A stretch of 64,000 nt of DNA, taken from contig CANMPL010000005.1 of assembly GCA_947499715.1 (NCBI GenBank), positions 62,001 through 126,000 of the forward strand, in the 5' to 3' direction. Every line of letters begins with the position of its first letter. The stretch's first letter is position 1. The DNA comes from an uncultured Paracoccaceae bacterium (lineage in GTDB: Bacteria; Pseudomonadota; Alphaproteobacteria; Rhodobacterales; Rhodobacteraceae). Of the stretch, positions 1 to 64,000 are shown one piece after another. The translations under genes and the position numbers were made by a program. The notes beneath the pieces were generated by a model, which saw only the letters and a program-made list of their open reading frames with translations, did no database searches and had not been told where the DNA came from.

Positions 1-389
1 ATGTCGGAATGGGCATCCAACCACAACACAAAGAACGGCCGGTCCGATTTGGCGTGGTGAGCGGCCATGCCGGCCACGGTGCCAAGGGCCAATGCGTGAT
101 CGCCGCCCATAAAGATCGGCAGGCCGTTGGGGGCCTGTTCTTCGGCGGCGGCGGCCAGTGCCACGGTCCAGCCGACGTTAGCGGCCAGTTCGTGCACCAC
201 CGGGTTCTTGGGTGGGGCGACGTCGACCGTGGCGGGGGCCACGTTGCCGATATCAGTGACGGTATGGCCAAGGGCGATGATCGCCTCTGCCAGGCCCGCG
301 GTGCGATAGGCGTCAGGGCCCATAAGGCAACCGCGGCGTTTCTTTCCGGCGTCCATGGGTGCGCCGATGAGGATGCAATGATGTGTCAT
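1..389 (-). CDS. rocF: Arginase, 3' end outside window
   Basis: Only the N-terminal ~129 residues are in the window; the gene runs off the left edge. The reverse-strand reading starts at 389 (MTHHCILIGAPMDAG) and holds two manganese-binding signatures of the arginase/ureohydrolase family: GGDHALA at about residues 91-97 and DAHSD near the window edge. Spacing and the RRGCLMGPDA segment favour arginase (L-arginine to ornithine and urea) over agmatinase. It is divergent from an Lrp-type regulator, and a TTGCGC/GCGCAA inverted repeat lies between them, so local control by that regulator is likely. Ornithine-catabolism genes would be expected beyond the left edge but cannot be seen. Confidence 0.9.
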   Translation of the reverse strand, partial: MTHHCILIGAPMDAGKKRRGCLMGPDAYRTAGLAEAIIALGHTVTDIGNVAPATVDVAPPKNPVVHELAANVGWTVALAAAAEEQAPNGLPIFMGGDHALALGTVAGMAAHHAKSDRPFFVLWLDAHSD

Positions 390-433
390 GGGCAGATCAT
401 TGCGCAGAATTGGGGGTGCGCACAGGCTGCAAA

Positions 434-461
434 TTGCGCATAATGTGCGTGAATAGCGCAA
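434..461. promoter_or_regulatory. Candidate Lrp-type operator
   Basis: Perfect 6-base inverted arms TTGCGC (434-439) and GCGCAA (456-461) flank a 16-base AT-richer centre between the divergent arginase and Lrp/AsnC genes. A further ATTGCGCA occurs at 399-406. Lrp-family regulators commonly bind such loose, multiple palindromes and repress their own gene; the assignment here is inferred from position. Confidence 0.45.
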
Positions 462-475
462 AGTGAGTGATTGTT

Positions 476-895
476 ATGGACGAAATGGACGGTCGGTTGA
501 TTGCGATGCTGCGCCGGGATGGGCGCGCGAGCCTGTCGGCGCTCTCTGCGGGGTTGGGCGTGACACGGGCGACGGTCAAGGCGCGGCTGGATCGGTTGCA
601 GGCCGGCGGCGAGATTGCGGGGTTTACGGTGCTGACCCGCGCGGATGTGGCGCCTCAGCCGGTGCGCGGGCTGATGATGCTTGAAATCGCGGGGCGCGGT
701 GCGGAACGGGTGCAAAAGGCGCTTGGGGTGATGCCAGAGGTGCTGGCGGTGCATTCGACCAATGGCACATGGGATCTGATCGCCGAGATCGGGACAGAAA
801 CGCTGGAGCAATTTGATAGGGTGCTGACCGCGATCCGGCGGATGGATGCGATTACCCGGTCCGAGACGAACCTGCTGTTATCGACAAAGCGTTAG
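476..895 (+). CDS. Lrp/AsnC family transcriptional regulator
   Basis: The product has 139 residues from ATG 476 (MDEMDGRLIAML); a GTG at 467 would add three residues. The N-terminal winged helix-turn-helix (about residues 1-60, LSALSAGLGVTRATVKARL) is followed by the RAM/AsnC ligand-binding ferredoxin-like domain (about 65-139). This is the usual architecture and length for single-domain Lrp regulators that sense amino acids. It faces the arginase gene across an 86-base gap carrying a palindrome, so it probably regulates arginine/ornithine use in response to a basic amino acid; the ligand is inference. No strong Shine-Dalgarno sequence decides between the two starts. Confidence 0.88.
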   Translation: MDEMDGRLIAMLRRDGRASLSALSAGLGVTRATVKARLDRLQAGGEIAGFTVLTRADVAPQPVRGLMMLEIAGRGAERVQKALGVMPEVLAVHSTNGTWDLIAEIGTETLEQFDRVLTAIRRMDAITRSETNLLLSTKR

Positions 896-1338
896 GACCG
901 GCGGTAGGCCATGATCCAGAGGATGCAGATCGCAGCAGAGAACAGCGCGTTCCAGCTGGGCATCGAGAGGGTCAAGAATTCCCAAGACACTTGGTCGCAC
1001 ATGATCAGTTGTGGCCCGTCGAGGGACAAAAGATCGCCTGTCAGCGCGTTGCCGCCGCCGGTGCAAGATGATGGGCCGTCCCAGAGTTTCCGTTCCACGC
1101 CGGTATGGAACACGCCAAGGGCAGAGGTCGCGGCGGTGGCCAATGCGCCCAAAGCGGGCAGGGCGCGGCCCTGGATTTGCAGGGCGGCAAGGCCGATGAC
1201 GATGGCGGCGTAGTGTGGCCAGCGCTGCCAGTGGCACATCTGGCAGGGCAGATAGCCCAGGAATTGGAACACGAAGGCCCCGGCGATCAGCGCGATCGAG
1301 CCAAGCGTGGCGAGAAAGACGAGGGTGTTGCGGGTCAT
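892..1338 (-). CDS. dsbB: Disulfide bond formation protein B
   Basis: This 148-residue inner-membrane protein has four predicted membrane helices. The first periplasmic loop carries the CQMC redox pair (Cys32, Cys35) and the second holds Cys92 and Cys114, the four cysteines through which DsbB passes electrons from DsbA to quinone. Length matches the alphaproteobacterial short DsbB form. Its ATG overlaps the stop of the upstream DedA/YqaA-like gene by four bases, so the two are translationally coupled. Its 3' end overlaps the end of the convergent Lrp gene by four bases (892-895). The exact periplasmic partner is not in the window; a FrnE-like DsbA homologue occurs at 27768. Confidence 0.92.
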   Translation of the reverse strand: MTRNTLVFLATLGSIALIAGAFVFQFLGYLPCQMCHWQRWPHYAAIVIGLAALQIQGRALPALGALATAATSALGVFHTGVERKLWDGPSSCTGGGNALTGDLLSLDGPQLIMCDQVSWEFLTLSMPSWNALFSAAICILWIMAYRRS

Positions 1339-1913
1339 AGCAGGCCGATCACAAGAAAGCCGCCGATGAGAATGACACAGAAGAGCGTGAACATCAGCGT
1401 CAGGCGCTTTTCGATAAAGTCACGGATCGGTGCTCCGAATTTCCACAAGAGAAGGGCCACAAGGTAAAAGCGGATCGCACGGGCGATGATGGAAGAGACG
1501 ATGAACACCGGGATCGACAGGCCCGTGACGCCGGATGCGATGGTGATGACCTTGAAAGGCAGCATAGTGACGCCCGCGACGATGACGGCCCAAGCGCCGT
1601 ATTCGTTAAAGGTCTCGGACATCTGCGCAAAGCTGTCGTCTTTGCCGTAAAGTTCTAGGATCGGGCGGCCGATGGATTCAAACAGTCCGTAGCCGATGTA
1701 ATAGCCCAAGAGCGCCCCAAGCACGGAGGCCACGAGGCAGACCGTGGCGATCAGGAATGCGCGGTTGGGACGGGCGATGATCATTGGGATCATCAGCACA
1801 TCGGGCGGGATCGGAAAGAACGAGGATTCCACAAAGGAAATGATCGCGAGGAACCAGAGCGCGTGCGGAGATGCAGCGAGTGAAAAGGTCCAGTCGTAAA
1901 GGCGGCGGATCAT
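1335..1913 (-). CDS. YqaA/DedA-type (SNARE-associated) membrane protein
   Basis: The product has 192 residues from ATG 1913 (MIRRLYDWTFSLA). It is strongly hydrophobic, with the family signature FVESSFFPIPPDVLMIP near residues 27-44 followed by GYYIGYGL and several membrane helices. DedA/VTT proteins are linked to polyprenyl or phospholipid flipping and membrane homeostasis; the role here is not shown by sequence. The open frame extends upstream to 2354, but that part lies antisense to the metallopeptidase gene and lacks family similarity, so the internal start is chosen. It is the first gene of a two-gene unit with dsbB. Confidence 0.85.
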   Translation of the reverse strand: MIRRLYDWTFSLAASPHALWFLAIISFVESSFFPIPPDVLMIPMIIARPNRAFLIATVCLVASVLGALLGYYIGYGLFESIGRPILELYGKDDSFAQMSETFNEYGAWAVIVAGVTMLPFKVITIASGVTGLSIPVFIVSSIIARAIRFYLVALLLWKFGAPIRDFIEKRLTLMFTLFCVILIGGFLVIGLL

Positions 1914-2030
1914 GGTGCGGGGCCTGCGTTTTTCGGTTTTCCGCCTTAGGCCATGTGGGGGCGGGGGCGTCAAGCTTGTCGATTGCGCCGTTTTCGCGCA
2001 ACCTGTCACAAATGTGTGGGAGTGTGTGCG

Positions 2031-2870
2031 ATGAAATGGCAAGGACGCCGGGGTAGTCGGAATGTGCAGCGCCGCGGTGGCGGTGCGAAATCGGTGGGTG
2101 GGATCGGCGGGATCGCCGGTGTCTTGATCTTGCTTGCGGGCTGGTACTTTGGATTTGATACCAGCGGCTTTGTCGATCTGGGCGGGCAGGGCGGCAGCCA
2201 AAGCGCCGAAGTCACCGAGGCCGATCTGCAGGCAGAACAATTCGTATCCGTGGTGCTGGCCGACACAGAAGAGGTCTGGGCCGAGGTGCTGCCGCAGCAG
2301 GCGGGGATTACCTATAACGAGCCTACGCTGGTTGTGTTCAAAGGGTCGGTGCAATCGGCCTGTGGCGGGGCCTCTGCCGCGTCGGGGCCGTTTTACTGCC
2401 CGGCGGACAAGGTCGCTTATCTCGATACCGGATTCTTCACCACGATGTCAGAACGGCTTGGGGCGGGCGGTGATTTCGCGGCGGCCTATGTGGTGGCCCA
2501 CGAGGTGGCCCACCACGTGCAGAACGAATTGGGCATTCTGGGGCAGGTCAATCAGTTGCGCGCACAGGTGACCGAAGAGCAATCCAATGAGCTGTCGGTG
2601 CGCACAGAGTTGCAGGCGGATTGCTTTTCAGGGATCTGGGCCCGCAAGGCACAAGAGATGTTTGGATCGCTGGAACGCGGCGACATTGAAGAGGCGCTGA
2701 ATGCGGCCAAGCAAATTGGTGACGACACCTTGCAGCGCAATGCAGGTCAGACGGTGCAGCCGCATACCTTTACCCATGGCACCTCTGCCCAACGTCAGCG
2801 CTGGTTCGCGCGGGGGCTGGAAAGCGGCGACATGAGTCAGTGTGATACGTTTTCAACCAACCAGCTTTGA
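2031..2870 (+). CDS. Neutral zinc metallopeptidase, YpfJ family
   Basis: This 279-residue protein begins at ATG 2031 (MKWQGRRGSRNVQRR). A short basic N-terminus precedes one membrane helix (about 26-44, IAGVLILLAGWYFGF). The large exported part carries HEVAHH (His157, Glu158, His161), the HExxH zinc-binding motif of the putative neutral zinc metallopeptidase family (ypfJ-type), and a downstream ELQADCFSGIWA segment, the conserved block in which an acidic residue serves as a further ligand. It is predicted to sit in the inner membrane facing the periplasm. The substrate is unknown. It stands alone, just upstream of tRNA-Leu. Confidence 0.88.
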   Translation: MKWQGRRGSRNVQRRGGGAKSVGGIGGIAGVLILLAGWYFGFDTSGFVDLGGQGGSQSAEVTEADLQAEQFVSVVLADTEEVWAEVLPQQAGITYNEPTLVVFKGSVQSACGGASAASGPFYCPADKVAYLDTGFFTTMSERLGAGGDFAAAYVVAHEVAHHVQNELGILGQVNQLRAQVTEEQSNELSVRTELQADCFSGIWARKAQEMFGSLERGDIEEALNAAKQIGDDTLQRNAGQTVQPHTFTHGTSAQRQRWFARGLESGDMSQCDTFSTNQL

Positions 2871-2914
2871 GGCCGTTGACGCCGCCCGCGGCCTGTCTTA
2901 GGAGGGTGCCGTTG

Positions 2915-3000
2915 GCCGATGTGGCGGAATGGTAGACGCAGGGGATTCAAAATCCCCCGATGGTAACATCGTGAGAGTTCGAGTCTCTCCATCGGCACCA
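2915..3000 (+). tRNA. tRNA-Leu (anticodon CAA)
   Basis: The acceptor arms GCCGATG (2915-2921) and CATCGGC (2990-2996) pair perfectly, and discriminator A and CCA are encoded (2997-3000). The anticodon stem GGGGA/TCCCC encloses loop TTCAAAA, giving anticodon CAA. A long variable arm (CGATGGTAACATCG) is expected for a class II leucine tRNA, and the T-arm contains GTTCGAGTC. Confidence 0.97.
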
Positions 3001-3649
3001 ACACTATCCTGAAAACCCTGCCTTATTCCTGTCCGAATCGGACCGAGAAGCCGCAAATTGGCGGTTCTATTGTTGCCGATTTGTAGACCATTGGCCCGAG
3101 CAGCGATGTTTGTGTCGGATCGTTCAACAGAATTGCCGGGGGATTTGGGAATCGTGGCCTGATTTGGGCATCAACGTTAACACCGCGAAATTGACCGCCG
3201 CCGCAGAACAAAACAGGGGTGGATTCGCCCAAATGCGCGGTTTTTGGCGCATTTTATGGTCAATTCTGAAACAGTTTAGTGTTTGTCGTTTCCAAACTGG
3301 AAACAATGCCTGCGGCAGATCGTATCGGGATTTTGTTCAATCCACTGAAATTGAAGAGATTGTGTCAGATATGACGTCGAAGGACAGATTTTTCCCTTTG
3401 AGGGTAACGTCTGGTTAGGTATGTCGGAGATGCCCAACTGGGGGGCGCACTGGTCGATTGGGGCGATCAGGGTCAGATCTTCGGATTTGATGAACGTGTG
3501 TGATGTCTGCAATTGGGTCGATCCCAGCAGCTCTTAGAATTTAAGTCGGTGCGTGGCACCGGCGGCCGAACCTGTGCCGCGTTGCGCGGTGCAGCGAAGG
3601 TATGTGCAAAGTAAAGCGACGTGTGTGCGTTGTCGACGAGGAGACGAAG
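3001..3649. other. Long non-coding leader before the giant RTX gene
   Basis: About 650 bases without a convincing gene. Composition is visibly richer in A+T than the neighbours. An AAATGCGC/GCGCATTT hairpin (3231-3238 and 3247-3254, loop GGTTTTTG) lies in the middle. The open frame at 3110-3418 lacks a ribosome site and recognisable protein features. The segment probably holds the promoter and control region of the RTX/Hint gene; no specific promoter can be defended. Confidence 0.5.
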
Positions 3650-6600
3650 ATGTCATTAACAATTGATTGGGACCAGATTGGTTCAGACGGTAGCCAGACA
3701 TTGTCCGAAAACGGACAGTCGGTTGATGTCACGGTCTCTACGCCGAAAAATGCACAGGGCAAGGAATGGTTCGTCGAGAACGGCATGCTCAAGAACTGGG
3801 ATGTCACGACAGACAGTAATGTCGACGTACGTTTCAGCGAAGAAGTTGAGAACGTCAAATTCACCCTGCTGGATGTCGACGCGCTGGATGAAATCACGAT
3901 CATGACCAAGGATGCGGACGGCAACATTGTTCCCGTCGAATTCGAGGTGACAGGCAATCATTACGTGGATGGCAACGTCGTGACGGGCACGTCCACAACG
4001 ACAAACGGCCCCGGCATGGATGACGGCAGCCAGGACATCGAAATCTGCATTCCCGGCCCAGTGATGACGTTCTGGGTCGTGCTGGATGACGGCCCCGCGC
4101 GCGATTATTCCGGCACTGTGGCGATCAGCGATGTGACCTTTGACATCTATGCGCCGCTTGATGGCACGGTTGAAGGCACGGCTGGTGATGATCTGATCGA
4201 CGCAAACTACGATCAGGATCCAGACGGTGACAAGATCGACAACAACGATGCAATCGTCGCGGGCGAAGGTCCGCAGGACGATATCGTTGTTGCAGGCGAC
4301 GGCAATGACACGGTTGTGGCTGGTGAAGGCGACGACGACGTGCAGGGCGAAGCTGGCGATGACAAGATTTACGGTGGCGAGGGCGATGATGAGCTGAGCG
4401 GCGGTATCGGCAACGACATGGTCTTTGGCGGCAACAACAGTGATGTGATCAATGGCGGTGACGGCGACGATATGCTGATCGGCGCTGGTCCGTCTTTTGA
4501 TGGCAAGATCGACTTTAACGATCTGAGCGCTGGCGACATCGTCGGTGGCCAGTATGCAGGTAATGGCGTGACCATTTCCAGCGGCATCGCGGGCAAGCCT
4601 GTGATGATCTTTGACACTGCCAACCCAACTGGTGGCGACCATGATCTGGCGACCAGCAATCTGGGCAATGTGCTGATCATGTCCGAAGATGGTGACAGCA
4701 GCGACCCTGACGACAACGCCGGTGGTGCGCATTTCGTCTTTACCTTTGACAGCCCAGCCCATGTTGAGAGCCTTGATTTCCTCGACATCGAAGGCGGTGC
4801 ATGGATCAAGCTATATGATGCAGACGGCAACCAGATTGCGCTGATTGATCCTGCCCAAACCGGCGACAACGGCCAGTTGAGCCAGCACATCGGTGTGGAT
4901 GGCGTGGCCCGCATGGAAGTGATCATCGCCGGTTCCGGCGCGATTGATAACCTGTGCTACAGCCTGAACGGTGAAACCGGCGACGAAGCTGATGTGATCA
5001 ACGGCGGTGCCGGCAATGATTACATCGAAGGCAATCTGGGCAATGACAGCCTTGATGGCGGGACCGGCAACGATGAGCTGTATGGCGGCGAAGGTGATGA
5101 CCGGATCTTTGGCAACGACGGTGACGACGTTGGCTATGGCGGTGCTGGCAACGACAACATGGGCGGCTCGGACCGGGGCAACGACGAATACTACGGCGGT
5201 GCTGGCGACGACATGATGGAGACATCATACGGCGACGACACGCTTTATGGTGGCGAAGGCAATGACAACCTTTGGGCCTCTGCTGATGACGATCTGGTCT
5301 ATGGTGGCAAGGGCGACGACAGCGCCTATGGCGGCCACGGTCAGGACACTGTTTTTGGCGAGATGGGCGATGACACCCTGTCTGGTGGTTCGGACAGCGA
5401 CACCATCTTTGGTGGCAGCGGCAATGACGTCATTGATGGCGACAAGCTGTACAAGGACGACAAGGGCGCGGCGGGCGATGACACCATCTATGGTGGCGGC
5501 GGTGACGACAAGATCGACGGTGGTGGCGGCAACGACACGCTGATCGGTGACGGCGGCCCGGCGGAAGAGATCGACTTTACCATTGATTGGGACGTACTGG
5601 GCTCTGACGGTTCGGCCACATTCACCGAGTGTGAAAAGGACGTGACGGTTTCGATCAACACGCCGCAGAATGCGCAAGGCAAGCAGTGGTTTGTCGAAAA
5701 CGGCATGCTGAAGAACTGGGATGTCACCGATCCGACAACGGCGGATCTGCATTTCGACCAGGAAGTCACCAACGTGCAGTTTACGCTGCTTGACGTTGAT
5801 GCGCTCGACAAGATCACGATCATGGCGAAGGACGCGGACGGGAACCTTGTTGAGGTTCAGTTCGAAGACACCGGCGTGCATGCGGTTGACGGCAACATGG
5901 TCACCGGCACCCAGACCAACAATCCCGGCCCGGGTGAAGACAACTCTGGTCAGGATGTGGGTGTGACCATCGCAGGTCCGATCCAGCATTTGTGGATCAT
6001 TCTCGATGACGGACCCGCACGGGACTATTCCGGCACTGTGGCTGTTACCGACATCACCTTTACCCTGCCAATGGTGCAGGAAGACGGCGATGACATGATC
6101 GACGGCGGTGACGGCGACGACTACATCGAAGGCAACGGCGGCGACGATATGCTGACCGGTGGCGCTGGCAATGACGAGATCTACGGCGGCGACGATCGTG
6201 ACACCATCATTGGTGGTGCGGGCGACACTGTTGACGGTGGCGCCGGTGGCGACGATTACGACGTGCTGGACCTGACAGGTCAGGGGCCATTTGTGGTCAC
6301 AGGCCCCGATGGTACAGGCGATCCGATCCCTGACAGCAATGGCAATGGTCTTGACGGCCAGGTTCAGTTCATCGACGCCGATGGCAACCCAACCGGCGAA
6401 GTGATCGACTTTACCGAGATCGAAGAGATCATTGGTGATCTGGTCGAAAACCGCGGCCCTGATGCGGTTGACGATGATTACACCGCGGGCGAAGACGACG
6501 CGCCTGCTGATATCGGGAATGTGCTGGACAACGACACCGATCTGGATGGCGACACGCTGACGGTTGGTGAAGTGAACGGTGATCCGGCTGGTGTTGGCAC

Positions 6601-9600
6601 ACCTGTGGCGGGCGACAATGGTGGTCTGATCACCATTGCCGAAGACGGCACAGTAACCTTTGACCCTAACGGCGACTTTGAAGCACTGGGCGAAGGCGAA
6701 GAGGCCACCACAACGGTCACATACACCGTGGATGACGGCAACGGCGGCACTGAAGAAGCCACCGTTACGATCACTGTGTCAGGTGTGAACGACGGCCCCG
6801 TGGCTGCCGATGATCCGCTGAACGCGGGTGAAGATGATCCGGCTGGTGTGATCGGCAATGTGCTGGACAACGACAGCGATCCTGAAGGCGATGCGCTGGA
6901 AGTGTTCAAGGTCGGTGGCGATGAAGCCAACCTTGGTGCGCCGACAGCAGGTGACAATGGTGGTCTGATCACTATTGCGGCCGATGGTACCGTGACATTT
7001 GACCCCAATGGCGAATTTGAAGCGCTCGGTGCCGGTGAAACGGCCACGACCTCGATCACCTACATGGTGCAGGATCCGTCCGGTGAAATGTCGACCGCGA
7101 CGGTGACGGTCACGGTGACCGGTGAAAACGATGGCCCGACGGCTGTTATGGACACCTATACTGCCTCCGAAGATGGTGTGACGGATCTGGGCAATGTGAT
7201 CGGTAATGACACCGACCCAGAGAATGACGCGCTGGAAGTTGCTGAGGTCAATGGTGATCCGGCCAATGTTGGCACCCCGGTTGCGGGTGACAACGGTGGT
7301 CTGGTCACAATCAATGAAGACGGCACCGTCAGCTTTGATGCCAATGGCGAGTTTGATGCGCTTGGCGAAGGTGAAGAGGCGACAACAACGGTCACCTACA
7401 CCATCACTGATCCAGATGGCGAAACCGACACGGCCGAGGTTGTGATCACGGTCAAGGGCACCAATGATGCGCCTGTTGCAGTCCGCAACGACTATACTGC
7501 TGACTTCGACGAAGCCGCAGGCGACGTGGACGGCAATGTGCTAACCGACAACACCGGCGACGGTGTGGACAGCGACCCGGAGGGTGACGATCTGACCGTC
7601 GTGGGCGTTGGTGCACCAAACAGCGGTGTTGGTGTGGCGGTTGCAGGCTCTGCCGGGGGTCTGTTCACGATCCTTGCAGATGGCACGGTCGATTTTGACG
7701 CAAACGGAGAGTTTGACGATCTGGGCCTGAACGACACACGGACCACCACCGTTGAATACACCATTGCGGATGAAAATGGCGCGACCAGCACGGCTGTTGC
7801 GACCTTTACTGTGGGTGGCATCAATGACGGCACCGTGCAGGGCACATCCGGCGATGACGTGATCAACCCCGACATCCCTTATGTGGATGCCGATGGTGAC
7901 GTGGTCGACAACAACGACGCGATCCTTGATGGCGACACCGGCAATGATGACCTGATCCTTGGCTTTGAAGGCAATGACAGCATCGACGCAGGTGACGGCA
8001 ACGACCGCGTCTTTGGCGGCGCTGACAATGACACCATCGACGGTGGCGTTGGCAACGACGGCCTTGTCGGTGGCGACGGCAACGATGTGATCGAAGGCGG
8101 CGACGGCGACGACATGCTGTTTGGCAACGACGGCAACGATGAGCTGTTCGGCGGCGAAGGCATGGACAAGCTGGAAGGCGGCAAGGGCGACGACCTGCTG
8201 GAAGGCGGCGATGGCAATGACGACCTTTGGGCTGGTGCGGGCAATGACCGTATTGTCGGCGGTGACGGCGACGATGTGGCCAACGGCGGCAGCGGCAATG
8301 ACGTGATCCTGGGCAATGCTGGCAACGATACGCTGGATGGTGCCAATGGCGACGACACGATCCGCGGCGGTCAGGGCGATGACAGCATCTTTGGTGACTA
8401 CGGCAACGACAGCATTGTCGGTGGCGAAGGCAGCGATGTGGTCGATGGCGGCAATGGCGATGATATCATCAACACCGGCAACCATGCTGATCCGGCGTTC
8501 GACAACCCATACCCCGGTCTGGGTGCGCCTGATGCCGATCCGAACGACGACAAGGACGTGGTCTTTGGTGGCTCTGGTCACGATACGATCAGCACCGGCG
8601 ACGATGCCGATACGATTGATGGTGGCATCGGCAACGATATCATCGACGCAGGTATCGACAACGACAGCGTCACAGCCGGCGACGGTCATGACACTGTGAT
8701 CGGTGGTGAAGGTGTTGACCTGATCGACGGCGGCGATGGCGATGACGTCCTTTATGGTGGTCTGGACAATGATACCTTTGACATTGTGGACCGCGACCCC
8801 GATGGCAACCCGGTTGATCTGCTGCCCGGCAACAACATCGACACCATCTTTGGTGGTGCAGGCAACGACACGATCTTTGGTCGCGACGATGCCGACGTGT
8901 TGTTTGGCGGCACCGGCAATGATGTGATCGACGGCGGGATTGATGACGATGTCATCACTGGCGGCGAGGGCGAAGACCAGCTGTTTGGTGGTCAGGGCAC
9001 GGATACGTTCCTTGGCGGCAACGGCGGTGACGTTGTTGTGGGCGGCGAAGATGCTCCATCCGGGACATTCCCAGATGGCGCGGATATCGACGTGCTTGAC
9101 CTGACCGGCAGCAATGTCGAGCGGATCGAATACACCCCCGGCGACGCAGAAAGCGGCACGGTCTTCTTCACCGATGGCACAACGATGACCTTCTCGGAAA
9201 TCGAGAACGTGATCCCGTGCTTTACCCCCGGCACCACAATCGCCACCCCACGTGGTGAGCGTCTGGTCGAGGAGCTGCAGGTGGGTGACAAGATCATCAC
9301 CCGTGACAACGGCATCCAGGAAATCGCATGGGTTGGCCATAAGGCGATGAACGGCAAGCAGTTGGCGGCGAACCCGCACCTTAAGCCGATCCTCATCAAG
9401 GCCGGTTCGCTGGGGCAAGACCTGCCAGAGCGTGACATGCTGGTATCCCCCAACCACCGGGTGCTGGTCGCGTCAGAGAAAACGCAGCTTTACTTTGAAG
9501 AGCGTGAAGTTCTGGCCGCAGCCAAGCACATGACGGGTGCCGAAGGGATCCACGCGGTCAACGTGATGCAGACGACCTATGTCCACTTCATGTTTGAACG

Positions 9601-9799
9601 TCACGAGGTTGTTCTGTCGAACGGCGCGTGGACCGAAAGCTTCCAGCCGGGCGATTACAGCCTCAAGGGCATCGGCAACAGCCAGCGCAATGAGATCATG
9701 GAGCTTTTCCCTGAACTCGCGACGGCCTCTGGTCTGGAAGGCTATCAGTCCGCACGCAAAGCGCTGAAGAAGCACGAAGCGCGCCTGCTGATGAAGTAA
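3650..9799 (+). CDS. Giant RTX / VCBS-like / Hint-domain secreted protein
   Basis: The product has 2049 residues from ATG 3650, which follows GAGGAG at 3638-3643; the frame continues upstream without support. Visible order: module A (1-167); RTX calcium nonapeptides GGxGxDxx (175-283); a beta-sandwich-like insert (284-442); more RTX (445-637); module B, a near copy of module A (642-806); short RTX (812-867); four cadherin/VCBS-like repeats with DNDTDxDGDTL-type motifs (934-1394); a long RTX block (1397-1800); and a C-terminal Hint domain (1857-2049) starting at Cys1857 in PCFTPGT, with SPNHRVLV and ERHEVVLSNGAWTESF. It is strongly acidic and has no Sec signal, as expected of a type I-secreted calcium-dependent surface protein. 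Hint domains cleave autocatalytically at the leading Cys; that this one does is inferred. No ABC exporter is nearby. Confidence 0.93.
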   Translation: MSLTIDWDQIGSDGSQTLSENGQSVDVTVSTPKNAQGKEWFVENGMLKNWDVTTDSNVDVRFSEEVENVKFTLLDVDALDEITIMTKDADGNIVPVEFEVTGNHYVDGNVVTGTSTTTNGPGMDDGSQDIEICIPGPVMTFWVVLDDGPARDYSGTVAISDVTFDIYAPLDGTVEGTAGDDLIDANYDQDPDGDKIDNNDAIVAGEGPQDDIVVAGDGNDTVVAGEGDDDVQGEAGDDKIYGGEGDDELSGGIGNDMVFGGNNSDVINGGDGDDMLIGAGPSFDGKIDFNDLSAGDIVGGQYAGNGVTISSGIAGKPVMIFDTANPTGGDHDLATSNLGNVLIMSEDGDSSDPDDNAGGAHFVFTFDSPAHVESLDFLDIEGGAWIKLYDADGNQIALIDPAQTGDNGQLSQHIGVDGVARMEVIIAGSGAIDNLCYSLNGETGDEADVINGGAGNDYIEGNLGNDSLDGGTGNDELYGGEGDDRIFGNDGDDVGYGGAGNDNMGGSDRGNDEYYGGAGDDMMETSYGDDTLYGGEGNDNLWASADDDLVYGGKGDDSAYGGHGQDTVFGEMGDDTLSGGSDSDTIFGGSGNDVIDGDKLYKDDKGAAGDDTIYGGGGDDKIDGGGGNDTLIGDGGPAEEIDFTIDWDVLGSDGSATFTECEKDVTVSINTPQNAQGKQWFVENGMLKNWDVTDPTTADLHFDQEVTNVQFTLLDVDALDKITIMAKDADGNLVEVQFEDTGVHAVDGNMVTGTQTNNPGPGEDNSGQDVGVTIAGPIQHLWIILDDGPARDYSGTVAVTDITFTLPMVQEDGDDMIDGGDGDDYIEGNGGDDMLTGGAGNDEIYGGDDRDTIIGGAGDTVDGGAGGDDYDVLDLTGQGPFVVTGPDGTGDPIPDSNGNGLDGQVQFIDADGNPTGEVIDFTEIEEIIGDLVENRGPDAVDDDYTAGEDDAPADIGNVLDNDTDLDGDTLTVGEVNGDPAGVGTPVAGDNGGLITIAEDGTVTFDPNGDFEALGEGEEATTTVTYTVDDGNGGTEEATVTITVSGVNDGPVAADDPLNAGEDDPAGVIGNVLDNDSDPEGDALEVFKVGGDEANLGAPTAGDNGGLITIAADGTVTFDPNGEFEALGAGETATTSITYMVQDPSGEMSTATVTVTVTGENDGPTAVMDTYTASEDGVTDLGNVIGNDTDPENDALEVAEVNGDPANVGTPVAGDNGGLVTINEDGTVSFDANGEFDALGEGEEATTTVTYTITDPDGETDTAEVVITVKGTNDAPVAVRNDYTADFDEAAGDVDGNVLTDNTGDGVDSDPEGDDLTVVGVGAPNSGVGVAVAGSAGGLFTILADGTVDFDANGEFDDLGLNDTRTTTVEYTIADENGATSTAVATFTVGGINDGTVQGTSGDDVINPDIPYVDADGDVVDNNDAILDGDTGNDDLILGFEGNDSIDAGDGNDRVFGGADNDTIDGGVGNDGLVGGDGNDVIEGGDGDDMLFGNDGNDELFGGEGMDKLEGGKGDDLLEGGDGNDDLWAGAGNDRIVGGDGDDVANGGSGNDVILGNAGNDTLDGANGDDTIRGGQGDDSIFGDYGNDSIVGGEGSDVVDGGNGDDIINTGNHADPAFDNPYPGLGAPDADPNDDKDVVFGGSGHDTISTGDDADTIDGGIGNDIIDAGIDNDSVTAGDGHDTVIGGEGVDLIDGGDGDDVLYGGLDNDTFDIVDRDPDGNPVDLLPGNNIDTIFGGAGNDTIFGRDDADVLFGGTGNDVIDGGIDDDVITGGEGEDQLFGGQGTDTFLGGNGGDVVVGGEDAPSGTFPDGADIDVLDLTGSNVERIEYTPGDAESGTVFFTDGTTMTFSEIENVIPCFTPGTTIATPRGERLVEELQVGDKIITRDNGIQEIAWVGHKAMNGKQLAANPHLKPILIKAGSLGQDLPERDMLVSPNHRVLVASEKTQLYFEEREVLAAAKHMTGAEGIHAVNVMQTTYVHFMFERHEVVLSNGAWTESFQPGDYSLKGIGNSQRNEIMELFPELATASGLEGYQSARKALKKHEARLLMK
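3653..4150 (+). repeat. Module A, first copy of an internal duplication
   Basis: This segment encodes about 166 residues sharing long identical stretches with the copy at 5573-6069, for example WFVENGMLKNWDVT, FTLLDVDALD and LDDGPARDYSGTVA. Both copies precede RTX repeats. The fold is unknown; alternating hydrophobic strands suggest a beta-sandwich. Confidence 0.85.
5573..6069 (+). repeat. Module B, second copy of the internal duplication
   Basis: This is the second copy of the ~166-residue module found at the N-terminus of the same protein. DNA identity is only partial while protein identity is high in the core, so the duplication is old and kept under selection. Confidence 0.85.
6450..7830 (+). 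repeat. Four tandem VCBS/cadherin-like repeats
   Basis: Four units of about 110-120 residues each contain AVDDDYTAGEDD-like starts, GNVLDNDTDLDGDTL-like cores, an AGDNGGLITI turn and a TATVTITV-like end strand followed by GVNDGP. The fourth unit is the most diverged. Such Ig-like repeats are common stalks in large adhesins. Confidence 0.85.
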
Positions 9800-9842
9800 C
9801 GAAATGCAGCTTGCCCTCGGTGCATTTGCGCCGGGCACGGTT

Positions 9843-9876
9843 CAGGGGTCACCATTGGTGGCCCCTGTTTCCGTTT
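9843..9876 (+). terminator. Terminator after the giant RTX/Hint gene
   Basis: An 11-base-pair stem (9843-9853 with 9857-9867, one G-T pair, loop ATT) is followed by TTTCCGTTT. It lies 43 bases after the stop codon, which suits intrinsic termination, although the T-tract is interrupted. Confidence 0.6.
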
Positions 9877-10061
9877 GGGGGACAATTATGCCGGTGGTCC
9901 GCGATTGTTCGCTGATCTATGCGAAGTGTGGTCGGCTTTCTGCCGATCCCTTCACTACACGCCAAAGTTGATTGGCTTTTCGCGAAACTCCCCGCAAACT
10001 GGTGCAGCGATGTCTTATGTTTCATTTGCTGCATGGTGCGGCGCATGGCGACGAGGGTGCG

Positions 10062-11255
10062 ATGGCCACCACATTCGGAACATCTGGGAATGATACGCTG
10101 ACGGGCGGTCAGAACGCAGACACGCTCGCCGGTCTTGCGGGCGATGACACTTTGTTCGGCGGCTCTGGTCAGGACCGGCTGTATGGTGGCGAGGGCCGCG
10201 ATAGCCTTGATGGCGGCGGTGGTGATGACACGCTTTATGGCGGCGCGGGCGAGGACAGCCTGAACGGCGGTGCGGGGCAGGATCGGTTGTTTGGTGGTGA
10301 CGGCAATGATGTCTTTGATACCGGCGACACGGCGAGCAACAAAAGCGTCGATCGGGTCTGGGGCGGCGATGGTGACGACACCATCATTTCATCCGGCAAT
10401 CAGGACGATCTTAAGGGGCAGGGTGACAGTGACCGCTTTATCGTAACCTCGGATGGGTCACACTTTAACAATCTGTCGGTCAAAGGCGGCGAGGACAAAG
10501 ACGGCCTTGATCAGGACGTCCTGGATCTGAGCCAGCTTAAGGCCGATTACCCCGATCTACAGATCATCTACGAGACCGGGGCAGAGGGCTGCGAAGACGC
10601 GCGGATCCTGCTGAAGACGGCCCCGAATGGGCGAGAATTAGGACGGATTGACTACAAAGGGATCGAGCAGGTCGTGATCTGTTTCACCCCCGGAACGGCC
10701 ATTGCGACCCCACAGGGTGAGGTTGCGGTTGAGACCCTTCGCGCCGGTGATCGGGTGCTGACCCGTGACAACGGTATTCAAAAGTTATCTTGGGTCGGGC
10801 AGCGGCGGATCAGCGATTTTGAATTGCGGCGCAGGCCTGAATGGCAGCCCATTCTGGTCCGTGCCGGGGCCTTGGGGCCGAATGTGCCAGAACGCGATTT
10901 GCTGGTGTCGCCCAATCATCGGTTACTGGTGACGGAACCGCGCGCGGCGCTTTATTTCGAAGAAAACGAAGTGCTTGCGGCGGCGAAATATCTGACTGAC
11001 CTGAGCGGGATTGATCAGGTCACCTCTTGGGATCTGACCTATGTCCATCTGCTGTTTGAGCGACACGAGGTGATCCTGTCCAACGGGGCATGGACCGAAA
11101 GTTTTCAACCGGGTGACTATAGCCTGAAAGGGTTGGGTGACGATCAACGCGCCGAGATTTACGATCTGTTCCCAGCGCTTTCGCAGCGGGACGTCGATTT
11201 TATCGGCGCGCGTCGTGCGTTGAAACGACATGAGGCGAAGCTGGTCCTGAAGTGA
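10062..11255 (+). CDS. RTX / Hint-domain protein, short paralogue
   Basis: This 397-residue protein starts at ATG 10062 (MATTFGTSGNDTLTGG), preceded by GAGGG at 10053-10057. The frame is open upstream to 9972, but that part has no repeat character. Residues 5-110 are RTX nonapeptides; 110-205 is a linker with acidic stretches; the Hint domain starts at Cys207 (ICFTPGTAIATP) and runs to the end. The Hint part closely matches that of the giant gene upstream, including DRVLTRDNGIQ, ERDLLVSPNHRLLV, ERHEVILSNGAWTESFQPG and the terminal RRALKRHEAKLVLK. It is most likely secreted by the same unlinked type I system and self-processed. It arose by tandem duplication or module exchange with its neighbour. 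Confidence 0.9.
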   Translation: MATTFGTSGNDTLTGGQNADTLAGLAGDDTLFGGSGQDRLYGGEGRDSLDGGGGDDTLYGGAGEDSLNGGAGQDRLFGGDGNDVFDTGDTASNKSVDRVWGGDGDDTIISSGNQDDLKGQGDSDRFIVTSDGSHFNNLSVKGGEDKDGLDQDVLDLSQLKADYPDLQIIYETGAEGCEDARILLKTAPNGRELGRIDYKGIEQVVICFTPGTAIATPQGEVAVETLRAGDRVLTRDNGIQKLSWVGQRRISDFELRRRPEWQPILVRAGALGPNVPERDLLVSPNHRLLVTEPRAALYFEENEVLAAAKYLTDLSGIDQVTSWDLTYVHLLFERHEVILSNGAWTESFQPGDYSLKGLGDDQRAEIYDLFPALSQRDVDFIGARRALKRHEAKLVLK

Positions 11256-11306
11256 CAGAACGCGCAGGTCTTGGCCCTCAATTTTGGGACGGGGGTGAGG
11301 ATGCGT

Positions 11307-11903
11307 TCAAGAGGCTTGGCTTTGCCGTTTGCGCCAAGTGGCCCAGTCGGCTGGCGTATCAAGGTCGCGGCGGGCGCGGTCACCGAGAGCGGTAAGATGG
11401 GTCTGGTCCCGCAGCGGGTTGACCAGTGGCTCACCGCCGCCGTCGCCCGACAGATCCGCAAACTTCGGACGCAAGGAGGCATCAAAGATGATCGGGTGGC
11501 CGGGCTGTCCTGCGGTTGTGGCGCCACGCCAGATCAGGTGGTCTGGATTGTCGGTGCGGGCCTGAAGGATCTTTGACAGATCCTGAGAGGTCAGATCCGG
11601 CAGGTCCGACAGCATCATCATAAATGCGGGACAATCGGGCAGCTTGGCGACGGCGCTGCGCAGGGTGCCTGACATCCCCTCTGCCGCCTCGGGTGTGATC
11701 AGCGGCGTCACCGCCAGCCCATCAAGGGCCGCCAGACGCGGGGCCGGATTTTCGGGGAGGGCTATGTAGATATCATCGCTGACGGCAAGGGCCTCTGTCG
11801 TGATGTGGCGCAAGAGCGGTGTGCCATGCACCATTTGCAAGAGCTTATCGGTGCCTTGCATCCGCGCGGACCGACCGGCGGCGAGGATCAGGATCGGGAT
11901 CAT
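11307..11903 (-). CDS. MobA-like nucleotidyltransferase (MocA type)
   Basis: The product has 198 residues from ATG 11903 (MIPILILAAGRSARMQGTDKLL). The LAAGxSxRM-x-x-xDKLL N-terminus is the nucleotide-binding signature of MobA-like NTP transferases, and PGHPIIF near residue 150 is typical of the molybdenum-cofactor cytidylyl/guanylyltransferase branch that serves xanthine-dehydrogenase-type enzymes. No molybdoenzyme gene lies beside it, so the substrate is uncertain. The frame is open further upstream, but the family N-terminus fixes the start. A dispersed palindromic element separates it from the upstream dehydrogenase gene on the same strand. Confidence 0.82.
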   Translation of the reverse strand: MIPILILAAGRSARMQGTDKLLQMVHGTPLLRHITTEALAVSDDIYIALPENPAPRLAALDGLAVTPLITPEAAEGMSGTLRSAVAKLPDCPAFMMMLSDLPDLTSQDLSKILQARTDNPDHLIWRGATTAGQPGHPIIFDASLRPKFADLSGDGGGEPLVNPLRDQTHLTALGDRARRDLDTPADWATWRKRQSQAS

Positions 11904-11952
11904 CGCAAGACCGTGCCACGCAGGAAGGCGCACGACAAGCGGCGAGGGGTCC

Positions 11953-12009
11953 GATTTTTCGACGAAAAATCGATGCCTCCGGCGGGGATATTTTTGGCCA
12001 AAAGAAGCA
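11953..12009 (+). repeat. Dispersed palindromic element, copy A
   Basis: A perfect hairpin GATTTTTC-GAC-GAAAAATC (11953-11971) is followed by GATGCCTCCGGCGGGGATAT (11972-11991) and then TTTTGGCCAAAAGAAG. Copies B, C and D of this window share the tail but carry different hairpins. It directly follows the stop of the dehydrogenase gene read on the minus strand. Confidence 0.8.
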
Positions 12010-12013
12010 GGGG

Positions 12014-14392
12014 CTACATCAGCGGCGTGGTGATGAGGGTGGCAGGTCGCAGGTCGCCGAGGATTTCGATCTGCACGGTGAGGCCCGGTTTGGCCAAGGC
12101 GCGCGGGATCAGGGCAAAGGCGATGGATTTGCCGGCGTGATGCGAATAGCCGCCAGAGGTGCAAAAGCCCTGCACCTGATCGTTGATAAAGACAGGCTCG
12201 TAGGCGGTGACATCGGCGTCATCGGCGTCCACTTCGAATACGGCGAGGGTGCGGGCGGGGGGTGTTGTGCGTTCCGCCTCTGCTGCGTCGCGCCCGATGA
12301 AGTTGGTGTTTTTTGACCAATGGATGAAGCGGTCTATCCCGGTCTCAGCCGCCGTGTAATCGGGCGAGAATTCCCGCATCCAGGAGCCAAAGAACCGGTC
12401 CAGCCGCAGCGACATCATCGCCCGCATCCCAAAGGGGGTGAGGCCCATGGGTTCACCCGCCGACCACAGCGTTTGCCATAACTGTCGTTGGTCCATCGCG
12501 TCGCAATAGATCTCATACCCCAGATCGCCGGTGTAACTGATCTGCTGCACGGTACAGGCGGTTTGGCCAATGGTCATGGGGCGGACATCGCGGAAGTTCA
12601 GGGTGGTGTCGTCGATGGTGCATTTTTCCAAGAGTGCTGTGGCTTTGGGGCCTGCGATCTGGAAGCCGGTCAATTGGTCCGAGACGTTGCGGACCTGCAC
12701 GTTTGGCACCGCGTGCTGGTCAAACCAGCGCTGATGGATCGCTTGATAGCCGTAGGATGCGGTCAGTTGGAAACGGGTGTCGGTGAGGCAGGACATAGTG
12801 AAATCCCCCAAGAGCTTGCCCTTGGGGGACAGCATCGGTGTCAGGGTCATGCGACCGGGCGCGGGCACGCGGCCTGCCATGATCCGGTCAAGCCACGCGC
12901 GGGCACCCGAACCTGTGACGGCGAATTTGCCGAAGTTCTGCAATTCATTGATGCCGACACCGGTGCGGACAGCACGGACTTCGCGCGCGGTGGCGGCAAA
13001 GGCGTTGGAACGGCGGAAGGAGGGTTCTTCAAACGCCGGCTCATCGCCTTGGGCGAAGTAATTTGGCACTTCGAGGCCGAATTGCTGGCCCCAGACCGCG
13101 CCCATGTCAGAGAAAATGTCATACATCGGGGTTGTGCGGTGGGGGCGTGCGGCGGGCAGTTCTTCGTTCGGGTAGCTGACAGAGAAACGGCGTTGGTAGT
13201 TTTCGACCACTTTGGGCCGCGTGTAGCCCGGTGTGATCCATGCGCCAAAGCGGCCCACATCCATCGCCGTCACATCGCGTTCGCATTCGCCTGTTGTCAT
13301 CCATTGCGCCAGCATCAGGCCGACACCGCCGCCTTGGCTAAAGCCTGCCATGACGCCGCAAGCGGACCAATAGTTGCGCAGGCCCGGCACCGGGCCGACA
13401 AGCGGGTTGCCGTCGGGGGCAAAGGTAAAAGGGCCGTGGACCACGGATTTCACCCCGGCGCGTTCCAGCACCGGAAAACGTTTGTAGGCGAAATTGATGC
13501 TGTCCTCGATCTTGTCAAAGTCATCGGGCAGCAGTTCATGGCCAAAATCCCAAGGGGTGCCATTGACCGCCCAGGGGCGGCAGTTTTGTTCGTAGAAACC
13601 GATGCACAGCCCGCGCCCTTCTTGCCGCAGATAGCTTTCGCCGGCGGGGTCCATGACGTGAGGGTGTTCGGCGTCGCGTTCATAGATTTCAGGGGTTTCG
13701 TCGGTGACGATATATTGGTGTTCCATCGGGTGCAGCGGCAGATACGCGCCCGCCATGGCACCCACTTCGCGCGCCCATAGGCCTGCGGCATTGACCACAT
13801 GTTCGGCGTGGATCGTGCCCTTGTCGGTGACCACATCCCAAGACCCGTCGGCGCGCGGAGTGGTCTCAATCACCTTGCAATGAGTTTCGATCGTGGCCCC
13901 GCCCATGCGCGCGGCCTTGGCATAGGCGTGGGTGGTGCCAGAGGGGTCAAGGTGACCGTCCAGCGGGTCATAAAGCGCGCCGATGATGCCATCGAGGTTG
14001 GTGATGGGCGCAATCTTGGCGATCTCTTCGGGGCCGACGATTTCGGTCTCAAGACCTATGTAGCGGTGCTTGGCCCGTTCGGCGACCAACATATCAAAGC
14101 GGTCCTTGTTGTCGGCAAGGGTCACGCCGCCGACGTGGTGCAGCCCGCAGGACATGCCTGTGATCTCTTCCAGCTCGCGGTACAGCTTGATCGTATAGCC
14201 CTGAAGTGCGGCCATATTCGTGTCGCCGTTGAGGGTGTGAAACCCGCCCGCCGCATGCCAGGTGGAGCCTGACGTCAGCTCTGATCGTTCCAGCAAGAGG
14301 ACGTCGGACCAGCCAAGCTTGGTCAGGTGATACAGCACAGAGGCGCCGACAACGCCGCCACCAATTACGACGACACGAGACGTGGTTTTCAT
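12014..14392 (-). CDS. GcvT-fused FAD dehydrogenase (dimethylglycine/sarcosine type)
   Basis: This 792-residue protein has an N-terminal Rossmann motif VVVIGGGVVGASVLYHL and the conserved [11 protein letters not shown] segment around which FAD is bound (DAO domain, 1-370). The FAO_M linker (about 370-425) and aminomethyltransferase-like GcvT N- and C-domains (about 430-790, with TGDLGYEIY and YSHHAGKSIAF) follow. Enzymes of this layout oxidatively demethylate dimethylglycine or sarcosine and pass the one-carbon unit to tetrahydrofolate. Exact substrate cannot be read from sequence. A paralogue of the same layout lies at 15825 on the opposite strand; together they suggest use of methylated amines such as betaine-derived compounds. 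Confidence 0.88.
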   Translation of the reverse strand: MKTTSRVVVIGGGVVGASVLYHLTKLGWSDVLLLERSELTSGSTWHAAGGFHTLNGDTNMAALQGYTIKLYRELEEITGMSCGLHHVGGVTLADNKDRFDMLVAERAKHRYIGLETEIVGPEEIAKIAPITNLDGIIGALYDPLDGHLDPSGTTHAYAKAARMGGATIETHCKVIETTPRADGSWDVVTDKGTIHAEHVVNAAGLWAREVGAMAGAYLPLHPMEHQYIVTDETPEIYERDAEHPHVMDPAGESYLRQEGRGLCIGFYEQNCRPWAVNGTPWDFGHELLPDDFDKIEDSINFAYKRFPVLERAGVKSVVHGPFTFAPDGNPLVGPVPGLRNYWSACGVMAGFSQGGGVGLMLAQWMTTGECERDVTAMDVGRFGAWITPGYTRPKVVENYQRRFSVSYPNEELPAARPHRTTPMYDIFSDMGAVWGQQFGLEVPNYFAQGDEPAFEEPSFRRSNAFAATAREVRAVRTGVGINELQNFGKFAVTGSGARAWLDRIMAGRVPAPGRMTLTPMLSPKGKLLGDFTMSCLTDTRFQLTASYGYQAIHQRWFDQHAVPNVQVRNVSDQLTGFQIAGPKATALLEKCTIDDTTLNFRDVRPMTIGQTACTVQQISYTGDLGYEIYCDAMDQRQLWQTLWSAGEPMGLTPFGMRAMMSLRLDRFFGSWMREFSPDYTAAETGIDRFIHWSKNTNFIGRDAAEAERTTPPARTLAVFEVDADDADVTAYEPVFINDQVQGFCTSGGYSHHAGKSIAFALIPRALAKPGLTVQIEILGDLRPATLITTPLM

Positions 14393-14463
14393 CGGGATCC
14401 TCGGTTTGAAGTTTGGATCAGACTAGCGGCCCACCGGGTGGGCAATCGTCGGTTACCGACACT

Positions 14464-15075
14464 TTATGTCGCAGCAGGCCCGTCATCGACAGAGCGGATC
14501 ACGCGGGCCGGATTGCCCGCAACAACCATCCGGGGCGGGACGTCTTTGGTCACGACGGCCCCTGCCGCAACCATCGCACCTGCACCGATGGTGACACCGG
14601 GCAAGATGATCGCCCCAGCACCGATCCAAGCGTAATCCTCCACGGTGATGGGATGGGCAAGGTTGACCACCTTAAAAGGCAGTTGGCTGCCGGGTTCGGC
14701 GGGCAAGAGACGGTCTTCGGGCCGAAGGGGGTGGGTATCGGTGATGAATTGCACGTTGGGGCCAACGGCCACAAAATCACCCAGCGTGATCAGATTCGCA
14801 TCAAGAAATGTCGCCCCGAAATTCACGAAAGACCACTTCCCCAATTTGACATGACGACCATATTGAATGTTGAAGGGCGACAGCACGATGCAAGGGCCGC
14901 TGCCTTCGGCAAAAAGACCCTTTGCGGCCTCTACCCGGCCCATGATGTCGTTGTTGGGGACAGCATCCAGAATGGCTTTGGCGGTTGTGGCCTTGTGCTT
15001 AAGGTCAAATAGATAGGGGTCGCCGCCGCTATGGGGGCGACCGGCAAGCATGTCTTCGTAATTTTTGTTCGTCAT
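14464..15075 (-). CDS. Maltose/NodL-type O-acetyltransferase
   Basis: The product has 203 residues from ATG 15075 ([20 protein letters not shown]); an ATG at 15087 would add four residues. The N-terminal maltose-acetyltransferase cap is followed by left-handed hexapeptide repeats ([52 protein letters not shown]) and the family end [12 protein letters not shown]. The catalytic His lies in TDTHPL. The family transfers acetyl from acetyl-CoA to sugars or related hydroxyls; the acceptor is unknown. It reads toward the dehydrogenase gene 71 bases downstream and may share its transcript. Confidence 0.9.
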
Positions 15076-15168
15076 ACCGGCAATCATTGGCGCATTCGGA
15101 TGGCAGTGCAAGATCCGACGGCCAGATTGTGCTTTGGTTCCGGCGGGTGGCCGTGCCAAGGTCTGGTC

Positions 15169-15732
15169 ATGCGATGGATGATCATCTGTGCCGGGATCCT
15201 TTGGGCAAGCGTCAGTCTTGCCGCGCCAGAGCGCTATGTGCTGGATAAACGTGGTTCCACGATCGGGTTTTCCTTTGATCTGGAAGGGCAGGTTCTGACC
15301 GGGCAAATCCCAGTGGCAGCGGCCCATGTGGTGGTGGATTTCGACAATCTGGCGGGCAGTCAGGTCTCGGCCCAGTTTGATGTGGCACGTGCGGATGCGG
15401 GCAATCTTTTCATGACAGAGGCGATGTTGTCGGGGTCGGTCTTGGCCGCCAAGGACCATCCACAAGCCTTGTTTCGGTCGCGCCGCGTTGTGGCGCAAGG
15501 CGAGGGTGCCCGGCTGGAAGGGGATCTGACGTTGCGCGGTGTGACGCGGCCTGTTGTGCTGAACGGGCAGATCTATCGCAAACAGGGCAGCAGCAGCGAC
15601 GACCTCAGCCGCCTTGTGTTGATTTTCACCGGCACCGTCAGCCGGGCCGACTTTGGCGCGACGGGGTTTGCCCGCGTTGTGGGCGATACGGTCAGGCTTG
15701 AAATTATCGCGGCCATTGCACGCGCCAACTGA
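15169..15732 (+). CDS. YceI family periplasmic protein
   Basis: This 187-residue protein begins at ATG 15169 with a clear signal peptide ([19 protein letters not shown], cleavage about residue 19) and AAGG some eight bases upstream. The mature part shows the YceI lipocalin-like pattern: [16 protein letters not shown], an ITG/DFDNL strand, [11 protein letters not shown] and [10 protein letters not shown]. YceI proteins bind isoprenoid or amphiphilic ligands in the periplasm; the ligand here is unknown. It is transcribed in the same direction as the dehydrogenase gene that starts 92 bases further on. Confidence 0.88.
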
Positions 15733-15824
15733 TTGGTATCGCAGCGACACAAAATGTCGCGAAGTGGCTATCGGCGGGCCGTTTGAGCAGCGATGGTCAA
15801 AGGGTTGAAACAAAGGACGACGCC

Positions 15825-18230
15825 ATGCGGACCCATGCCCAAGCAGTTGTGATCGGGGGCGGCGTCATCGGCTGTTCGATCCTTTATCATCTGGCAAAGG
15901 CGGGGTGGACGGATGTTGTTCTGCTGGAGCGGGATGAGCTGACGTCGGGGTCAACATGGCACGCGGCGGCCAATATTCACGGGCTGCATGACAGTACCAA
16001 TATCAGCCGGATCCAGCACTATACGATGAACCTGTACAACGCGTTGGAGGAAGAGACCGGCCAAAGCTGCGGCGTGTTTCAGCCCGGTAGCCTGTATCTG
16101 GCCCAGACCGAGGCGCGCGAACATCAGCTGCGGTTGCAGGCGGCCAAAGCCAAGTTCTACGGGATGAATTTCCACGAGGTCAGTCGGGCAGAGGCAGAGC
16201 GGCTGCATCCCTTGGTCAATTACGATGGCATCCGCTGCATCATGTATGAACCCGATGGCGGCAATGTGGACCCATCCGGCGTGACCAATGCCTATGCGGC
16301 GGGCGCGCGGCAGATGGGGGCAGAGATCATCCGCTTTTGCCCGGTGACAGGCACGGAACAACAGCCCGATGGCACATGGATCGTGCGCACGCCTAAGGGT
16401 GATATTGCCGCGGAATGGGTGGTGAATGCGGCAGGGCTTTGGGGCCGCGAGGTGGCGGCGCTCGCGGGGATCACACTGCCGCTGCAGCCGACCGAACATC
16501 AGTATTTCGTCACCGAAACCATAGCTCAGATCGCCGCGATGGACCGAAGGTTACCTTCGGTGGCCGACCGCGATGGTGAGTATTACCTGCGCCAAGAGGG
16601 GCAGGGCTTGTTGATCGGCGCCTACGAAAAAGACCTGAAGTTCTGGGCGGAGGGCGGCACGCCGCTTGATTTTGCCCATGATCTGTTCCCCGACGATCTG
16701 GAACGGATTGAGGACAACATGATGCGCGCGATAGACCGGGTGCCTGCGGTGGGTGAAGCGGGCATCAAGCGTGTGATCAACGGGCCGATGATCTGGTCGC
16801 CTGATTCCAACGTCTTGTTTGGGCCGCACCCCGATCTGCGTAACTACTTCTGTTGTAACGGAATTATTCCGGGCTTCAGCCAGTCTGGCGGCATGGGGCT
16901 TATGGCTGCGGATTGGATCACAAGCGGCGAGTCGCGGTTTGATATGTTCGCCTGGGACGTGGCACGCTTTGGGGAATGGGCCGACGCGGCCTTTACCAAG
17001 GCGCGGGTTGGCGACCAATATGCGCACCGCTTTGCGATCCACTTTCCCGGTGAGGAACGCGCCGCGGGGCGGCCTGTACGGGCGCGCCCGATCTATCAGA
17101 TGCAAAAAGACATGGGTGCGGTGTTTGGCCTGAACTATGGCTGGGAACATGCGGCCTATTTTGATGCCGATGTGCCGGACAGCGCGGGGTTTGATCGGCA
17201 ACCTTGGTTTGACAGCGTGGGCCGCGAGGCGCGGATGCTGCGTGATGCGGTCGGTGTCATCGATATCTCAAACTTTGCCAAATACGTCTGCAAGGGGCCG
17301 GGGGCCGAAGCCTGGTTGAACACTGTTTTCGCCAACAACATGCCAAAGGCGGTGGGGCGGTCTTGTCTGACGCCATTGATTGGTGTGCGCGGCGGGATTG
17401 CGGGTGATTTCACCGTGACGCGCATGGGCCCGGATGAGTTCTGGGTCATCGGGTCCGGCATGGCAGAACGGTATCACCAACGCTTCTGGAAGATGGTGCC
17501 GTTGCCGGACGGAACGACATTTGAAAGCCGGACAGAGGCCATGTGCGGGTTCAATATTGCCGGACCTTTGGCGCGCAAAGCATTGCAAACGCTGACGAAT
17601 ACCTCGCTTGAGACGGCTGATTTCGGCTTTATGCGCTCCGCCTGGGTCGATATCGCCGGGGCCACCTGTCTGGCGCTTCGCGTGTCCTTCACCGGCGATC
17701 TGGGGTGGGAGCTTCACTGTGCAGAGGCGGATCAACAGGCCGTCTATCAAGCCTTGCTGACGGCCGCAGAAGACCACGGCGGCGGCCCCGTCGGCAGTCG
17801 TGCCTTGATGGCGCTGCGGGTCGAAAAGGGCTATGGGTCCTGGGGGCGCGAGTATTCACCAGAGTATTGGCCGCAAGAGGTTGGTCTGGACAGATTGATC
17901 AAGCTCGAGAAGGAATTCCTGCATAAAGACGCATACTTAGCGGTCAAAGACAATGTCGCGAGAGAAGTCCTGTCCTTGATCCACGTGACGGACGTAAAGG
18001 GCGCAGATGCCACGGGCGGAGAGCCTGTGTTTTTGCCCGACGGCACGCCAGTGGGTCGCGTCACATCAGGTGCTTATGGCTATAGCGTGGGGATGTCTCT
18101 GGCGCTTGGATACCTGAAAAACGTGGCACCGGGGACGGCGGTGGATGTGATGATCCTTGGCGCACCACACCGGGGCGTGGTGCTGGCCGAGCCGCCGTTT
18201 GACCCCAAGAGCGCGATCCTCAGGGGATGA
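15825..18230 (+). CDS. GcvT-fused FAD dehydrogenase, second paralogue
   Basis: The product has 801 residues from ATG 15825, with AAGGA at 15813-15817. The layout equals that of the gene at 12014: FAD Rossmann motif [26 protein letters not shown], the FAO_M linker, and GcvT domains containing [12 protein letters not shown] and [11 protein letters not shown]. The divergence from its paralogue in the GSTWHAA-following region ([11 protein letters not shown] against GFHTLNGDTNM) implies a different substrate in the same chemistry of N-methyl oxidation with folate-linked formaldehyde capture. The 3' end overlaps the convergent SYLF gene by 11 bases. Confidence 0.88.
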
Positions 18231-18774
18231 TGCGGGTGTATTTGGTGCCTTCCAGCGTGGCGCCAAGTTGCAGCCCGGTTTGCGCAAAGACCACCGCAAT
18301 GACCGGGGACAGGGCCGTCGTCGTATCGGCGCGTAGCATCTCACCTTGATCGTTGATCGCGTAGGTCACATCCGCGCCTGCGGCCCAGCCGGGGCCTGAG
18401 CGGAACTCTGACAAGGCCTCCTGCGTCATGAAGAACAACACGTGGCTGTATTGCTGTGCCCCGATTTGCAGCCCGGCAGAGCCGGAGGCGGCAGAGTAAT
18501 AATCCACCGTCGATCCGCCGATTTGCAGCGCACCGGTGCCAAATGACCCGCCAAAACCGAGGCCTACTTCGGTCACCAACGGCATGGCCAACATGCCCGC
18601 CGATTTTGCCGCGATGTTTCGCGTGCCGGGGTATTTGTCATACATGAAATTGAGTGTCGAATTCACACGTGCGTCGATTGTCGCCGCACCGTTGCTTCCA
18701 ATGCCGTTGTTACATGCCGAAAGCGTCAATGCTGCCGCGCCAAGCGCAAAGCTGCGCCGAGATAAATCTGTCAT
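18220..18774 (-). CDS. SYLF (Ysc84-like) domain lipoprotein
   Basis: This 184-residue protein has a twin-arginine-like start (SRRSFALGAAALTLSAC) ending in a lipobox cysteine (Cys21), so it is probably exported and lipidated. The remainder is a SYLF/Ysc84 lipid-binding domain: KSAGMLAMPLVTEVGLGFGG, a glycine-rich strand with VDYYSAASGSAGLQIGAQ, and FFMTQEALSEFRSG. The domain binds phospholipids in eukaryotes; the bacterial role is poorly known. It is convergent with the dehydrogenase gene and divergent from the lytic transglycosylase. Confidence 0.85.
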   Translation of the reverse strand: MTDLSRRSFALGAAALTLSACNNGIGSNGAATIDARVNSTLNFMYDKYPGTRNIAAKSAGMLAMPLVTEVGLGFGGSFGTGALQIGGSTVDYYSAASGSAGLQIGAQQYSHVLFFMTQEALSEFRSGPGWAAGADVTYAINDQGEMLRADTTTALSPVIAVVFAQTGLQLGATLEGTKYTRIIP

Positions 18775-18955
18775 GGGTCTGCCCTATACTGCCGTTTACT
18801 GGGGCTTTTGGCGCCCCTTTGCCGGGGACTATACGCCTTTGCGCGAATCCTGTCACGCCCGAAGATTGCAGCCGGGCAAGAGGTTGCTGGCGATGGCGTG
18901 CCGATGGCGCCGATTGCGGATTGCTGCGGGTGCAGCGGCTAGGTATCGTCGGGTC

Positions 18956-20098
18956 ATGATGATGAAAAGACGACGGTTTCTTGTGTTGGGTGGTGGGTTG
19001 TTGGCGGCGGCCTGTGCCGGAACCGCGCCACCGGTGGGCCAGGCGGCAGCACAGGGATTGCCACCGGATTTGCGGCCGATTGAACAGCCGGGATTTGCCA
19101 ATTGGGTTGCCGGTTTCCGCAATCGGGCCGCGCGGGCCGGGATCTCTGACGCGACGTTTGACGCCGCATTCGCCGATGCGGGTTATTTGGCCGGAGTGAT
19201 CACGCGCGACGGAACACAGATCCAGACCCGACGCACGTTAGAGGAATATCTGTCCATCGCCACATCGGATGAGCGGATTTCAAAGGGGCGCGCGGCCTTT
19301 GCCCGCCACGAGGCGGCCCTGCGCGCGATTGAGGCGCAATACGGCGTTGACGCTTATATCGTTGCGGCGATCTGGGGCATGGAAAGCCAGTTTGGCGAAA
19401 AGCGTGGGCAGATCCCCGTCATATCATCGACGGCGACGCTGGCCTTTGATGGGCGGCGCGGCGCGTTTTACGAAAGCCAACTGATTGCGGCTTTGCAGAT
19501 CTTGCAACGTGGTGACACGACGCCCGGTCGAATGCTGGGCAGCTGGGCCGGAGCGATGGGCCACACGCAGTTTATTCCAACGTCTTATCAAGCCTTTGCG
19601 GTGGATTTCACCGGGGACGGCCGGCGCGACATCTGGGGGGATGATCCCAGCGACGCGCTGGCCTCTACCGCGAGTTATCTGGCGCGCAATGGCTGGCGCA
19701 GCGGGTTGAAATGGGGGGCTGAGGCTGGCACCGGGGGCCCGTCCGGGCGGAGCATTCAGCCGCAGGTTGGCGGCGTGCGGTTCACGGTGACGCGCAATTT
19801 CAATGTGCTCAAGACCTACAACAATTCCGACCTTTATGCCTTGGGCGTTGGGCATCTGTCAGACCGGCTTGCCGGGGCCGGGCCGTTGCGCGGCAGTTTT
19901 CCACCGGATGCCAATGGGTTGAGCAAGGTCGACCGCTTGGCGGTGCAGCGCGGGCTTGCCGCGCGCGGTTATGATATCGGCACAATCGACGGTGTGATTG
20001 GCGGCAAGACCGAAGCCGCGATCAGCGATTTTCAGCAACGGCAGGGGGTTGCCGTCACCGGGAAAGCAACGCGCGACGTTCTTGAATTGCTGCGCTGA
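18956..20098 (+). CDS. Lytic murein transglycosylase, MltB type, with peptidoglycan-binding domain
   Basis: The product has up to 380 residues from ATG 18956; two more ATG codons follow at once (18959, 18962). The N-terminus KRRRFLVLGGGLLAAACAG is an RR-type signal with a possible lipobox Cys. The SLT_2 catalytic domain (about 45-300) contains WGMESQFGEKRG with the catalytic Glu, GSWAGAMGHTQFIPTSY and DGRRDIWGDDPSDALAS. A PG_binding_1 domain closes the protein (about 315-375, YDIGTIDGVIGGKTEAAISD). It cleaves the glycan backbone of murein with anhydro-muramyl formation. The frame is open upstream, but that part has no family match. Confidence 0.92.
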   Translation: MMMKRRRFLVLGGGLLAAACAGTAPPVGQAAAQGLPPDLRPIEQPGFANWVAGFRNRAARAGISDATFDAAFADAGYLAGVITRDGTQIQTRRTLEEYLSIATSDERISKGRAAFARHEAALRAIEAQYGVDAYIVAAIWGMESQFGEKRGQIPVISSTATLAFDGRRGAFYESQLIAALQILQRGDTTPGRMLGSWAGAMGHTQFIPTSYQAFAVDFTGDGRRDIWGDDPSDALASTASYLARNGWRSGLKWGAEAGTGGPSGRSIQPQVGGVRFTVTRNFNVLKTYNNSDLYALGVGHLSDRLAGAGPLRGSFPPDANGLSKVDRLAVQRGLAARGYDIGTIDGVIGGKTEAAISDFQQRQGVAVTGKATRDVLELLR

Positions 20099-20110
20099 CC
20101 GCGTTTCCGG

Positions 20111-20866
20111 CTATGCGAGGGCGACGGCACCGGCAACCTCTGGACCCTGCATGGTGTCGTGGATCAGGTGATACCCGGCGCGCCCGTTTGATTTCACGAT
20201 ATAGACGGCCTTATCGGCAAGTTTCATCGCATCTTCGCGTGGGATGATCCGCTCACTCATCGCGAGCCCGACGGAGGAGGTAACCCTGCGGGATTGACCC
20301 GTGCTGGGTTCAAATAGAAAGCCATCACTGATGTTCTGCGCGATATCCAGAGCCGATGACATATCAATGTTGGGCAGGAAAACCGCAAATTCCTCACCCC
20401 CGATGCGGGCGCAGAAAGCGGTGTCGTCCAGTTGTGCGGAGAGGTGTTGCGCCATGTCTTGAAGACAGGCATCGCCTACATCATGGCCGAATTGGTCGTT
20501 AATCTGCTTAAAGTGGTCAACGTCGATGATCATCAGCGCCTGCTGCGGTTTCACGACAAGCGGTGTCTTTTCCAAGAACCAGCGCCGGTTGGGCAGTTGC
20601 GTCAGCGTATCCCGCGTGGCCTGAATATAAAGCCGCTTTTGCAGCGAATTCAGATGCCCAATGAGGATCAGAGCAAATGCGCACATCGGAAGTGCCGTAA
20701 AGGCCGCTTCCGAGAAGTTCATCCAATAGGATTTATGCCCGGGAAACCCATGGGTCAGCACGTGCCGCAAGTGATTGAAACCGCCGCAGATGAGGAGAAA
20801 CACCAATAGCTTGACGGCAAAATCAATCTTGCCGACCGGGGCGGTAAATCTAACAAATCGTTCCAA
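20111..20866 (-). CDS. Membrane-bound diguanylate cyclase (GGDEF)
   Basis: This 251-residue protein has two predicted membrane helices (about 16-33 and 54-72) and then a GGDEF domain with RDTLTQLPNRRWF, MIIDVDHFKQINDQFGHDVGD and the active loop ARIGGEEF (GGEEF 156-160). The signature is intact, so synthesis of cyclic di-GMP is expected. The RxxD product-inhibition site that normally sits five residues before the loop is missing (LDDTAFC there), so feedback inhibition through that site is unlikely. The sensory part is minimal: no PAS or extended periplasmic domain. It is convergent with the transglycosylase. Confidence 0.9.
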   Translation of the reverse strand: MERFVRFTAPVGKIDFAVKLLVFLLICGGFNHLRHVLTHGFPGHKSYWMNFSEAAFTALPMCAFALILIGHLNSLQKRLYIQATRDTLTQLPNRRWFLEKTPLVVKPQQALMIIDVDHFKQINDQFGHDVGDACLQDMAQHLSAQLDDTAFCARIGGEEFAVFLPNIDMSSALDIAQNISDGFLFEPSTGQSRRVTSSVGLAMSERIIPREDAMKLADKAVYIVKSNGRAGYHLIHDTMQGPEVAGAVALA

Positions 20867-20990
20867 CTAAATGACCCTTCTGCGCCCCCCCCAAGGTGGA
20901 GCGGCGGCGCGCCGGATGACCCAAATGCACTTTTGATCTAAATGCGTTTAGACTTTATTAACACGGGCGCTGTCAAAGGGTCGTTGCAGA

Positions 20991-21989
20991 TTAGTTATTG
21001 AGGATCTTGGCGACAGCAGGGGCGAAATAGGTCAGGATTCCATCACAACCCGCCCGCTTGAAGCACAAAAGGCTTTCCAGCATCACCGCGTCATGGTCCA
21101 GCCAGCCGTTTTGGGCGGCGGCCTGCACCATCGCGTATTCACCGCTGACTTGATAGGCATAGGTCGGCACGCCAAAGCTGTCTTTCACCCGGCGGCATAT
21201 GTCGAGGTAGGGCATACCGGGTTTGACCATGACCATATCCGCACCTTCGTTCAGGTCACGTTCCACAAGGCGCAGCGCCTCGTCGGAATTGCCGGGGTCC
21301 ATCTGATAGGTCTTTTTGTCACCCGTCAGGGCCGATGATGCGCCAACGGCATCGCGGAACGGGCCATAAAAGCTGCTGGCATATTTGGCGGTGTAGCTGA
21401 GGATCGTGACGTTCTGGTGGCCGCCGGATTCCAACGCCGCGCGGATCGCAGCGATCCGGCCGTCCATCATGTCAGAGGGGCCAAGGATGTCGGCGCCAGC
21501 CTCTGCCTGTGCGATGGCCATTTTCACAAGGGCGTCGACTGTGCGGTCGTTCACGATCTCGCCATCCTCAACAAAGCCGTCGTGGCCGTTGATGTTGTAG
21601 GGGTCAAGCGCGATGTCGGTCATCACAGCGATCTCTGGCACGGCGTCCTTAATCGCCCGGATGGCTTGATTACTGATGTTGTCGGGTGACCAGGCGAGCG
21701 CGCAATCCTCGGTCCGGGCTGCCATATCGGTGTAGGGAAAGATGCAGATCGCAGGAATGCCAAGGGCGTGCGCCTCTTTTGCCGCCTTGACCACGCGATC
21801 GATGGTCTTGCGCGTCACGCCGGGCATAGAGGCAACGGGGGTTTCGTCGTCTTTGCCATCCATCACAAAGACCGGCCAGATCAGGTCATCCACCGTCAGC
21901 GTATTTTCCCGCGCGAGACGGCGCAAAGCCGGGCTTTGGCGCATACGGCGCAGGCGGGTTGTGGGAAACGGGGCGACGGTCGGTTTCAT
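20991..21989 (-). CDS. hemB: Delta-aminolevulinic acid dehydratase
   Basis: The product has 332 residues from ATG 21989 (MKPTVAPFPTTRLRRMRQS), with GAAAGG upstream. It condenses two 5-aminolevulinate molecules to porphobilinogen in haem, bacteriochlorophyll and cobamide synthesis. Both Schiff-base lysines are recognisable: YTAKYASSFYGPFRD and MVKPGMPYLD. DIALDPYNINGHDGFVED lacks the cysteine-rich zinc site, matching the magnesium-type enzymes of alphaproteobacteria. The frame is open a further 22 codons upstream without support. It stands alone and is divergent from the membrane protein gene at 22111. Confidence 0.96.
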   Translation of the reverse strand: MKPTVAPFPTTRLRRMRQSPALRRLARENTLTVDDLIWPVFVMDGKDDETPVASMPGVTRKTIDRVVKAAKEAHALGIPAICIFPYTDMAARTEDCALAWSPDNISNQAIRAIKDAVPEIAVMTDIALDPYNINGHDGFVEDGEIVNDRTVDALVKMAIAQAEAGADILGPSDMMDGRIAAIRAALESGGHQNVTILSYTAKYASSFYGPFRDAVGASSALTGDKKTYQMDPGNSDEALRLVERDLNEGADMVMVKPGMPYLDICRRVKDSFGVPTYAYQVSGEYAMVQAAAQNGWLDHDAVMLESLLCFKRAGCDGILTYFAPAVAKILNN

Positions 21990-22110
21990 GATGCGGGCCT
22001 TTCTGGTCACACCTGATTGGTTGCATGATCGCGGGGTCATCACAAGTCTGGGCATTTGCCAATTGCGCCACTAGGTTCCGCGCAACTGCTAGCTGCCCAA
22101 AGAGATATTC

Positions 22111-22635
22111 GTGGACTGGAGCCAAGCCCTTTTCCAATTGATCGACATCGCGTCGTTCTCGTCGCTGTGGTATTGGATCATGCTTGCCGTGGTCTGGTCT
22201 TCGGTCAGCCATTGGGTTCTTGGCGTGCCTTATGATCTGATCGCGCGGGCCAAACGCCACGGCGGGCAGGCAGAGCAGGATATGATGGATCTGGTGCGGA
22301 TCAACGTGAACCGAATGTTGGGGATCGCACGCACAGCCGGGATCATTCTGATTGCCTTTGTGTCGTTTGCGTTGACCTCGCTTGCGGTGCTGGGGTTTTG
22401 GTACCGGGTGGAATTGGCGCAAGCGATCTTTTTGATTGCCTTTCCGCTGTCGATTGTCGGCGCGGTCAGCCTGTCAACCAGCCGGTTGATCCACGCCGCT
22501 GACCCTGAAGGCGACGCGCTATTTGCCGCGCTGAACCGGCACCGGTTGTGGACGCAGATCATTGGCATGATCGCGATATTCGTCACGGCGATGTATGGCA
22601 TGTATCAGAACCTTGATGCGGTTCGCTCGCTCTGA
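22111..22635 (+). CDS. Uncharacterised four-helix membrane protein
   Basis: This 174-residue protein starts with GTG at 22111, with AGAGA five bases before. Four hydrophobic helices are evident, near residues 18-38, 75-97, 103-121 and 147-165. Relatives in Rhodobacterales are sometimes labelled component of the SufBCD complex, but nothing in this sequence supports an Fe-S role and no suf genes are nearby. It lies just before mfd on the same strand (36-base gap), so co-transcription with mfd is plausible. Function unknown. Confidence 0.75.
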   Translation: MDWSQALFQLIDIASFSSLWYWIMLAVVWSSVSHWVLGVPYDLIARAKRHGGQAEQDMMDLVRINVNRMLGIARTAGIILIAFVSFALTSLAVLGFWYRVELAQAIFLIAFPLSIVGAVSLSTSRLIHAADPEGDALFAALNRHRLWTQIIGMIAIFVTAMYGMYQNLDAVRSL

Positions 22636-22671
22636 GCTTGACACAGTGGCGCGGCAAGGTAGGTGAGCGGC

Positions 22672-25600
22672 ATGTCCCAATCCGATCATATTACCGTCGC
22701 GGGCGCGCCCGAAGGGTTTGACGCACAGCTTATTCTGGCAGAGGTCGCCCGCGCCGATGGGCCGGTTTGTCACGTCGCGCGGGACGACAAGCGGCTTGCG
22801 GCGATGCAGGCCGCTTTGGCGTTCTTTGCGCCCGATATGCCGGTGATTGTTTTCCCCGGATGGGATTGCCTGCCCTATGACCGGGTGTCGCCAAACGCTG
22901 ACGTCTCTGCCGCACGGATGGCGACGCTCGCGGGCCTTGTGCACGGGATGCCAGGCAAATTCGTGTTGTTGACCACGCTGAATGCGGCAACGCAGCGGGT
23001 GCCACCGCGCGACCTGCTACGCGAAGCTGCTTTTACCGCGAAAGTGGGCGACCGGATCGACGAGGAGGGCCTGCGCGCTTTTCTGGTCCGCATGGGCTTT
23101 ACCCAAAGCCCCACCGTGATGGAGGCGGGCGATTACGCCATTCGGGGCGGCATCATTGATATCTTTCCGCCCGGACAATCCGGTCCGATCCGTCTGGATC
23201 TGTTTGGTGATGTGCTTGACGGGGCGCGGCGGTTTGATCCTGCCACACAGCGGACGTCGGAAAAGCTGACCGAGATTGAATTGGCGCCGGTGTCCGAGGT
23301 GATCCTGGATGAGGCCGCGATTACGCGGTTCCGGCAGAACTACCGGATCGAATTTGGCGCGGCTGGCACCGATGATCCGCTGTATGAGGCTGTGTCAGCC
23401 GGGCGCAAACACGCCGGGATTGAACACTGGCTGGGGTTCTTTGCAGAGCGGTTGGAGACGCTGTTCGATTATCTGCCCGGCGTTGCGGTAACGCTGGACG
23501 ATCAGGTCGGGCCGATGCGTCTGGCGCGGTGGGATTCTATCGCAGATCAATATGGCACGCGGATGCATGCGCTTGGCCAGAAGGGCCGGATGGACACGGT
23601 CTATAAACCCGCGCCGCCAGAGCTGCTGTATCTTGATGATGCGGCCTGGGATGCGGCGGTGGCGGATGCGCGGGTGCTGCAATTCAGCCCCAACCAACAG
23701 GCCACGGGGCTTGGGGTGATCGACGCAGGCGGTCGTATCGGGCGTAATTTCTCGGTCGAGCGCCAGCGCGAAGAGTTAAGCCTTTTCGGGGCCTTGGCGA
23801 CCCATGTGAAGGCAAAAATGGCCGATGGCCCTGTGCTAATCGCTTCCTATTCGGAAGGCGCGCGGGAACGTCTGACGGGGCTGATCGAGGATGAGGGCAT
23901 CGCAGAGGTGATCCCAGTCAGCGACTGGTCCCGTGTCGGCAAAACCGGCGTGCATCTGGCGGTTTGGGCGCTGGATGCAGGGTTTGAAGCACCGGGGATC
24001 ACGGTGATCTCTGAACAGGATGTGCTGGGCGACAGGCTGATCCGGCAAACCAAGCGCAAGAAGCGGGCCGAGAATTTTCTGACCGAAGCCGGCAGCCTGA
24101 CGCCCGGTGATCTTGTGGTCCACGTCGATCACGGTGTCGGGCGGTTCAAGGGGCTTGAGGTTGTGACCGCCCTGGGTGCGGCGCATGAATGCCTGTTGCT
24201 GGAATATGCTGAGCAATCAAAGCTTTATCTGCCGGTCTATAACATCGAACTTTTGTCCAAATACGGCCATGACGAAGGGCTGTTGGACAAGCTTGGCGGC
24301 GGTGCGTGGCAAGCCAAAAAGGCCCGGCTGAAAGAGCGGATCCGGCAGATCGCAGAGCGTTTGATCCGTGTCGCCGCTGAACGGGCCCTGCGCACAGCCC
24401 CGGTGCTGACGCCGTCAGATGGGCTGTGGGATCAGTTCCTTGCCCGTTTCCCCTATGCGGAAACGGACGACCAGTTGCAGGCAATCGAGGATGTGCTGGA
24501 AGACCTCGAGTCCGGCCGCCCGATGGATCGGTTGATTTGCGGCGATGTGGGCTTTGGCAAGACGGAAGTCGCCATTCGCGCAGCCTTTGTTGCGGCCCTG
24601 TCCGGGGTGCAAGTGGCGGTGATCGCGCCAACGACCTTGCTTGCGCGTCAACATTACCAAAGCTTTGCCGAACGGTTCCGCGGCTTTCCGGTGAATGTGC
24701 GGCCCTTGTCGCGTTTCGTCAGCGCCAAGGACGCGAACCTGACACGCGAGGGCCTGTCGCGGGGGACGGTTGATATTGTTGTCGGCACCCATGCGTTGTT
24801 GGCGAAATCGGTCCGGTTCAAGAACCTTGGGTTACTGGTCATTGATGAAGAGCAAAAGTTTGGCGTGCAGCACAAGGAACGGCTCAAGTCCCTGCGCACG
24901 GATGTCCATGTGCTGACATTAACAGCGACGCCTATCCCACGGACATTGCAGCTTTCTTTGTCGGGCGTGCGTGACTTGTCGATCATCGGCACGCCGCCGG
25001 TGGATCGCCTTGCGATCCGCACTTACGTCAGCGAGTTTGACACCATCACCATCCGGGAGGCGCTGCTGCGCGAGCATTATCGCGGTGGTCAGTCGTTCTT
25101 TGTCGTGCCGCGCATCTCCGATATGCCCGAGATGGAAGACTGGCTGAAGCGCGAGGTGCCAGAGGTCACATATGTCACGGCCACCGGCCAGATGGCGGCG
25201 GGTGAGTTGGATGACCGGATGAACGCGTTTTACGACGGGAAATTCGACGTGCTGCTGGCGACGACGATTGTGGAATCCGGCCTTGATATTCCGACCGCCA
25301 ACACAATGATCGTCCATCGGTCGGATATGTTTGGGCTTAGCCAGCTCTATCAGATCCGGGGCCGCGTTGGCCGGTCCAAGACGCGGGCCTATGCCTATCT
25401 GACGACGAAACCGCGCCAAAAGCTGACCGATACCGCGCAAAAGCGGTTGCGGGTGCTTGGATCGCTGGATTCGCTGGGCGCGGGGTTCACGCTGGCGAGC
25501 CAGGATTTGGATATTCGCGGGGCGGGGAACCTGCTGGGCGAGGAACAATCTGGGCAGATGCGCGAAGTGGGCTATGAGCTTTATCAGCAGATGCTGGAAG

Positions 25601-26106
25601 ATCAGATCTCCGCGATCAAGTCCGGTGCGGCCGAGGGCATCGTCGACGACGGCCAATGGGCGCCGCAGATCAATCTGGGCGTGCCTGTGCTGATTCCCGA
25701 AGAATATGTGCCTGATCTGGATGTGCGGCTGGGGCTTTATCGGCGGTTGTCGGATCTGACGACCAAGGTCGAACTGGAAGGCTTTGCCGCCGAGCTGATC
25801 GACCGCTTTGGCAAGCTGCCGCGCGAAGTGAACACGCTGATGCTGGTGGTGCGGATCAAGGCGATGTGCAAACGCGCCGGGATCAGCCATCTGGATGCCG
25901 GGCCAAAGGGGGCCACGATCCGGTTCCATAACGACAAATTCGCCTCCCCCAAGGGGCTGGTGGATTTTATCAACGATCAGCGCGGGCTGGCGAAGGTGAA
26001 GGACAACAAGATCATCGTGCGCCGCGACTGGGCGAAAGAGCGCGACAAGATCCAAGGTGCCTTCAACATCGCGCGTGATCTGGCAGCAAAGCTGAAGGAA
26101 GGCTGA
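22672..26106 (+). CDS. mfd: Transcription-repair coupling factor
   Basis: The product has 1144 residues from ATG 22672, with AGGTGAG just upstream; GTG 22663 is an in-frame alternative. Length and order fit Mfd: UvrB-homology region (1-350), RNA-polymerase-interacting domain (about 470-550, PGDLVVHVDHGVGRFKGLE), superfamily 2 translocase with Walker A GDVGFGKTEV, DEEQ box IDEEQKFG, and ATPIPRTLQLSL, a TRG region with GRVGRSKTRAYAYL, and the C-terminal autoinhibitory domain. It removes stalled RNA polymerase at lesions and recruits UvrA. No truncation is seen. Confidence 0.98.
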   Translation: MSQSDHITVAGAPEGFDAQLILAEVARADGPVCHVARDDKRLAAMQAALAFFAPDMPVIVFPGWDCLPYDRVSPNADVSAARMATLAGLVHGMPGKFVLLTTLNAATQRVPPRDLLREAAFTAKVGDRIDEEGLRAFLVRMGFTQSPTVMEAGDYAIRGGIIDIFPPGQSGPIRLDLFGDVLDGARRFDPATQRTSEKLTEIELAPVSEVILDEAAITRFRQNYRIEFGAAGTDDPLYEAVSAGRKHAGIEHWLGFFAERLETLFDYLPGVAVTLDDQVGPMRLARWDSIADQYGTRMHALGQKGRMDTVYKPAPPELLYLDDAAWDAAVADARVLQFSPNQQATGLGVIDAGGRIGRNFSVERQREELSLFGALATHVKAKMADGPVLIASYSEGARERLTGLIEDEGIAEVIPVSDWSRVGKTGVHLAVWALDAGFEAPGITVISEQDVLGDRLIRQTKRKKRAENFLTEAGSLTPGDLVVHVDHGVGRFKGLEVVTALGAAHECLLLEYAEQSKLYLPVYNIELLSKYGHDEGLLDKLGGGAWQAKKARLKERIRQIAERLIRVAAERALRTAPVLTPSDGLWDQFLARFPYAETDDQLQAIEDVLEDLESGRPMDRLICGDVGFGKTEVAIRAAFVAALSGVQVAVIAPTTLLARQHYQSFAERFRGFPVNVRPLSRFVSAKDANLTREGLSRGTVDIVVGTHALLAKSVRFKNLGLLVIDEEQKFGVQHKERLKSLRTDVHVLTLTATPIPRTLQLSLSGVRDLSIIGTPPVDRLAIRTYVSEFDTITIREALLREHYRGGQSFFVVPRISDMPEMEDWLKREVPEVTYVTATGQMAAGELDDRMNAFYDGKFDVLLATTIVESGLDIPTANTMIVHRSDMFGLSQLYQIRGRVGRSKTRAYAYLTTKPRQKLTDTAQKRLRVLGSLDSLGAGFTLASQDLDIRGAGNLLGEEQSGQMREVGYELYQQMLEDQISAIKSGAAEGIVDDGQWAPQINLGVPVLIPEEYVPDLDVRLGLYRRLSDLTTKVELEGFAAELIDRFGKLPREVNTLMLVVRIKAMCKRAGISHLDAGPKGATIRFHNDKFASPKGLVDFINDQRGLAKVKDNKIIVRRDWAKERDKIQGAFNIARDLAAKLKEG

Positions 26107-26382
26107 GTAGGCCCTTTGATTGCTGTGAGGCTTCCTGCGCCCATGGGTTCCATAATTCGCGCCTACGAGCCAATCAAATTAGCACACGATTTCATGGGCA
26201 CATTTTGTGGGCTTCGAGAGCGCTGCCGCTACAGGGAATAAGAAAAACTTATGGCGGTTTTGCAGAAATGCAAAATGGATTAAATCTCTGATTAAATAGG
26301 ATAAAATAAGATTTCTTGCTTGCCATGTTGTGCCTGCGCATCACCATGGGGCTATCGATTCTGTTGAAAGGGGGTCTCTGCC

Positions 26383-26553
26383 ATGACCGATCACTCTGAC
26401 AAAACGCCCGCTGTAGATATTGAAGCATTCTTCGGTCACGTAATCATTCAAGACGCCATGATGGCCGTTTTGATTTGCTTCACGATACTGGTCAGTTTGT
26501 TTTTTGTTTGGAAGATCACAACTGCGCTGCGTAGCGACGGGGTTTCCAAATAG
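26383..26553 (+). CDS. 56-residue single-pass membrane peptide
   Basis: This short gene begins at ATG 26383 after AAGGGGGT (26367-26374) and ends with TAG at 26551. It encodes MTDHSDKTPAVDIEAFFGHV, then one hydrophobic helix (about residues 26-46, MMAVLICFTILVSLFFVWKI) and a short basic tail. The 276 bases upstream are unusually A+T-rich and contain no other gene, so this may be a separately promoted unit. No family is recognised. A small membrane regulator or stress peptide is possible but not shown. Confidence 0.6.
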   Translation: MTDHSDKTPAVDIEAFFGHVIIQDAMMAVLICFTILVSLFFVWKITTALRSDGVSK

Positions 26554-26562
26554 AATTTGGTT

Positions 26563-27771
26563 CTAAGCCTCGCCGGGGCGCTTGACCTTTGTCGTCAACC
26601 AGAATGCCACCACTGCACAGGTCAGCACGCCGATCCCGATGGGCAACGGTGTGCCGTCAAAGGCCAGCCCGATTGGGGCGGCGATGAGCACAGCGCCGAC
26701 AGTGGAAATGGCCGAGATAAGCGAGGCCGCCATGCCCGCGATATGGGGCATCGGTTCCATCCCCAATGCGTTGAGGTTCCCGATGGTCAGACCGGCCTGA
26801 TAAAACAGGCCCGTCGTCCAGAACACATAGACACCAAAGGTCAGCCAGAACGGGCCTCCGGCCAAGGTGATGACGATCAACAGCGTGCTGATCGCGATCT
26901 GGGCGGCGAACATGCCGCGTATGATCGCCCGCATCCCAAGCCGCCCGACAAGCCGCGCGTTCAGCAGGCTGCCGGTTGCGGCGACCACGGCGATGGCGCC
27001 GAACCAAAGGTGGAAGGTCTCGCGCTGGCCGAATGTTTCGTTAAAGACCTGCTGCGTGGTCGCGACCCCGGTGAACAACATGCCAAACGACAGGGTCTGG
27101 ATGATGATCGTCAAACGGGTTGTGGGATGGGTCAGGACCTCTTTCGCGGCAGCGAGCATTGCCGCCACATTCAAGGGGCGGCGGGTCTGGGGCGTTGTGG
27201 TCTCTGGCTGGCGCAGAACCAGCCAGGCACATGTCAGCGTCGAAAAGGCCACAAAGGTCAGAAAGACTGACCGCCAGCCGAACCCGATGATGATGTAATA
27301 GCCCATGGTGGGCGCAAGTGCGGGCACCAGCGAAAAGACCACCATGACAAAGGACAGGATCCGCGCCATGGCTGCGCCGGAATAAAGGTCGCGGATCAAC
27401 GCCATTGTGGCGACACGCGGCCCAGAGGCACCAAGCCCCTGCACAAGGCGCGCGGCCAGCATGATCTCCAGGCTTTGCGCGGACCAGGCCACCAAAGAGG
27501 CCAAACAATAAACGATGGACCCGCCAACGATCACCGGCTTGCGGCCAAAGGCATCTGCCAGCGGCCCCATGACAAAGGTGCCGATCCCCATGCCCAACAC
27601 AAAGCTGGTGATGATCAACTGCGCACGGTTGGTGTCCTGTGGAGTGAGCGCCTGCGCCATGTCGGGCAGGGCGGGCAGCATCGCATCAATGGAAAAGGCG
27701 ACCGTTGCGGCCAACATCGCCATCAGCGCGATAAATTCCGTCTGGTGGAGCCTTGCGGTTGGCGGCGTCAC
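26563..27771 (-). CDS. MFS drug-efflux transporter, Bcr/CflA type
   Basis: This 402-residue protein starts at GTG 27771, which overlaps the stop of the DsbA-like gene by four bases. Twelve hydrophobic segments are visible. The motif GPLADAFGRKPVIVGG is the MFS motif A, and LVQGLGASGPRVATMALIRD is characteristic of the Bcr/CflA drug-resistance subgroup. The substrate is unknown. An upstream extension of the frame runs inside the DsbA-like gene and is rejected. It is the last gene of a coupled unit: CoA ligase, DsbA-like, MFS. Confidence 0.88.
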   Translation of the reverse strand: MTPPTARLHQTEFIALMAMLAATVAFSIDAMLPALPDMAQALTPQDTNRAQLIITSFVLGMGIGTFVMGPLADAFGRKPVIVGGSIVYCLASLVAWSAQSLEIMLAARLVQGLGASGPRVATMALIRDLYSGAAMARILSFVMVVFSLVPALAPTMGYYIIIGFGWRSVFLTFVAFSTLTCAWLVLRQPETTTPQTRRPLNVAAMLAAAKEVLTHPTTRLTIIIQTLSFGMLFTGVATTQQVFNETFGQRETFHLWFGAIAVVAATGSLLNARLVGRLGMRAIIRGMFAAQIAISTLLIVITLAGGPFWLTFGVYVFWTTGLFYQAGLTIGNLNALGMEPMPHIAGMAASLISAISTVGAVLIAAPIGLAFDGTPLPIGIGVLTCAVVAFWLTTKVKRPGEA

Positions 27772-28412
27772 TCCGCCGCGTCCAGTTGCTTTTGGATGTC
27801 GGCGATCACCTGCAACCACATCTCGGGCGGCTGCGCGCCGGGAACCGCGTGCTGTTGGGCGACAACAAATGTCGGGACCGAATTTACACCCATCTCTCGG
27901 CTATGGGCGTCGCGTTTGCGGATCTCTTCAAGGTCGGCATCGGTAGACAGCAGGCGCGTGACGGTGGCGGCGTCCATTTCTGCGGTATCGGCGATATCGG
28001 CGAGCACTTCGTGATCGCTGATGTCGCGGCCTTCGACGAAATAGGCTTTGAACAGCAAGTCAACGACAAAGATCTGCCGCTGCTCGATCCCGGCCCAATG
28101 GATCAACCGGTGGGCGTCGATAGTGTTGGGGGTCCGTTTGATGGCCTCAAAGTTGATCAATGCACCAGCGTTGGCTGCATGTTCAACTACCGGGGCATAG
28201 GCCTTTACCGCACCTTCTTTGCCGCCAAACTTGCCTTCAAGATAGGCGCGTCGATCCATGCCCTCAGTGGGCATATCAGGGTTCAGTTGGAACGGGTGCC
28301 ATTCGATCACAAAGGGATGGTCGGGGACCTGTGCCAGCGCCTTATCAAGGTTGGTCTTGCCGATGTAGCACCAAGGGCAGATCGGATCAGAGATGATATC
28401 AAGCTTGACCAT
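27768..28412 (-). CDS. DsbA family oxidoreductase (FrnE-like)
   Basis: This 214-residue protein has ATG at 28412. It has no signal peptide and begins MVKLDIISDPICPWCYIG, placing the CPWC active site at residues 12-15 as in cytoplasmic FrnE/YwbO-type DsbA-fold proteins; the cis-proline region reads GVNSVPTFVV. It may act as a disulfide oxidoreductase or polyketide-type isomerase; the family has been linked to oxidative and metal stress. Start and stop overlap its neighbours by 14 and 4 bases, so it is part of a tightly coupled operon. Confidence 0.88.
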   Translation of the reverse strand: MVKLDIISDPICPWCYIGKTNLDKALAQVPDHPFVIEWHPFQLNPDMPTEGMDRRAYLEGKFGGKEGAVKAYAPVVEHAANAGALINFEAIKRTPNTIDAHRLIHWAGIEQRQIFVVDLLFKAYFVEGRDISDHEVLADIADTAEMDAATVTRLLSTDADLEEIRKRDAHSREMGVNSVPTFVVAQQHAVPGAQPPEMWLQVIADIQKQLDAAE

Positions 28413-29858
28413 GTGTCGCTTCCCAGTTCTGCCGCAGCACGTGGCGCAGCAATTTGTTGTTTGTCCCTCGAGGGAGGTCGGCAACCCGCACGAAAATGCG
28501 CGGCACCTTGTAACCCGCCAGCCGGGTGGCGGCGAAGGCGGTCAGTTGATCTTCATCTATCAGGTTATCGGCGACATAAAAGACCGCGATCAACGAAAGA
28601 TCTGTGCGCAGGCGCACCTCGCAGGCTGCAGCTTCGTGTATGTCAGGATGATGGGTCAGCGCGTCCTCGACCTCGATCGGGCTGACGCGGGTGCCGCCTG
28701 CGTTCATCATATCGTCATTGCGGCCCGCATAGGCGATGGCACCGTCGGGGGTGCGGACCCCAATGTCGCCAGTCTGGAACCAGTCGCCGTCAAATTTGGC
28801 GGCGGTTTCGGCTGGCTGATCCAGATAGCCCAGCATCAGACCGGGGTCGTCTTTGTGCACGCAATCACATGGGTGTCTGGCATCAGTTGCACATGCCGTC
28901 CGGGCTGGGGATAGCCCAAGGTGCCAGCGGGGGCAGGATGGTCGGGCGCGCCAGAGATAAAGGTCGAACATTCGGACATGCCGTAAGCCTCGTGGATCGG
29001 CGTGCCGGTCTGGGCCTGCCACGCCGCGCGGATCGTATCGGGCAGCTTTTCCCCAGCCGAAAGCCCATGACGCAATCGTGGCATGGCGGGCATCTGGGCG
29101 CGTAGCATCCGGCGATAGACGCCGGGGGCTGCAGCAAAGATCGTGGCGTCGTGTGCGGCCAGAAGGCCGGGCAGGGTGGTTGGATCTGTGCCAGGCGCAG
29201 GGATCAGCGCCGTGGCCCCAATAGACCAGGGATCCATCAGCCCGGTGCCCAGGGTGTAGGTCCAGTTGAACGCGCCTGCGTGCAGCAAACGGTCACTGGC
29301 GCGCAGGCCATACCAGCCGTCCCACATCATCTTTCGCGCCAGAATGGCGCGGTGGGCATGAACAACCGCGCGCGGCTGACCGGAGGTGCCGGATGTGTAG
29401 ATGATATAGGCGGGGCGGTTCGGATCGCCCAGCTGGGGTGCCGCAAGCGGGCCATCTGCGCGGTGAAGGTCGGCCACCAACATGCGTGGGATGTCTGGGT
29501 CGGGCAGTGTGATCTCTGCGCCATGCATCACCAGCGCGGGTCGTGTCTGGGTGGCGATCAAGGCAACCTCGGGTGCGGTCAATTGCGATGATGTGGGGAT
29601 CGGGATCAAACCCGCATAGATGCAAGCCAGATAGCAGATCGGGAAATCAGGCGTATTGCCAAGGCGCATCAGGACGCGGTCCTGACCGGGTTGCAGGCCA
29701 TGATCCAATAGCCGCTGCGCGGTGGCGCGCACGGCGCGCTCAAGGCCCGCATAGGTAAGGGTCAGCCCTTGTGCGCCCAGCACCGCCAACGCGGGGTGAT
29801 CGGCGCGGGCCTTCGCCTGCGACAGCACATAGGCCGCCATATTGAATGGGGTTGTCAT
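28399..29858 (-). pseudogene. AMP-dependent acyl/aryl-CoA ligase, frameshifted
   Basis: Two reverse-strand frames together encode one ~486-residue ANL ligase. The first (29858 to 28836) contains YIIYTSGTSGQPRAVVHAHR, AGEKLPDTIRAAW and EAYGMSECSTF; the second (from about 28860 to 28399) contains VHKDDPGLMLGYLDQP, GDWFQTGDIG, AGRNDDMMNAGGTRVSPIEVE and GYKVPRIF. One missing base near 28860-28861 would join them as HVIAVHKDDPGL. With that base restored, the architecture is complete and resembles benzoate-CoA-ligase-like enzymes. As written, the catalytic core is severed from the C-terminal lid, so the product would be inactive. It is either a recent loss or a sequencing error. It is followed at once by the DsbA-like gene. 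Confidence 0.85.
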
Positions 29859-29923
29859 CTGCTATCGCTAGAACGGGTGCTGCGCGGTTGCAAGAGAGGG
29901 CGAAAGGCAGGTAATGATGCCAA

Positions 29924-30547
29924 ATGTCTGGCAATGATCCCAAATCCCTGATCCGCGTGGCGCGTGACAATGGCGAAGAGGCCAGCGCCGCCCCCGTCGA
30001 TCTGGGCGCGCGGGTGCGCGCCTTGCGCAAGGAACGCGACTGGACGTTGGAACAGGCCGCGCAAAAAGCGGGGCTGGCCCGGTCGACCCTGTCCAAGATC
30101 GAAAACGGGCAAATGTCGCCCACCTATGACGCGCTCAAGAAGCTGGCCGAAGGGTTGGATATTTCGATCCCGCAGCTTTTTACCCCGCCCTCCAAAGCGC
30201 AGGTCAATGGTCGGATGGTGATGTCGCGGCGCGACGCGCCGGTGCGGCATGTGACGGCGACCTATGAACATGATTTGCTGGCCGAGGCGCTGACCCAGAA
30301 AAAGATGCTGCCCTATCATGCGCGAATCCGGGCCCGCCGGATGGAGGATTTTGACGGCTGGGTGCGGCACGACGGGGAAGAGTTTCTATATGTGCTGACC
30401 GGCACCATCCGGCTTTATACCGAGTTCTACGAACCCGTTGAGATGAGCCGGGGCGATAGTGCCTATTACGATGGCACGATGGGGCACAACGTGATCTCGA
30501 TCAGCGCCGAAGACGCGACGATCCTGTGGGTCACATCGCTGGTCTAG
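29924..30547 (+). CDS. XRE family regulator with cupin sensor
   Basis: This 207-residue protein has an N-terminal helix-turn-helix (about 27-85, RVRALRKERDWTLEQAAQKAGLARSTLSKIENGQMSPTY read in parts) and a C-terminal cupin_2 domain (about 125-205, GEEFLYVLTGTIRLYTE). This layout is typical of local repressors of amino-acid, polyamine or aromatic-acid catabolism genes. It is divergent from the CoA ligase operon across 65 bases, so control of that operon is the natural guess. Its stop shares a CTAG with the stop of the convergent aquaporin gene. Confidence 0.88.
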   Translation: MSGNDPKSLIRVARDNGEEASAAPVDLGARVRALRKERDWTLEQAAQKAGLARSTLSKIENGQMSPTYDALKKLAEGLDISIPQLFTPPSKAQVNGRMVMSRRDAPVRHVTATYEHDLLAEALTQKKMLPYHARIRARRMEDFDGWVRHDGEEFLYVLTGTIRLYTEFYEPVEMSRGDSAYYDGTMGHNVISISAEDATILWVTSLV

Positions 30548-31197
30548 CCGCGCGGAAACAGACGCGGCAGAACAGCGGCGGCGATGCCAAGACCAATCAT
30601 CTGCATAACGATGAACATCGGCGCATGGGCCGGGTTGATGCCTGCAAAGGTGTCGGAAAATGTCCGCGCGATGGTGACGGCCGGGTTGGCAAAGCTGGTG
30701 GACGAGGTGAACCAATAGGCCCCGGTGATATAAAGTGCGACCAGCGTCGGAACCGCTTCAGGTTTCGATTTCAGCCCGCCAAAGATCACAAAAAGCAGGC
30801 CAAAGGTGGCAAAGATCTCTGACGTCCATTGCCCGGCACCGCTGCGGTTGGTGGTGCTGAATTGCACGATATCAAGGTCGAACATCATATGGGTCAGCCA
30901 GACACCAAGGATGCCGCCCGTGATTTGGACCAGAACGAATGCAGCCGCCAAACCGGGCGCGATTTCGCCGCGGATCAGGAAGGCCAGCGTGACCACGGGA
31001 TTGAAATGCGCGCCTGAGACGGGGCCCAAGGTGGTGATGATCACATAGAGGATGCAGCCCGTGGCGATGGCATTGGCCAAAAGGGCAATCGCGGTGTTTC
31101 CGTCCGCCAGGGCTGCCCCCATGATGCCGGAACCGACGACGCCAATCAGCAGGAATGCGGTGCCGAGCCATTCGGCGAAGAGTTTTTGGAAGGTCAT
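30544..31197 (-). CDS. MIP family aquaporin/glycerol-type channel
   Basis: This 217-residue protein has six membrane helices and both half-helix motifs: SGAHFNPVV (first NPx box, with Val instead of Ala) and FANPAVT (second, canonical NPA). It belongs to the aquaporin Z/AqpS-like bacterial group, in which some members carry arsenite; no ars gene is near. Small neutral solute or water passage across the inner membrane is expected. The stop codon overlaps that of the XRE-cupin gene. Confidence 0.9.
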   Translation of the reverse strand: MTFQKLFAEWLGTAFLLIGVVGSGIMGAALADGNTAIALLANAIATGCILYVIITTLGPVSGAHFNPVVTLAFLIRGEIAPGLAAAFVLVQITGGILGVWLTHMMFDLDIVQFSTTNRSGAGQWTSEIFATFGLLFVIFGGLKSKPEAVPTLVALYITGAYWFTSSTSFANPAVTIARTFSDTFAGINPAHAPMFIVMQMIGLGIAAAVLPRLFPRG

Positions 31198-31279
31198 GGG
31201 CGGTAACTACGTCTGGATTGTAAGCGATTTGTGACAGGTCTTAAGACAGGAGCGGTTACGCCGCACGCGATTTTTGGAT

Positions 31280-31332
31280 GGGGGATTTTGCATCCCCCAA
31301 ACCCCCAGCAGGATATTTGCAGCCAAAAGAAG
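31280..31332 (+). repeat. Dispersed palindromic element, copy B
   Basis: The hairpin GGGGGAT (31280-31286), loop TTTGC, ATCCCCC (31292-31298) is followed by the tail GGATATTTGCAGCCAAAAGAAG (31311-31332, written here in one 22-base span of which the core is GGATATTT and GCCAAAAGAAG). The tail touches the stop codon of the small lipoprotein gene. Confidence 0.7.
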
Positions 31333-31458
31333 TCAGATGACCATATCAGCAGCCCCAAGGGCAACCTTGCCTGTTGTGATCGCGGCATTGCCCACGACCC
31401 GGGCCGGGGTGCAGGCGCTGGCGGCGAGCAGAGCCACCAGCAAAAGAAGCCGGATCAT
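31333..31458 (-). CDS. 41-residue lipoprotein
   Basis: This tiny gene starts with an ATG that overlaps the stop of the solute-binding-protein gene in ATGA (31455-31458). It encodes a signal MIRLLLLVALLAASAC with a lipobox ending at Cys16 and a mature part of only 26 residues (TPARVVGNAAITTGKVALGA and six more). No family is recognised; the size recalls entericidin-type lipoproteins. Coupling to the binding protein suggests it is expressed with it, perhaps as a membrane-associated partner. Confidence 0.65.
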   Translation of the reverse strand: MIRLLLLVALLAASACTPARVVGNAAITTGKVALGAADMVI

Positions 31459-33269
31459 TCTTCCCACCACCACACATCGGGTTGCCAGCCGGGCCAGTCG
31501 CCAAAGATTGGCAGGGGTTCGGGGAACCTCAGTTCCTTGACGTGGGCCAGGCGCGAGATGTTCCACTGATAGATCGGGATGACATAGCGGCCAGAGGTCA
31601 GCACCCGGTCAAGCGCTTTGACAGCGGCGACAAAATCATCCTGACTTTCAGAGGTGAGCAGCTTGCCGATCATCGCATCCACCGCTTCGGATTGCACACC
31701 CATCAGGTTGCGCGACCCTTCGGTATTGGCAGCGTCGATGCCATAGTAGGCGTATTGCTCGTTTCCGGGGGAAAGCGAGACGCCGCGCCGGTAATAGGTC
31801 ATATCAAAGTCAAAGGCGTCGGTGCGTTCCTTGAACTGCGCATTGTCGACGGATTGGATGTCGACGGTTACGCCGATCCGCTCAAGACTTTGGGCGAACA
31901 TATCGGCGATGGCGGTGTTTTCGGTGGACCCTGATTTGAGCAGGATTTGAAAGGTGAATGGCGCGCCCGCGGCATTCTTCATGACACCGTCCTGAATGGT
32001 CCAGCCTGCGGCCTCCATCATGTCGAGCGCTTTGGCAGTGCCTGCACGATTCCGCTCAGAGCCGTCACCGACGGGCAAGGCATAGCCTTCAATCGCACCG
32101 GGGGTCAGGTCAGCCGCAAAGGGTTCCAGAAAATCCAGCACGCGGCCAGAGGCGGCATCATGGGACATGCCGAGCGGCGAGTTGGACCAGTATGAGGTGA
32201 TGCGTGGTTGTGCGCTGCCGGTCATCGCCTCATTGACGAATTCGAAGTTGAACGCGTGCAGCATAGCATCGCGCACACGCCAGTCGCTGAATTGATCGCG
32301 GCGGGTGTTCATCACAAAGCCGGTCATGCCAGAGGGGCGCTGATGCGGCAGGACGAATTTGACGACCTCGCGGGATTCTGTGGCGGGGAAGTTGTATTGG
32401 CTTTCCCATTTAGCGACGTTGAATTCACGGTTGGAATTGACGATGCCGGTTTTGAAGGCCTCGAAGGCGGCGGTTTCATCGCCGAAGAATTCCAGCCGGA
32501 TCTCATCCAAGTTTGCCGTGCCCTTGCGGAACGGGATGTCCGCGCCCCAATAGTCGGGGTTGCGGGTCAGCGAGATGAAGCGCCCGGCTTCAAAATCGTC
32601 GATCACATAGGGCGAAGAGGTGATCGGCACGATATCCAAGCCGCTTTCGGCAAAGTCGATGCCGTCCCATTGCGCCTTTTTCAGGATCGGGCGCAGACCA
32701 GCCAGAAGCGCCAATTCACGGTCTTCGGTGTTGAAATCAAAGCGCACGACGCCGGGGCGTACTTCGGTCAGGCTGTCGACCTTGCCCCAGAAGCCGCGAT
32801 AGCGCCCGTGACCTTCGGTGCCCAGCGTTTCAAACGACCAGATCACATCCTCGACGGTGACGGGAGAGCCGTCAGAGAATCGGGCGGCCGGGTTGAGGGT
32901 GAATTCGACCCATTCGCGATTCGGCCCCGTCTCAATTCCAGAGGCGAGCACGCCATAAAGTGAGAAGGGTTCATCCAATGTGCGGCCCATCAGGCTTTCG
33001 CCGATCAGGAAGCGCAGCTGCCAATGAACCGACCCTTTTTGGATGTAGGGGTTCATGCTGTCAAAGCTGCCAACGGCGGCGGTCACGATCTTGCCGCCCT
33101 TGGGTGCATCGGGGTTCACATAGGGCAGTGACACAAAATCAGGTGGCAGTGCCGGGTCCCCATACATAGCTATGCCATGCTGCGGTTCGGCCACTGCGGC
33201 ATGGCCTGCAATGGCCAGCGCCGAAGCGGCGGTGAGGCGGCGTAGATTTTGGAAAATGTTTATGCGCAT
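31455..33269 (-). CDS. ABC transporter substrate-binding protein, family 5 (YejA-like)
   Basis: This 604-residue protein has a signal peptide (MRINIFQNLRRLTAASALAIAGHAAVAE). The SBP_bac_5 fold is clear: HGIAMYGDPALPPDF, YVNPDAPKGG, FSDGSPVTVEDVIWSFE, SLTRNPDYWGAD and RVRDAMLHAFNFEF. The APKGG and PHQRPS-type motifs point to the YejA/oligopeptide or microcin-C branch. No permease or ATPase gene is present nearby, so it must serve an unlinked transporter or have its own role. The chosen ATG 33269 directly precedes a credible signal peptide; the frame is open to 33362. Confidence 0.9.
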   Translation of the reverse strand: MRINIFQNLRRLTAASALAIAGHAAVAEPQHGIAMYGDPALPPDFVSLPYVNPDAPKGGKIVTAAVGSFDSMNPYIQKGSVHWQLRFLIGESLMGRTLDEPFSLYGVLASGIETGPNREWVEFTLNPAARFSDGSPVTVEDVIWSFETLGTEGHGRYRGFWGKVDSLTEVRPGVVRFDFNTEDRELALLAGLRPILKKAQWDGIDFAESGLDIVPITSSPYVIDDFEAGRFISLTRNPDYWGADIPFRKGTANLDEIRLEFFGDETAAFEAFKTGIVNSNREFNVAKWESQYNFPATESREVVKFVLPHQRPSGMTGFVMNTRRDQFSDWRVRDAMLHAFNFEFVNEAMTGSAQPRITSYWSNSPLGMSHDAASGRVLDFLEPFAADLTPGAIEGYALPVGDGSERNRAGTAKALDMMEAAGWTIQDGVMKNAAGAPFTFQILLKSGSTENTAIADMFAQSLERIGVTVDIQSVDNAQFKERTDAFDFDMTYYRRGVSLSPGNEQYAYYGIDAANTEGSRNLMGVQSEAVDAMIGKLLTSESQDDFVAAVKALDRVLTSGRYVIPIYQWNISRLAHVKELRFPEPLPIFGDWPGWQPDVWWWEE

Positions 33270-33348
33270 TTTGGCGACAATCCCTCTGGTCCCTGTGTGC
33301 TTTGGGTTTGAGCGTAAAGAGGCGGGCGGGGGCTTGCAAACTTTTAGC

Positions 33349-33377
33349 TTGGCGACACGCAAGTCATTGCTTATAAA
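33349..33377 (+). promoter_or_regulatory. Promoter of the candidate small RNA
   Basis: TTGGCG (33349-33354) and TATAAA (33372-33377) are separated by exactly 17 bases, a good match to a housekeeping sigma-70 promoter. Transcription would start near 33384. Confidence 0.5.
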
Positions 33378-33383
33378 GGCATC

Positions 33384-33459
33384 ACTGCTCGATAGGTTTC
33401 TTGCCTGTATGAAACCTGCCTCAATAACTTAACGCCAGCTTCGTGCTGGCGTTTTTTTT
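33384..33459 (+). ncRNA. Candidate small RNA with intrinsic terminator
   Basis: A strong terminator on the plus strand has no plus-strand gene before it, but a promoter-like pair lies 75-110 bases upstream. The predicted ~76-base transcript has a first hairpin (AGGTTTC 33394-33400 with GAAACCT 33411-33417, loop TTGCCTGTAT), a single-stranded CCTCAATAACTT-like linker, and a terminator hairpin (33431-33439 with 33445-33453) running into eight T. This is the standard form of a trans-acting bacterial sRNA. No known family is recognised. Confidence 0.55.
33431..33459 (+). terminator. Intrinsic terminator
   Basis: A perfect 9-base-pair stem AACGCCAGC/GCTGGCGTT with a five-base loop is followed by a run of eight T. 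On the reverse strand no T-run follows, so it works only for plus-strand transcription. Confidence 0.85.
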
Positions 33460-33604
33460 GTCCGGTGGGTGGAAAATAAAAGCAGATCATGTTTTTCAAG
33501 ATTTATGGCTAACGCCCAATATTTACGCATCATTTGGGGCAATGAACGTTGACCCTTTCGTCGCGCATCGGCAATTTGTTGCCAGCTATATTGGGAGAAT
33601 TTGA

Positions 33605-34771
33605 ATGGCTTTGACGAGTTTCGCGACAACACCAACGTTCTATCGTGTGGGGAATACAGACGATGGTTTCACCGGGGTCCATATCTTTGGCACCGGCTTT
33701 ACCTATGCCCCGGACGGCGGGATTGACGTGCCCATCACGGGGACGATTACGTCCATGCGTTTTATTCTCAATGGGACTGCGCTTGTCGCGGTTCGCGATC
33801 TGCCCGTGTCGGACGTTGCTTTGCTGGCGGCGAATATCGATGCGGCCCTTGCGATCGGCGATGTGGCAGATCCAGGCGCGGCCTTCGTGGCGGTGTTGGC
33901 GGCTTTTGAGGGGGCGTCTTTTGTTGACCTCGCGCTGCAAGATTTTGGTGCCGATGGGGATACCAATGACGTCATGGTGGCGAAATCAACCGGCAGTAAT
34001 TTGTTTGGTGGCTTGGGCGATGATGAGCTGCGCGGCCTTGGCGGCAACGATCAGCTATTTGGCGATGCGGGCAACGATCAAATCTTTGGCGGCGATGGCA
34101 ATGACTTCATTTCCAGCGGAACGGGGAATGACACGATCCTTGCAGGCGACGGTCGTGACACGATGTTCCAACTTGAGGGCGATAATCTTGTGCGGGCAGG
34201 CACCGGGGACGACACTATTATTGTTGAGTACTTTTCGCCGACGTCCTTTGGCACCTTTGGGGACAACACCATCTTTGGCGGTGATGGAAACGACCAGATC
34301 ACCAGCTCTGAAGGGAACGACAAGCTCTTTGGCGGCAACGACGATGACTTCATCTATACAGGTGACGGCACAGATGTCGCGCGTGGCGGGGCCGGCAATG
34401 ATATCATCAGTCTGGGCGGTGGCAGCAATCAGGCCTTTGGTGGTGCGGGTGAAGACACATTTGTGTTCCAAGGCACCGAGACTGTCGAAGGACCGGTCTT
34501 TGATCGGGTTGGTGATGTCTCTGTCATCCGTGATTTCGATGTTGCTGATGACTTCATCTGGGCACGGGGCGAAGACCCGCGGTTCTACTTTGGTGGCGTT
34601 GATGGTGCGGCAGAGCTGCGGATTTTCTCTGCTGACGCGACCCAACGGGGCGATGATATCCTTTGGATATCAGGCATCACCGGCCAGCGCGTTGTGATCA
34701 AGGACACGGATCTGGCTGACCTGACAGAGTTCCACTTTATGCCGACGTTCATTCCTGACGACGTCGCCTAA
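33605..34771 (+). CDS. RTX calcium-binding protein
   Basis: This 388-residue protein starts at ATG 33605 with GGGAG nearby. The N-terminal ~115 residues lack repeats but show a beta-rich segment (FYRVGNTDDGFTGVHIFGTG). Residues about 128-300 are RTX nonapeptides such as GGLGDDELRG, GGDGNDFISS and GGAGNDIISL. The C-terminal ~90 residues (VIRDFDVADDFIWARGED to FHFMPTFIPDDVA) probably hold the type I secretion signal. It differs from the Hint/RTX proteins at 3650 and 10062 in lacking a Hint domain. No secretion genes are linked. Confidence 0.88.
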   Translation: MALTSFATTPTFYRVGNTDDGFTGVHIFGTGFTYAPDGGIDVPITGTITSMRFILNGTALVAVRDLPVSDVALLAANIDAALAIGDVADPGAAFVAVLAAFEGASFVDLALQDFGADGDTNDVMVAKSTGSNLFGGLGDDELRGLGGNDQLFGDAGNDQIFGGDGNDFISSGTGNDTILAGDGRDTMFQLEGDNLVRAGTGDDTIIVEYFSPTSFGTFGDNTIFGGDGNDQITSSEGNDKLFGGNDDDFIYTGDGTDVARGGAGNDIISLGGGSNQAFGGAGEDTFVFQGTETVEGPVFDRVGDVSVIRDFDVADDFIWARGEDPRFYFGGVDGAAELRIFSADATQRGDDILWISGITGQRVVIKDTDLADLTEFHFMPTFIPDDVA

Positions 34772-34780
34772 ATTCGACTG

Positions 34781-34813
34781 ACTGCGGCAGGGGCCAACGC
34801 CTGCCGCAGTTTC
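34781..34813 (+). terminator. Terminator after the RTX gene
   Basis: An 11-base-pair stem ACTGCGGCAGG (34781-34791) and CCTGCCGCAGT (34800-34810) with an eight-base loop begins ten bases after the stop codon. Only three T follow, so efficiency may be moderate. Confidence 0.6.
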
Positions 34814-34869
34814 CCGTGTTCTTTCGCAGTTGCAGCATTATAATGCCATCAACGCAAAAGGAGCACGCA

Positions 34870-35643
34870 ATGACCCTCTCAGGTAAAACCGCAATTATCA
34901 CCGGATCCAATTCTGGCATTGGGTTGGGCATCGCCCGCGAAATGGCGAAAGCCGGTGCCAATGTGGTTCTCAATTCCTTCACCGACCGAGATGAAGATCA
35001 CGCCTTGGCCGCAGAAATTGCGACAGAATTCGGCGTACAGGCCAAGTATGTTGCTGCAGATATGTCCAAGGCAGAAGATTGCCGCCGTTTGATCAGTGAT
35101 GCCGGGGCTTGCGATATCTTGATCAATAACGCCGGTATCCAGCATGTTGCCGCGATTGAGGATTTCCCGACCGAGAAATGGGACGCGATCATCGCGATCA
35201 ACATGTCATCGGCGTTTCACACAACGGCGGCGGCAATCACCGGGATGCGTGAAAACGGCTGGGGCCGGATCATCAATATCGCATCCGCGCATGGCCTGCG
35301 CGCCAGCCCATTCAAATCGGCCTATGTGACCGCCAAACACGGCGTTGTCGGCATGACCAAGGTCGTCGCACTTGAAACGGCCAAGGAACCAATCACCGCC
35401 AACGCCATTTGTCCCGGTTATGTGCTGACGCCACTGGTCGAAGCGCAAATTCCTGCAACGGCCAAGGAATACGGCATCTCGGAAGATGAGGCGATCGAGA
35501 AAGTGATCCTGGCCAAGCAGCCCTCCAAGGAATTTGTGACGGTTGAACAATTGGCGGGCATTGTCACCTTTCTGTGCTCGGACGCCGCAGCGCAGATCAC
35601 CGGGACAACCATCGCGGCAGACGGCGGCTGGACCGCGCAGTAG
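34870..35643 (+). CDS. bdhA: 3-hydroxybutyrate dehydrogenase
   Basis: The product has 257 residues from ATG 34870, with AAGGAG just upstream. It is a classical short-chain dehydrogenase: TGSNSGIGLGIA nucleotide-binding motif, NNAG, catalytic SAHGLRASPFKSAYVTAKHG (Ser, Tyr, Lys) and the C-terminal ITGTTIAADGGWTAQ. The NIASAHGLxASPFKSAYVxAKHGVVG run and GYVLTPLVEAQIP are hallmarks of the D-3-hydroxybutyrate dehydrogenase branch, which oxidises the polyhydroxybutyrate breakdown product to acetoacetate. A patatin gene follows after the palindromic element. Confidence 0.92.
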   Translation: MTLSGKTAIITGSNSGIGLGIAREMAKAGANVVLNSFTDRDEDHALAAEIATEFGVQAKYVAADMSKAEDCRRLISDAGACDILINNAGIQHVAAIEDFPTEKWDAIIAINMSSAFHTTAAAITGMRENGWGRIINIASAHGLRASPFKSAYVTAKHGVVGMTKVVALETAKEPITANAICPGYVLTPLVEAQIPATAKEYGISEDEAIEKVILAKQPSKEFVTVEQLAGIVTFLCSDAAAQITGTTIAADGGWTAQ

Positions 35644-35656
35644 AACGGTTGCAAGT

Positions 35657-35720
35657 GGGGGCGCTGCCCCCGATGCAAGAGCATCTCCCCCGGGATATTT
35701 TTAGCCAAAAGAAGCAAGGA
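35657..35720 (+). repeat. Dispersed palindromic element, copy C
   Basis: Two hairpins, GGGGGC/GCCCCC (35657-35671) and GATGC/GCATC (35672-35685), precede the tail GGGATATTTTTAGCCAAAA followed by GAAGCAAGGA. The final AAGGA lies six bases before the ATG of the patatin gene and acts as its ribosome-binding site. Confidence 0.75.
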
Positions 35721-35726
35721 CCAGAC

Positions 35727-36764
35727 ATGACGGTAAAGCGGATCAATTTGGCCTTGCAGGGCGGTGGCGCACATGGGGCGTTTACCTGGGGTGTGCTCGA
35801 TCGGATCTTGGAAGATGACGACATTGAAGTGGCGGCCATTTCGGGCACCTCTGCGGGTGCGTTGAATGCGGCTGCCTTCAAGGCCGGGATGATCGTGGAT
35901 GGCCGGGATGGCGCGCGTGCCAACTTGGATTGGCTGTGGGGGCAGGTGGGGGCGATCACCGATGATGGGATTGCGGAATGGGTCAAGGCCTGGGGGGCCA
36001 CCACGCCGTTCTGGGCCAAGGCGATGGAATATTCGCTGCCCTATCAAAGCTTTGATCTGACCACGCGGATGATGTCGCCCTATGTCTACGGCCCGATGAT
36101 GCAAAACCCGCTGCGGCGAATTGTGGAACAATTCAGCTACGATAAGGTCTGCGCGGGCGACGGCCCCGCGATTCATATTTGCGCCACCAATGTGCGCTCT
36201 GGCAAGATCCGGGTCTTTAGCGGCGATGAAATTTCGCCAGAGGCAATCATGGCCTCTGCGTGTTTGCCAAGCCTGTTCCAGGCCGTTGAACTCGTCGATC
36301 CCGCGACGGGGAAGGAAGAGGCGTTCTGGGATGGCGGCTATACTGGCAATCCCGCGCTGTTCCCGCTGTTTGCGCCGGACCTACCGGACGATATTCTGGT
36401 GGTGAATATCAACCCGCTCTACCGCGCGGATCTGCCAACTGACAGTCAGGCGATTGCCAACCGGATCAATGAGATCAGTTTTAATTCGTCCTTGCTGCGC
36501 GAACTCCGCGCCATTGATTTTGTGCGGCGGTTGATTGTTGACGGCAAGGTCGCACGTGGTGCGATGAAGAACGTGCTGGTGCATATGATTGCTGATGATG
36601 ATCTGATGAACGACCTGAACGTCGCGACCAAGACGATCCCGAACGCTGTCGTGCTGGCCCGACTGAAAGAGGCAGGGCGCGAAGCCGCTGATCTATTTCT
36701 GGCGGATCACAAGGGTGACCTGAACCAACGCAGCAGCGTCGATCTTGAGGCGATGTTTTCCTAG
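35727..36764 (+). CDS. Patatin-like phospholipase
   Basis: This 345-residue protein starts at ATG 35727, with AAGGA at 35716-35720. It carries the patatin oxyanion motif GGGAHG near residue 12, the nucleophile elbow ISGTSAGALNAA (GxSxG) and the catalytic Asp in WDGGYTG. It is a Ser/Asp lipid acyl hydrolase, probably cytoplasmic since no signal is seen. Its place directly behind bdhA suggests a role in polyhydroxybutyrate or acyl-lipid turnover; that link is inference. The frame is open upstream across the repeat but lacks a family match there. Its stop shares a CTAG with the convergent LysE gene. Confidence 0.88.
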   Translation: MTVKRINLALQGGGAHGAFTWGVLDRILEDDDIEVAAISGTSAGALNAAAFKAGMIVDGRDGARANLDWLWGQVGAITDDGIAEWVKAWGATTPFWAKAMEYSLPYQSFDLTTRMMSPYVYGPMMQNPLRRIVEQFSYDKVCAGDGPAIHICATNVRSGKIRVFSGDEISPEAIMASACLPSLFQAVELVDPATGKEEAFWDGGYTGNPALFPLFAPDLPDDILVVNINPLYRADLPTDSQAIANRINEISFNSSLLRELRAIDFVRRLIVDGKVARGAMKNVLVHMIADDDLMNDLNVATKTIPNAVVLARLKEAGREAADLFLADHKGDLNQRSSVDLEAMFS

Positions 36765-37360
36765 GCCAGTAACTTATAGGCCAGCGCCCACATCACCAGC
36801 CCGATCAGGATGTCGAGGATACGCCAAGACCGCACTGACTGCATGATCGGCGTCAAAAGGCGCGCGCCATAGCCAAGCCCAAAGAAGAAGACAAATGAAG
36901 AGGTGACAGCGCCCAGCCCAAAGGCGAGCTTTGCCGTCCCGAGATAGGCGGTCGAAATCGCCCCGATGAGCGCAAGCGTGTCCAGATAGACGTGCGGGTT
37001 CAGCCATGTGAAGGCAGCACCGGTCGCAAGTGTCGCCCAAAGACCTTTGGACTGGCCAGTGATCTGCATGTCATAGCTGCCCCGAAAGGCCGCAAGAAAC
37101 CGCAGCGCGCCGTAAACAATCAAGAACGCGGCACCGCCCCATGCCATCAGCTCTGGCAGGCTGGGATATTGCGCAACCAGGATGCCAAAGCCCAGAACAC
37201 CCGCTGTGATCAGGATCGCATCAGAGGCCCCACATAGCAGGCAAAGCCAAAAGACGTGATTGCGGGCAAGGCCCTGCCGCAGCACAAAGGCATTCTGCGC
37301 CCCAATCGCGAGGATCAACGTCAAACCAGTGGCAAACCCGGTCCCGGCAGCGCTAAGCAT
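36761..37360 (-). CDS. LysE/ArgO family amino-acid exporter
   Basis: This 199-residue protein with five to six membrane helices starts at ATG 37360 (MLSAAGTGFATGLTLILAIGAQNAFVL read in part). The family signature IGAQNAFVLRQGLARNH and the conserved WLNPHVYLDT are clear and place it close to the basic-amino-acid exporters LysE and ArgO. It probably exports arginine or lysine. Its start overlaps the end of the DUF502 gene by eight bases. The stop is shared (CTAG) with the patatin gene on the other strand. Confidence 0.92.
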   Translation of the reverse strand: MLSAAGTGFATGLTLILAIGAQNAFVLRQGLARNHVFWLCLLCGASDAILITAGVLGFGILVAQYPSLPELMAWGGAAFLIVYGALRFLAAFRGSYDMQITGQSKGLWATLATGAAFTWLNPHVYLDTLALIGAISTAYLGTAKLAFGLGAVTSSFVFFFGLGYGARLLTPIMQSVRSWRILDILIGLVMWALAYKLLA

Positions 37361-38078
37361 CAGGTGGCGTCGTCGGATCTGCGCTATTGGGGTACACAAG
37401 TCCGGCAGAGATCACCAATTTGGCCGCATCCTCGACCGTCATATCCAGTTCAATCACGTCCTCGCGCGGCAGGAACAGCAAAAAGCCAGAGGTCGGATTG
37501 GGCGTGGTCGGCAAAAAGACGGTGGCAATGTCACCTTGCCCCGGTAGCTTGGCCTTGATCTCTCCCTTCGCGTTGGTCGAGATAAAGGCAATCGCCCAGA
37601 TGCCCTTGCGCGGATATTCGATCAGACAAGCCTTGTCGAAAGAGGTGTCGCGCTGCGAAAACACCGTCTCTGCGATCTGTTTGACGCCATTGTAGATCGA
37701 CCGCACCACGGGCATCCGGTCCACAATCCGTTCGGCCCACCGCAGGAAGGACCGGCCAATCAGACCCTTGCCCAACCAGCCGACAAAAACGGTGAAAAGC
37801 AGGAAGATGACCACCCCGACGCCGCGGACGTTGATGTTGACCGGATCGGCACCCTCTGGCACCAGATAGCGATTCACCAAGGCTTCGGGTTGGTAGTAAT
37901 CGGGCACAAAGGGCCAGACCCAGCTATCGATCCAGCCGACGACTGTATAGATCAGCCAAAAGGTCAGCCCGATGGGGGCGACGATAATCAGGCCCGCAAG
38001 GAAATTGCTGCGCAGACGCGAAAACAGGCCCGGCTGGCGCGGGCGTATAGCGTCTGGGGAATGCGGATCGTCTTGCAT
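37353..38078 (-). CDS. DUF502 family membrane protein
   Basis: This 241-residue protein has two predicted membrane helices (about 28-50 and 86-108). The DUF502 hallmarks are present: LRSNFLAGLIIVAPIGLTFWL, the IDRMPVVRSIYNGVKQIAETV segment and FLPTTPNPTSGFLLFLPREDV. The molecular role of the family is unknown. It is upstream of and overlapping the LysE gene, so the two are co-translated. Function cannot be assigned. Confidence 0.88.
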   Translation of the reverse strand: MQDDPHSPDAIRPRQPGLFSRLRSNFLAGLIIVAPIGLTFWLIYTVVGWIDSWVWPFVPDYYQPEALVNRYLVPEGADPVNINVRGVGVVIFLLFTVFVGWLGKGLIGRSFLRWAERIVDRMPVVRSIYNGVKQIAETVFSQRDTSFDKACLIEYPRKGIWAIAFISTNAKGEIKAKLPGQGDIATVFLPTTPNPTSGFLLFLPREDVIELDMTVEDAAKLVISAGLVYPNSADPTTPPDA

Positions 38079-38148
38079 CGTCTCTTTCGCGCGAAGTCTT
38101 AACGCTCATGTAGGCGGCATATGGCGTCGCCACAAGCTTTGATGCGGT

Positions 38149-39063
38149 TCAGGTGGTGATCGGGGGCATTTCGGTGGCAATTGCTGCCGCAAGGCGCGCA
38201 TTGTTCAGAACAAGTGCAATGTTTGACTGCAGGGAACGCCCCTCTGTGAGGTGAAAGATCCGGTCCAGCAAAAAGGGCGTCACCGCCTTGGCGCTGATAC
38301 CTTGCGCCTCTGCCTCTGCCAGCGCCTGGGCAATGATCGGGGCGAGTTCGGCGCTGGGGATCTGTGCATCCGTCGGGATCGGATTGCAGACCAACTGACC
38401 GCCGGACAGCCCCATAGCGGTGCGCATGACCTGCGCCCGCGCAATCGCAGCGGCGCTATCCATCCGCAACGGGGCAGGCATGTCAGAGGTCTGCGACCAG
38501 AACGCGGGCAGCATGTCTTGGCCATATGCGATGACCGGCACGCCCAGGGTCTCGAGCACTTCAAAGGTTTTGGGCAGATCCAGAATGGCCTTGGCACCTG
38601 CCGCCACCACAGTCACCGGGGTTTGTGCCAGTTCCTGCAGGTCCGCAGAGATATCAAAGCTGAGTTCCGCACCGCGATGCACGCCGCCTATCCCGCCCGT
38701 GGCAAAGACCGCAATGCCCGCAAGGTGGGCCGCGATCATCGTTGCGGCCACCGTTGTCGCGCCCGTGCCGCCGCTTGCCATACAGGCCGCGATGTCGGCA
38801 CGCGACAGCTTGGCCACGTCCTTTGCCTGCGCCAAATCCTCAAGTGCGGTGTCCTCCAGCCCGATGTGCAGCGTGCCAGCGATCACCGCGATCGTGGCCG
38901 GTGTTGCGCCATGCGCGCGCACCTCTGCCTCGACCAGCCGCGCGGTTTCGACGTTCTGGGGATAGGGCATCCCATGCGTAATGATCGTGCTTTCAAGGGC
39001 AACAACGGGGGTGCCATCGGCGCGCGCCGCGGCCACGGCAGAACTGAATTGAAGCGGGATCAC
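38149..39063 (-). CDS. psuG: Pseudouridine-5'-phosphate glycosidase
   Basis: The 304-residue product matches PsuG over its length: VVALESTIITHGMPYPQN near the N-terminus, SGGTGATTVAATMIAAHLAGI, FATGGIGGVHRGAE, AGAKAILDLPKTFEVLETLGV (with the active-site Lys) and LTEGRSLQSNIAL at the end. The enzyme splits the C-C glycosidic bond of pseudouridine 5'-phosphate to uracil and ribose 5-phosphate. It overlaps the kinase gene by four bases (39060-39063), fixing both as an operon. Confidence 0.96.
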   Translation of the reverse strand: MIPLQFSSAVAAARADGTPVVALESTIITHGMPYPQNVETARLVEAEVRAHGATPATIAVIAGTLHIGLEDTALEDLAQAKDVAKLSRADIAACMASGGTGATTVAATMIAAHLAGIAVFATGGIGGVHRGAELSFDISADLQELAQTPVTVVAAGAKAILDLPKTFEVLETLGVPVIAYGQDMLPAFWSQTSDMPAPLRMDSAAAIARAQVMRTAMGLSGGQLVCNPIPTDAQIPSAELAPIIAQALAEAEAQGISAKAVTPFLLDRIFHLTEGRSLQSNIALVLNNARLAAAIATEMPPITT

Positions 39064-39953
39064 AGTGGGGTCTCTCCTGATACGTAGGTCGCGGCGGCCT
39101 CAAGTGCGCGGGCAAGCGCCGCGGCGCGGTCCATGCCTTGTGTCTCGGACGCGATATGCGCTGCCATGAAGGTATCGCCCGCGCCGGTGACACGGGTGAC
39201 CAAAACGGCGGGCGGCGATTGGGTGATGATATCGGACCCCGTCGCCTCTGACGCGGATTTCCCGCCGTCCGTCACCAACACACGATGCGCACCGCGCGCG
39301 ATCAGCGCTGCGGCCCCGTCTTGCGAGGTCTCAAATGTGGTCTGGCACAGCAACCCCGCCTCTTCGAGGTTGACGTATAACGTGGCCGAGGGATGCCCCA
39401 GAAGTGCGAGCAACCGCTCTGCCTTACCGGGCGAGGCGGGTGCCACGCGCAGATCAGACTTTGCAAAAAGCGGCGAGGTGGCGATGGTCTGCAACAGTTC
39501 CACCGTCAGGTTGCCATCAAGTGCGACGGGGCCTTCGTATGGGGCATCCGCGGTGCCAAGGGGGCCGTCGCGCATCGGGCGCATGATCTTGTCACCGGCA
39601 GCTTCAAGCGAATGGGCGTCGGCAATGGCCGCAATCAGCCCATTGGCCCCTTCAATCGCCATATAAACGTCCGTCGGCAGATCATCGGAGCGATAGACAT
39701 GGTCGCAGATCAGCCCCATGCGCGTGGCCTCGCCGATCAGTTCTTCCCCTTCGGGGTCGCGGCCGATTGCGGTCAGAAGGCCGGGCGTCATGCCAAAGCG
39801 GCGCAATGTCATCGCGATATTCATTGCCACACCGCCGGGCAGGCGCGTGATCCGCCCCGGCACGTCAGATCCCACGCGCATATGGCTTGCTGCGCGGCCA
39901 ATCACGTCCCACAGGACAGACCCCATGCACAGAATGTCAGGTTGTTTTGTCAT
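39060..39953 (-). CDS. psuK: Pseudouridine kinase (PfkB family)
   Basis: The product has 297 residues from ATG 39953 (MTKQPDILCMGSVLWDVIGRA). The PfkB/ribokinase features are LPGGVAMNIAMTLRRFG near residue 40 and the ATP-site VTRVTGAGDTFMAAHIAS near residue 260, with GAGD holding the catalytic Asp. Coupling with psuG identifies pseudouridine as substrate; the kinase makes pseudouridine 5'-phosphate. A start seven codons upstream is possible. It follows the DUF4198 gene by 40 bases on the same strand. Confidence 0.93.
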   Translation of the reverse strand: MTKQPDILCMGSVLWDVIGRAASHMRVGSDVPGRITRLPGGVAMNIAMTLRRFGMTPGLLTAIGRDPEGEELIGEATRMGLICDHVYRSDDLPTDVYMAIEGANGLIAAIADAHSLEAAGDKIMRPMRDGPLGTADAPYEGPVALDGNLTVELLQTIATSPLFAKSDLRVAPASPGKAERLLALLGHPSATLYVNLEEAGLLCQTTFETSQDGAAALIARGAHRVLVTDGGKSASEATGSDIITQSPPAVLVTRVTGAGDTFMAAHIASETQGMDRAAALARALEAAATYVSGETPL

Positions 39954-39993
39954 GGTCCCGGTTTGCAGGACCACGCCTGCGGCTGCAAGGGGT

Positions 39994-40794
39994 TTAGCCC
40001 GGCACGCCCCACGTCAGGTTGGCCCAAAGCGTTTCCCAAACCGCGTTGGTGTCCTTTGCCAAGCGCGCTGATGGTTCGCGCAGCACAACGGCGTCCGCCA
40101 TATAGCTGTGGCCTGCCTTTACCGGAATGCTGGCAATCCCCTGATCGTCCGTGCGGACCAGAAATATCGCCACCTCACCGCTGGACGACTTTTCAAAAAC
40201 CTCGACCTGCTCGTTCGCGCGGACATCGTTGCGGTAGAAGACCTGTATGCGCATGCCGTCCGACAGATCATCGGTATAGGGGTTGGTCAGGGCGACAATC
40301 TCTGTCTGTAGCCCGGTGCGGCGGTCGGCACCTGCGGCATTGCCCACCCCGATCAGCGACTTGGAATACCTTGAATAGGCCTCGACGAAATCGGCCTCTG
40401 GCAGGCCGCGGGCGCGGTGGCGCGACAGGACGTCGCCAAAATCCTTGTGGTCAACGAATCTTTGGAACTTTTCCCAGTTCTCGTAATTCAGGGTCGCTGT
40501 GCGGGCCTGATAGGCAATCACATGCAGGCCCTCGGGGGTGGCCGCCGTGTCCAGTGCGGGGATGTCGCCGTTCCGCCCAGCGACAGGAACGACCTTTCCA
40601 TCGGCCACGTCCACGAAATGCGCAAACCGCTGCGAAATGTAAGGCAATGGGCCGCCTTCAAACTCCTGTCCATTGACAACATCGGCAATCATTCTACCGT
40701 CCGCCGGAACCTGATACGCGTGGGGTTCAATCCAAAACTCATGCGCGTTAACAGGGGCTGAAAGAAGTGCAAGAGTAAGAGCGAGCAAGCGCAT
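39994..40794 (-). CDS. DUF4198 periplasmic protein
   Basis: This 266-residue protein has a well-formed signal peptide (MRLLALTLALLSAPVNAHEF, cleavage near residue 17) and a Shine-Dalgarno AAGGA seven bases before the ATG. The mature start HEFWIEPHAYQVPADG is typical of DUF4198, a family often associated with nickel/cobalt uptake genes and with an N-terminal metal-binding His. The neighbour on the other strand is a HupE/UreJ protein, a family also tied to nickel, so a shared metal role is plausible but not proven. Its start codon overlaps that of the HupE frame. Confidence 0.85.
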   Translation of the reverse strand: MRLLALTLALLSAPVNAHEFWIEPHAYQVPADGRMIADVVNGQEFEGGPLPYISQRFAHFVDVADGKVVPVAGRNGDIPALDTAATPEGLHVIAYQARTATLNYENWEKFQRFVDHKDFGDVLSRHRARGLPEADFVEAYSRYSKSLIGVGNAAGADRRTGLQTEIVALTNPYTDDLSDGMRIQVFYRNDVRANEQVEVFEKSSSGEVAIFLVRTDDQGIASIPVKAGHSYMADAVVLREPSARLAKDTNAVWETLWANLTWGVPG

Positions 40795-42127
40795 GGTGAG
40801 ATCCTTTTTCGTTGCCCCAAGGGTGGCCCTGACATGGCTGATGTCAAGTATGATCGCGCTGTGGATCACATGCGCGTCATCGGTCAGCGCGCATGAAGTG
40901 TTGCCGACCATCGCTGACATGCGCCAAGAGGGCGACGCGCTGGTCTTTGACATGCGGATTTCTATGGAAAGCTTTATCGCCGGGATCGATCAGGATCAGA
41001 TCGTCGATACCGCCGAGGCACCACAAGCCGAGACCTATGATGCGCTGCGCGCGCTGCCACCGGCAGAGCTTGAACAGGCCTTCACTGAGTTCTGGCCGCA
41101 GATGGCCGCCGGAATCACGGTCACAGCCGACGGCACGCCGCTTGATTTGACCCTTGTGCAGGCCTTGGCCGGCGAAGTTGGCGACATCGAAGACGCCCGT
41201 GGCTCTGCCATTCGGATCGCTGCGGCATTGCCTGCCGATGCGCAGACCGTCAGCTTTGCGTGGGATCGCAGTTTTGGCACGATCGTCCTGCGGCAAACCG
41301 ATGTGCCCGCCCCCTATGACGGCTATCTGCAATCTGGCGAAAGCACCGGGCCGGTGTCGCTGGCCGGTGGCGATCAGGCGGGACCTTTGCAGACATTCCT
41401 GAACTACATTCCCGTCGGCTTTGACCACATTGTGCCGCTTGGGCTGGATCATATCCTGTTTGTGCTGGGGCTGTTCTTTCTGTCCACGCGCATGGGGCCG
41501 CTCTTGTGGCAGGTCTCTGCCTTTACCTTGGCGCATACGATCACACTGGCGCTTGCCGCTTTGGGTTATGTCACCGTGCCCGGCAGTATTGTTGAACCGT
41601 TGATCGCGCTTTCCATTGTCTATGTTGCGGTTGAAAACCTCTTTACCGATGGTCTGTCGCGCTGGCGGCCATTCATCATCTTCGGTTTTGGTCTTTTGCA
41701 CGGGCTTGGCTTTGCCTCTGTTCTGGCAGAGTTCGGCTTGCCCGATGGCACCTTTGTGCCTGCGCTGATCGGCTTTAACATCGGCGTGGAAATCGGCCAG
41801 CTGGCGGTGATTGGCGTGGCTTATGTCTGCGTGATGAAAGCCATCGAATATAGCGAACACGGCACCGAAAGCCGCACGACAGCGGCCATCTATCTGGTGG
41901 CGATGCTGGCTGTTGTGGCGCTGATCATCCCGGTTTCTGGCATGGCCCCCGATCTGGTCGAAGCCGTAGTGCCGCTGATCGCTGCGGTCGCCATATTGCT
42001 GGGGCTCAGCGCGGCTTCGGTCGTGGTGGGGCGCTATGACAGCTGCCGCGAAATGGTTGCTATGCCCGGTTCGATCCTGATCGCCGTGATCGCCGCTTAT
42101 TGGTGCGTGGAGCGGGTGTTCCTGTAG
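40793..42127 (+). CDS. HupE/UreJ family membrane protein
   Basis: The frame gives 444 residues from ATG 40793. That start overlaps the start of the divergent DUF4198 gene, whose ribosome site is good, so the true start may be ATG 40841 (MSSMIALWITCASSVSAHE), directly before a signal peptide. The soluble N-terminal part (to about 195) is followed by six or seven helices containing VGFDHIVPLGLDHILFVLGLFF and FTLAHTITLALAALG, the HupE/UreJ_2 signatures with conserved His that may bind metal, and GLLHGLGFASVLAEFG. Metal (nickel or cobalt) transport is the usual proposal for the family. Confidence 0.85.
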   Translation: MVRSFFVAPRVALTWLMSSMIALWITCASSVSAHEVLPTIADMRQEGDALVFDMRISMESFIAGIDQDQIVDTAEAPQAETYDALRALPPAELEQAFTEFWPQMAAGITVTADGTPLDLTLVQALAGEVGDIEDARGSAIRIAAALPADAQTVSFAWDRSFGTIVLRQTDVPAPYDGYLQSGESTGPVSLAGGDQAGPLQTFLNYIPVGFDHIVPLGLDHILFVLGLFFLSTRMGPLLWQVSAFTLAHTITLALAALGYVTVPGSIVEPLIALSIVYVAVENLFTDGLSRWRPFIIFGFGLLHGLGFASVLAEFGLPDGTFVPALIGFNIGVEIGQLAVIGVAYVCVMKAIEYSEHGTESRTTAAIYLVAMLAVVALIIPVSGMAPDLVEAVVPLIAAVAILLGLSAASVVVGRYDSCREMVAMPGSILIAVIAAYWCVERVFL

Positions 42128-42228
42128 GACCGGACACGCCATTCACCGCCAAAAGGCAGGTTTTCCATACCTTGTGACTGCGCTTTCACCCCCGATATCT
42201 TAGGGGCAGGTATGTAGGGGACCCGATA

Positions 42229-42801
42229 ATGACCATTTGTTTGCGTGCGGCAACGCGCGATGACGCTGGTGATATGGCTAGGCTCGTCAATATGTCGGGC
42301 GAGGGGCTTCCCCATGCCTTGTGGGCGCGTCAGGCTGAATACGGACAGGACCCGATTGCGTTTGGCGCAGAGCGTCTGGCCAATGACGACGGTGCGATGT
42401 CCTGGCGCAATGCCACGGTGGCCACGATCGAAGGCCAGACGGCCGGGCTTCTCATCACGGATGAGCTGGCTGAAACCGATGCAGAACTCAGCAGTGACAC
42501 CCATCCGATCGTGCGTCCTCTGATCCGGCTGGAGAATATGGCCCGCAGCACCCGCACCCTTGCCGCATTGGCGGTGTTTGAACCGTTCCGCCGCAAGGGC
42601 GTTGCGTCGAAACTCCTGCAACGCGCCGAGATGGGGGCAGGGCCAAATGGCATGTCCGCCATTGTCACAGACCTCAACGATGCCGCCGCCGCATTTCTGG
42701 CCCGGCATGGCTTTGCCCATACCGCCGACCTGCCGTTGGTTCATGCCGATTGGGACACGCCAAGTGCGGCATGGGTCCTGATGCGCAAACCCGCATCCTA
42801 A
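42229..42801 (+). CDS. GNAT family N-acetyltransferase
   Basis: This 190-residue protein has a GNAT fold: the N-terminal LRAATRDDAGDMARLVN, then LAALAVFEPFRRKGVASKLLQ, the acetyl-CoA-binding motif A region (RxxGxA form as RRKGVA), and a C-terminal AAAFLARHGFAHTADLPL. The acceptor substrate is unknown. It stands alone between HupE and the nuclease-like gene and converges on the latter with a ten-base gap. Confidence 0.85.
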   Translation: MTICLRAATRDDAGDMARLVNMSGEGLPHALWARQAEYGQDPIAFGAERLANDDGAMSWRNATVATIEGQTAGLLITDELAETDAELSSDTHPIVRPLIRLENMARSTRTLAALAVFEPFRRKGVASKLLQRAEMGAGPNGMSAIVTDLNDAAAAFLARHGFAHTADLPLVHADWDTPSAAWVLMRKPAS

Positions 42802-42811
42802 CCGGTCGGCG

Positions 42812-44008
42812 CTATTCTCTTTTGCGTTTGCTACTATCCGCGCCACCCGGCGATCCCCCCAGCGCTGCGGCAGCAACTGCGGTTGCCGCGGCACCCGCGG
42901 TCGCCGCGCCGGGCACATCCTCGCCATTGAAGAAGCGGCGCAGAACATCCACCGCCACCCGGATTTCGCCGCGCATGACCTGATCTGTCGACATCGGATA
43001 GAAATGGGTGAGCGTCGTGCGCCCGTTACACGTCACTTCGTAGTTTATCATCATCGCAAGATGCGTGCCGGGATACATCGTGGCCGAAACACAGACCTCA
43101 AAGACCATATTGTCACGTTCGGCCAGCCGCTTGATTGCATCCTCAAGCGTAATCATCGCCGTGTTGCAATCATATGTTCCGGCAACAAGATTGCCGGGAA
43201 CCTGAGGATTTCCAAAGATTCCGCCCATCTTGAAAGAACAAAGATGAAGCCATTCCCACTGCTTGGGTTCCCCGTTCAGTAAGTCGGTTTGCACCTGCGC
43301 CATGATGGCCGCGTCCTTGGCGCTACATTTCATCACGCTGTTTTGGGGCGTCGCATTCTTGCGATTGATCCGCGCCCAATGGCGCACGCGGGCGCGGTCG
43401 ATGGTTTGGACGCCTGTCGTCTTGCGGATCACCGGTTTGGGGCATCCAAAGGGGTTCAGCGCAAGGCCAAAAGACACGGTCGGGACGCGGGCCGCCATGC
43501 GTCCGGGCTGAAACATCTGCAATTCAGGGGGCGGCAAGGCGTTTGCAGCACCGCCCGGGGCGCCCGCGTCATCATCCAGCAGCTTGGCCCGTTTGCCAGC
43601 CGGTGGCACGGTCGCCGTAGGATCGTGCGCTGCCGCAGCCGCACTGGCAGCGCCACCTGAACTGGGCCCGGCAGCGGCTGCGCCGGTGTCGCTAAAAGTG
43701 CCCACCACATTGCCCAATTTCAGAAAAGCGCCGGGACCGGCATCGACCTTGCGCCGCCCACCAAAGGATTGCACCGACTTGGCAGTGTGCGCGGCGGCAA
43801 TCCTTGGATAGGCCCGATCAAGATAAATGTGAAAGCCTTGTTGGCGGGCTTCGTGTCGCTCTGCCAACGTAAAATTACCCCGAACATGTCGGCGCCACAG
43901 ATCGGCCCATGCGGCCAACACCTCGCTATAATTTGTAGGCGCTTCGCCTTTGCCACGTTCAAGACGCATCATCGACTGAATGAGCGCCCAAAATTCATCA
44001 TCATCCAT
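42812..44008 (-). CDS. Nuclease-like protein with NLS-like basic motifs
   Basis: This 398-residue protein starts at ATG 44008 behind AAAAGG. No family is certain. Residues 252-292 (WEWLHLCSFKMGG, then NLVAGTYDCNTAMITLE) follow the H-x6-GG ... NLV-x-GT-x3-N pattern of DNA/RNA non-specific (His-Me finger) nucleases, with His255 and Asn282 as candidate catalytic and metal residues. Residues 106-160 and 365-392 are Ala/Gly-rich linkers. Two basic clusters, PPAGKRAKLLDDD (135-147) and SSKRKRE at the end, resemble nuclear-localisation signals, the first close to the c-Myc type. There is no signal peptide. An effector or toxin is possible; this is inference. Confidence 0.6.
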   Translation of the reverse strand: MDDDEFWALIQSMMRLERGKGEAPTNYSEVLAAWADLWRRHVRGNFTLAERHEARQQGFHIYLDRAYPRIAAAHTAKSVQSFGGRRKVDAGPGAFLKLGNVVGTFSDTGAAAAGPSSGGAASAAAAAHDPTATVPPAGKRAKLLDDDAGAPGGAANALPPPELQMFQPGRMAARVPTVSFGLALNPFGCPKPVIRKTTGVQTIDRARVRHWARINRKNATPQNSVMKCSAKDAAIMAQVQTDLLNGEPKQWEWLHLCSFKMGGIFGNPQVPGNLVAGTYDCNTAMITLEDAIKRLAERDNMVFEVCVSATMYPGTHLAMMINYEVTCNGRTTLTHFYPMSTDQVMRGEIRVAVDVLRRFFNGEDVPGAATAGAAATAVAAAALGGSPGGADSSKRKRE

Positions 44009-44041
44009 CCTGATCGCCTTTTAATTGTATGCACGCCTCAA

Positions 44042-44070
44042 GTTACACCTATAACGGCGCATAATGTCAA
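44042..44070 (-). promoter_or_regulatory. Candidate promoter of the nuclease-like gene
   Basis: On the minus strand TTGACA (44070-44065) and TGTAAC (44047-44042) are spaced by 17 bases, 34 bases before the start codon. The -35 is perfect, the -10 matches four of six. Confidence 0.45.
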
Positions 44071-44114
44071 AGGCCGTTGGCCCTAAACCCCACAGATCGC
44101 GCGAAAATCAGGGC

Positions 44115-44143
44115 TTGTCAGCACCCACTGTCAGCGTTATGAC
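44115..44143 (+). promoter_or_regulatory. rpsB: Candidate promoter of rpsB-tsf
   Basis: TTGTCA (44115-44120) and TATGAC (44138-44143) are separated by 17 bases. The start point would lie about 110 bases before rpsB, leaving a leader long enough for S2-type autoregulation. Confidence 0.45.
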
Positions 44144-44261
44144 GCGCGCACTTAATCCCACAGGCGGGGGCGGGTGAAAGGGGGAGACATCCCTGATCAT
44201 CCACCGGTTGGGCCACATGGTCTAATTCCCCGCTGAGGCTGAAACCGGAAAAGGAAAAGAC

Positions 44262-45053
44262 ATGGGCTTACCCGAGTTCTCCATGCGCCAACTGCTTGAA
44301 GCAGGCGTACACTTTGGTCACCAGACCGCACGCTGGAACCCCAAGATGGGCCAGTATATCTACGGCTCCCGCAACGGCATCCACATCATGGACCTGACGC
44401 AGACTGTTCCGATGCTGGATCAGGCGCTGCAAGCCATCCGTGACACTGTCGCCAAAGGCGGCCGGATCCTGTTTGTCGGCACCAAGCGTCAGGCGGCCAA
44501 GCCAATCGCCGAAGCTGCTGAGAAATCCGCACAATTCTACATGAACCACCGCTGGCTGGGTGGCACGCTGACCAACTGGCAGACCGTGTCGCAGTCGATC
44601 AATCGTCTGAAGGCCATCGACGAAGCGTCCTCCACCGGTTTTTCCGGCCTGACCAAGAAAGAGCGTCTGGGCATGGAACGCGAGCAGGGCAAACTGCAAG
44701 CCTCGCTTGGTGGGATCGCTGAAATGGGCGGCACGCCTGATCTTCTGTTCGTCATCGACGTCAACAAAGAAGACCTCGCCATCGCCGAAGCCAAAAAGCT
44801 GGGCATCCCCGTTGTCGCCATCGTCGACACCAACTGCTCGCCCGAGGGTGTTGACTATGTCATCCCCGGCAACGACGACGCTGCCCGCGCCATTGCGCTT
44901 TACTGTGATCTGGCTGCCCGTGCTGCCCTTGACGGTATGCAGGCGCAACTGGGTGCTGCTGGCGTTGACATGGGTGCAATGGAAGAGCTGGCCGAAGAAG
45001 TTGAGGCTGAAGAAGCCGCAGCCGAAGCACCAGCCGCAGCCCCCGCAGAGTAA
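44262..45053 (+). CDS. rpsB: 30S ribosomal protein S2
   Basis: This 263-residue protein has the full S2 pattern: [85 protein letters not shown] read in parts. An Ala/Glu-rich tail of about 30 residues is an extension common in alphaproteobacteria. GGAAAAG precedes the ATG. It is the first gene of the rpsB-tsf operon and is expected to repress its own translation through the leader. Confidence 0.98.
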
Positions 45054-45076
45054 ACGATACTCGCGTGTGACATTGA

Positions 45077-45118
45077 CCGGGCAGGGGCCAAGCCCCCGCC
45101 CGGCTTATACGATTTTTC
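45077..45118 (+). promoter_or_regulatory. Hairpin between rpsB and tsf (attenuator-like)
   Basis: CCGGGC-A-GGGGC (45077-45088) pairs with GCCCC-C-GCCCGG (45092-45103), one A-C mismatch, loop CAA; TTTTT follows at 45113-45117. It resembles a partial terminator that would lower tsf transcription relative to rpsB, or protect the rpsB 3' end. Confidence 0.55.
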
Positions 45119-45133
45119 TCAAGGAGAGATGAC

Positions 45134-46006
45134 ATGGCTATCACCGCAGCAATGGTGAAAGAACTGCGCGAAGCAACCGGCGCAGGCATGATGGACGCCA
45201 AGAAGGCGTTGACCGAAAATGATGGCGACATGGAAGCCGCAACCGATTGGCTGCGCACCAAAGGTCTGGCCAAAGCCGCCAAGAAATCCGGCCGCACCGC
45301 AGCCGAAGGCCTTGTGGCCGTCGCCGTTGCTGGCGGTAAAGGCGTCGCTGTCGAAGTGAACTCCGAAACCGACTTTGTCGGCAAGAACGCTGACTTTCAG
45401 GCAATGGTCGGCAAGATCGCAAACGCCGCATTGGGCGTCAGCGACTTGGACGCGCTGAAAGCCGCTGACCTTGATGGCAAAACGGTCGAGCAGACCGTGA
45501 CAGACGCCGTCGCTGTGATCGGTGAAAACATGTCCGTGCGTCGCATGGCCGCCCTCGAAGGGGCAAACGTCGTGACCTACGTGCACAACGCGGCTGCCAC
45601 CGACATGGGCAACATCGGCGTGCTGGTCGCGATGACTGGCGACAATGAAGCCTTTGGCCGTCAGGTTGCGATGCACATCGCCGCCACCAACCCTGCTGCC
45701 CTGAACGAAGCTGATCTGGACCCGGCAATCGTCGAGAAAGAAAAGCAGATTCAGATGGATATCGCCCGCGAATCCGGCAAGCCAGAGCAGGTCATCGAAA
45801 AGATGATCGTTGGCCGCATGAAGAAATACATGGCCGAGGTCACATTGCTGAACCAGCAATTCGTCGTGAACCCTGACCTGACTGTGGGTGCCGCTGCTAC
45901 CGAAGCAGGCGTTGAAATCACTGGTTTCGTGCGTCTGGAAAAAGGCGAAGGCATCGAAGTGGTTGCCGAAGATTTCGCCGCGGAAGTGGCAAAGCTGAAC
46001 GGCTAA
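45134..46006 (+). CDS. tsf: Elongation factor Ts
   Basis: This 290-residue protein starts at ATG 45134 behind AAGGAGA. It contains the UBA-like N-terminus [31 protein letters not shown] of the core, [10 protein letters not shown] and the coiled-coil/C-terminal module ending [15 protein letters not shown]. It exchanges GDP for GTP on EF-Tu. The pairing with rpsB is the conserved order in bacteria. Confidence 0.98.
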
Positions 46007-46030
46007 ACTTCTATTTATTAAAATGGTTTA

Positions 46031-46060
46031 GGCCCGTCGCATCCCGCGGCGGGCCTTTTT
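46031..46060 (+). terminator. Terminator of the rpsB-tsf operon
   Basis: A ten-base-pair stem GGCCCGTCGC (46031-46040) with GCGGCGGGCC (46046-46055), loop ATCCC, is followed by five T. It lies 24 bases after the tsf stop. Confidence 0.85.
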
Positions 46061-46131
46061 CATTGTTGCGCCCCATTTCGGTCTGTTTCGGGTCTTAGCC
46101 ATATCGGGTGAACAGCAAGGAATTTGACCAT

Positions 46132-47937
46132 ATGACTCGTATTATCGAACAAGCAGATACAGCGGACCAATTTGACTGGACCACTATCGTGACACATTTG
46201 TCAGACACCGGTGAAAAGATCCAAAGGGATTGGGAATTCGACGATGGATCGATCCGCACCGATTATTTTCAGGACGGGATCATCGCTGAAATCCGGAAAT
46301 TCGATTCGACCGATAATCCAGACGCAAACACCTGGTCCTCGATCCGTTCATACTACGACGCCAACGGCGTCTTGACGTCATCAGAAATCGTCTATGACAC
46401 CACCGTCGCCAAGATCGAGACCTTCGAAAATGGCATCCGCTCGGAAACGAGAGAGATTGATTCCTCTGTCGATCCTGACCTGAACCCCTGGGACCAGATC
46501 ACGACATATTACGACCAGAACGGCGTCATCTACGGGCGGGTGACAATCTATGATGACGCGACCACCAAGACAGACGTCTACGAAAACGGCGTGCTGTCAG
46601 AGATTAATCAAGCCGACCCCGGCAACGCGGCCGGTTGGGACACGATCAATACCTACTTTGACCCCACCGGTGTCATGGTCGCTAAAATCACCCGTGACGA
46701 CGATGGCGTTCAAACGGATGAGCTATTTGAAAACGGGATCCGGTCGGAAACCCGCCAGACGGATACGCTTAATGCCGAAACCTTCGACACGATCGAAACC
46801 TACTACGACCCCGCCGGTGTCATCGTGGCCAAGGTCACGCGCTACGACAACGGCGAAGAGATCGTGGCACTTTTTGAAAACGGCGTGCGGACCGAAATCC
46901 GTCAAACCGATAGGCAGGATGTGCGGTCCTACGATGAGATTGAGACCTATTTTGATGCAAACGGCGTGATATTGGCCAAAATCACCCGCAATGATGACGG
47001 GGTCCAGACGGACGAGCTTTATGAAAACGGCGCCCGGACCGAAACCACCCGGATCGACACGCTGGACGTCAAATCCTATGACATGCTCAGCACCTACTTT
47101 GACCAAAACGGTGATGTAATCGCCAAGTTGAGCGTCTTTGACGACGGCACCCAGAACGATCTGCTGTATGAAAACGGCGTCCGCAAGGAATTGCGCCAGA
47201 TGGATCTGGACGATGTCAAAAGCTATGACACGATCAACACCTATTATGATGCCAACGGCGACCTCTTGCAGCGCGAAACCCTCTTTGACACTGGCGTCAG
47301 CAAGTCGGAATCCTTTGAAAACGGCGTTATCCGGTCGGTCGCACTGACGGATGCCAACGATGTCAAAGGCTATGACAGTGTCACAACGACCTTTGATGCC
47401 ACCGGCGAAAAGATCGAACGCCTGACCATCTTTGACACCGGCGTGGAACGCCTTGAAGAGTTTGCCAATGGCGAACGCACCTTCACCACCGAAACGGATG
47501 TGAGCGACGTCAAAAGCTGGGCCATCAAGTCCACCCAGCACAATGCCGGAAACGGCCTTACGATCAGCTACCGCGAAGACGATAACGGCCTGACAACCTA
47601 TTCCTTTTTTCAGGACGGCAAGAAGGCACTCGTCAGTCAAGAAGATCTTGGCGACGTGTTTATCTGGCAAAGCAAGGAACAGGGCTACAACCCGGACGGC
47701 TCTCGCTCTGTGACAGAGACCGTTTTTGATACTGGTGACGTGCGTACGATTGTCTATGTCGACGGCACCGACGTGCAGGATTTCCGTATGGAACGGGACG
47801 GCGACGGGTCAGACAGCTGGGAATACAAGGTTGTGGACTTCGATCCCGATGGCGGCCCGGCTGTGACGACCTTCTATGATAGCGCCTCTGAATTGCCTTT
47901 GCCTTATTCAGACTACACCGGCTTGGTCACGGTCTAA
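46132..47937 (+). CDS. 49-residue tandem-repeat protein of unknown function
   Basis: The product has 601 residues from ATG 46132, with AAGGAA nine bases before; GTG 46108 is an in-frame alternative. It is built of about 11 repeats of 49 to 51 residues. The pattern per unit is ENGxRxExRQTD, a spacer ending in DVxSYD, xIxTYYDxNGVxxAKxTxYDDG and a linker into the next ENG. The repeat differs from MORN, RHS/YD and RTX. It is acidic and cysteine-free and lacks a Sec signal. These traits occur in type I-secreted or cytoplasmic beta-repeat proteins; neither location can be decided. The last two units are degenerate. It stands alone after the tsf terminator. Confidence 0.75.
   Translation: MTRIIEQADTADQFDWTTIVTHLSDTGEKIQRDWEFDDGSIRTDYFQDGIIAEIRKFDSTDNPDANTWSSIRSYYDANGVLTSSEIVYDTTVAKIETFENGIRSETREIDSSVDPDLNPWDQITTYYDQNGVIYGRVTIYDDATTKTDVYENGVLSEINQADPGNAAGWDTINTYFDPTGVMVAKITRDDDGVQTDELFENGIRSETRQTDTLNAETFDTIETYYDPAGVIVAKVTRYDNGEEIVALFENGVRTEIRQTDRQDVRSYDEIETYFDANGVILAKITRNDDGVQTDELYENGARTETTRIDTLDVKSYDMLSTYFDQNGDVIAKLSVFDDGTQNDLLYENGVRKELRQMDLDDVKSYDTINTYYDANGDLLQRETLFDTGVSKSESFENGVIRSVALTDANDVKGYDSVTTTFDATGEKIERLTIFDTGVERLEEFANGERTFTTETDVSDVKSWAIKSTQHNAGNGLTISYREDDNGLTTYSFFQDGKKALVSQEDLGDVFIWQSKEQGYNPDGSRSVTETVFDTGDVRTIVYVDGTDVQDFRMERDGDGSDSWEYKVVDFDPDGGPAVTTFYDSASELPLPYSDYTGLVTV
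46200..47850 (+). repeat. Tandem protein-coding repeat, 49-51 codons per unit
   Basis: About eleven units are recognised by ENG (or QDG, ANG, VDG) followed 20-25 residues later by TYYD/TYFD-x-NG. The central six units are the most alike and the ends most diverged, which suggests growth by internal unequal exchange. Confidence 0.8.
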
Positions 47938-47945
47938 GCCTCAGA

Positions 47946-48151
47946 CACGAAAAGGCGCTGCAATCGGGAGAATTGCAGCGCCATACTCGTTACCCCCAGC
48001 GCACCGTCATTGGGATGGGACTGGCGCGCCATATGCAGGACCAACGGGCAAACGCAATTTCTGCGCGTTGGGTAGATGCGGACCGGCTTGCCTTGAAATC
48101 GCAAGGGTTCCGGCCCGCTGTTCCCTGGCCTAAGGCCACCACTCACGGAAC
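47946..48151 (-). ncRNA. Candidate structured RNA downstream of luxR
   Basis: Read on the minus strand, this 206-base stretch folds into successive hairpins: GTTCC/GGAAC enclosing TGGCC-TTA-GGCCA; GCGGGCCGG/CCGGTCCGC (nine pairs) enclosing CCTTG/CAAGG; CCAACG/CGTTGG enclosing CGCA/TGCG; and finally an 11-pair stem GGCGCTGCAAT/ATTGCAGCGCC (47982-47954) followed by TTTTC, a terminator. No open frame fits. It begins 66 bases after the luxR stop on the same strand, so it could be an independent sRNA or a stable 3' UTR product. It does not match SRP RNA or tmRNA. Confidence 0.5.
47950..47982 (-). terminator. Terminator of the luxR/structured RNA transcript
   Basis: A perfect 11-base-pair stem (47982-47972 with 47964-47954), seven-base loop, is followed on the minus strand by TTTTC. 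On the plus strand no T-run follows, so it does not serve the repeat-protein gene well. Confidence 0.65.
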
Positions 48152-48216
48152 ATGATTAGATTGCCATTTGACGCGGGGTCACGAAAGTAAGGGAAACCTG
48201 ACCTTATGGTTAAAGA

Positions 48217-48981
48217 TCAGTTTTCGACGTCTTCCAGCACGAACATCTGATTGTAAAACGCAGCCTTTAGCACCGCTTGTGCCGTGGTTTCCACGTCCAG
48301 TGCCTCGCGGGCAAGCCGCAGATGCTTTTCCACCGTTGCAGGCGTCAACCCCAGCAGAATCGCAATGTCCTGCGTGGTCTTGCCATCGCCCACCCATTGC
48401 AGCACCTCGCGCTGCCGCTTGGTCAGCGGGCGCGAGCCGGAATAGGGCAGGGTCAACAGTTTCAGATGGAAGATATTGTTTAGCGCGATGATCTCTTCAC
48501 CGTGCTTTTCCCAGACCTCTTCCACCTGTGCCTGATTCATGCGCGGGCTGCCGACCAATCCGATGGCGCCCTTGCTACGCTCTGACACCGACCGAAAGCT
48601 GATCGTATAGCCTGCGGTCACGTCGTGCTTTTGGTTGATCTGCAGCACGTTCATCTCGCCGGGCGTCAGGTTGCCCGTCCGCGCCAGCTCTTCCATCCAG
48701 GTCCAGCTACAAGCCCCGTTGTTGTTAAGGGCCCACCGCAGCATTGGCGCATGATCGTAATGCACGTCGGTGAAAAAGCTGTCCATGAAGTCGCGCTTGT
48801 GATTGGTCAAAATGACCCAATCCTGCGGATCACCAAGGCCGTGGGTCGTCCGGTAACGGGTATAGCCGTAAAGCACCCGGTCAAAGCCGTAGGACTGCAT
48901 CAGTTTGACAAGATAGTCCCACAGATCATTGTCCGTCTTGGCGTTGGTCAACGCTGTGACATGTTCCAGAAGCTTGCTCAT
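48217..48981 (-). CDS. LuxR-type regulator with autoinducer-binding domain
   Basis: This 254-residue protein has an autoinducer-binding-type domain (about 15-165, WDYLVKLMQSYGFDRVLYGYTRYRT) and a C-terminal LuxR helix-turn-helix (about 186-250, LTKRQREVLQWVGDGKTTQD and ATVEKHLRLAREAL). The usual DP pair of acyl-homoserine-lactone receptors reads YDHAP here, and the expected tryptophan/tyrosine ligand contacts are partly changed, so the ligand may be non-canonical. No luxI synthase is in the window: a solo LuxR. Its ATG overlaps the aroQ stop by four bases. Confidence 0.88.
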   Translation of the reverse strand: MSKLLEHVTALTNAKTDNDLWDYLVKLMQSYGFDRVLYGYTRYRTTHGLGDPQDWVILTNHKRDFMDSFFTDVHYDHAPMLRWALNNNGACSWTWMEELARTGNLTPGEMNVLQINQKHDVTAGYTISFRSVSERSKGAIGLVGSPRMNQAQVEEVWEKHGEEIIALNNIFHLKLLTLPYSGSRPLTKRQREVLQWVGDGKTTQDIAILLGLTPATVEKHLRLAREALDVETTAQAVLKAAFYNQMFVLEDVEN

Positions 48982-49424
48982 GCAGAGGCACCCAAATAGT
49001 CACACATCGCCGTCATCGCCAGCGTATAGCCCGCCGCGCCAAACCCGCAGATAATCCCCACCGCCGCCTTGGCGATATAGGAATGATGCCGAAATTCCTC
49101 GCGGGCATGGACGTTGGACAGGTGCAACTCGATCGTTGGCAGTTCGGTGGAAAAGATCGCATCCATCAGCGCGATAGAGGTGTGAGTATAGGCACCCGCG
49201 TTCAAGATAACCCCGTCATGAACGCCGCGCGCCGCATGCAAGGCATCGACCATCGCACCTTCGATATTGGATTGCGCAAAGGCCACTTTGATCCCCATTG
49301 CCTTGGCATGATCGGCGCAAAGCGCCTCGATCATAGGCAAGGTCGTGGTGCCATAAACCTCCGGCTGGCGTGTCCCCAGCAGGTTAAGGTTCGGACCGTT
49401 CAGGATAAGCAGCGATTTTGTCAT
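48978..49424 (-). CDS. aroQ: Type II 3-dehydroquinate dehydratase
   Basis: This 148-residue protein starts at ATG 49424 (MTKSLLILNGPNLNLLGTRQPEVYG). The family marks are NGPNLNLLGxRxPExYG (with the catalytic Arg and Tyr), ILNAGAYTHTSIALMDA, IELHLSNVHAREEFRHHSY (catalytic His) and GFGAAGYTLAM. It dehydrates 3-dehydroquinate to 3-dehydroshikimate. The frame extends upstream to 49616 without family similarity. Coupled to luxR by an ATGA overlap, an unusual partner for a shikimate-pathway enzyme. Confidence 0.96.
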   Translation of the reverse strand: MTKSLLILNGPNLNLLGTRQPEVYGTTTLPMIEALCADHAKAMGIKVAFAQSNIEGAMVDALHAARGVHDGVILNAGAYTHTSIALMDAIFSTELPTIELHLSNVHAREEFRHHSYIAKAAVGIICGFGAAGYTLAMTAMCDYLGASA

Positions 49425-49524
49425 GCCCACATCATTGGCATAATCTGATTGGCCGGGAAACCAAATTTCGTTTAGATGCCTGTTTTGCAGTCGTTTTGTG
49501 TGCCTTTTTGGCTTTTGATCTGCA

Positions 49525-50559
49525 TCATTTTTGGGCAATGCGCCGGGCAATGGCGGCAAGCGCCGGGACAGCGGCGCGCATTTCATCCAAATCACCGGGG
49601 TTCGAGGCATTCCCATCCACCGCCCGCCGGATCACGCCCTGGATGATCGCGATGAAGCGGAAATAGCTGAACGTCAGATAGAACGCCCAATTGTCGGGCA
49701 GGGCGATGCCGCGCATTTCACAATAGGCCGCGATATACTCCGCCTCTGTCGGGATCCCCAATGCCGCGCGATCCGCATCGCCCAAACCCCTTGCGACGCC
49801 CTTGTTTGGCAATTGCATCCCCATGATCTGATAGGCCAGATCGGCCATCGGATGCCCCAGCGTCGACAGCTCCCAATCCAGCAACGCGCGCACGCGGGGC
49901 GAAGCTGGGTGAAACATCAGATTATCCAGCCGAAAGTCACCATGCACGATGCTGATCCGGCCGTCATCCGCGGGGATCCGCTCTGCCAGCCAGGCGATCA
50001 ACCAATCCACGTCCTGCTGCGCTGTGATCTCTGCAGCGCGATATTGCTTGGTCCAGCGCCCCACCTGACGGGCAAAGTAATTCCCCGGTGCGCCGTAATC
50101 CGACAGGCCGACCGCCATAGGTTCTACCGCGTGCAAATTGGCCATGACCCGGACCATATCCAGATAGATCTGGCGGCGGTCCGGGGCTGCGACCTCTGGC
50201 AGGGCAGGGTCCCAGAACGTGCGTCCTACCAACGCCTCCATCACAAAGAACTGCGTTCCCAGCGGGCTTTCTGCGTCGCTCAGATGATACATCTTGGGCA
50301 CCGGCACATCCGTCGGCGCGAGGGCCTGCATCACCCGGTATTCCCGCGCCACCTGATGGGCGGACTTCAGCAATATCCCTTGTGGCTTGGCCCGCAACAC
50401 AAAGGCGCGCGCGCCGGATTGAACCCGGTAGGTCGGGTTTGACTGCCCGCCGGTGAACCGCGTGATCCCATCCAGGGTCGTAAACCCCGGCACATGCGCC
50501 GCCAGATAGCGGCCCAATTCATCGGGATCAAATTGATGACGCAGATCGCTTCCTGACAT
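49525..50559 (-). CDS. Phosphotransferase (ACAD10/11-like APH domain)
   Basis: This 344-residue protein has an aminoglycoside-phosphotransferase/kinase fold: TRFTGGQSNPTYRVQ near the N-terminus, FVMEALVGRTFWDP, the catalytic loop ISIVHGDFRLDNLMFHP with the Asp base, and LLDWELSTLGHPMADLAYQ as the DxD-like magnesium region. Homologous domains are fused to acyl-CoA dehydrogenase in eukaryotic ACAD10/ACAD11, which phosphorylate and dehydrate 4-hydroxyacyl-CoA. Here the dehydrogenase is the divergent neighbour (84-base gap), so a joint role in hydroxyacyl-CoA breakdown is likely. Confidence 0.9.
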   Translation of the reverse strand: MSGSDLRHQFDPDELGRYLAAHVPGFTTLDGITRFTGGQSNPTYRVQSGARAFVLRAKPQGILLKSAHQVAREYRVMQALAPTDVPVPKMYHLSDAESPLGTQFFVMEALVGRTFWDPALPEVAAPDRRQIYLDMVRVMANLHAVEPMAVGLSDYGAPGNYFARQVGRWTKQYRAAEITAQQDVDWLIAWLAERIPADDGRISIVHGDFRLDNLMFHPASPRVRALLDWELSTLGHPMADLAYQIMGMQLPNKGVARGLGDADRAALGIPTEAEYIAAYCEMRGIALPDNWAFYLTFSYFRFIAIIQGVIRRAVDGNASNPGDLDEMRAAVPALAAIARRIAQK

Positions 50560-50643
50560 CGGGCCGCCTTTCAGGGCGTTGACATTACCTGTCAGAGTTT
50601 GGTCCAGTCATCCACGAAAGCAAAGCCTTCAGGGGGACGAAAC

Positions 50644-51879
50644 ATGGACATGAACCTTGGGCTAAGCCCCCGCGTCGCCGACCTGCGGGATCGCGTCGCG
50701 GCCATGATCCGCGATGACATCGCCCCGATGGCTGCCGAATATCACGCAGAAGTCGCCGTGGGCGACCGCTGGGCCTTTACCCCGCGCCAGACAGAGATCC
50801 TCGAGACCCTCAAGACCCAGGCCAAGGCCGCAGGCCTGTGGAACTTTTGGCTCACCGACAGCGACAAGGGCATCGGGCTGACGACGGTCGAATACGCCTA
50901 CCTGGCCGAGGAAATGGGCAAGGTTACCATCGCGGCAGAGGTGTTCAACTGCAACGCCCCCGACACCGGCAATATGGAAGTTTTTGAACGCTTCGGCACG
51001 CCGGCGATGAAAGACCGCTGGCTCAAGCCCTTGCTCAACGGCGACATCCGCTCTGCCTATCTGATGACGGAACCCGATGTGGCCAGCTCTGACGCCACCA
51101 ATATTGCGCTGTCATGCGTCCGCGACGGCGATGACTATGTGCTGAACGGTGAAAAGTGGTGGGCCACAGGGGCCGGCGACCCGCGCACTGCCGTCTACAT
51201 CGTCATGGTCCGCACCGGGGCCAGTGACGCGCCCAAGCACCAGCGCCATTCGATGATCGTGGTGGATGCCAAAACGCCGGGGATCGACGTGCTGCGCCCC
51301 ATGCAGGTTTACGGCCATGATGACGCACCACACGGCCATATGCACATCCGCTTTACGGATGTCCGCGTGCCGCGCGAAAACCTGCTGCTGGGCGAAGGCC
51401 GCGGGTTTGAGATTGCCCAAAGCCGCCTTGGTCCGGGCCGGATCCATCACTGCATGCGCGCGATCGGTCAGGCAGAGGCCGCCTTGGAATCGCTCTGCCA
51501 GCGGTCACTGGCGCGCGAGGCTTTTGGCAAGCCCATCGCCACGCTTGGGGCCAACTTTGATATCATCGCAGAGGCGCGGATGAAGATCGAACAGGCCCGA
51601 CTGCTCTGCCTCAAGGCCGCGTGGATGATGGATCAGGGCGATCCCCGCGCCGCCGCGCCGTGGATCAGCCAGATCAAGGTCGTGGCCCCCCGCATCGCGC
51701 TGGAAGTGATCGACGAGGCGATCCAGATGCACGGCGCGATGGGCATCTCTCAGGACACGCCGCTTGCCGCCGCATGGACCGCAACCCGCACCCTGCGTAT
51801 GGCCGATGGCCCAGATGCTGTGCACCGCCGCCAAGTCGCTCGCGCGGAACTGCGCAAACACACGCAACAAAAGATCTAA
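50644..51879 (+). CDS. Acyl-CoA dehydrogenase (ACAD11-like)
   Basis: This 411-residue protein starts at ATG 50644 behind AGGGGGA. It carries the acyl-CoA dehydrogenase marks: AYLMTEPDVASSDATNI, YVLNGEKWWATGAGDPR, GPGRIHHCMRAIGQAEAALE and IQMHGAMGISQDTPLA (flavin and catalytic-base region). It oxidises an acyl-CoA to the enoyl-CoA with FAD. The pairing with the divergent APH-type kinase reproduces the ACAD10/11 module as two proteins. Palindromic element D follows ten bases after the stop. Confidence 0.92.
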   Translation: MDMNLGLSPRVADLRDRVAAMIRDDIAPMAAEYHAEVAVGDRWAFTPRQTEILETLKTQAKAAGLWNFWLTDSDKGIGLTTVEYAYLAEEMGKVTIAAEVFNCNAPDTGNMEVFERFGTPAMKDRWLKPLLNGDIRSAYLMTEPDVASSDATNIALSCVRDGDDYVLNGEKWWATGAGDPRTAVYIVMVRTGASDAPKHQRHSMIVVDAKTPGIDVLRPMQVYGHDDAPHGHMHIRFTDVRVPRENLLLGEGRGFEIAQSRLGPGRIHHCMRAIGQAEAALESLCQRSLAREAFGKPIATLGANFDIIAEARMKIEQARLLCLKAAWMMDQGDPRAAAPWISQIKVVAPRIALEVIDEAIQMHGAMGISQDTPLAAAWTATRTLRMADGPDAVHRRQVARAELRKHTQQKI

Positions 51880-51888
51880 ACAACCGGG

Positions 51889-51941
51889 CTTTCTTTGGTT
51901 CAAAAATATCCCCGCCGGAGGCGCGGACCATATTGGTCCGC
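51889..51941 (-). repeat. Dispersed palindromic element, copy D
   Basis: Read on the minus strand: hairpin GCGGACC-ATAT-like loop-GGTCCGC (51941-51923), then GCCTCCGGCGGGGATATTTT, TGAACC and AAAGAAAG. The 19-base core CCTCCGGCGGGGATATTTT is identical to copy A. It lies between convergent genes. Confidence 0.8.
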
Positions 51942-51959
51942 ATCCCACCAACATCGGCG

Positions 51960-52988
51960 TTAGCCAAACGCGATCTGCACCTTCAGCGCTTGGCTCCGAT
52001 CAGACGCCAAATCAAACGCCGCCTGCATCTGATCCAGCGGCAGCGTATGCGTGATCAAGGGCGTCACATCCAACCGTCCCGATTGCATCAGCCGCACGCC
52101 CGTCGCGAACTCGGCGTGAAACCGGAAAGACCCTTTCAGGATCAGCTCTTTCGCCGTCATCGCCTGAACCGGCAGTGTCATGTCGCCCCCCAGCCCCAGC
52201 TGCACCATCGTGGCCCGTGGCCGCAATGCGGGAATGGTTGAGGCAACGACCGGGGCCACCCCGGTGCATTCAAACAATACGTCAAAATGGCCCTTGTCCG
52301 TGCCATAACCCGCCAAGGCATCGGGCGTTTGCGCGACATTATGGGTCAGATCCGCACCCACCGCGCGGGCCTTGGCCAGCGTGAAATCGGTAATGTCGGT
52401 GGCAACAATCTCTGCCGCACCTGCGGCCCGCGCGACCAGCACCGCCAGCAACCCAATCGGCCCGCAGCCCGTCACCAGAACCCGTTTCCCCATCAGATCC
52501 CCGGCCTGCGACGCTGCGTGCAGCACCACCGCCAAAGGCTCTGCCATCGCCGCCTCTCCAGCGGTCAACCCATCGGCGGGCACGCATTGGTTTGCCTCTG
52601 CCACCATCATCTCGCGAAAGGCGCCCTGAATATGCGGGAACGGCATGGCAGAGCCATAAAACCGCATGTGCAGGCAATGGTTCTGCGCCCCTTCAAGGCA
52701 ATACGCGCAACTCCCACAGGGCCGCGACGGCGACACCGCCACAAGCTGGCCGGGCGTAAGATCCACACCGTCCCCCGCGCTCTCAATCACCCCCGCGACC
52801 TCGTGCCCCAAAATCATCGGCTCTTTCAGCCGCACCGGGCCAAAGCCGCCGTGGTTATAGTAATGCAGGTCCGATCCACAGATCCCGCCTGCGGCCATCT
52901 TGATCCGCACCTGACCGGGGCCGGGGGCCGGGCTGTCCCGCTCTTCCAAACGCAGATCCTTGGCGGCATGGGCAACGATGGCTTTCAT
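51960..52988 (-). CDS. idnD: L-idonate 5-dehydrogenase
   Basis: This 342-residue zinc-dependent medium-chain dehydrogenase has GGICGSDLHYYNHGGFG (catalytic zinc Cys), GHEVAGVIESAGDGV, the structural zinc group CGSCAYCLEGAQNHC, and the cofactor motif VLVTGCGPIGLLAVLVA. SDLHYYNHGGFGPVRLKEPMILGHEV is the hallmark of the IdnD branch rather than other sorbitol-type dehydrogenases. It oxidises L-idonate to 5-keto-D-gluconate. It lies 10 bases after the 2-hydroxyacid dehydrogenase gene; the IdnO and gluconokinase genes lie across the divergent promoter. Confidence 0.92.
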   Translation of the reverse strand: MKAIVAHAAKDLRLEERDSPAPGPGQVRIKMAAGGICGSDLHYYNHGGFGPVRLKEPMILGHEVAGVIESAGDGVDLTPGQLVAVSPSRPCGSCAYCLEGAQNHCLHMRFYGSAMPFPHIQGAFREMMVAEANQCVPADGLTAGEAAMAEPLAVVLHAASQAGDLMGKRVLVTGCGPIGLLAVLVARAAGAAEIVATDITDFTLAKARAVGADLTHNVAQTPDALAGYGTDKGHFDVLFECTGVAPVVASTIPALRPRATMVQLGLGGDMTLPVQAMTAKELILKGSFRFHAEFATGVRLMQSGRLDVTPLITHTLPLDQMQAAFDLASDRSQALKVQIAFG

Positions 52989-52998
52989 ATCTTGTCCT

Positions 52999-53946
52999 TC
53001 ACGTCACAGGCGTCAGCAGCGGCTGACCGGCAAAATGCGCCGTCAGATTATCGCGCACCAGCTTGCCCATGGCCTGCCGGGTCTCAATCGTGCCAGAGGC
53101 ATGGTGCGGTTGCAAAAGCACGTTATCAAGCTGCAAAAAGCGTGGATCCAGCGCCGGTTCGCCCTCAAACACATCCAGCGCCGCCGACCCCAGCGTGCCA
53201 TCCGCCAGCGCCGCAATCAGCGCCTCCTCATCGATGTTTGATGCGCGGCTGATGTTAATCACCATCCCCTCGGGCCCCAACGCCTTGATCACATCCGCGC
53301 CGACGATATGCCGTGTCTCAGCAGAAGCCGCGAGCGTCACAAACAGGAAATCCGACCGTGCCGCCAAGGCCACCGGATCGTTGATAAACTCCCAATCGGG
53401 CGCGTAATCCTTGGCCGCCACATCGCTATAGGCAATCTCCATATCAAAGCCCGCAAGCCGCTTGCCAACCTCAAACCCGATCCGTCCCAGCCCCAGGATC
53501 CCGGCCTTGCGGCCAAAGACCCTGCGCTGCAGCGGATATAGCCCATCCCGCGCCCAGGACCCATCCCGGACCCAAGCCGCGGCCCCGATCATGCCGCGCG
53601 ACTGGCAGAGCATCATCGCCACGCCCAGATCCGCCACATCCTGCGTCAGCACATCGGGCGTATTGGTGACCGCCACACCTGCTGCGCGGGCCGCGTCCAG
53701 ATCCACCGCATCATAACCGACGCCATAAACCGAAATCAGCCGCAGATTAGGGCAGGCCGCAATCATTGCTGCATCCGCCCCCAATTCACCCCGCGTCGCA
53801 ATCGCCTGCACATCCGGCCCCACACGGGCCAGAAACGCCGCGCGATCATCCGCCTCAAACAGCCGTTTGACGTCAAAGGCCTGATCCAGCGGTTCCTGAT
53901 CCCATGCCGGATAGGGGCCAACTTGCAGAATAATTGGTTTGCTCAT
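52999..53946 (-). CDS. D-2-hydroxyacid dehydrogenase (GhrB-like)
   Basis: This 315-residue protein contains the NAD(P)-binding GILGLGRIGFEVGKRLAGF, catalytic Arg in INISRASNIDEEAL, Glu in DVFEGEPALDP and the His of LQPHHASGT. It belongs to the glyoxylate/hydroxypyruvate/2-ketogluconate reductase branch. In this cluster it probably interconverts a 2-keto and 2-hydroxy sugar acid such as 2-ketogluconate and gluconate; substrate is inference. It is the first gene of the left transcript, starting 25 bases from operator 1. Confidence 0.88.
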   Translation of the reverse strand: MSKPIILQVGPYPAWDQEPLDQAFDVKRLFEADDRAAFLARVGPDVQAIATRGELGADAAMIAACPNLRLISVYGVGYDAVDLDAARAAGVAVTNTPDVLTQDVADLGVAMMLCQSRGMIGAAAWVRDGSWARDGLYPLQRRVFGRKAGILGLGRIGFEVGKRLAGFDMEIAYSDVAAKDYAPDWEFINDPVALAARSDFLFVTLAASAETRHIVGADVIKALGPEGMVINISRASNIDEEALIAALADGTLGSAALDVFEGEPALDPRFLQLDNVLLQPHHASGTIETRQAMGKLVRDNLTAHFAGQPLLTPVT

Positions 53947-53961
53947 GGCGCCATTCCTTGC

Positions 53962-54016
53962 TTGACAACATTTGGTATCGGTAACATGTTATCGGTAACA
54001 ACAATTGCGCTGTCAA
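53962..54016. promoter_or_regulatory. Divergent idn promoters with GntR-like double operator
   Basis: Two related half-palindromes, TTGGTA-TCGG-TAACA (53972-53986) and TGTTA-TCGG-TAACA (53987-54000), abut in direct repeat (TATCGGTAACA twice). The second is nearly the known enteric GntR/IdnR operator ATGTTA-N4-TAACAT. A plus-strand TTGACA lies at 53962-53967. A minus-strand TTGACA (54016-54011) with 17 bases to GATAAC covers operator 2. Binding would block both promoters. The LacI-type gene at 56493 is the obvious ligand. Confidence 0.75.
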
Positions 54017-54045
54017 GCGGCATCATCAAGATACAAGGGAACGCC

Positions 54046-54798
54046 ATGTCTGATCTATTTTCGCTTCAGGGGAAACGTGCGTTGATCACCGGATCATCGC
54101 AGGGCATCGGCTTTGCGCTGGCTAAAGGGCTGATCGCGGCAGGCGCTTCGGTTGTCTTGAACGGGCGCAACACCGAAAAGCTGACCAAAGCCGCCGCAGC
54201 CCTTGGCGGCGCCGATACGCTGGCCTTTGATGCCACCGACCATGACGCCGTGCGCGCCGCTGTTGACGGGTTTGAGGCCGCGACCGGCCCCATTGATATC
54301 CTTGTGAACAACGCCGGCATGCAGCACCGGACAGAGCTTGAAAACTTCCCCGCCGACGCCTTTGAGCGCCTGTTGCAAACCAATATCGCCAGCGTCTTTC
54401 ATGTGGGTCAAGCCGTCGCGCGGCACATGATTGGCCGGGGCGCAGGCAAGATCATCAACATCGCCTCGGTGCAAACCGCACTCGCGCGGCCCGGTATCGC
54501 ACCCTATACTGCGACCAAGGGTGCCGTTGGCAACCTGACCAAAGGCATGGCCACCGATTGGGCGAAACACGGATTGCAATGCAATGCCATCGCGCCGGGC
54601 TACTTTGACACCCCCCTCAACGCGGCCCTTGTGGCGGACCCTGAGTTTTCAGCTTGGTTGGAAAAGCGCACGCCCGCCGGGCGCTGGGGCAACGTCGATG
54701 AACTGGTCGGCGCTTGCGTCTTTCTGTCGTCCGCCGCCTCCAGCTTTGTGAACGGTCACACGCTTTATGTCGATGGCGGCATCACGGCGTCGCTCTGA
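54046..54798 (+). CDS. idnO: Gluconate 5-dehydrogenase (SDR)
   Basis: This 250-residue short-chain dehydrogenase starts at ATG 54046 with AAGGGA five bases before. Features: TGSSQGIGFALAKGL, NNAGMQHRTELENFP, INIASVQTALARPGIAPYTATKGAVG (Ser, Tyr, Lys) and FVNGHTLYVDGG. NNAGMQHR-xxLE-xFP and IASVQxxLARPGIAPYTATKGAV are typical of 5-keto-D-gluconate 5-reductase (IdnO/Gno). It reduces 5-ketogluconate to D-gluconate. It is followed at zero spacing by gntK. Confidence 0.92.
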   Translation: MSDLFSLQGKRALITGSSQGIGFALAKGLIAAGASVVLNGRNTEKLTKAAAALGGADTLAFDATDHDAVRAAVDGFEAATGPIDILVNNAGMQHRTELENFPADAFERLLQTNIASVFHVGQAVARHMIGRGAGKIINIASVQTALARPGIAPYTATKGAVGNLTKGMATDWAKHGLQCNAIAPGYFDTPLNAALVADPEFSAWLEKRTPAGRWGNVDELVGACVFLSSAASSFVNGHTLYVDGGITASL

Positions 54799-55296
54799 AT
54801 GGCGCGCTTTGTCGTCATGGGGGTTTCGGGCTGCGGCAAGTCCTCTGTCGGGGCGGACTTGGCCGCGCGATGCGGGCTGGTGTTCCTTGACGGTGATGAC
54901 CTGCACCCGCCTGCCAACATTGCAAAGATGTCCGCCGGTATTCCCTTGGACGACAGCGACCGCGCCCCATGGCTGGCTGACGTGGGCAAGGCGCTATCGC
55001 GGCAAGATGACGTGATCATCGGCTGTTCCGCGCTCAAGGTGGCCTACCGCGATATCATCCGCCAGTTCGCGGCCCATCCGGTCCATTTCCTGCATCTTTC
55101 GGCCCCGCAACCCGTGCTCGTCGCCCGCGTGAACGCCCGCACCGACCACTTTATGCCGCCTGCCTTGCTTGACAGCCAATATGCGGCCCTTCAACCGCTT
55201 GGCCGGGCCGAGGACGGCCAAACCATTGATATTGATCAACCCTTTGACGCCGTGCTTGCGACGGCAGAGGCTTATGTAAAGGATCACACCACATGA
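54799..55296 (+). CDS. gntK: Gluconokinase
   Basis: This 165-residue protein has the P-loop MGVSGCGKSSVGADLA, DGDDLHPPANIAKMSAGIPLDDSDRAPWL (read in parts) and CSALKVAYRDIIR, the full signature of GntK/IdnK. It phosphorylates D-gluconate to 6-phosphogluconate, which feeds the Entner-Doudoroff or pentose phosphate routes. Its start abuts the idnO stop and its stop overlaps the next gene by four bases, so the operon is coupled. Confidence 0.97.
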   Translation: MARFVVMGVSGCGKSSVGADLAARCGLVFLDGDDLHPPANIAKMSAGIPLDDSDRAPWLADVGKALSRQDDVIIGCSALKVAYRDIIRQFAAHPVHFLHLSAPQPVLVARVNARTDHFMPPALLDSQYAALQPLGRAEDGQTIDIDQPFDAVLATAEAYVKDHTT

Positions 55297-56180
55297 GCGA
55301 GAAAATTGCCCTGATCGGGGCCGGGGCCATGGGCAGTGCGATCGGCACACGGCTATTGGACACCGGCAACAGCCTGAAGGTCTTTGATTTGAACCCCGAT
55401 GCCGTTGCGGCCCTCGTCGCCAAAGGCGGCGTCGCTGCCAGCAGCGCGGCAGAGGCGGCGCGGGATGTGGACTTTGTCATCACCAGCCTCAACGCCGCCC
55501 GCATCGTCGACATCGCGGCCTTTGGCCCCGGTGGCATCGTCGAAGGCGCGGCCAAAGGCACTGTCATTATCGACATGTCCTCGATTGATCCCGCCGCCAC
55601 CCGCGACCTTGCCGCCCGCGCGTCCGACGCGGGTCTGGCCTGGGTCGACAGCCCGCTCTCAGGCGGCGCACCCAAGGCGCTGACGGGCGAATTGACCCTG
55701 ATGGCGGGTGGGGAGGCCGCGGATGTCGAACGGGCGCATCTTGCCCTGAAACACGTCGCATCAAACTACACCCACATGGGGCCAGCCGGGGCAGGGCAGA
55801 CGACCAAACTGATCAACCAAGTCCTGTGTGGCCTTGGCTTTCTTGCCGTGGCAGAGGCCGCCCAACTGGCGATGGATGCAGGCGTTGACGCCGCCAAGAT
55901 CCCGCAAGCCCTGAAAGGGGGGCGTGCCGATTCAGCGCTCTTGCAGGAATATCTGCCGCGCTTTGTGACCAAGGATTACCGCCGCACGGGCCGCATCGAC
56001 AACATGGTCAAGGACCTGAATGCGGTGAATGACCTCGCCCGCCAAACCGGCACCTCCATGCCCATGACCGCCCTGTGCGCAGAGATCCACCGCATGCTGA
56101 CCGCCGCCGGTCTGGGCGGCGAAGACCAAGCCGCCGTGATGGAGTTTTTCAACGGCGCCAAACAGGAGATCCAGCCATGA
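55293..56180 (+). CDS. NAD(P)-dependent 3-hydroxyacid dehydrogenase (GarR-like)
   Basis: This 295-residue protein of the 3-hydroxyisobutyrate/tartronate-semialdehyde reductase family contains IALIGAGAMGSAIGTRLL, VDSPLSGGAPKALTGELTLMAGG, the catalytic Lys segment GAGQTTKLINQVLCG and DLNAVNDLARQTG. It may reduce tartronate semialdehyde or a sugar-acid-derived keto compound. It sits inside the idonate/gluconate operon, so a role in sugar-acid use is likely; the exact substrate is not shown. Confidence 0.9.
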   Translation: MSEKIALIGAGAMGSAIGTRLLDTGNSLKVFDLNPDAVAALVAKGGVAASSAAEAARDVDFVITSLNAARIVDIAAFGPGGIVEGAAKGTVIIDMSSIDPAATRDLAARASDAGLAWVDSPLSGGAPKALTGELTLMAGGEAADVERAHLALKHVASNYTHMGPAGAGQTTKLINQVLCGLGFLAVAEAAQLAMDAGVDAAKIPQALKGGRADSALLQEYLPRFVTKDYRRTGRIDNMVKDLNAVNDLARQTGTSMPMTALCAEIHRMLTAAGLGGEDQAAVMEFFNGAKQEIQP

Positions 56181-56509
56181 TCACGCGTTTCGCATTATTC
56201 GAAGGGGCCGTCCGCCCCGGTCAAACCGACGCCTTCCGCGCCGCCGTTCTGGACCGCCTCGTGCCGCTGTGGACCGCGTTCCCCGGCAATACCGATGTGC
56301 GCGTCATGTTCGGCGAAGACCGCGACCCCGGCGCGCCTGAATTTCCGTTGATCCTTGCGATCACATACCCCGATGTTGCAACCATGAACGCGGCACTTGA
56401 TTCCCCGGCCCGGCACCAATCAAAGGAGGTCACAGGTCAGATTGTTGATGCCCATTTTGAGGGCCGCATCCACCACCACGTGACTGATATGCATGACTAC
56501 CAATCCTGA
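56177..56509 (+). CDS. Small dimeric alpha-beta barrel (ABM-like) protein
   Basis: This 110-residue protein starts at ATG 56177 in an ATGA overlap with the dehydrogenase gene. ITRFALFEGAVRPGQTDAFR and FPLILAITYPDVATMNAALD with a C-terminal GRIHHHVTDM suggest the ferredoxin-like dimeric barrel of antibiotic-biosynthesis-monooxygenase or EthD-like families. The histidine triplet near the end could bind metal. Function is unknown; its fixed place in the sugar-acid operon suggests an accessory such as an isomerase or detoxifying role. It overlaps the regulator gene by 17 bases. Confidence 0.7.
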   Translation: MITRFALFEGAVRPGQTDAFRAAVLDRLVPLWTAFPGNTDVRVMFGEDRDPGAPEFPLILAITYPDVATMNAALDSPARHQSKEVTGQIVDAHFEGRIHHHVTDMHDYQS

Positions 56510-57512
56510 TTCCACCCGCCGCGTCACCATGCGCGATGTCGCCCGCGCGGTGGATATGTCGCCGATGACGGTCAGCCGTGCCCTGCGTGGGGACGAAACC
56601 GTGAATCCCAAAACCCGCGCCACCATTCGCGATAAGGCGGCAGAGCTGGGCTATGTCTACGACACCACAGCGCAGGCCTTTCGCACCCAGAAAAGCGGAT
56701 TTGTCGCGGTCACGCTGCCGTCGATCAACAACGCTAATTTCGCAGAAACCTTTCGCGGTCTCACCGATGCCCTGGCCGGTAGCGGGCTACAGCTTTTGCT
56801 GGGCAGCACTGGCTATAGCGTTGAAAAAGAGGAACAACTTGTCGGCCAACTGCTGACCCGCAATCCAGAGGCACTGATCCTGACAGGCGGGCATCACACC
56901 GACGAGACCCGCAAACTGCTGGGGGCCGCGCGGATCCCGGTGATTGAGATCTGGGATCTGCCAGATGCACCCTTGGGCCATGTCGTGGGGTTTTCCAACG
57001 CGGATGCGATGGCCGACACCGTGGCGCATCTTGCGAGTAAGGGGCACCGCAAGCTGGCCTTTCTTGGCGCATCCGCGGTCAGCGACTGGCGCGGTGCGGC
57101 GCGGCGTGACGGCGTCATCGCTGCGGCGGCAAAACTGGGCTTGCCGCCAGTCACCATGATCGACGCCGGGCAGGCCCCGGTTTCCATGCGCGATGGTGCG
57201 CAGGCGGTCGCGGCGATCGGCCCCAGCATTGCCGATTTTGACGCGCTTGTCTGTGTATCTGACCCTGTCGCCTTTGGTGCGCTGAACGCTTGCCGTCGCT
57301 TGGGGCTGGATGTTCCGGGCGACCTAGCAATCACCGGATTTGGCCAGTTCGACGTGGCCATGGTCTCGCACCCTCGGATCACAACCGTGGCGGTGCACGC
57401 CAATGAAATTGGTGCCCGTGCGGCAGATGTGCTGCGCGATGTCTTTGCGGGCAACAACGCCCCGCAAGTCATTGATGTTGGCTCAGAATTTCAGCCCGGC
57501 GAGACAAGCTAG
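56493..57512 (+). CDS. LacI family regulator (GntR/IdnR type)
   Basis: This 339-residue protein has a LacI helix-turn-helix (VTMRDVARAVDMSPMTVSRALRG) with hinge helix near KTRATIRDKAAELGYV, then a periplasmic-binding-like sensor domain (65-335) with GFVAVTLPSINNANFAETF and GDLAITGFGQFDVAMVSHP. It closely resembles the gluconate repressor GntR in layout, which fits the TGTTA-N4-TAACA operator between the divergent idn genes. It is the last gene of the right-hand operon. Gluconate, 5-ketogluconate or a phosphate of them would be the inducer. Confidence 0.92.
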   Translation: MTTNPDSTRRVTMRDVARAVDMSPMTVSRALRGDETVNPKTRATIRDKAAELGYVYDTTAQAFRTQKSGFVAVTLPSINNANFAETFRGLTDALAGSGLQLLLGSTGYSVEKEEQLVGQLLTRNPEALILTGGHHTDETRKLLGAARIPVIEIWDLPDAPLGHVVGFSNADAMADTVAHLASKGHRKLAFLGASAVSDWRGAARRDGVIAAAAKLGLPPVTMIDAGQAPVSMRDGAQAVAAIGPSIADFDALVCVSDPVAFGALNACRRLGLDVPGDLAITGFGQFDVAMVSHPRITTVAVHANEIGARAADVLRDVFAGNNAPQVIDVGSEFQPGETS

Positions 57513-58006
57513 GTCTTGCGGAACTGGTCGAGGCTCACGACTTCGGCCTCTTTGGGGGCCGCGTCGGCCTCATCCGGTTCGACCATTTCGTCCATCGGGG
57601 CCTCGGCTGCGTCCTCTGGCACCGCGTCGCCGGTGTCGTCGTCGTCTTCTTCTTCCTGCGTCTCAAAACGCAACCCAAACTCGACCGAGGGGTCAACAAA
57701 GGTCTTGATCGCATCATAGGGAATATAAAGCGGCTCTGGATTATTCCCAAAATTCAAGGTGATAGCAAAGCCTTCGTCAGTGACGTCAAGGTTATCGAAC
57801 CATTCCTGAATTACGACTGTCATCTCTCCGGGATAGCGATCCGACAGCCAATCGGCGATTTCGACATCCGGGTGCATCGTGTCGAATGTGATAAAGAAGT
57901 GATGTGCCCCGGGCAGCCCTTCTTTGGCAATCCGGCCCAAAACCTCTTGGATCAGACCGCGCATGGCACGGTGCATAAGATTTCCGTAATCGATGCTGCG
58001 GGACAA
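57509..58006 (-). CDS. sspB: SspB family ClpXP adaptor
   Basis: This 165-residue protein uses a TTG start at 58006, seven bases after GGAGG (58018-58014), giving MSRSIDYGNLMHRAMRGLIQ, the usual N-terminus of alphaproteobacterial SspB. An ATG at 58039 would add 11 unrelated residues. The tag-binding core (HHFFITFDTMHPDVEIADWL, MTVVIQEWFDNLDVTDEGF, LYIPYDAIKTFVDPSVEFGL) is followed by a long acidic linker and a short C-terminal end VVSLDQFRKT, which docks on ClpX. It delivers ssrA-tagged proteins to ClpXP. The ssrA gene lies 4 kb away. The stop shares a CTAG with the LacI gene. Confidence 0.92.
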   Translation of the reverse strand: MSRSIDYGNLMHRAMRGLIQEVLGRIAKEGLPGAHHFFITFDTMHPDVEIADWLSDRYPGEMTVVIQEWFDNLDVTDEGFAITLNFGNNPEPLYIPYDAIKTFVDPSVEFGLRFETQEEEDDDDTGDAVPEDAAEAPMDEMVEPDEADAAPKEAEVVSLDQFRKT

Positions 58007-58067
58007 GGGCAATCCTCCGGTCGGCCGTGGGGTCAGCATAGTAGATTCTTGGGGGGATGAAAGGGGC

Positions 58068-59324
58068 CTAAAGCATTCCCGAAACATGCGCCGAAACCCC
58101 AAGGGCCGCCATCAATGCCAGCACCGTCAGCAGCGACCAACCCCGCTGCCACATCAGGTATCCAGCCACCACAGCCAGCACCAGCGGCACCGGACTGAAC
58201 GACATCAGATCCGGCAAACTCAGCGTTGCAGGCCCAAGGGTCACCGGGGTGACCACGGCAAAAAAGACGTGGAAGGCAAACCAAAGCGACAGATTCGCAA
58301 TCACACCCACAACGGCGGCGGTGATGCCTGACAATGCAGCTTGCAGGCGCGGTTGACTGGCCAGCCAATCGATCAGCGGCGCGCCAGTAAAAATCCAGAT
58401 AAAACAAGGCACAAAGGTCACCCAAAGCGCCATGCCACCGGCCAGCAGAGCCAGCATCGGACCACGCTCTGCCAGACCAGCCAACATCGCAACCATTTGG
58501 GTGACAAGGATCAGCGGGCCGGGGGTGGTTTCGGCCAATCCCAGACCGTCCATCATCTGGGTCGTGGTGATCCAGCCGTAGTCCTGCACCACGGTCTGCG
58601 CCATATAGGCCAGCACCGCGTAGGCGCCGCCAAAGGTCACGACCGCAAGCTTGGAAAAGTAGACGCCGATATCAAAAAGAAACGTGTTTCCAATAAGATA
58701 GCTTACCGCCAGTGGCGCCGCCCAGATGGCCCCACCGATCAAGATAACGCGCCCTGTGCCCGACAGATTGGGCGGGTCAGAAGACTGCACCTCTCCGCGT
58801 GTCATCAAGATTGCACCGGCCACTGCGGCCAGCGCGATGACCAGCGGGAAGGGCAGGCCAAAGGCGAAAAGTGCCAGAAAGGAAAAGCTCGCGAACCCGT
58901 AGGCCACCGGGCCGTTCAGCGCCTTGGCGATCAGCTTTCGCATGGCCCCCAGAACGATCACGACGACCGTCGCCTGCACCCCAACAAACAGCGCCTGCAC
59001 AACGGGGAGCTGGCCATAAGCCCCGTAAATCAAAGCCAGAATTCCGATCACAATTGCGCCGGGGATAACGAATAACCCCCCCGCCAGCAGGCCGCCTGCG
59101 ATCCCTCTTTGTCGCCAGCCAGCATAGGTGGCGAGCTGCATCGCCTCGGGTCCCGGTAGCAACATGCAAAAGGACAGGGCGCGCAGGAATTGCGGCTCTG
59201 TCAGCCATTCCCGGTCCTCGACCAAGGCGCGGTGCATGACCGCGATCTGGGCCGCAGGCCCGCCAAAGGACAGCAATCCGATCCGCCCAAAGACACGCAA
59301 CATCTGGTGCCAGTCGGGCGTCAT
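58068..59324 (-). CDS. chrA: Chromate transporter ChrA (two-domain form)
   Basis: This 418-residue membrane protein contains two CHR domains. FGRIGLLSFGGPAAQIAVMH opens the first, and FSKLAVVTFGGAYAVLAYM opens the second; PGPEAMQLATYAGW and TTPGPLILVTQMVA are the paired PGP motifs. The family exports chromate by proton exchange. The start ATG overlaps the chrB-like stop by four bases. Full-length and intact. Confidence 0.95.
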   Translation of the reverse strand: MTPDWHQMLRVFGRIGLLSFGGPAAQIAVMHRALVEDREWLTEPQFLRALSFCMLLPGPEAMQLATYAGWRQRGIAGGLLAGGLFVIPGAIVIGILALIYGAYGQLPVVQALFVGVQATVVVIVLGAMRKLIAKALNGPVAYGFASFSFLALFAFGLPFPLVIALAAVAGAILMTRGEVQSSDPPNLSGTGRVILIGGAIWAAPLAVSYLIGNTFLFDIGVYFSKLAVVTFGGAYAVLAYMAQTVVQDYGWITTTQMMDGLGLAETTPGPLILVTQMVAMLAGLAERGPMLALLAGGMALWVTFVPCFIWIFTGAPLIDWLASQPRLQAALSGITAAVVGVIANLSLWFAFHVFFAVVTPVTLGPATLSLPDLMSFSPVPLVLAVVAGYLMWQRGWSLLTVLALMAALGVSAHVSGML

Positions 59325-60133
59325 GGCTGCACCTTTTCGGCGGTGTTATGTGTCTCTTCATGGCCGTCCCGCGCCCAACGATAAAGCGCGTCATAAAGCG
59401 GTATCGCCGCATTAAGCTGCGCCGTGTCGTCCTTGTGCAACCGCGACAGGCCGACAGAAAATGCAAGTAATCCAGCGGCTTGCGGTGCGGTCTTGTGGTT
59501 ATCTGTGTCGGCCGCCCGGACCACAAGCGCCAAACGATCAAGTGCGGGGTGCGACAGCCCGAAGGTGCGGATCATCGCATCAAATGTGCAGTCAGCGCCG
59601 ATGTGGCTCAGCGGCACGTCAGCGACATCAAACGGGGTTGCGCCAAACCTTTCCGCAACGTCCATCACCTCTGACGGCGGCACAAACATGAAGGTCGCAT
59701 CAGCGTCTACAAAGCGGCGGATCAACCAGGGGCAGGCAATGCGGTCAACCTTGGGCCGGTGCCGCGTGACCCAAAGGGTCGCCCCATGTTGCAAGGGCGG
59801 AATGGCCGCCAATGGCACCGCAGGCAGGCCCGCGTCCGACCAGGCCACCATGCCGCCTTCTAGCACTTCTGACGGAAGGCCTGCATCCCGCAATTGCGCT
59901 GCAATGCCGTGGCTGATCTTGCGTCCGCCATGACAGACCGCAACACTCGCTTTGCCCTGCAACCGGTTGAGAAGGCCGGGGAAATCCGTGTAGTCATGCA
60001 TGATCGCACCGGGAATAATCCGGGCGTTTGCCGCGATATCCTCTGGTATGCGCAGGTCGACAATTACGGGGGTGTCAGCGGCACCGACACGGCGCATCAG
60101 GGTCGCTGGTGTGATGGTTTGAAAGCCGGGCAT
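59321..60133 (-). CDS. chrB: Rhodanese-ChrB fusion, chromate resistance regulator-type protein
   Basis: This 270-residue protein has an N-terminal rhodanese domain (about 1-110, VIVDLRIPEDIAANARIIPGA and VCHGGRKISHGIA, with the active-site Cys in CHGGRK) fused to a ChrB C-terminal domain (about 118-265, TRHRPKVDRIACPWLIRRFVD and FDMIRTFGL-like parts). ChrB proteins act in chromate sensing or enhance ChrA resistance. The rhodanese fusion suggests a thiol-based sensor; inference. It is coupled to chrA. Confidence 0.9.
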   Translation of the reverse strand: MPGFQTITPATLMRRVGAADTPVIVDLRIPEDIAANARIIPGAIMHDYTDFPGLLNRLQGKASVAVCHGGRKISHGIAAQLRDAGLPSEVLEGGMVAWSDAGLPAVPLAAIPPLQHGATLWVTRHRPKVDRIACPWLIRRFVDADATFMFVPPSEVMDVAERFGATPFDVADVPLSHIGADCTFDAMIRTFGLSHPALDRLALVVRAADTDNHKTAPQAAGLLAFSVGLSRLHKDDTAQLNAAIPLYDALYRWARDGHEETHNTAEKVQP

Positions 60134-60419
60134 AGGGCATCCTTTCTGATCTTTCAGCGGATGCGAACCTTAGGCCGGAGCCTCACGGGGTGGTCGCATT
60201 TTGACCCCATGGCTTAGAGGTAATCGAGCCATCAAAAGACGTCAACGAGAAACAAAACCGCCACACACCGCAGTTATCGGAATGTTTTGTCGATTTGGGA
60301 ACGCTGATCGCTTGTCGCAGCCATTCATGATGTGGTAGCGAAGGGGTGACAAAACGCCACATATTGGCGATAGATCTAGGCCGTCCTGCCAGACGGTCGG
60401 CGGTATTGGGGGATACGAG
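60134..60419. other. Divergent promoter region of chrB and the 60420 gene
   Basis: About 286 bases without a gene. Runs such as GATGTGG...CCACAT suggest loose dyad symmetry near 60330-60365. No promoter element is clear enough to place. Confidence 0.3.
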
Positions 60420-61019
60420 ATGAATATCACAGAATCCATTGGGATGATGTCGACGGGCGCTTTGCTGACGTTGGGCGTGGCCTATTTCATGGGCGCATTT
60501 GAACAGCCAGCTTATTCACCGCAAGTCGCTGCTGCTCCTGCCACCACACAATCCGCCGCGGCGCCGGCCCCGCAAGTGACGCGGGCAACGACAGATCTGA
60601 CCGCCGTCAGCGCCGTTGATCAGATCCAGGCCATCGTCGCATTGTCAGAGCAGGGGCTGAACCAGGATCAGGAGCTGTCCGACGAACAGCGCGAAGTCAT
60701 TGCGTTTTTCGAAGACACCGCCCGCGAGATGAACGAGGCGGACCGGGACCGTAACAGCGACACGGTGCAGTTCAGTAATATGGCGGTGTCGGACCTGAAA
60801 GTCCGTTATTTCTATACCGTTCCAGCCCGCTATGACGCGTTGAACGTCGATGAGATTATGTCCGCGCAGGCCAGTCTGGTGACAGAAACCCTTTGTCAGG
60901 GCGACGCGATCCAGACCCTGATGCAGGACTACGGGTTTGAATATGTCTACACCTACATCAGCAGCGATCAGCGGATGATTGGCGCGGTGCATGCCAATGC
61001 GGCGACCTGTCAGGGCTAA
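60420..61019 (+). CDS. Uncharacterised single-pass membrane protein
   Basis: This 199-residue protein starts at ATG 60420 with GGGGGA six bases before. A short N-terminus is followed by one membrane helix (about 6-25, SIGMMSTGALLTLGVAYFMG), an Ala/Pro/Thr-rich linker (30-60), and a soluble domain (62-199) with LSDEQREVIAFFEDTAREMN and two cysteines (ETLCQGDA, ATCQG) that could form a disulfide. The domain resembles no family known to me. It ends in a four-base overlap with the convergent VWA gene. Confidence 0.7.
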   Translation: MNITESIGMMSTGALLTLGVAYFMGAFEQPAYSPQVAAAPATTQSAAAPAPQVTRATTDLTAVSAVDQIQAIVALSEQGLNQDQELSDEQREVIAFFEDTAREMNEADRDRNSDTVQFSNMAVSDLKVRYFYTVPARYDALNVDEIMSAQASLVTETLCQGDAIQTLMQDYGFEYVYTYISSDQRMIGAVHANAATCQG

Positions 61020-61669
61020 CCGACCACGCGGCTTAACTCTCTGATGATCTTGCGCCGGAGCGTTTCAGCGTATTCGCGGTGCGTGCGGGCCGTCACGACA
61101 AAGCCGTCGCGGGTGATGACAGCACCGCGGAAAAAGTTGGTGATCGCGACCCCCATCGATTCAATCGCGATGCCGTTGATGGTGACACCTTGCCGTTCGG
61201 CGGACCGGCGTGCATCGCGGACGTTGGTGCCGGAATTGGGTGTTCCGTCGCCTGACACGTCAATGATTTTGCGTTTACAGTCAGGCACTTGCGCGAACAT
61301 TCTCAGGGAAAAATGAATGGCTTCGGCAGGGGCGGTATCGGACAAAACAAAGGCGCGTGGCATCATGCGCGCCTGTTGTGACAGAATGGCGACGTCAGCG
61401 GCATTTGTGATCCGGGTCCAGGGGATGGTGACCTCTTGCCGGTCAAAGCCGGACCATTGCACCACGGCGATCGCGGCTTGATTTTGCACCATCGCCTCGA
61501 TCACCTCTGGGTCGCGCAGGGCGTCGGCAAGGCCGTCTGACTGCACCTTGTATTCTGCAGGGTCGACAGAGTTGGACACATCAATGGTCAGGATCAGTGC
61601 GGTGTCACAGGCGGTAGCAATCATTGGCCAGCACGCGCACAGCATAGTGAGAAAAGGTAAACGCCCCAT
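61016..61669 (-). CDS. DUF1194 (VWA-like) secreted protein
   Basis: The product has 217 residues from ATG 61669, directly before a signal peptide (MGRLPFLTMLCACWPMIATA). The mature part is a von Willebrand A-like DUF1194 domain with the metal-ion-dependent adhesion motif ILTIDVSNSVD (DxSxS), then VVQWSGFDRQEV, a switch segment VSGDGTPNSGTNV and INGIAIES. The family is secreted in alphaproteobacteria; function unknown, perhaps binding of a protein or surface. The frame extends upstream to 61735 without support. Confidence 0.88.
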   Translation of the reverse strand: MGRLPFLTMLCACWPMIATACDTALILTIDVSNSVDPAEYKVQSDGLADALRDPEVIEAMVQNQAAIAVVQWSGFDRQEVTIPWTRITNAADVAILSQQARMMPRAFVLSDTAPAEAIHFSLRMFAQVPDCKRKIIDVSGDGTPNSGTNVRDARRSAERQGVTINGIAIESMGVAITNFFRGAVITRDGFVVTARTHREYAETLRRKIIRELSRVVG

Positions 61670-61744
61670 ATCCCGATGGTGCGCAGGCACCGGGCGAAAG
61701 GCAAGAGGCTTTGCAGCGCGCGCAAGATATCCCATGTTTTGAGG

Positions 61745-62066
61745 GGGTTAAGTGCAGGTTTCTGTTGCCAGGTACCTGCGAACCCCGCCTAAAGTCGCTA
61801 AACCTTAGGAGTTAAGTTTTCAGTATTAGGCACAGCTTACGCTGCGACTGCCACTGGAGCATGGTTGTCATTTGCAACTATACAATTTGAACCGATAACG
61901 GTGGTATATCGCCGAGACAAAGCTAACCCCTTTAGACGTTCGTCGATCCTATTTCGTCCCCCTCCGACCCCAAATGAAGGTTGTTTGGTGGAGACGCCGG
62001 GTACCGCCCCCGGGTCCGATCCGCTTATTACGAGCGCGTTTATGTCCATAGTCCCGAAGGACACCT
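61745..62066 (-). ncRNA. ssrA: Two-piece (permuted) tmRNA
   Basis: On the minus strand the acceptor piece comes first and ends CGTCTCC-ACCA (61996-61986), preceded by a T-arm-like CCGGG/CCCGG (62013-61997). After a 24-base spacer the coding piece starts at GGGGACG (61961-61955), which pairs with CGTCTCC to close the acceptor stem (one G-U). The tag frame GCA...TAA (61875-61837) encodes ANDNHAPVAVAA and stop. This order, acceptor before coding piece, is the circular permutation known from alphaproteobacteria. The outer ends (62066 and 61745) are estimates. It rescues stalled ribosomes and marks products for ClpXP with SspB. Confidence 0.93.
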
Positions 62067-62394
62067 CATAGATAGGCAGGTCGCGGCCTCAGGGCAAGGG
62101 GCTGCGTAACGGGCCCGGGTTAACGCCAGAAATTTTGAGAATTTGGGGATGCAGAATGCATACGGAAACGATGCACAAAGCATGCACATAGCATATGCAT
62201 CAGGGTCTTAAGATTGCTTAGGTAATGATACGTGCGGTGAGTTTGAGACATGTGAGGGCCTACGTTTTCAAACGTAATCAACGGCTTGCGTGGTGAAGAT
62301 GTGGTGAATCGCCCGCACGGTTAACGGGGTATGACCACGCGCCGCGTGAACGGATTATCAACCTTAACCGGGCATAGCGAAGGCGAAACTGGAT
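62067..62394. other. Intergenic region between ssrA and the lysozyme-like gene
   Basis: 328 bases with the promoters of two divergent genes. A cluster of five ATGCA words (62149, 62156, 62171, 62182, 62195) lies 85-135 bases upstream of ssrA. The part from 62130 to 62240 is A+T-rich. No reading frame is credible. Confidence 0.5.
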
Positions 62395-63126
62395 TTGGGG
62401 TCCACCTTGCTTTTGCGTTTTCTTGTCATCATCGCGTGGCTTTTGCCGGTGCTCGCACGGGCCGAAACCGGGTCGTTATTTGCAGCGGGCCTGTCGCAGG
62501 GATCTGGCGTGCTGATTGATCTGGGCGCGGATCCGGGTGACGCAGGCAGTGGCAGCCTGTTTATCGGCCGCGATGGCACCAGCTTTTTCAGGCCTTTCCC
62601 GGTGCGCGTCGCACCCGAGACGGGCCGCGTATATCTGGGGGTGGGTGAGGGTGCAGCCGCGCAAATCCGCAATCTGATCGCAGCGGCAGAGGCGGGGCCC
62701 GCGGGCTACAACGCGGTGCAATATGGTGCGCGGGTCAAGCCGCCGCGCTTGCCGACACAGATGACCGTGGCGCAGATCTACCAATGGATTGACGACACGC
62801 CGGGCCAGCCGCACGCGATTGGGCGCTATCAGTTTATTCCCGCGACATTGCGGCGGCTGGTGACCAAGGTGGGCGTCAGCCCGCAGGCGATGTTTTCGCC
62901 CGATGTGCAGGACAAGCTGGCCAACGCGCTACTGGTGGAGGCTGGGTTCAATGCCATGCAAACGGGCGAGATTTCGCGCCATACCTTCATGGCCAATCTG
63001 GCCAAGATCTGGGCCGGGCTGCCGACGTCCAACGGCAAGTCGCACTACGATGGCTATGCGGGCAACAAGGCGACAATGTCATGGGCGCGATTTGATGCGG
63101 CTATGGTGCAGATCTTTCCGGGGTAA
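62395..63126 (+). CDS. Lysozyme-like (GH104-type) secreted protein
   Basis: This 243-residue protein has no ATG start; TTG at 62395 (or TTG 62407) precedes a signal peptide LLLRFLVIIAWLLPVLARAE. A ~60-residue N-terminal part is followed by a lysozyme-superfamily domain: LIAAAEAGPAGYNAVQYGA with the likely catalytic Glu, MTVAQIYQWI, AIGRYQFIPATLRRL and FSPDVQDKLANALLVEAGF. These resemble phage muramidases of the GH104 type. It probably cuts peptidoglycan in the periplasm, or is a domesticated prophage enzyme. Confidence 0.75.
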   Translation: MGSTLLLRFLVIIAWLLPVLARAETGSLFAAGLSQGSGVLIDLGADPGDAGSGSLFIGRDGTSFFRPFPVRVAPETGRVYLGVGEGAAAQIRNLIAAAEAGPAGYNAVQYGARVKPPRLPTQMTVAQIYQWIDDTPGQPHAIGRYQFIPATLRRLVTKVGVSPQAMFSPDVQDKLANALLVEAGFNAMQTGEISRHTFMANLAKIWAGLPTSNGKSHYDGYAGNKATMSWARFDAAMVQIFPG

Positions 63127-63199
63127 GGTGCGGAGATGTGGCAGGATGTGGGACGAAGCTGCCGTTGCCGAGTATCGGCCAAGATGCCAGAATAATCAC

Positions 63200-63502
63200 A
63201 TGCGAGAGTGTGACGAAATTGACTGGCAAAGTTGGGAGTTGGTTCGAGACGACCAAAATACGCGGCTTGAAGAACAGTTGGGAAAGGAAATTACGGCTGC
63301 GCACCCGCTATACGAAGCTGTTGAAAGACTGAAAATAATTGCGAGGGATACTTCATCAGACGATATCCTCGTAGCTGATCCGACCCAAATTCTCGATAGC
63401 TACGTTGTGCACTTGGTTTGGTCAGATGGCAAAATTGAAGAAGCCAATTTTCCATCGACGTGTTCAATATCTAAGTCACTATTGCCCCGGAAGTACCAGT
63501 AA
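63200..63502 (+). CDS. Small orphan protein, 100 residues
   Basis: The product is read from ATG 63200 (MRECDEIDWQSWELVRDDQN). It is acidic, without signal or membrane helix, and contains HPLYEAVERLKIIARDTSSD and YVVHLVWSDGKIEEANFPS. Its A+T content is well above that of the flanking genes, which suggests recent transfer. No family is recognised; small acidic singletons of this kind are often immunity or phage-derived proteins, but there is no toxin beside it. The frame is open upstream across the lysozyme-like gene, which is not meaningful. Confidence 0.5.
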   Translation: MRECDEIDWQSWELVRDDQNTRLEEQLGKEITAAHPLYEAVERLKIIARDTSSDDILVADPTQILDSYVVHLVWSDGKIEEANFPSTCSISKSLLPRKYQ

Positions 63503-63538
63503 CGAGGATGTAGGTATGGGCTCAAAGCAGGCATTGGC

Positions 63539-64000
63539 CTATTTTTCCGGCACCAATCCTCGCGGGCTAAAGCGCAGCACGAGCAGCAGGATCAGCCCCA
63601 TCGTCAAAAGCCGCATATGTGCAGCACTGTCGATCAAGAGCGCCTTGAGCGCGGAGCCTTCGGCCATACCGAATGTCAGGCCGCCCATCAGGATCAGGCC
63701 AAGCTCTTCCACCATGACCCAAAGCCACCAGATCAGGAATCCGCCCAAGACGGCCCCAAAGTTATTGCCGGATCCGCCAACGATCACCATGACCCAGATC
63801 AGGAAGGTGAAGCGCAGGGGCTGGTAACTGGTGGGGGTCAGCTGGCTATCAAGCGTCGTGATCATTGCGCCTGCGATGCCGCAAATGGCGGAACCGAGGA
63901 TGAAGATCTGCAAGTGCCGGGCGGTAACGTCTTTGCCCATCGCCTCTGCCGCGACTTCGTTATCGCGGATCGCGCGCATCATCCGGCCCCACGGTGAATT
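63539..64000 (-). CDS. livM: Branched-chain amino-acid ABC permease, 5' end outside window
   Basis: Only the C-terminal ~153 residues are present; the gene continues past the right edge. The visible part shows the LivM signature GRMMRAIRDNEVAAEAMGKD (the EAA-like loop that contacts the ATPase), SAICGIAGAMIT and a last helix ending RFSPRGLVPEK. The family forms the inner-membrane channel of Liv-type transporters for branched-chain amino acids, amides or urea; the substrate cannot be told here. Confidence 0.92.
   Translation of the reverse strand, partial: NSPWGRMMRAIRDNEVAAEAMGKDVTARHLQIFILGSAICGIAGAMITTLDSQLTPTSYQPLRFTFLIWVMVIVGGSGNNFGAVLGGFLIWWLWVMVEELGLILMGGLTFGMAEGSALKALLIDSAAHMRLLTMGLILLLVLRFSPRGLVPEK

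Follow-up and report, generated by a model that had tools for sequence, protein, structure and literature searches.

An orphan nuclease-toxin-like gene of a Paracoccaceae bacterium with a predicted WLH-type endonuclease core and two nuclear-localisation-like basic clusters

The nearest known systems to the protein described here are the DNA/RNA non-specific endonucleases of PF13930 (Endonuclea_NS_2), or DRGH nucleases, which include Sda1, Spd1, EndA, NucA, EssD/EsaD and EndoG; DRGH is the motif in the corresponding stretch of PF13930-type nucleases. Our 398-aa protein differs from them in that the DRGH motif is absent and WEWLH stands in its place, in its basic clusters and Ala/Gly linkers, and in having no PF13930 match (E up to 1 for the whole protein and up to 10 for the core alone). 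Toxins associated with eCIS form a second group, whose signature domain is described as DUF4157 (PMC11297309), the stretch corresponding to eCIS_core (PF13699). In that source, 983 of 1130 predicted DUF4157 toxins have no other annotated domain, and an earlier DNase toxin domain fused to DUF4157 is cited (Jana et al. 2020); as described there, it places a DNase on the same N-terminal domain as in the eCIS_core relatives of our protein (see below). A nuclease effector of MACs is reported to kill eukaryotic cell lines (PMC8213781) and shares with our protein the idea of an injected nuclease in eukaryotic cells, a likeness by description. No MAC-type system was found in the genome studied here by the markers tested. 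Nucleomodulins, i.e., bacterial effectors acting in host nuclei, resemble our protein in that NLS-like sequence clusters occur in a bacterial effector-like protein. The DNase joined to DUF4157 is reportedly PoNe, a PD-(D/E)xK-type domain, and hence has another fold.

The gene lies at positions 42812..44008 on the (−) strand of the window (the whole 64,000-nucleotide stretch analysed), and all features within it are given on the same strand. The ORF list provides an ATG start and 398 codons, with a codon fit (0.658) that is the best of the six frames there (others, 0.496 to 0.600) and a GC3 of 0.63 versus 0.61 to 0.74 in 20 other window genes; the protein has a single match in its own genome. 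The ORF and the motifs reported by the first-pass annotation were found in place, namely, WEWLHL (H255), MGG, NLVAGT, N282, PAGKRAKLLDDD (K139) and the C-terminal SSKRKRE (K394). Residues 1–105 (43694..44008) form an N-terminal region predicted to be helical at very low confidence and without a convincing family match, followed by an Ala/Gly/Pro-rich linker at residues 106–165 (43514..43693; GC 0.717). A full-length single-sequence structure model of the protein was set aside as too poor (pLDDT of 34.5). Upstream of the start codon, the TTGACA-17-TGTAAC element proposed as a promoter is present (44042..44070, [−] strand), but TGTAAC matches only 4 of 6 positions of TATAAT and a scan by a stricter rule gives 0 sites; the putative promoter is weak by consensus.

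Judged by its gene content, the host resembles a Rhodobacteraceae relative. We compared the site of the gene, a 1460-base gap between a GNAT gene and rpsB (42802..44261), with that in five same-genus genomes. GNAT and rpsB border the gap in all five (names except GNAT were assigned by eye), and its length is 188 bases in G001, 788 in G002, 975 in G003 and 250 in each of G004 and G005, with the nuclease gene at this site in none of them. It is a small genus-variable site that holds a different single gene in G002 (a 174-aa lipoprotein-like ORF) and in G003 (an SRPBCC-like ORF, by eye). Since the gap contents differ among these genomes, the nuclease gene was probably gained at a variable site, and its composition is already host-like.

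Searched alone, the 398-aa sequence gave nothing convincing against Pfam, NCBIfam, PADLOC, PHROGs and PDB (where it matched no nuclease), against contig collections, plasmids and phages, or, beyond its own genome, against sets of 195, 394 and 398 genomes that each contained it. A few matches with an E-value of 4e-4 to 0.01 were discarded: three in the 195-genome search, which by query range fell mainly on the linker, two in the 394 genomes, one in the 398, and L023, recognised by eye as the terminal part of a cysteinyl-tRNA synthetase. Also discarded was a match to CdvB (NF041005), at 21 bits versus a cut-off of 350.

Relatives were retrieved with a degenerate DNA pattern for NLVxG[TS]xxxNxxMxxxE, built from the window and scanned over the genome_contigs collection, which yielded 64 stretches. 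In 44 of these, WLH occurs 14–33 residues upstream of the pattern, and in 40 of these 44 a GG or GP comes after it. The search pattern specified N, L, V, G, T/S, N, M and E and left W, L, H and GG free. The remaining stretches comprise seven with a [CA]H[LC] form as in PF13930 proteins and 13 with neither form, the latter including L078, whose upstream part is off the locus. The seven (L037, L039, L050, L069, L081, L087 and L090) combine NLVxGT...N..M...E with the upstream [CA]H[LC], resemble ordinary PF13930 nucleases and come from Oscillospiraceae, Clostridia, Lachnospiraceae, Solobacterium, Faecalimonas and Gordonibacter. For the core alignment (A2), the window protein was combined with 43 of the 64 loci, picked by eye for a visible WLH (L064, at an edge, also carries one), and all 44 stretches are open. 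W, L, H, N, V, G, N, M and E are invariant in A2 and M, A, E, GG, L and I nearly so.

WLH records come from Bacteroidota, Cyanobacteria, Streptomyces, Paenibacillus, Gemmataceae, Acidobacteriota, Proteobacteria and others. The family is sparse in the genomes surveyed: the A2 profile found no match in the 393 other genomes of the same family (E ≤ 0.001) and matched one of 397 other genomes drawn from the phylum at E ≤ 1e-5 (G766, 5.8e-6, L096). A motif scan of viral contigs gave two matches, neither within the open frame of a relative. The signature EWLH...GG...NLVxGTxxxNTxMIxxE is now available for a family of nucleases that occurs across many bacterial phyla. In the proteins scanned, Pfam matches to this family stay under the cut-off, and NCBIfam has no name for it; titles and abstract beginnings in the literature described neither the WLH core nor a nucleus-addressed effector of this kind.

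Whole-protein comparisons used 18 full-length relatives out of the 43 (A3), with L068 truncated at its start and L043, L051, L053, L059, L076 and L080 omitted for lack of a usable whole ORF (mostly with a 220-aa floor); Pfam was run on 17 of the 18, leaving out L032. By topology alone, without support values, L063, L072, L068 and L058 form one clade, and the window protein pairs with L088 nearby. In a 1724-aa protein from a Methylococcales MAG (L045:1634-6808), the WLH core lies within the first 350 residues, and the long remainder has no Pfam match. A protein from a gammaproteobacterial MAG (L063:2262-4295) combines the core with an exonuclease domain (RNase_T, E 1e-24) and has several basic clusters. 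The next gene of L063 (4545-6026) encodes a TPR protein with a GTKRKLDLLY end.

The His-Me finger core proposed by the first-pass annotation, against which the lack of a nuclease fold had been set in advance as a counter-test, was recovered both by profile matches and in the predicted structure. Residues 198–344 (42977..43417) are predicted, from alignment, profile matches and structure comparison, to adopt the beta-beta-alpha-Me fold that marks DNA/RNA non-specific endonucleases. In the beta-beta-alpha motif, WEWLH (residues 251–255; 43244..43258) would be the first strand and bear His255, the predicted catalytic residue, and NLVAGTYDCNTAMITLE (residues 273–289; 43142..43192) would form the second strand and the start of the helix, with the predicted metal-binding Asn282 and the invariant Glu289. 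H255, already named as the catalytic candidate, and N282 fall at the places of the catalytic His and the metal-binding Asn in the profile alignment to EssD and Spd1; both are invariant in A2, whose rows were picked for WLH and whose search pattern included N282. Each of the three PDB profile matches of the core is weak (E 0.13 to 0.45), and structural alignment lists EsaD, EndA and EXOG among the same-fold structures. Within the WLH family, PF13930 matches 25 of 44 cores at E ≤ 0.1; in full-length relatives, five of 17 score 16.8 to 24.4 bits, all below the gathering score of 27.

An N-terminal eCIS_core domain was found in four of the 17 relatives scanned with Pfam (L049, L083, L036 and L075), and L041 and L030 have N-terminal stretches that by eye resemble eCIS-associated proteins, without a Pfam match. 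Since these four join the WLH core to eCIS_core and DUF4157 marks eCIS toxins, the core probably supplies the toxic end in some eCIS_core proteins, and the family would include their unannotated C-terminal part. Unlike these relatives, the window protein and its genome gave no eCIS_core match; the genome scan had no positive control, as no control genome passed the cut-off either. L083 matched 45 plasmid records and, among the 20 listed, the alignment spans approximately residues 30–174, i.e., the eCIS_core end, annotated DUF4157; its core had no match in phages, and full-length L058 had none in plasmids.

The two NLS-like clusters are PAGKRAKLLD (residues 136–145; 43574..43603) in the linker and SSKRKRE (residues 392–398; 42815..42835) at the C-terminus, and each holds one non-core K[KR]x[KR] site. 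Two or more separate K[KR]x[KR] sites arise in 1.4% of whole-protein shuffles (0.4% with shuffling confined to the non-core part) and occur in two of 52 greedy window ORFs, including the nuclease. In comparison, at least one site occurs in 18% of shuffles and six of the 51 other window ORFs, and three consecutive basic residues occur in 39% of shuffles and 13 of these ORFs. The pattern P-x(1-3)-K[KR]x[KR]-[LVI], chosen post hoc and modelled on the first-pass annotator's example, arises in 0.5% of shuffles and in 0 of the 51. Among the 18 relatives, eight have K[KR]x[KR] outside the core, and none has a shuffle value below 0.05, which the window protein alone reaches; the lowest are L063 (0.063; KRKRCAES and PEPKRRRLVKL) and L072 (0.080; PVSKKSKIL). 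L049 and L083, which are among the five top core-alignment scorers to the window protein, have no such site. Because 10 of the 18 relatives lack any outside the core, the clusters do not look like a feature of the family; their excess over chance in the window protein, with similar ones in two near relatives, is a suggestive post hoc observation and short of proof.

The genome was scanned for four export markers, eCIS_core, sheath, VipB and VirB4, and gave no match to eCIS_core or VirB4. T6SS genes are present (FHA, TssA, B, C, Hcp, TssE, F, G and a ClpV-like gene; TssJ/K/L/M and VgrG lay outside the scan), and the nuclease gene is not located in their cluster. Since no eCIS was found, the T6SS is the best candidate carrier by elimination among the four markers; by eye, the protein has no signal peptide. 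A lone phage-sheath C-terminal-domain protein (L093:12032-13480, G000:C4; PF17482, E 3.2e-15) lies between a peptide ABC transporter and DUF3422, and we rejected it as part of an eCIS or tail, its scanned neighbours being transporter and metabolic genes with no tail genes.

With the predicted fold, the conserved active-site residues, the toxin-type architecture of some relatives and the genus-variable site established here, our main reading, to which we assign a probability of about 0.7, is that the gene came by horizontal transfer and encodes an effector-type DNA/RNA endonuclease that depends on a metal, represents an undescribed WLH variant of the DRGH/beta-beta-alpha-Me fold and acts in other cells after delivery. 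The earlier view of an effector- or toxin-like rather than housekeeping protein agrees with the toxin-type relatives and the genus-variable site. The protein would be made in the cytosol, without a neighbouring immunity partner and destined for other cells, and a contact or injection machine, most likely the T6SS, would carry it, with the N-terminal 105 residues as the delivery part; His255 would activate water and Asn282 hold a divalent metal. At clearly less than even odds, PAGKRAKLLD and SSKRKRE may then direct the enzyme into the nucleus of a eukaryotic target, e.g., an alga or grazer, where it might degrade chromatin. More tentative still is the wider picture of a free-living marine-type alphaproteobacterium injecting a nucleus-addressed nuclease into a eukaryotic neighbour, with a WLH branch common with gammaproteobacteria (L063 and L072, with c-Myc-/SV40-like clusters) and an eCIS-type toxin turned into a chromatin-cutting weapon. 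With this protein, the idea that an environmental bacterium targets a nucleus can be put to the test.

That no immunity gene lies beside the nuclease gene holds, as no second sense gene was seen in the segment, but this does not by itself indicate a eukaryotic target, because an NLS would not keep a non-specific nuclease from cutting the DNA of its producer; without an immunity gene next to it, the nuclease must be little expressed, sequestered or inactive, lack its activator, or be held by an inhibitor encoded elsewhere. An antibacterial toxin delivered by the T6SS, with the clusters incidental or an aid to DNA binding and the producer protected by an unlinked inhibitor or by inactivity, differs from the main reading solely at the nuclear step, and the odds of the two are not exclusive. 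We consider it possible at well under even odds, given the T6SS genes, the polymorphic-toxin architecture of relatives, the clusters missing in most full-length relatives and the fold shared with EsaD, a secreted antibacterial toxin, as against the missing adjacent immunity gene, the position outside the T6SS genes and two basic clusters in linker and tail that are unusual for the window. Beta-beta-alpha-Me nucleases also work in uptake and repair, as EndA and EXOG do, and both are among the same-fold structures; together with the unseen secretion signal, this would suit a nuclease with disordered tails that serves intracellular defence, DNA uptake or housekeeping, a reading which the lack of a PADLOC match, the lone gene, its absence from the site in five of five same-genus genomes and its toxin-type relatives nevertheless render quite improbable. 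A stranded or silent gene, i.e., an acquired toxin without its delivery module, is unlikely: the missing eCIS_core match, the single weak, isolated sheath-domain gene and the weak promoter point that way, whereas the 398-codon frame is intact, its codon fit is as in the neighbours and all alignment-invariant residues are kept.

After tsf, the window (46108-47937) encodes a 609-aa protein made of repeated YYDxNG-type units, whose counterparts in the five same-genus genomes, identified by eye, range from 458 to 563 aa.
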